NCBI GenBank assembly: GCA_902783995.1
Contig: CACZTG010000023.1
Location: 1 to 8,688, forward strand
DNA length: 8,688 nt
Source: an uncultured Ruminococcus sp.
GTDB taxonomy: Bacteria; Bacillota_A; Clostridia; RUG12999
Direction of reading: 5' to 3'
A model generated the notes under the pieces. It did not search any database and was not told where the DNA came from. It saw only the letters and a program-made list of their open reading frames with translations. The translations under genes were made by a program, and so were the position numbers. Shown here piece after piece: positions 1 through 8,688 of this stretch. Every line of letters begins with the position of its first letter. Within the stretch, counting starts at the first letter, position 1.

Positions 1-25
1 AGGTCTTGCCTTTTTTTCTGTGATC

Positions 26-54
26 ATTATACATCTATTTGCTGCGTTTGTCAA
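26..54 (-). promoter_or_regulatory. Consensus sigma-A promoter firing leftward out of the window
   Basis: Read on the minus strand, TTGACA (54-49) and TATAAT (31-26) are both exact consensus hexamers separated by exactly 17 bp. Transcription would start near position 19 and run off the left edge, so the gene it serves is not visible. It is divergent from the RNA promoter at 161-189. The perfect hexamers and spacing make chance unlikely, but no transcript or reading frame inside the window confirms it. Confidence 0.7.
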
Positions 55-160
55 CAGAAAATGGGAAAAGTTTTACGATTTGCACTTGTCAGAAAAAATC
101 TATCCTTGAAAAACTGCGTATTCTCAAACTCCGGCAGCAACAGAAATTCAATAAAACATA
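55..160. other. Intergenic region without recognised gene
   Basis: This AT-rich stretch lies between the leftward promoter and the first RNA promoter. No convincing reading frame, RNA gene or further copy of the downstream RNA repeat was seen. It probably serves as the divergent control region; the A/T-rich part just before 161 could act as an UP element for the RNA promoter, which is an inference from composition only. Confidence 0.5.
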
Positions 161-189
161 TTGTAAAATTTATAAATTAGTGTTATAAT
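161..189 (+). promoter_or_regulatory. Sigma-A promoter of tandem RNA copy 1
   Basis: TTGTAA (161-166), a 17-bp spacer and an exact TATAAT (184-189). The expected start, seven bases after the -10 element, is G196. This is precisely the first base of the GCUAC strand of the closing helix of RNA copy 1. The same promoter, with the same hexamers and the same start offset, precedes copy 2. Confidence 0.85.
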
Positions 190-195
190 ATAGTT

Positions 196-421
196 GCTAC
201 AACTTTTAACGTTGCCGAGCAATAGGCAACACATATTTCATAAAATAGTCATTTAGGGGGTACGCTATATGCAAAAAGCGTACACTCTTGTTTCATCATA
301 CCCCTATGTGATATTTTATTTGGTGTTATGGTTAAAAAGTGTGTAGCAACCTTTTGAAACAGAGTCCCTGCGTTTTTTGGTGCGCGGTTTCTCTTGAAAA
401 AGGGGGCTGCGCACTTTTTTT
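196..421 (+). ncRNA. Structured RNA, tandem copy 1 (about 226 nt, class not identified)
   Basis: Likely an independent transcript: promoter at 161-189, predicted start at 196, intrinsic terminator ending at 421. Visible fold: closing helix P1 pairs 196-210 with 331-347 (two small bulges). P2 is a hairpin, 211-216 with 225-230. Arm P3 pairs 240-246 with 313-319, P4 pairs 254-259 with 301-306, and P5 pairs TACGCT 261-266 with AGCGTA 277-282. The single-stranded segment 284-294 (ACUCUUGUUUC) can pair with GAAACAGAGU 356-365 outside P1, making a long-range pseudoknot. Copy 2 has the same topology, with pairing-preserving base changes. No translated frame is conserved between copies. It could be a stand-alone regulatory RNA or the aptamer part of a riboswitch-like leader. 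I do not recognise the family; raiA, 6S and Clostridiales-1 RNAs are the classes I would compare first. Confidence 0.8.
380..421 (+). terminator. Intrinsic terminator of RNA copy 1
   Basis: GTGCGC (380-385) pairs with GCGCAC (409-414). The stem extends inward through a GU-rich helix closed by a GAAA-type loop, and seven T residues follow (415-421). All 42 bases are identical to the terminator of copy 2. The 3' strand (406-414) can alternatively pair with GTGTGTAGC of the P1 helix (339-347), which would disrupt the terminator. Confidence 0.88.
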
Positions 422-452
422 AGGTATTTATTTAAAAATTTATTAAAATATA

Positions 453-481
453 TTGTAAAATTCATAAATTGATGATATAAT
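453..481 (+). promoter_or_regulatory. Sigma-A promoter of tandem RNA copy 2
   Basis: TTGTAA (453-458), a 17-bp spacer and TATAAT (476-481), with the expected start at G488, again the first base of the closing helix. The upstream stretch 422-452 is almost pure A/T with short A and T tracts, which resembles an UP element. This is the only clear promoter upstream of the SLOG gene at 730. Confidence 0.85.
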
Positions 482-487
482 ATATAT

Positions 488-716
488 GCTACAACTTTTA
501 ACCGCTGCCGGGTAACGGCAGCCTGATAATGAATAAATTGTTGAAAGGGATATACAGGCTTCTTGTAAAAAGCGTAAACTCCTGTTTCTTTGTATATCCT
601 TATTTTTACGTTTATTCATACGGATAGTTAAAAGTGTGTAGCAACCTTTTGAAACGGAGTCACTGCGTTTTTTGGTGCGCGGTTTCTCTTGAAAAAGGGG
701 GCTGCGCACTTTTTTT
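488..716 (+). ncRNA. Structured RNA, tandem copy 2 (about 229 nt), leader of the SLOG gene
   Basis: This is a paralogue of the RNA at 196-421 with the same order of elements. P1 pairs 488-502 with 627-642. P2 pairs GCTGCCG 504-510 with CGGCAGC 516-522. P3 pairs 529-537 with 611-619 (nine perfect pairs). P4 pairs 548-556 with 591-599. P5 pairs GCTT 558-561 with AAGC 570-573. The strand ACUCCUGUUUC 578-588 can pair with GAAACGGAGU 651-660 as a pseudoknot. The arm helices differ strongly in sequence from copy 1 but keep pairing, while the segment 567-588 and the 3' region 634-716 are nearly identical. The terminator directly abuts the Shine-Dalgarno of the next gene, so this copy may be both a transcript in its own right and a cis-acting leader. 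Confidence 0.8.
675..716 (+). terminator. Intrinsic terminator of RNA copy 2, abutting the SLOG ribosome site
   Basis: GTGCGC (675-680) pairs with GCGCAC (704-709) around a GU-rich inner stem, followed by seven T residues (710-716). The Shine-Dalgarno AAGGAG starts at the very next base (717). Full termination here would silence the SLOG gene, so expression needs readthrough or antitermination. A competing pairing of 634-642 with 701-709 (nine pairs, two of them G-U) is visible. Confidence 0.88.
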
Positions 717-722
717 AAGGAG
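717..722 (+). promoter_or_regulatory. Shine-Dalgarno AAGGAG that sets the SLOG start
   Basis: AAGGAG lies immediately after the T-tract of the terminator. Two in-frame ATG codons follow, at 724 and 730. The first is only one base from the site, too close for normal initiation; the second has a seven-base spacer and is taken as the start. Confidence 0.8.
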
Positions 723-729
723 TATGAAT

Positions 730-1263
730 ATGAGATGTGAAATCAACCGGCATACCTGCTGCTTTTTCGGTCACAGAAAAATAAACAAAGCGGAAAGCCT
801 GCGAAAAGAGCTGTACAAGGTAGTTGAGGATTTAATTACAAACAAAAATGTAAGTGTATTTCTTTTCGGAAGCAAAAGTGAATTTAATTCGCTTTGTCTT
901 GAAGTTGTTACGGAGTTAAAAAAAATTTATCCTCATATAAAAAGAGTTTATGTCCGCGCGGCTTTTGAGGATATAGATACAGGCTATGAAAAATATCTTT
1001 CGGAAAGCTATGAGCAAACATATTTTCCCGAAAAAATAAGAGGCGCCGGAAAAGCGGCTTATGTGGAAAGAAATTACGAAATGATTGATAAAAGCGAATA
1101 CTGCGTGGTTTATTACGACGAAAATTACAAACCGCCGAGAAGAAGAAACAGCAAGAGCGATTTGACGGATTATCAGCCGAAAAGCGGTACAAAAATCGCG
1201 TATGATTACGCGGTTAAAAAAGGGCTGATTATAATAAATGTAAAAGGGACAGGCGCGCCGTAA
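730..1263 (+). CDS. SLOG-domain protein (DUF1273/YpsA-like)
   Basis: A 177-residue protein with the layout of small Firmicutes SLOG (Rossmann-like nucleotide-binding) proteins. It has an N-terminal TCCFFGHR block (residues 9-16), in the family usually close to CCFTGHR. A strand ends in FLFGS (44-48), YVERNYEMID lies at 111-120, a hydrophobic strand CVVYY at 125-129, and the C-terminal block KSGTKIAYDYAVKKG at 151-165. SLOG proteins as a superfamily are thought to bind nucleotide-derived ligands, but the role of this subgroup is not established, so no reaction is assigned. The frame is open further upstream through the RNA terminator (to about 634), but the Shine-Dalgarno at 717-722 supports the start at 730. 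Its only visible promoter is that of RNA copy 2. It ends 27 bp from the convergent MATE gene, and no terminator hairpin is evident in that gap. Confidence 0.85.
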   Translation: MRCEINRHTCCFFGHRKINKAESLRKELYKVVEDLITNKNVSVFLFGSKSEFNSLCLEVVTELKKIYPHIKRVYVRAAFEDIDTGYEKYLSESYEQTYFPEKIRGAGKAAYVERNYEMIDKSEYCVVYYDENYKPPRRRNSKSDLTDYQPKSGTKIAYDYAVKKGLIIINVKGTGAP

Positions 1264-1290
1264 TCGCAAATTGCCGAAAAACAGGAGGTT

Positions 1291-2646
1291 TTACACCCGC
1301 GGATTCTGCATGCGGATAAAATGCGCGTAAAGTATGCTTTGCAGGGCTATACAAACCATCCAGGACGCCGGCCACGAAGCGTACAGCAGAAACAGGCTTC
1401 TCACATGGGGAAAAACAAAAAGCACATACACCATTCTGAGACCGCATACGGAAAAAAGAGAAACGAGCATAGGCTCTACCGATTTTCCCATACCGCGCAT
1501 TGTGCCGACGATAACGTCCATTACGCCGCAAAGAAAATATGTTGGAAGTATAATACCGTTTCGGTACGCCGCGCAGCCGATAACCTCAGTATCGGAGTTA
1601 TATATGGCGGCGAGATTATGGCGGAAAGCGAAAAACAGCATACCAAGCCCCAAGCCGGTAACGGAAACGCATATTATGTTCAGAATGAGACCGGTATTAA
1701 GGCGGCGGATGTTTCTCGCGCCGTGGTTTTGTCCCGAATATGTCGTGGCTTCAAGATAAAAAGCGTTCATTGCCACATAAATAAAGCCTTCTAAGCTCAT
1801 TCCGACAGAATTGCCCGCAACAACGTCCGAGCCGAAGGTGTTTACAGCGGATTGAATAAGCATATTTGAAAGTGAAAACACGGTGGAATTAACGCCGGAA
1901 GGCAAGCCGATTTTTGCTATGTTTAACAGGCTGTTTTTATGTATATGAAGCTCTTTTATTTTAAAAGGAGGCATTTCGTCAAGCCTTGCGAGCACCGTCA
2001 GAATAAGAAACGCCGATATGTACTGTGAAATTATTGTTGCCGCGGCAACTCCCGCAACGTTCATATTAAGCTTTATAACAAAAAACAAATTAAGAATTAC
2101 ATTTACAATGCCCGAAACGCTGAGTATATAAAGCGGACGCTTTGTATCGCCGACCGAGCGGGCTATCGCGGCACCGAAATTATAAAGCACATTCGCGGGC
2201 ATACCCCAAAAAATAATTTTCATATATCTTACGGAATATTCGATTATGTCATCGGGCGTACCCATTAAGCGAAGAACGGGAGAAGCGATAAGCTGACCTG
2301 AAAAAGCAAGAAAAACGCCTATAATTAAGCTTAAGAAAACGGAAGTATGCATAATATGCGAAAAACCTTCGGAATCCTTTGAACCGAAAAAACGTGAAGC
2401 CATTACATTCGCGCCGACGGAAAGCCCCAGAAACAGGTTGAGAATTAATGAGTTAAAGGTACCTGTAGCTCCGACGGCGGCGAGAAAGGTTTTTCCCGCG
2501 TATCTTCCAACAATTACCGTATCGGCAGCGTTATAAAAAAGCTGCAGAATACCCGAAAAAATAAGCGGAAGCGTAAACAAAAGAATTTTCGGTAGAATTT
2601 TACCTTCCGTAAAGTTTATTTCGTGACTCTTTTTCATTGTTATCAT
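1291..2646 (-). CDS. MATE family efflux transporter
   Basis: A 451-residue polytopic inner-membrane protein of normal MATE length. MATE transporters export cationic drugs and metabolites using a Na+ or H+ gradient. The first repeat shows the family block LPLIFSGILQLFYNAAD followed by TVIVGR (residues 26-48). The second repeat opens at GLPSGVNS (247-254) followed by a long hydrophobic helix, the expected internal duplication. About twelve hydrophobic segments can be discerned. The start at 2646 overlaps the tadA stop in an ATGA, suggesting translational coupling. An alternative ATG three codons in (2637) is possible, because the Shine-Dalgarno AAAGG is only two bases from the first ATG. Which substrate it exports cannot be told from sequence. 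Confidence 0.92.
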   Translation of the reverse strand: MITMKKSHEINFTEGKILPKILLFTLPLIFSGILQLFYNAADTVIVGRYAGKTFLAAVGATGTFNSLILNLFLGLSVGANVMASRFFGSKDSEGFSHIMHTSVFLSLIIGVFLAFSGQLIASPVLRLMGTPDDIIEYSVRYMKIIFWGMPANVLYNFGAAIARSVGDTKRPLYILSVSGIVNVILNLFFVIKLNMNVAGVAAATIISQYISAFLILTVLARLDEMPPFKIKELHIHKNSLLNIAKIGLPSGVNSTVFSLSNMLIQSAVNTFGSDVVAGNSVGMSLEGFIYVAMNAFYLEATTYSGQNHGARNIRRLNTGLILNIICVSVTGLGLGMLFFAFRHNLAAIYNSDTEVIGCAAYRNGIILPTYFLCGVMDVIVGTMRGMGKSVEPMLVSLFSVCGLRMVYVLFVFPHVRSLFLLYASWPASWMVCIALQSILYAHFIRMQNPRV

Positions 2647-3098
2647 ATCCTTTCGCGTTTACATTCAAAGAAATCACTTATTAATTTTTTACAGTCATTT
2701 TCAAGGACTCCGCCCGTAAAAAGGACATTATGGTTATATTTAAAATCGTAAAACAAATTAAAAACAGAGCCGACCGCTCCGAATTTCGGCTCGTAGGCAC
2801 CGAAAATACATTTTTTGAGCTTTGCCTGCAAAACCGCGCCGGCGCACATGGGGCAGGGCTCAAGTGTAACATATAAGGCGCAGTCGTCAAGACGCCATTT
2901 TCCGAGTTTTTTGCAGGCGGCGTCAATCGCCGCAATTTCGGCGTGCATAAGCGCGTTTTTTTCGGTTTCGCGAAGGTTGTGCGCAGAGGACACAATTTCA
3001 TTGCCGCATACAATAACAGCTCCTACGGGAATTTCACCGAGGAGTTTTGCTTTTTCCGCTTCCGCTATTGCTTTTTTCATAAAAAAAATATCGTCCAT
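2643..3098 (-). CDS. tadA: tRNA-specific adenosine deaminase TadA
   Basis: A 151-residue cytidine/deoxycytidylate-deaminase-fold enzyme that converts adenosine 34 (wobble position) of tRNA-Arg(ACG) to inosine. Zinc and catalytic motifs are complete: HAEIAAI at residues 52-58 (H52 zinc ligand, E54 proton shuttle) and PCPMCAGA at 81-88 (C82 and C85 zinc ligands). Length and motif spacing match bacterial TadA. The start at 3098 has an AGAGG Shine-Dalgarno eight bases upstream. It is the first gene of a two-gene unit with the MATE transporter, sharing a 4-nt overlap. The pairing with an exporter has no obvious biochemical logic and is probably simple co-transcription. Confidence 0.95.
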   Translation of the reverse strand: MDDIFFMKKAIAEAEKAKLLGEIPVGAVIVCGNEIVSSAHNLRETEKNALMHAEIAAIDAACKKLGKWRLDDCALYVTLEPCPMCAGAVLQAKLKKCIFGAYEPKFGAVGSVFNLFYDFKYNHNVLFTGGVLENDCKKLISDFFECKRERI

Positions 3099-3116
3099 AT
3101 TTATGACCTCTTTTTA

Positions 3117-3145
3117 ATTATAATACAAATATAAAATTATTGCAA
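3117..3145 (-). promoter_or_regulatory. Possible sigma-A promoter of tadA-MATE operon
   Basis: On the minus strand, TTGCAA (3145-3140), a 17-bp spacer and an exact TATAAT (3122-3117). It lies after the terminator at 3177-3213, as expected for a new transcription unit. The predicted start near 3110 would clip the Shine-Dalgarno of tadA (3111-3107), so either the real start lies slightly upstream or another promoter is used. Confidence 0.5.
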
Positions 3146-3176
3146 GCGCAAAAGTACAGTTTATTTACTTTTTTGT

Positions 3177-3213
3177 AAAAAAAAATTCCGAAACAGCGTC
3201 TGCCGTTCCGGAA
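3177..3213 (-). terminator. Strong intrinsic terminator after the ABC ATPase gene
   Basis: On the minus strand, 3213-3202 pairs with 3197-3186 to form a 12-bp stem (two G-U pairs) with a 4-base loop AGAC. A run of nine U follows (3185-3177). It begins about 15 bases after the ABC stop codon and separates that gene from tadA-MATE. Confidence 0.93.
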
Positions 3214-3228
3214 ATTGTGAAATAATAT

Positions 3229-3948
3229 TTACATTAGGACCGTGCTGCTTACGGGAGCGTTTGAAAACGAATATGAAGGCATATGAACGGACGGACTGTC
3301 TGAAATTATTTTCCCTTTGTCAAGAATAACCACTCTGTCACTGAATTTTGAAACGCTGTCAAGGTCGCGCCAGGCGGTCATAACGGTTTTTCCGAGAGAT
3401 TTAAGCATAAGAATTACACTCATTATTTTATATTTTTCTTCGCCGTTTAAAAAGGAAGCAGGCTCATCAAGAAGTATTATATCGCTGCCCTGCACCATAG
3501 CGGAAGCTATATATACAAGCCGTTTCTGGTATTCGGTAAGATTCATAAGCGGTACGGCAAAAATGGGTTTCAGATTAAGAAGCTGCGCGGTTTCCTCGAC
3601 AATTGCCATATCCGCTTCCGAAATGGGCTTTCCGAAATTCACATAAGGAATCCGGCTGTATATCAGAAAGTCGCGCACGGGAACAAGCGACGCCGCGTGC
3701 ACCTGCGGAACATAGGCGATTTTTCCGAAAAGTTCTTTTCTTGAAAATTCGGTAATCGGGGCCTCGTCAATAAAAACACTGCCGCAAATGGGATAAAGAA
3801 GTCCCGCCGCGGTTTTTAAAAGTGTGGATTTTCCGCAGCCGCAGCCTCCGAGAACAGTAAGGCTCTCGCCGTTTTCGAGCCGGAGATTCACATTATTTAT
3901 ATAACTTTTCATCCTGTATCCGCTGCTTATTTTTTCAAGCCGCAACAT
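3229..3948 (-). CDS. Orphan ABC-transporter ATPase with degenerate motifs
   Basis: A 239-residue ABC ATP-binding subunit most like the iron-siderophore/cobalamin importer class (FecE/BtuD type). Walker A is intact (GGCGCGKST, residues 34-42), as are the Q-loop glutamine (Q82) and Walker B with its catalytic glutamate (ILLDEP, D161 and E162). The signature expected as LSGGQ reads LTEYQ (137-141). The switch histidine expected in a SHDL context is replaced: the segment reads AWRDL (192-196), with arginine at the usual histidine position. The D-loop is SFLN (165-168). These changes would be expected to weaken or alter ATP hydrolysis. The frame is uninterrupted and has a good Shine-Dalgarno (AAGGGTGG), so it is not an obvious pseudogene. 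No permease or binding-protein gene lies in the window. Substrate unknown. Confidence 0.85.
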   Translation of the reverse strand: MLRLEKISSGYRMKSYINNVNLRLENGESLTVLGGCGCGKSTLLKTAAGLLYPICGSVFIDEAPITEFSRKELFGKIAYVPQVHAASLVPVRDFLIYSRIPYVNFGKPISEADMAIVEETAQLLNLKPIFAVPLMNLTEYQKRLVYIASAMVQGSDIILLDEPASFLNGEEKYKIMSVILMLKSLGKTVMTAWRDLDSVSKFSDRVVILDKGKIISDSPSVHMPSYSFSNAPVSSTVLM

Positions 3949-4015
3949 AATAAAAAACCACCCTTCTCTTTTTTGTTTTTATTATTGACACCGTATTTTT
4001 GTTTTATACTTTTTG

Positions 4016-4044
4016 TTGACATTTTTGCGCAGTTGAGATATAAT
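4016..4044 (+). promoter_or_regulatory. Consensus sigma-A promoter of the fruK-like operon
   Basis: TTGACA (4016-4021), a 17-bp spacer and TATAAT (4039-4044), all exact consensus. The start would fall near 4051, giving a leader of about 32 nt before the ATG at 4083. The spacer begins with TTTTTGCGC, which is also found in the htpX promoter. Confidence 0.88.
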
Positions 4045-4082
4045 ATATAATTGTAAAATATTGTTTTAATGATGTGATTGAT

Positions 4083-4997
4083 ATGATATATACGTTAACG
4101 CTTAATCCTTCACTTGATTACAGACTGCAAACAAAAAATCTGCGTCTGCGCACGGTAAACAGAAGCGCGGGCGAAAGCTTCCGTGCCGGCGGAAAAGGCA
4201 TAAATGTTTCCGGAATGCTTTCCTTGCTTGGCGCCGAAACGGTATCAATGGGTTTTGCCGGCGGTTTTGCCGGAAATGAAATATTAAGGCTGTTAAAAGC
4301 TGACGGTGTTGAGGCTGATTTTGTCGGGATTAAGGGAAATTCAAGAATAAATGTTAAAATAAATGATGAAGGCGATACCGAAATAAACGCTTCCGGACCG
4401 GAAATATCGGCCGATGAGCTCGGAAAGTTGTTTGAGAAGCTTGAAAAAATAAAACCGGGCGATACTCTTGTTATGGCGGGAAATCCGCATAAAGGCGCAA
4501 GAAATAATATTTACGCGGAAACAGGGGAAAAATTAAGCGGTGTAAGAATTGTTGTTGACACAACGGGAGAGAGGCTTTTAAACACGCTTAAGCTAAAACC
4601 GTTTTTAATAAAACCGAACAGGGAGGAGCTTGAGGAGCTTTTCGGCGAAAAAGATTGTACGCAAAACCGGCTTTATGATTTAGCGAAAGAGCTTAAAAAA
4701 GCAGGCGCCGATAATGTGCTTGTTTCAATGGGAAAAGACGGAGCTTTTCTTGTTGCGGAAAGCGGTAAGGTTTACTGTGCCGAAGCGCCGGAATTAAAGC
4801 CGGTTTATACCGTTGGTTCGGGTGATTGCGCAGTTGCGGGCTTTATATACGGCTTTGATAAAAGCGGTAACGCTGCCGAGGCGCTTAAATGGGCGGTTGC
4901 CTGCGGGAGCGCGAATGCTGCGGCAGAAGGGTTTCCGACAAAAGAATCGGTGAATAATTTTATAAATTTGATAAATATTAGAGAAACAGGAGATTAA
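4083..4997 (+). CDS. fruK: PfkB-family sugar-phosphate kinase, probable 1-phosphofructokinase
   Basis: A 304-residue ribokinase-fold kinase. FruK phosphorylates fructose-1-phosphate to fructose-1,6-bisphosphate with ATP; tagatose-6-phosphate kinase (LacC) is the close alternative. The N-terminal MIYTLTLNPSLDY is typical of the FruK/LacC branch. GGKGINVS (residues 36-43) is PfkB signature 1, KPNREELEELFG (177-188) is the usual linker block, and GSGDCAVAGF (245-254) is signature 2 with catalytic base D248. The residue after it is Cys where Ser is usual. The frame is open from a GTG at 4074, but those bases (GTGAT, 4074-4078) look like part of an extended Shine-Dalgarno for the ATG at 4083, which also fits family N-termini. 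It is the first gene of an operon with the two genes downstream (7-bp gap to the next). No PTS transporter is visible, so the substrate remains uncertain. Confidence 0.85.
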   Translation: MIYTLTLNPSLDYRLQTKNLRLRTVNRSAGESFRAGGKGINVSGMLSLLGAETVSMGFAGGFAGNEILRLLKADGVEADFVGIKGNSRINVKINDEGDTEINASGPEISADELGKLFEKLEKIKPGDTLVMAGNPHKGARNNIYAETGEKLSGVRIVVDTTGERLLNTLKLKPFLIKPNREELEELFGEKDCTQNRLYDLAKELKKAGADNVLVSMGKDGAFLVAESGKVYCAEAPELKPVYTVGSGDCAVAGFIYGFDKSGNAAEALKWAVACGSANAAAEGFPTKESVNNFINLINIRETGD

Positions 4998-5004
4998 AGC
5001 TATT

Positions 5005-5466
5005 ATGAATCATAAAGAAAAAGCCGCAGAGTTGTTTTTGAAAGGCTATAACTGCGCGCAGTCGGTTTTTGCCGCTTTTTGCGATGAAACGGGAATGGAC
5101 AGAGAAACGGCGCTTAAATTATCCTCTTCGTTTGGCGCGGGAATGGGTAAAATGCGTGAGGTATGCGGAGCCGTAAGCGGGATGTTTATGGTTGCCGGGC
5201 TTATTGACGGATATGACGAGCCTGACAATCCGGAAGAAAAGAAAAAGCATTATGAGCGTATTCAGGCGCTTGCCGAAAAATTTAAAGAAAAAAATGGCGG
5301 GACAATAATATGCCGTGAGCTTTTAAAAAATATTGAAACAAATACCGACCCGAAGCCCGACGCGAGAACGGCGGAATATTATAAATTGAGGCCGTGCGCG
5401 AGGTTTGTGGAGGACGCCGCCGAAATCATTGACGAATTTTTGGAGGAAAGGAAAAAGCTCTTATGA
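5005..5466 (+). CDS. C_GCAxxG_C_C family putative redox protein
   Basis: A 153-residue cytosolic protein of the C_GCAxxG_C_C family, named for its conserved cysteines. Visible are GYNCAQSV (C17), VCGAVSG (C54, matching the GCAxxG element as CGAVSG), CRELL (C103) and PCARFV (C131), plus a non-family C26. The family is assumed to be redox-active or metal-binding from its cysteine pattern; no reaction is proven to my knowledge. AGGAG (4988-4992) lies 12 bases upstream of the ATG, a long spacer. It starts 7 bp after the kinase gene, and its stop overlaps the start of the dehydrogenase gene (ATGA). It is therefore co-translated with a lactate dehydrogenase that itself carries an extra cysteine cluster. 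Confidence 0.88.
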   Translation: MNHKEKAAELFLKGYNCAQSVFAAFCDETGMDRETALKLSSSFGAGMGKMREVCGAVSGMFMVAGLIDGYDEPDNPEEKKKHYERIQALAEKFKEKNGGTIICRELLKNIETNTDPKPDARTAEYYKLRPCARFVEDAAEIIDEFLEERKKLL

Positions 5467-6485
5467 AAATAGCGTTTTTTGACTCAAAACCTTATGATAT
5501 TGAAGCGTTTGAAAAATATATTGATGATAAAATAAAAATAAAATTTTTTGAAACCAAGCTTACGGAGGACACGGCGGAGCTTGCGGCAGGCTGTGATGCC
5601 GCAATCGTTTTTGTAAACGATACGGTGAACGCGGCGGTTATCGACAGGCTTTGCGCTCTCGGCGTCAAAGCTGTCGCGCTCAGGTGCGCGGGGTATAATA
5701 ATGTTGATATAAAATACGCTTATAAAAAAATTCATATTTTTCACGTTCCAGCGTATTCGCCGTATGCCGTTGCGGAGCACGCCGCGGCAATGCTGCTGAC
5801 ATCCGTAAGGCGCATACACAAGGCGTACAACAGAACGAGAGAGTTTAATTTCAGCTTAAACGGTCTTACGGGCTTTGACCTTCACGGCAAAACGGTGGGT
5901 GTTGTCGGAACAGGCAAAATCGGCAAGGTTTTTATAAATATATGTAAAGGCTTCGGAATGAAGGTTATTGCCTATGACAAGTTTCCTGCCGAGGGCATAA
6001 ATTATGTTTCTTTAAATGAGCTTTTTAAGGAGAGCGATATAATATCGTTTCATTGTCCGCTTACCAAAGAAACCGTCCATATGCTGGATAAAGATACTGT
6101 CGGGCTTTTGAAAAAAGGCGTTATTATTATCAATACTTCAAGGGGAGCGCTTATTGACGCCGAAGCACTGCTTGAAGGAATAAAGTCACGAAAAATAGGA
6201 GCCGCCTGCCTTGATGTCTATGAAGAAGAAGCGGATATATTTTTTGAGGATTATTCGGGGCATATACTTGATGACGATGTGCTTGCGAGGCTTATTTCGA
6301 TGCCGAATGTAATAGTAACGTCACATCAGGCGTTTCTCACAAAAGAGGCTCTTTCAAACATAGCCGAAACAACAATGGGTAATCTTAAAAAATTCTTTGA
6401 AAACGCCGGATGTGAAAATGAATTATGTTACCGGTGCGGCAATATTGAAAGCTGTAAAAAAACGCGCAGTAAAAAATGCTTCTGA
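5463..6485 (+). CDS. ldhA: D-lactate dehydrogenase / D-2-hydroxyacid dehydrogenase with Cys-rich tail
   Basis: A 340-residue NAD-dependent D-2-hydroxyacid dehydrogenase, probably reducing pyruvate to D-lactate in the cytosol. The dinucleotide-binding GTGKIG lies at residues 149-154, with an acidic D172 after the second strand that favours NAD over NADP. Catalytic residues are R227 (NTSRGALID), E256 (DVYEEE) and H288 (SHQAF). Their spacing of 29 and 32 residues equals that of well-studied D-lactate dehydrogenases. LRCAGYNNVD (73-82) is typical of the LdhA branch. After the final helix a tail carries C317, C322, C325, C331 and C339, which I do not know as normal for this family. The ATG overlaps the preceding stop by 4 nt. 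No terminator hairpin was recognised after the stop codon. Confidence 0.9.
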   Translation: MKIAFFDSKPYDIEAFEKYIDDKIKIKFFETKLTEDTAELAAGCDAAIVFVNDTVNAAVIDRLCALGVKAVALRCAGYNNVDIKYAYKKIHIFHVPAYSPYAVAEHAAAMLLTSVRRIHKAYNRTREFNFSLNGLTGFDLHGKTVGVVGTGKIGKVFINICKGFGMKVIAYDKFPAEGINYVSLNELFKESDIISFHCPLTKETVHMLDKDTVGLLKKGVIIINTSRGALIDAEALLEGIKSRKIGAACLDVYEEEADIFFEDYSGHILDDDVLARLISMPNVIVTSHQAFLTKEALSNIAETTMGNLKKFFENAGCENELCYRCGNIESCKKTRSKKCF

Positions 6486-6489
6486 TGTC

Positions 6490-6518
6490 TTGATTTTTGC
6501 GCCGTAAAATGGTATAAT
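6490..6518 (+). promoter_or_regulatory. Sigma-A promoter of htpX
   Basis: TTGATT (6490-6495), a 17-bp spacer and an exact TATAAT (6513-6518), with a start near 6525. It lies directly after the ldhA stop codon, so htpX and the mutase gene can be transcribed independently of the upstream operon. TTTTTGCGC (6494-6502) recurs from the promoter at 4016-4044. Confidence 0.8.
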
Positions 6519-6527
6519 ATGTAAAGG

Positions 6528-6552
6528 TTTATTTTTAACAAGTAAAAATAAA
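6528..6552 (+). promoter_or_regulatory. AT-only 10-bp palindrome in the htpX leader
   Basis: TTTATTTTTA (6528-6537) and TAAAAATAAA (6543-6552) are exact inverted repeats around ACAAG. The repeat begins about three bases after the predicted transcript start and ends two bases before the Shine-Dalgarno AGGGAG (6554-6559). It could be a repressor operator or a weak, temperature-sensitive leader hairpin. It lacks G/C pairs and a following U tract, so it is not a terminator. Confidence 0.55.
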
Positions 6553-6565
6553 AAGGGAGATTTTT

Positions 6566-7495
6566 ATGAACGAAAAGTATGTTTCAACGGCGGAGGTTAC
6601 AAAAAATAAGATAAAATCGGCGCTTCTTGTGCTGATAATGATGATAATGTGCTATTTTATAGCCTCCGCGATAGGATATATGGCGGGGAACGAAAGCTAC
6701 GGCAAAATGATTGGTATAGGCATAGCGGTTCTCGTAATTCCTTTTCAGCTTATAACGGCAAAAATGTCCATTCTTGCCATGACAAAGGGTACGCCTGTCA
6801 ACACTGCGGACGAGCGTCAGGCAAGGCTTAAAAGAATGACTGAAAATCTTGCCGAAAGCGCCGGTATGAAAAGAGTGCCGGACCTTTACATTACGCCATC
6901 AAACGTGCCAAACGCTTTCGCGTCGGGAACAAGCGAGAAAAACGCTTTTATCTGCGTTACGCAGGGACTTCTCAATATGCTTGACGAAAGAGAAATGTCG
7001 GGCGTTATAGGGCATGAAATTTCACATATTGTCCACAGAGATATTATGCTTTCACAGCTCACCGTATCACTTGTGAGCATTATAATTATGCTTTCGTCCG
7101 TGCTTGCCAGAATGGCGTTCTGGGGCGGCGGCAGGAGAGATTCACGCCGTGAAGGAGGTTCCGGAATCCTTGCGATAATCGCGATTTTCGCGATTATTCT
7201 TCAACCGATTGCGAGAATTGTGGCAAGCCTTATTCAGCTTGCAATATCAAGAACAAGAGAATACGCGGCGGACGCTTATTCCGTTAAGCTTAACGGCGGA
7301 GGTTCGGGGCTTGCGAGCGCTCTTGCGAAAATCGGCGGCATTGATTCGTATTCAAGAGAAGAAGTTGATTCTCTCGGCGGCGAACAGCTTAAATGTATGT
7401 ATATTAATTTTCCGACAAAAAGCTTGGGAAATTTGTTTTCAACACATCCTCCTATTGAGGAAAGAATAAGAAAAATACAAAATATGGATTATTGA
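6566..7495 (+). CDS. htpX: HtpX-type M48 zinc metalloprotease
   Basis: A 309-residue membrane-bound peptidase of family M48B, involved in degrading misfolded membrane proteins. The zinc motif HEISH lies at residues 150-154, with H150 and H154 as ligands and E151 as catalyst. The third ligand is E232 in SRTREYAAD, and the late family block FSTHPPIEER lies at 291-300. Hydrophobic helices are at about 18-40, 48-70, 165-185 and 200-226. This gives an N-terminal hairpin and a second pair interrupting the protease domain, with the active site on the cytoplasmic side as known for HtpX. A Gly/Arg-rich linker (187-200) joins the second pair. The ATG has an AGGGAG site six bases upstream. It shares a transcript with the mutase gene 14 bp downstream. 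Confidence 0.95.
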   Translation: MNEKYVSTAEVTKNKIKSALLVLIMMIMCYFIASAIGYMAGNESYGKMIGIGIAVLVIPFQLITAKMSILAMTKGTPVNTADERQARLKRMTENLAESAGMKRVPDLYITPSNVPNAFASGTSEKNAFICVTQGLLNMLDEREMSGVIGHEISHIVHRDIMLSQLTVSLVSIIIMLSSVLARMAFWGGGRRDSRREGGSGILAIIAIFAIILQPIARIVASLIQLAISRTREYAADAYSVKLNGGGSGLASALAKIGGIDSYSREEVDSLGGEQLKCMYINFPTKSLGNLFSTHPPIEERIRKIQNMDY

Positions 7496-7509
7496 AAGGG
7501 GAAACATTT

Positions 7510-8688
7510 ATGAGTTTTAAGGAGCAAAAAGAAAAATGGCTTTTGAGCGACAAGGTTGATACGGAAACCAAAAATATGATAAATAATATGTCTGATTCCG
7601 AGCTTGAGGACAGCTTTTACCGCAGTCTTGAATTTGGAACGGGAGGGCTGCGCGGTATTCTCGGAGCGGGAACAAACAGAATGAATATATATACGGTAAG
7701 GCACGCGACGCAAGGGCTTGCGAATTTTATAAAATCAAAAGGTGAAGCCTATATGAAAAAAGGCGTTGCAATATCCTACGATTCAAGGCATTGCTCGGCG
7801 CTTTTCGCGCGCGAAACGGCAAGCGTTCTCGGCGCAAACGGCATAAAGGTATATCTTTCCGACAGCCTTCGTCCTGTGCCGGAGCTTTCCTTTGCCGTAA
7901 GGCATTTTGGCACTGCCGCCGGCGTTATGATAACGGCAAGTCATAATCCGAAGGAATATAACGGTTATAAGGTATATGGTGAGGACGGAGGACAGCTTCC
8001 GCCCGACAGCGCAGGTATTGTGCTTGATTTTATAAATAAGACGGATATTTTTGAAGACGTGAAAACTGCGGATTTTACGGAGCTTGAAAATAGCGGTGTT
8101 ATTGTAAAATTCGGCGCGGAATTTGATAAAGAGTTTATAGAAAACGTTAAAAAGCAGCAAATAAATCCCGGCATTTTTGAAAAAGCGGGTAATTTTAAAG
8201 TTGTATATACACCGCTTCACGGTTCGGGTAATGTGCCTGTCAGAATGGTGCTTGAAAGCATCGGCGTAAAAAATCTGATTTTGGTTGAAAGTCAGGTTCA
8301 GCCCGACGGCGATTTCCCGACGGTTGTTTCACCAAACCCCGAAAATAAAGAAGCGCTTACTCTCGGCATTGAGCTCGCGAAAAAAGAAAACGCCGATTTT
8401 GTTCTCGGAACAGACCCGGACTGTGACCGTGTTGGTGTTGCGGTAAAAAACAAAGAAGGCGAGTTTGTAACCCTTACGGGCAATATGGTCGGCGCGCTTC
8501 TTACGCATTATATTCTTTCCTGCCGCAAAGCAAACGGAACGCTTCCATCTGACGGAATTGTGGTAAAAACTATTGTTACTTCATATATGGCAGACGCAAT
8601 CTGCAAGGATTTCGGCGTTGCCGTTGAAAACGTGCTGACAGGTTTTAAATTTATTGGCGAAAAGATGAACAGCTATGAAGAAAGCGGC
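7510..8688 (+). CDS. Phospho-sugar mutase (PgcA-type phosphoglucomutase), 3' truncated by window
   Basis: 393 residues are visible and the frame is open at the window end; complete members of this branch have about 560-580. The alpha-D-phosphohexomutase family interconverts glucose-1-phosphate and glucose-6-phosphate (or the mannose equivalents) through a phosphoserine. Motifs seen: FGTGGLRG (42-49), the N-terminal block typical of the long PgcA/PGM2-like branch; TASHNPKEYNGYKVYG (142-157), with active-site S144; the Mg-binding loop DPDCDR (302-307); and the start of the sugar-binding region GFKFIGEKM (379-387). The ATG at 7510 has a strong GAAAGGGG site eight bases upstream and lies 14 bp after htpX, so the two are co-transcribed. 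The product would supply glucose-1-phosphate for glycogen, cell-wall or exopolysaccharide precursors. Whether glucose or mannose phosphates are preferred cannot be told. Confidence 0.93.
   Translation, partial: MSFKEQKEKWLLSDKVDTETKNMINNMSDSELEDSFYRSLEFGTGGLRGILGAGTNRMNIYTVRHATQGLANFIKSKGEAYMKKGVAISYDSRHCSALFARETASVLGANGIKVYLSDSLRPVPELSFAVRHFGTAAGVMITASHNPKEYNGYKVYGEDGGQLPPDSAGIVLDFINKTDIFEDVKTADFTELENSGVIVKFGAEFDKEFIENVKKQQINPGIFEKAGNFKVVYTPLHGSGNVPVRMVLESIGVKNLILVESQVQPDGDFPTVVSPNPENKEALTLGIELAKKENADFVLGTDPDCDRVGVAVKNKEGEFVTLTGNMVGALLTHYILSCRKANGTLPSDGIVVKTIVTSYMADAICKDFGVAVENVLTGFKFIGEKMNSYEESG

Follow-up and report, generated by a model that had tools for sequence, protein, structure and literature searches.

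Cobalamin-class riboswitches include transcription attenuators in which a pseudoknot reaches a strand 3′ of the P1 helix. Metabolite riboswitches usually show a unifying biochemical theme, and a P1 helix that starts exactly at +1 is unusual for a riboswitch. T-box leaders are terminator/antiterminator leaders of Firmicutes. 6S RNA has its closing stem at the ends of its own transcript, with its own promoter and terminator; no terminator/antiterminator exchange is known in 6S RNA. The raiA motif, or ModT RNA, is a structured RNA found in Clostridia (PMC11706538), and orphan riboswitch candidates have opened unexpected areas of metabolism and signalling (PMC7266159).

Here we analyse a tandem pair of structured RNAs within an 8,688-nt stretch of DNA from an uncultured Ruminococcus sp.; 'the window' denotes this whole stretch. 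Like cobalamin-class attenuators, these RNAs have an upstream folded domain, a P1 3′ strand shared with an antiterminator, a terminator before the ribosome-binding site and several copies per genome. Unlike them, they lack an Rfam match and an evident metabolic theme, P1 lies at +1, each of the two terminator arms resembles a different upstream strand (P1 5′ or PK1 5′), and the P3 3′ strand is contested by the first U-run too. They share with 6S RNA the closing stem at the transcript ends and the private promoter and terminator, but differ in having no Rfam match, in standing in many copies before different genes and in their terminator/antiterminator exchange. With T-box leaders they share a terminator/antiterminator leader, whereas they have no Rfam match and their downstream genes are not related to amino acids or tRNA. 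They are structured and clostridial like the raiA motif, yet Rfam's models for that motif do not match the window at E ≤ 5 and the RNA here is a leader with an antiterminator. Tandem pseudo-cooperative riboswitches are treated in the review PMC9481103, whose main text uses none of the terms 'own promoter', 'two promoters' or 'separate promoter'; in the pair analysed here, a promoter belongs to every unit as well.

We consider it quite likely, from comparative evidence, that each copy is a cis-acting transcription attenuator and a candidate riboswitch belonging to a family outside Rfam, and the best reading of its history is repeated duplication as whole cassettes. The family is real and apparently new, and the label that fits it best is orphan riboswitch candidate. 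Membership in the riboswitch kind hinges on ligand binding, and the candidate is called riboswitch-like here by comparison.

Two cassettes in tandem

The window holds two cassettes, at 161–421 and 453–716, each with the promoter, closing helix and terminator that the first-pass annotation had assigned to two repeated units. Both follow one layout: TTGTAA-N17-TATAAT, six bases, then an RNA ending with an intrinsic terminator. The promoters had been placed correctly, with a 17-nt spacer in both, and the RNAs, put earlier at about 226 and 229 nt, measure 226 nt and 229 nt from the closing helix to the end of the U-run. The features are as follows.

161–189, + strand: copy 1 promoter, −35 TTGTAA at 161–166 and −10 TATAAT at 184–189; its distance to P1 is the consensus of 127 family members
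196–421, + strand: copy 1, whole RNA to U-run end; 160.6 bits with model R1 (the copy is itself in the R1 training set)
196–207, + strand: copy 1 P1 5′ strand, GCUACA at 196–201 and CUUUU at 203–207, pairing with 335–347; family covariation
260–283, + strand: copy 1 P3 hairpin, GUACGC at 260–265 with GCGUAC at 278–283, A-run at 273–277; family covariation (helix 4)
273–282, + strand: copy 1 P4 5′ strand, AAAAAGCGUA, an alternative pairing of the P3 3′ strand, partner 369–378
284–294, + strand: copy 1 PK1 5′ strand, ACUCUUGUUUC; strand covariation
335–347, + strand: copy 1 P1 3′ strand, AAAAGUGUGUAGC, also the outer antiterminator strand; strand covariation
356–365, + strand: copy 1 PK1 3′ strand, GAAACAGAGU, also the inner antiterminator strand; strand covariation
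369–378, + strand: copy 1 P4 3′ strand, UGCGUUUUUU, the first U-run; own-versus-swapped strand energies
380–421, + strand: copy 1 intrinsic terminator, hairpin 380–414 and U-run 415–421
453–481, + strand: copy 2 promoter, −35 TTGTAA at 453–458 and −10 TATAAT at 476–481
488–716, + strand: copy 2, whole RNA to U-run end; 123.6 bits with R1 (the copy is itself in the R1 training set)
488–499, + strand: copy 2 P1 5′ strand, partner 630–642; minimum-energy fold
552–577, + strand: copy 2 atypical P3, AUAC-AG-GC at 552–559 with GCGUAA at 572–577; alignment and fold
578–588, + strand: copy 2 PK1 5′ strand, ACUCCUGUUUC; strand comparison
630–642, + strand: copy 2 P1 3′ strand and outer antiterminator strand; strand comparison
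651–660, + strand: copy 2 PK1 3′ strand, GAAACGGAGU, and inner antiterminator strand; strand comparison
664–673, + strand: copy 2 P4 3′ strand, UGCGUUUUUU; own-versus-swapped strand energies
675–716, + strand: copy 2 intrinsic terminator, hairpin 675–709 and U-run 710–716; fold and alignment
717–722, + strand: Shine–Dalgarno sequence AAGGAG, directly adjoining the copy 2 U-run
730–1263, + strand: YpsA-type SLOG gene behind the tandem leaders, 177 amino acids, likely start at 730; PF06908, E 1.5e-9 over 721–1260

Aligned with their flanks (MAFFT), the two copies showed 85% mean column identity, with the longest identical stretches lying within the promoter, in the closing helix and in the 3′-most third. 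Folding energies were far below those of dinucleotide shuffles for copy 1 (195–423, z −6.26) and copy 2 (488–717, z −7.33), with 0/200 shuffles as good in either case. The arms diverge yet can pair, as had been noted from the two copies: the pseudoknot is ACUCUUGUUUC:GAAACAGAGU in copy 1 versus ACUCCUGUUUC:GAAACGGAGU in copy 2. The long closing helix ascribed to both units was present in the minimum-energy fold of copy 2, whereas that of copy 1 had a competing 3′ hairpin instead, a difference that fits a terminator/antiterminator switch. P3 of copy 2 is atypical, with AG inserted in its 5′ strand and the outer P3 pair lost; in a 38-row alignment it was the sole row with this insertion, which is a possible specificity change. 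Given this difference at P3, the two copies may not respond alike.

An RNA family outside Rfam

The architecture had initially been matched to no known class, and Rfam 15 agrees: none of its covariance models, including raiA, 6S, T-box, c-di-GMP and Clostridiales-1, gave a credible match to the RNA. At E ≤ 5 the RNA drew a single match, mir-242, which overlaps copy 1 on the − strand and scored 20.6 bits against a cutoff of 54; the other match, glmS (19 bits, cutoff 37), lay elsewhere in the window. At gathering scores, no Rfam 15 model matched over the RNA in 30 relatives; tRNA and 5S rRNA were hit beside it in two loci only. The motif was not found in a literature search covering mainly open-access main texts, among them PMC8040213, PMC11109978, PMC8632094, PMC9481103, PMC13273304 and PMC6459960.

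Searching for homologues with a new covariance model, as the first-pass annotation had proposed, was productive. Model R1, built from 14 aligned copies including both window copies, was applied to 391 genomes of the same class and matched 60; these carriers represent 38 of 222 genera and, as we count them, 15 family labels. No R1 match was found in the window's nearest compared genomes (G001–G004), and blastn against 99 relative genomes gave a match in 15, several of them to the promoter part only. Among 84,980 named genomes the core pattern occurred in 28 contigs, all of them MAG records, titled 'Clostridia bacterium' (19, with ruminant gut sites named in the titles), 'Oscillospiraceae bacterium' (8) or 'uncultured Ruminococcus' (1); R1 matched 28/28, some of which are the same DNA as loci from other searches. 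A second model, R2, was built from 86 matches; at E ≤ 0.001 the number of matches per genome ranged from 1 to 20 across 40 chosen carriers, with the maximum of 20 copies in genome G275 and 11 in G254. R2 found 40/40 of these carriers, but they had been preselected by an R1 match and the smaller number of genomes meant looser filters; across the phylum it matched 0/398 genomes, under strict filters and with no positive control within the set.

Covariation defines a conserved fold

The proposal that selection acts on structure was strengthened by two-sided changes in 24/24 base pairs of an alignment of 86 members, 85 of its rows being distinct, that had been fitted to the structure of R1. In this alignment 93.7% of cells were paired, a value that 0/500 shuffles reached, and sliding controls gave 27–45%; helix 1 was paired in 99.2% of cells. 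In the upstream domain, P1 is followed by a conserved bulge (UNAAUA), then by P2 and the P3 hairpin, providing the conserved domain with covarying structure that is expected of a riboswitch or transcription attenuator.

A wider set combined alignment A5 (matches at E ≤ 3e-6 from 85 chosen sources, with duplicates and some weak ones left out) with A7 to give 132 aligned rows, from which one without a terminator, one duplicate and two without a clear first U-run were dropped, leaving 128 elements. Their P1 types were GCUACA (51), ACCACA (17), GCGACA (13), GUCACA (7) and GCCACG (7), down to UCACCA (1). One pairing lies outside the nested helices: pseudoknot PK1 joins the strand that follows P3 (ACUCUUGUUUC and variants) to a strand downstream of P1 (GAAACAGAGU). 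Its strands change jointly, to AUCUGGU:ACCAGAU in L008, ACUUUGUUUC:GAAACAAAGU in L043 and CUCUGAUU:AAUCAGAG in L084.

Probable strand exchange at the terminator

The P1 3′ and PK1 3′ strands covary with their upstream partners and also with both terminator arms, a dual covariation that is the signature of a terminator/antiterminator switch. We scored strand energies within each RNA against partners swapped between RNAs, a permutation that preserves strand make-up but not phylogeny, in 124 of the 128 elements; the other four lacked a recognizable A-run or had too short a PK1 3′ segment. With 49 representatives, the z scores were −22.5 for P1, −10.5 for PK1, −9.7 for P3, −17.1 for the terminator, −5.7 for the inner antiterminator and −3.4 for the outer antiterminator, against −1.4 to +0.5 for four unrelated strand pairs used as controls. 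Outlying controls were the middle region with T5 (z −2.1 in an early, badly clustered set of seven representatives) and one at z +1.9 with 86 representatives. With 17 strict representatives, the inner and outer antiterminators scored −3.4 and −3.6, respectively.

When the 3′ domain was free, at least 8 nt of P1 3′ plus PK1 3′ paired with the terminator region in 15/17, versus 29% of shuffled strands. The outer antiterminator was the weakest helix: its own pairing was worse than the median foreign partner in 18/49 representatives, and its mean energy by P1 type was −6.2 kcal/mol for GCUAGA (6 members), −7.1 for GCAACA and −14.4 for GCUACA (51 members). Covariation points to a mutually exclusive terminator and antiterminator, with the outer antiterminator helix weaker than the inner.

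A further pairing, P4, joins the conserved A-run and P3 3′ strand (AAAAAGCGUA) to the conserved UGCGUUUUUU between PK1 and the terminator. It scored z −4.0, −6.2 and −8.5 at 17, 49 and 86 representatives, and −2.8, −3.8 and −4.4 when the stem was scored minus the A- and U-runs, whose lengths among the 124 were 5/6 in 44, 5/5 in 30, 4/5 in 29 and other in 21. P4 adjoins PK1 without a break and cannot coexist with P3, so it may form a second switch layer or else tug on the polymerase when this reaches the first U-run. A Shine–Dalgarno sequence and start followed by at least six codons and a stop lay inside the element in only 11/128, and attenuation here would need no leader peptide.

A putative two-state leader

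We propose that transcription begins at the first base of P1 and that the upstream domain then folds into a long rod of P1, UNAAUA bulge, P2 and hairpin P3, with the PK1 5′ strand, in the P2 loop, pairing with the strand downstream of P1. The adjacent P1 3′ and PK1 3′ strands would have second partners in T3 and T5, the two terminator arms, which mimic P1 5′ and PK1 5′. As long as P1 and PK1 are kept paired by the upstream domain, the terminator would form and the transcript would stop just before the ribosome-binding site; once the domain releases them, P1 3′ and PK1 3′ would pair with the terminator arms as an antiterminator, and the gene would be transcribed. Pairing of the P3 3′ strand and A-run with the first U-run in P4 would leave P3 contested too. 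A tandem would act as two serial gates with two promoters, such that transcripts from the first promoter pass both terminators and those from the second pass one.

Comparison among family members supports the helices and the fixed promoter, the place before genes, and a dual role for the 3′ strands. If the element is a switch, an effector probably stabilizes P1/PK1 and thereby turns the gene off, and we lean slightly towards a small molecule or ion over a protein. Tentatively, and with slightly less than even confidence, the elements could represent a new class of riboswitch whose signal is one that RNA is not yet known to sense. With as many as about 20 copies in a genome, it would globally regulate surface and secreted proteins of uncultured Clostridia through a three-layer strand exchange (P1/PK1, antiterminator, and P3/P4 with the first U-run). 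The promoter would then be part of the switch, since the first transcribed base would be the first sensor base. The family combines strong covariation and high copy number with a switching model open to testing, and many of its genes encode secreted or surface proteins; the candidate RNA lends itself to synthesis and assay in vitro, with no need for the source organism. Specialists would want an explanation for two unusual traits, the locked promoter and the tandems of whole cassettes.

Downstream genes and a possible protein effector

The position before the SLOG gene had been read as an argument for a leader; evidence across the family favours the leader role, and SLOG is one among many downstream genes. 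A Pfam scan of 72 downstream proteins gave SLH (10), YpsA SLOG (10), Cu-amine-oxidase-N (5), BspA-type LRR_5 (4), LRR_8 (2) and MazE-like (2) matches, with every remaining family seen once. A heuristic sort of 112 unique downstream proteins gave 60 with a signal-peptide- or membrane-like start, 15 SLOG proteins by motif, 32 small proteins and 5 others, a few SLOG-like proteins falling in other bins; by this rough sort, the genes mostly encode secreted, small or SLOG proteins. The Pfam assignments of the 72 proteins revealed no single biochemical theme, which counts against a metabolite riboswitch.

The attenuator could instead respond to an RNA-binding protein, possibly an autoregulating SLOG product, that holds or breaks P1/PK1. 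This variant, whose probability overlaps with that of the attenuator reading in general, strikes us as conceivable but doubtful. SLOG is the commonest recognizable intracellular target (15 of the 112 by motif), its relatives are enriched in carriers of the RNA (25/60 versus 26/331 other genomes; odds ratio 8.4, partly reflecting the SLOG genes behind the RNA themselves), and a diverse regulon suits a global regulator. However, a SLOG match at E ≤ 1e-10 was lacking in 35/60 carriers, only 6 of the 20 best SLOG loci contained an R2 match (E < 0.001) at any point, and the size and conserved loops of the RNA would fit a ligand pocket.

SLOG as the sole partner was rejected, as the other 14 of the 20 best SLOG loci lacked an R2 match and most of the RNAs precede other genes; a SLOG–RNA link remains through the enrichment in carriers. 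Upstream of several SLOG genes without the RNA (L169–L188) were short reverse-strand frames that by eye appeared DNA-binding or relaxosome-like, which suggests that those SLOG genes are mobile-element cargo. Small AbrB/MazE-like proteins with a C-terminal CxxC motif recurred behind the RNA in L084, L110, L153, L163 and L074.

Leader position and promoter

Setting aside ten upstream tandem members and one element at a contig end left 117 of the 128 elements scorable for position, a set de-duplicated only for exact copies. For a Shine–Dalgarno sequence and start codon behind the terminator, limits of 30, 60, 120 and 400 nt gave 69, 83, 101 and 113 elements, against 1%, 4%, 9% and 38% of 98 other terminator-like hairpins from the same loci. 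Among non-redundant members (n = 48) the counts were 27, 35, 40 and 45. This proximity argues that the RNA is a leader, placed 5′ of a gene as riboswitches and attenuators are.

The promoter stood at one fixed distance from P1 in the 127 elements with enough upstream sequence, with the consensus TTG at −35 to −33 (98, 87 and 78%), TG at −15/−14 (92 and 86%) and TATAAT at −12 to −7 (91, 91, 65, 89, 72 and 92%). This fixed distance supports the RNA start that had been annotated, since transcription should begin at or beside the base that opens P1. A P1 at +1 would also suit selection for a stable transcript that functions alone, the other role considered at the outset, in which the terminated 226–229-nt product would act in trans and the genes behind it would be incidental. 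Such a role would accord with the RNA's private promoter and terminator, its many copies per genome and its duplication in tandem. We nevertheless judge it improbable: the location of a ribosome-binding site and start within 60 nt of the terminator so much more often than for control hairpins, together with the covarying antiterminator pairings, which a stand-alone RNA does not need, favours the leader of the two roles first entertained.

A known second messenger is unlikely as effector

A variant sensor of a known second messenger, above all c-di-GMP, would suit the frequency of surface proteins (SLH in 10 of 72, along with the Cu-amine-oxidase-N and BspA-type LRR proteins), and GGDEF proteins were encoded in 16/20 carriers. 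By contrast, c-di-GMP riboswitch models did not match the RNA, and c-di-GMP-I riboswitches were separately present in 8/20 carriers. In 4/20 carriers GGDEF was not found at E ≤ 1e-10, although these MAGs may be incomplete; they include G254 and G275, the genome with the most copies, which makes c-di-GMP an unlikely effector. We give the sensor variant as a whole very little credence.

Tandems, synteny and partial copies

Whole-cassette tandem pairs occurred ten times among the 128 elements, so the pair in the window, with its gap of 66 nt, is a recurrent arrangement. The gaps measured 45–66 nt in eight, approximately the room needed by a promoter. In L005 the tandem gap (1708–1902) contains the first codons of a SLOG gene, and this tandem therefore seems to have arisen by duplication of the RNA together with the gene start.

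Similarity between the window and the syntenic stretch of G001, the nearest genome, stops at about 1313, just past the MATE gene, which places the RNA pair and SLOG gene, within 1–1313, in a variable segment. An origin from phages or plasmids was considered and rejected: blastn against phage and plasmid collections gave no match to the RNA, and three viral contigs with the core pattern had no R1 match at E ≤ 0.001. That the elements are merely a mobile or repetitive non-coding cassette of promoter and terminator inserting before genes is scarcely credible, because the many copies, tandems, different genes and adjoining synteny break that might suggest it are countered by long-range covariation within copies, a consistent distance to the ribosome-binding site and these same negative phage, plasmid and viral searches.

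Two partial copies accompany the family. In L017 a fragment of 45 nt on the − strand (1501–1545) shares 93% identity with the 3′ portion of copy 1; R1 scored 47 bits over 1505–1630, the P3/PK1 part was missing by eye, and the fragment is probably a decayed copy. In L025 a shortened copy (1850–1986, − strand; 36 bits) keeps the promoter and 3′ module with most of the P3/PK1 half gone, and is placed directly after a SLOG gene and before a gene for a secreted-type protein.
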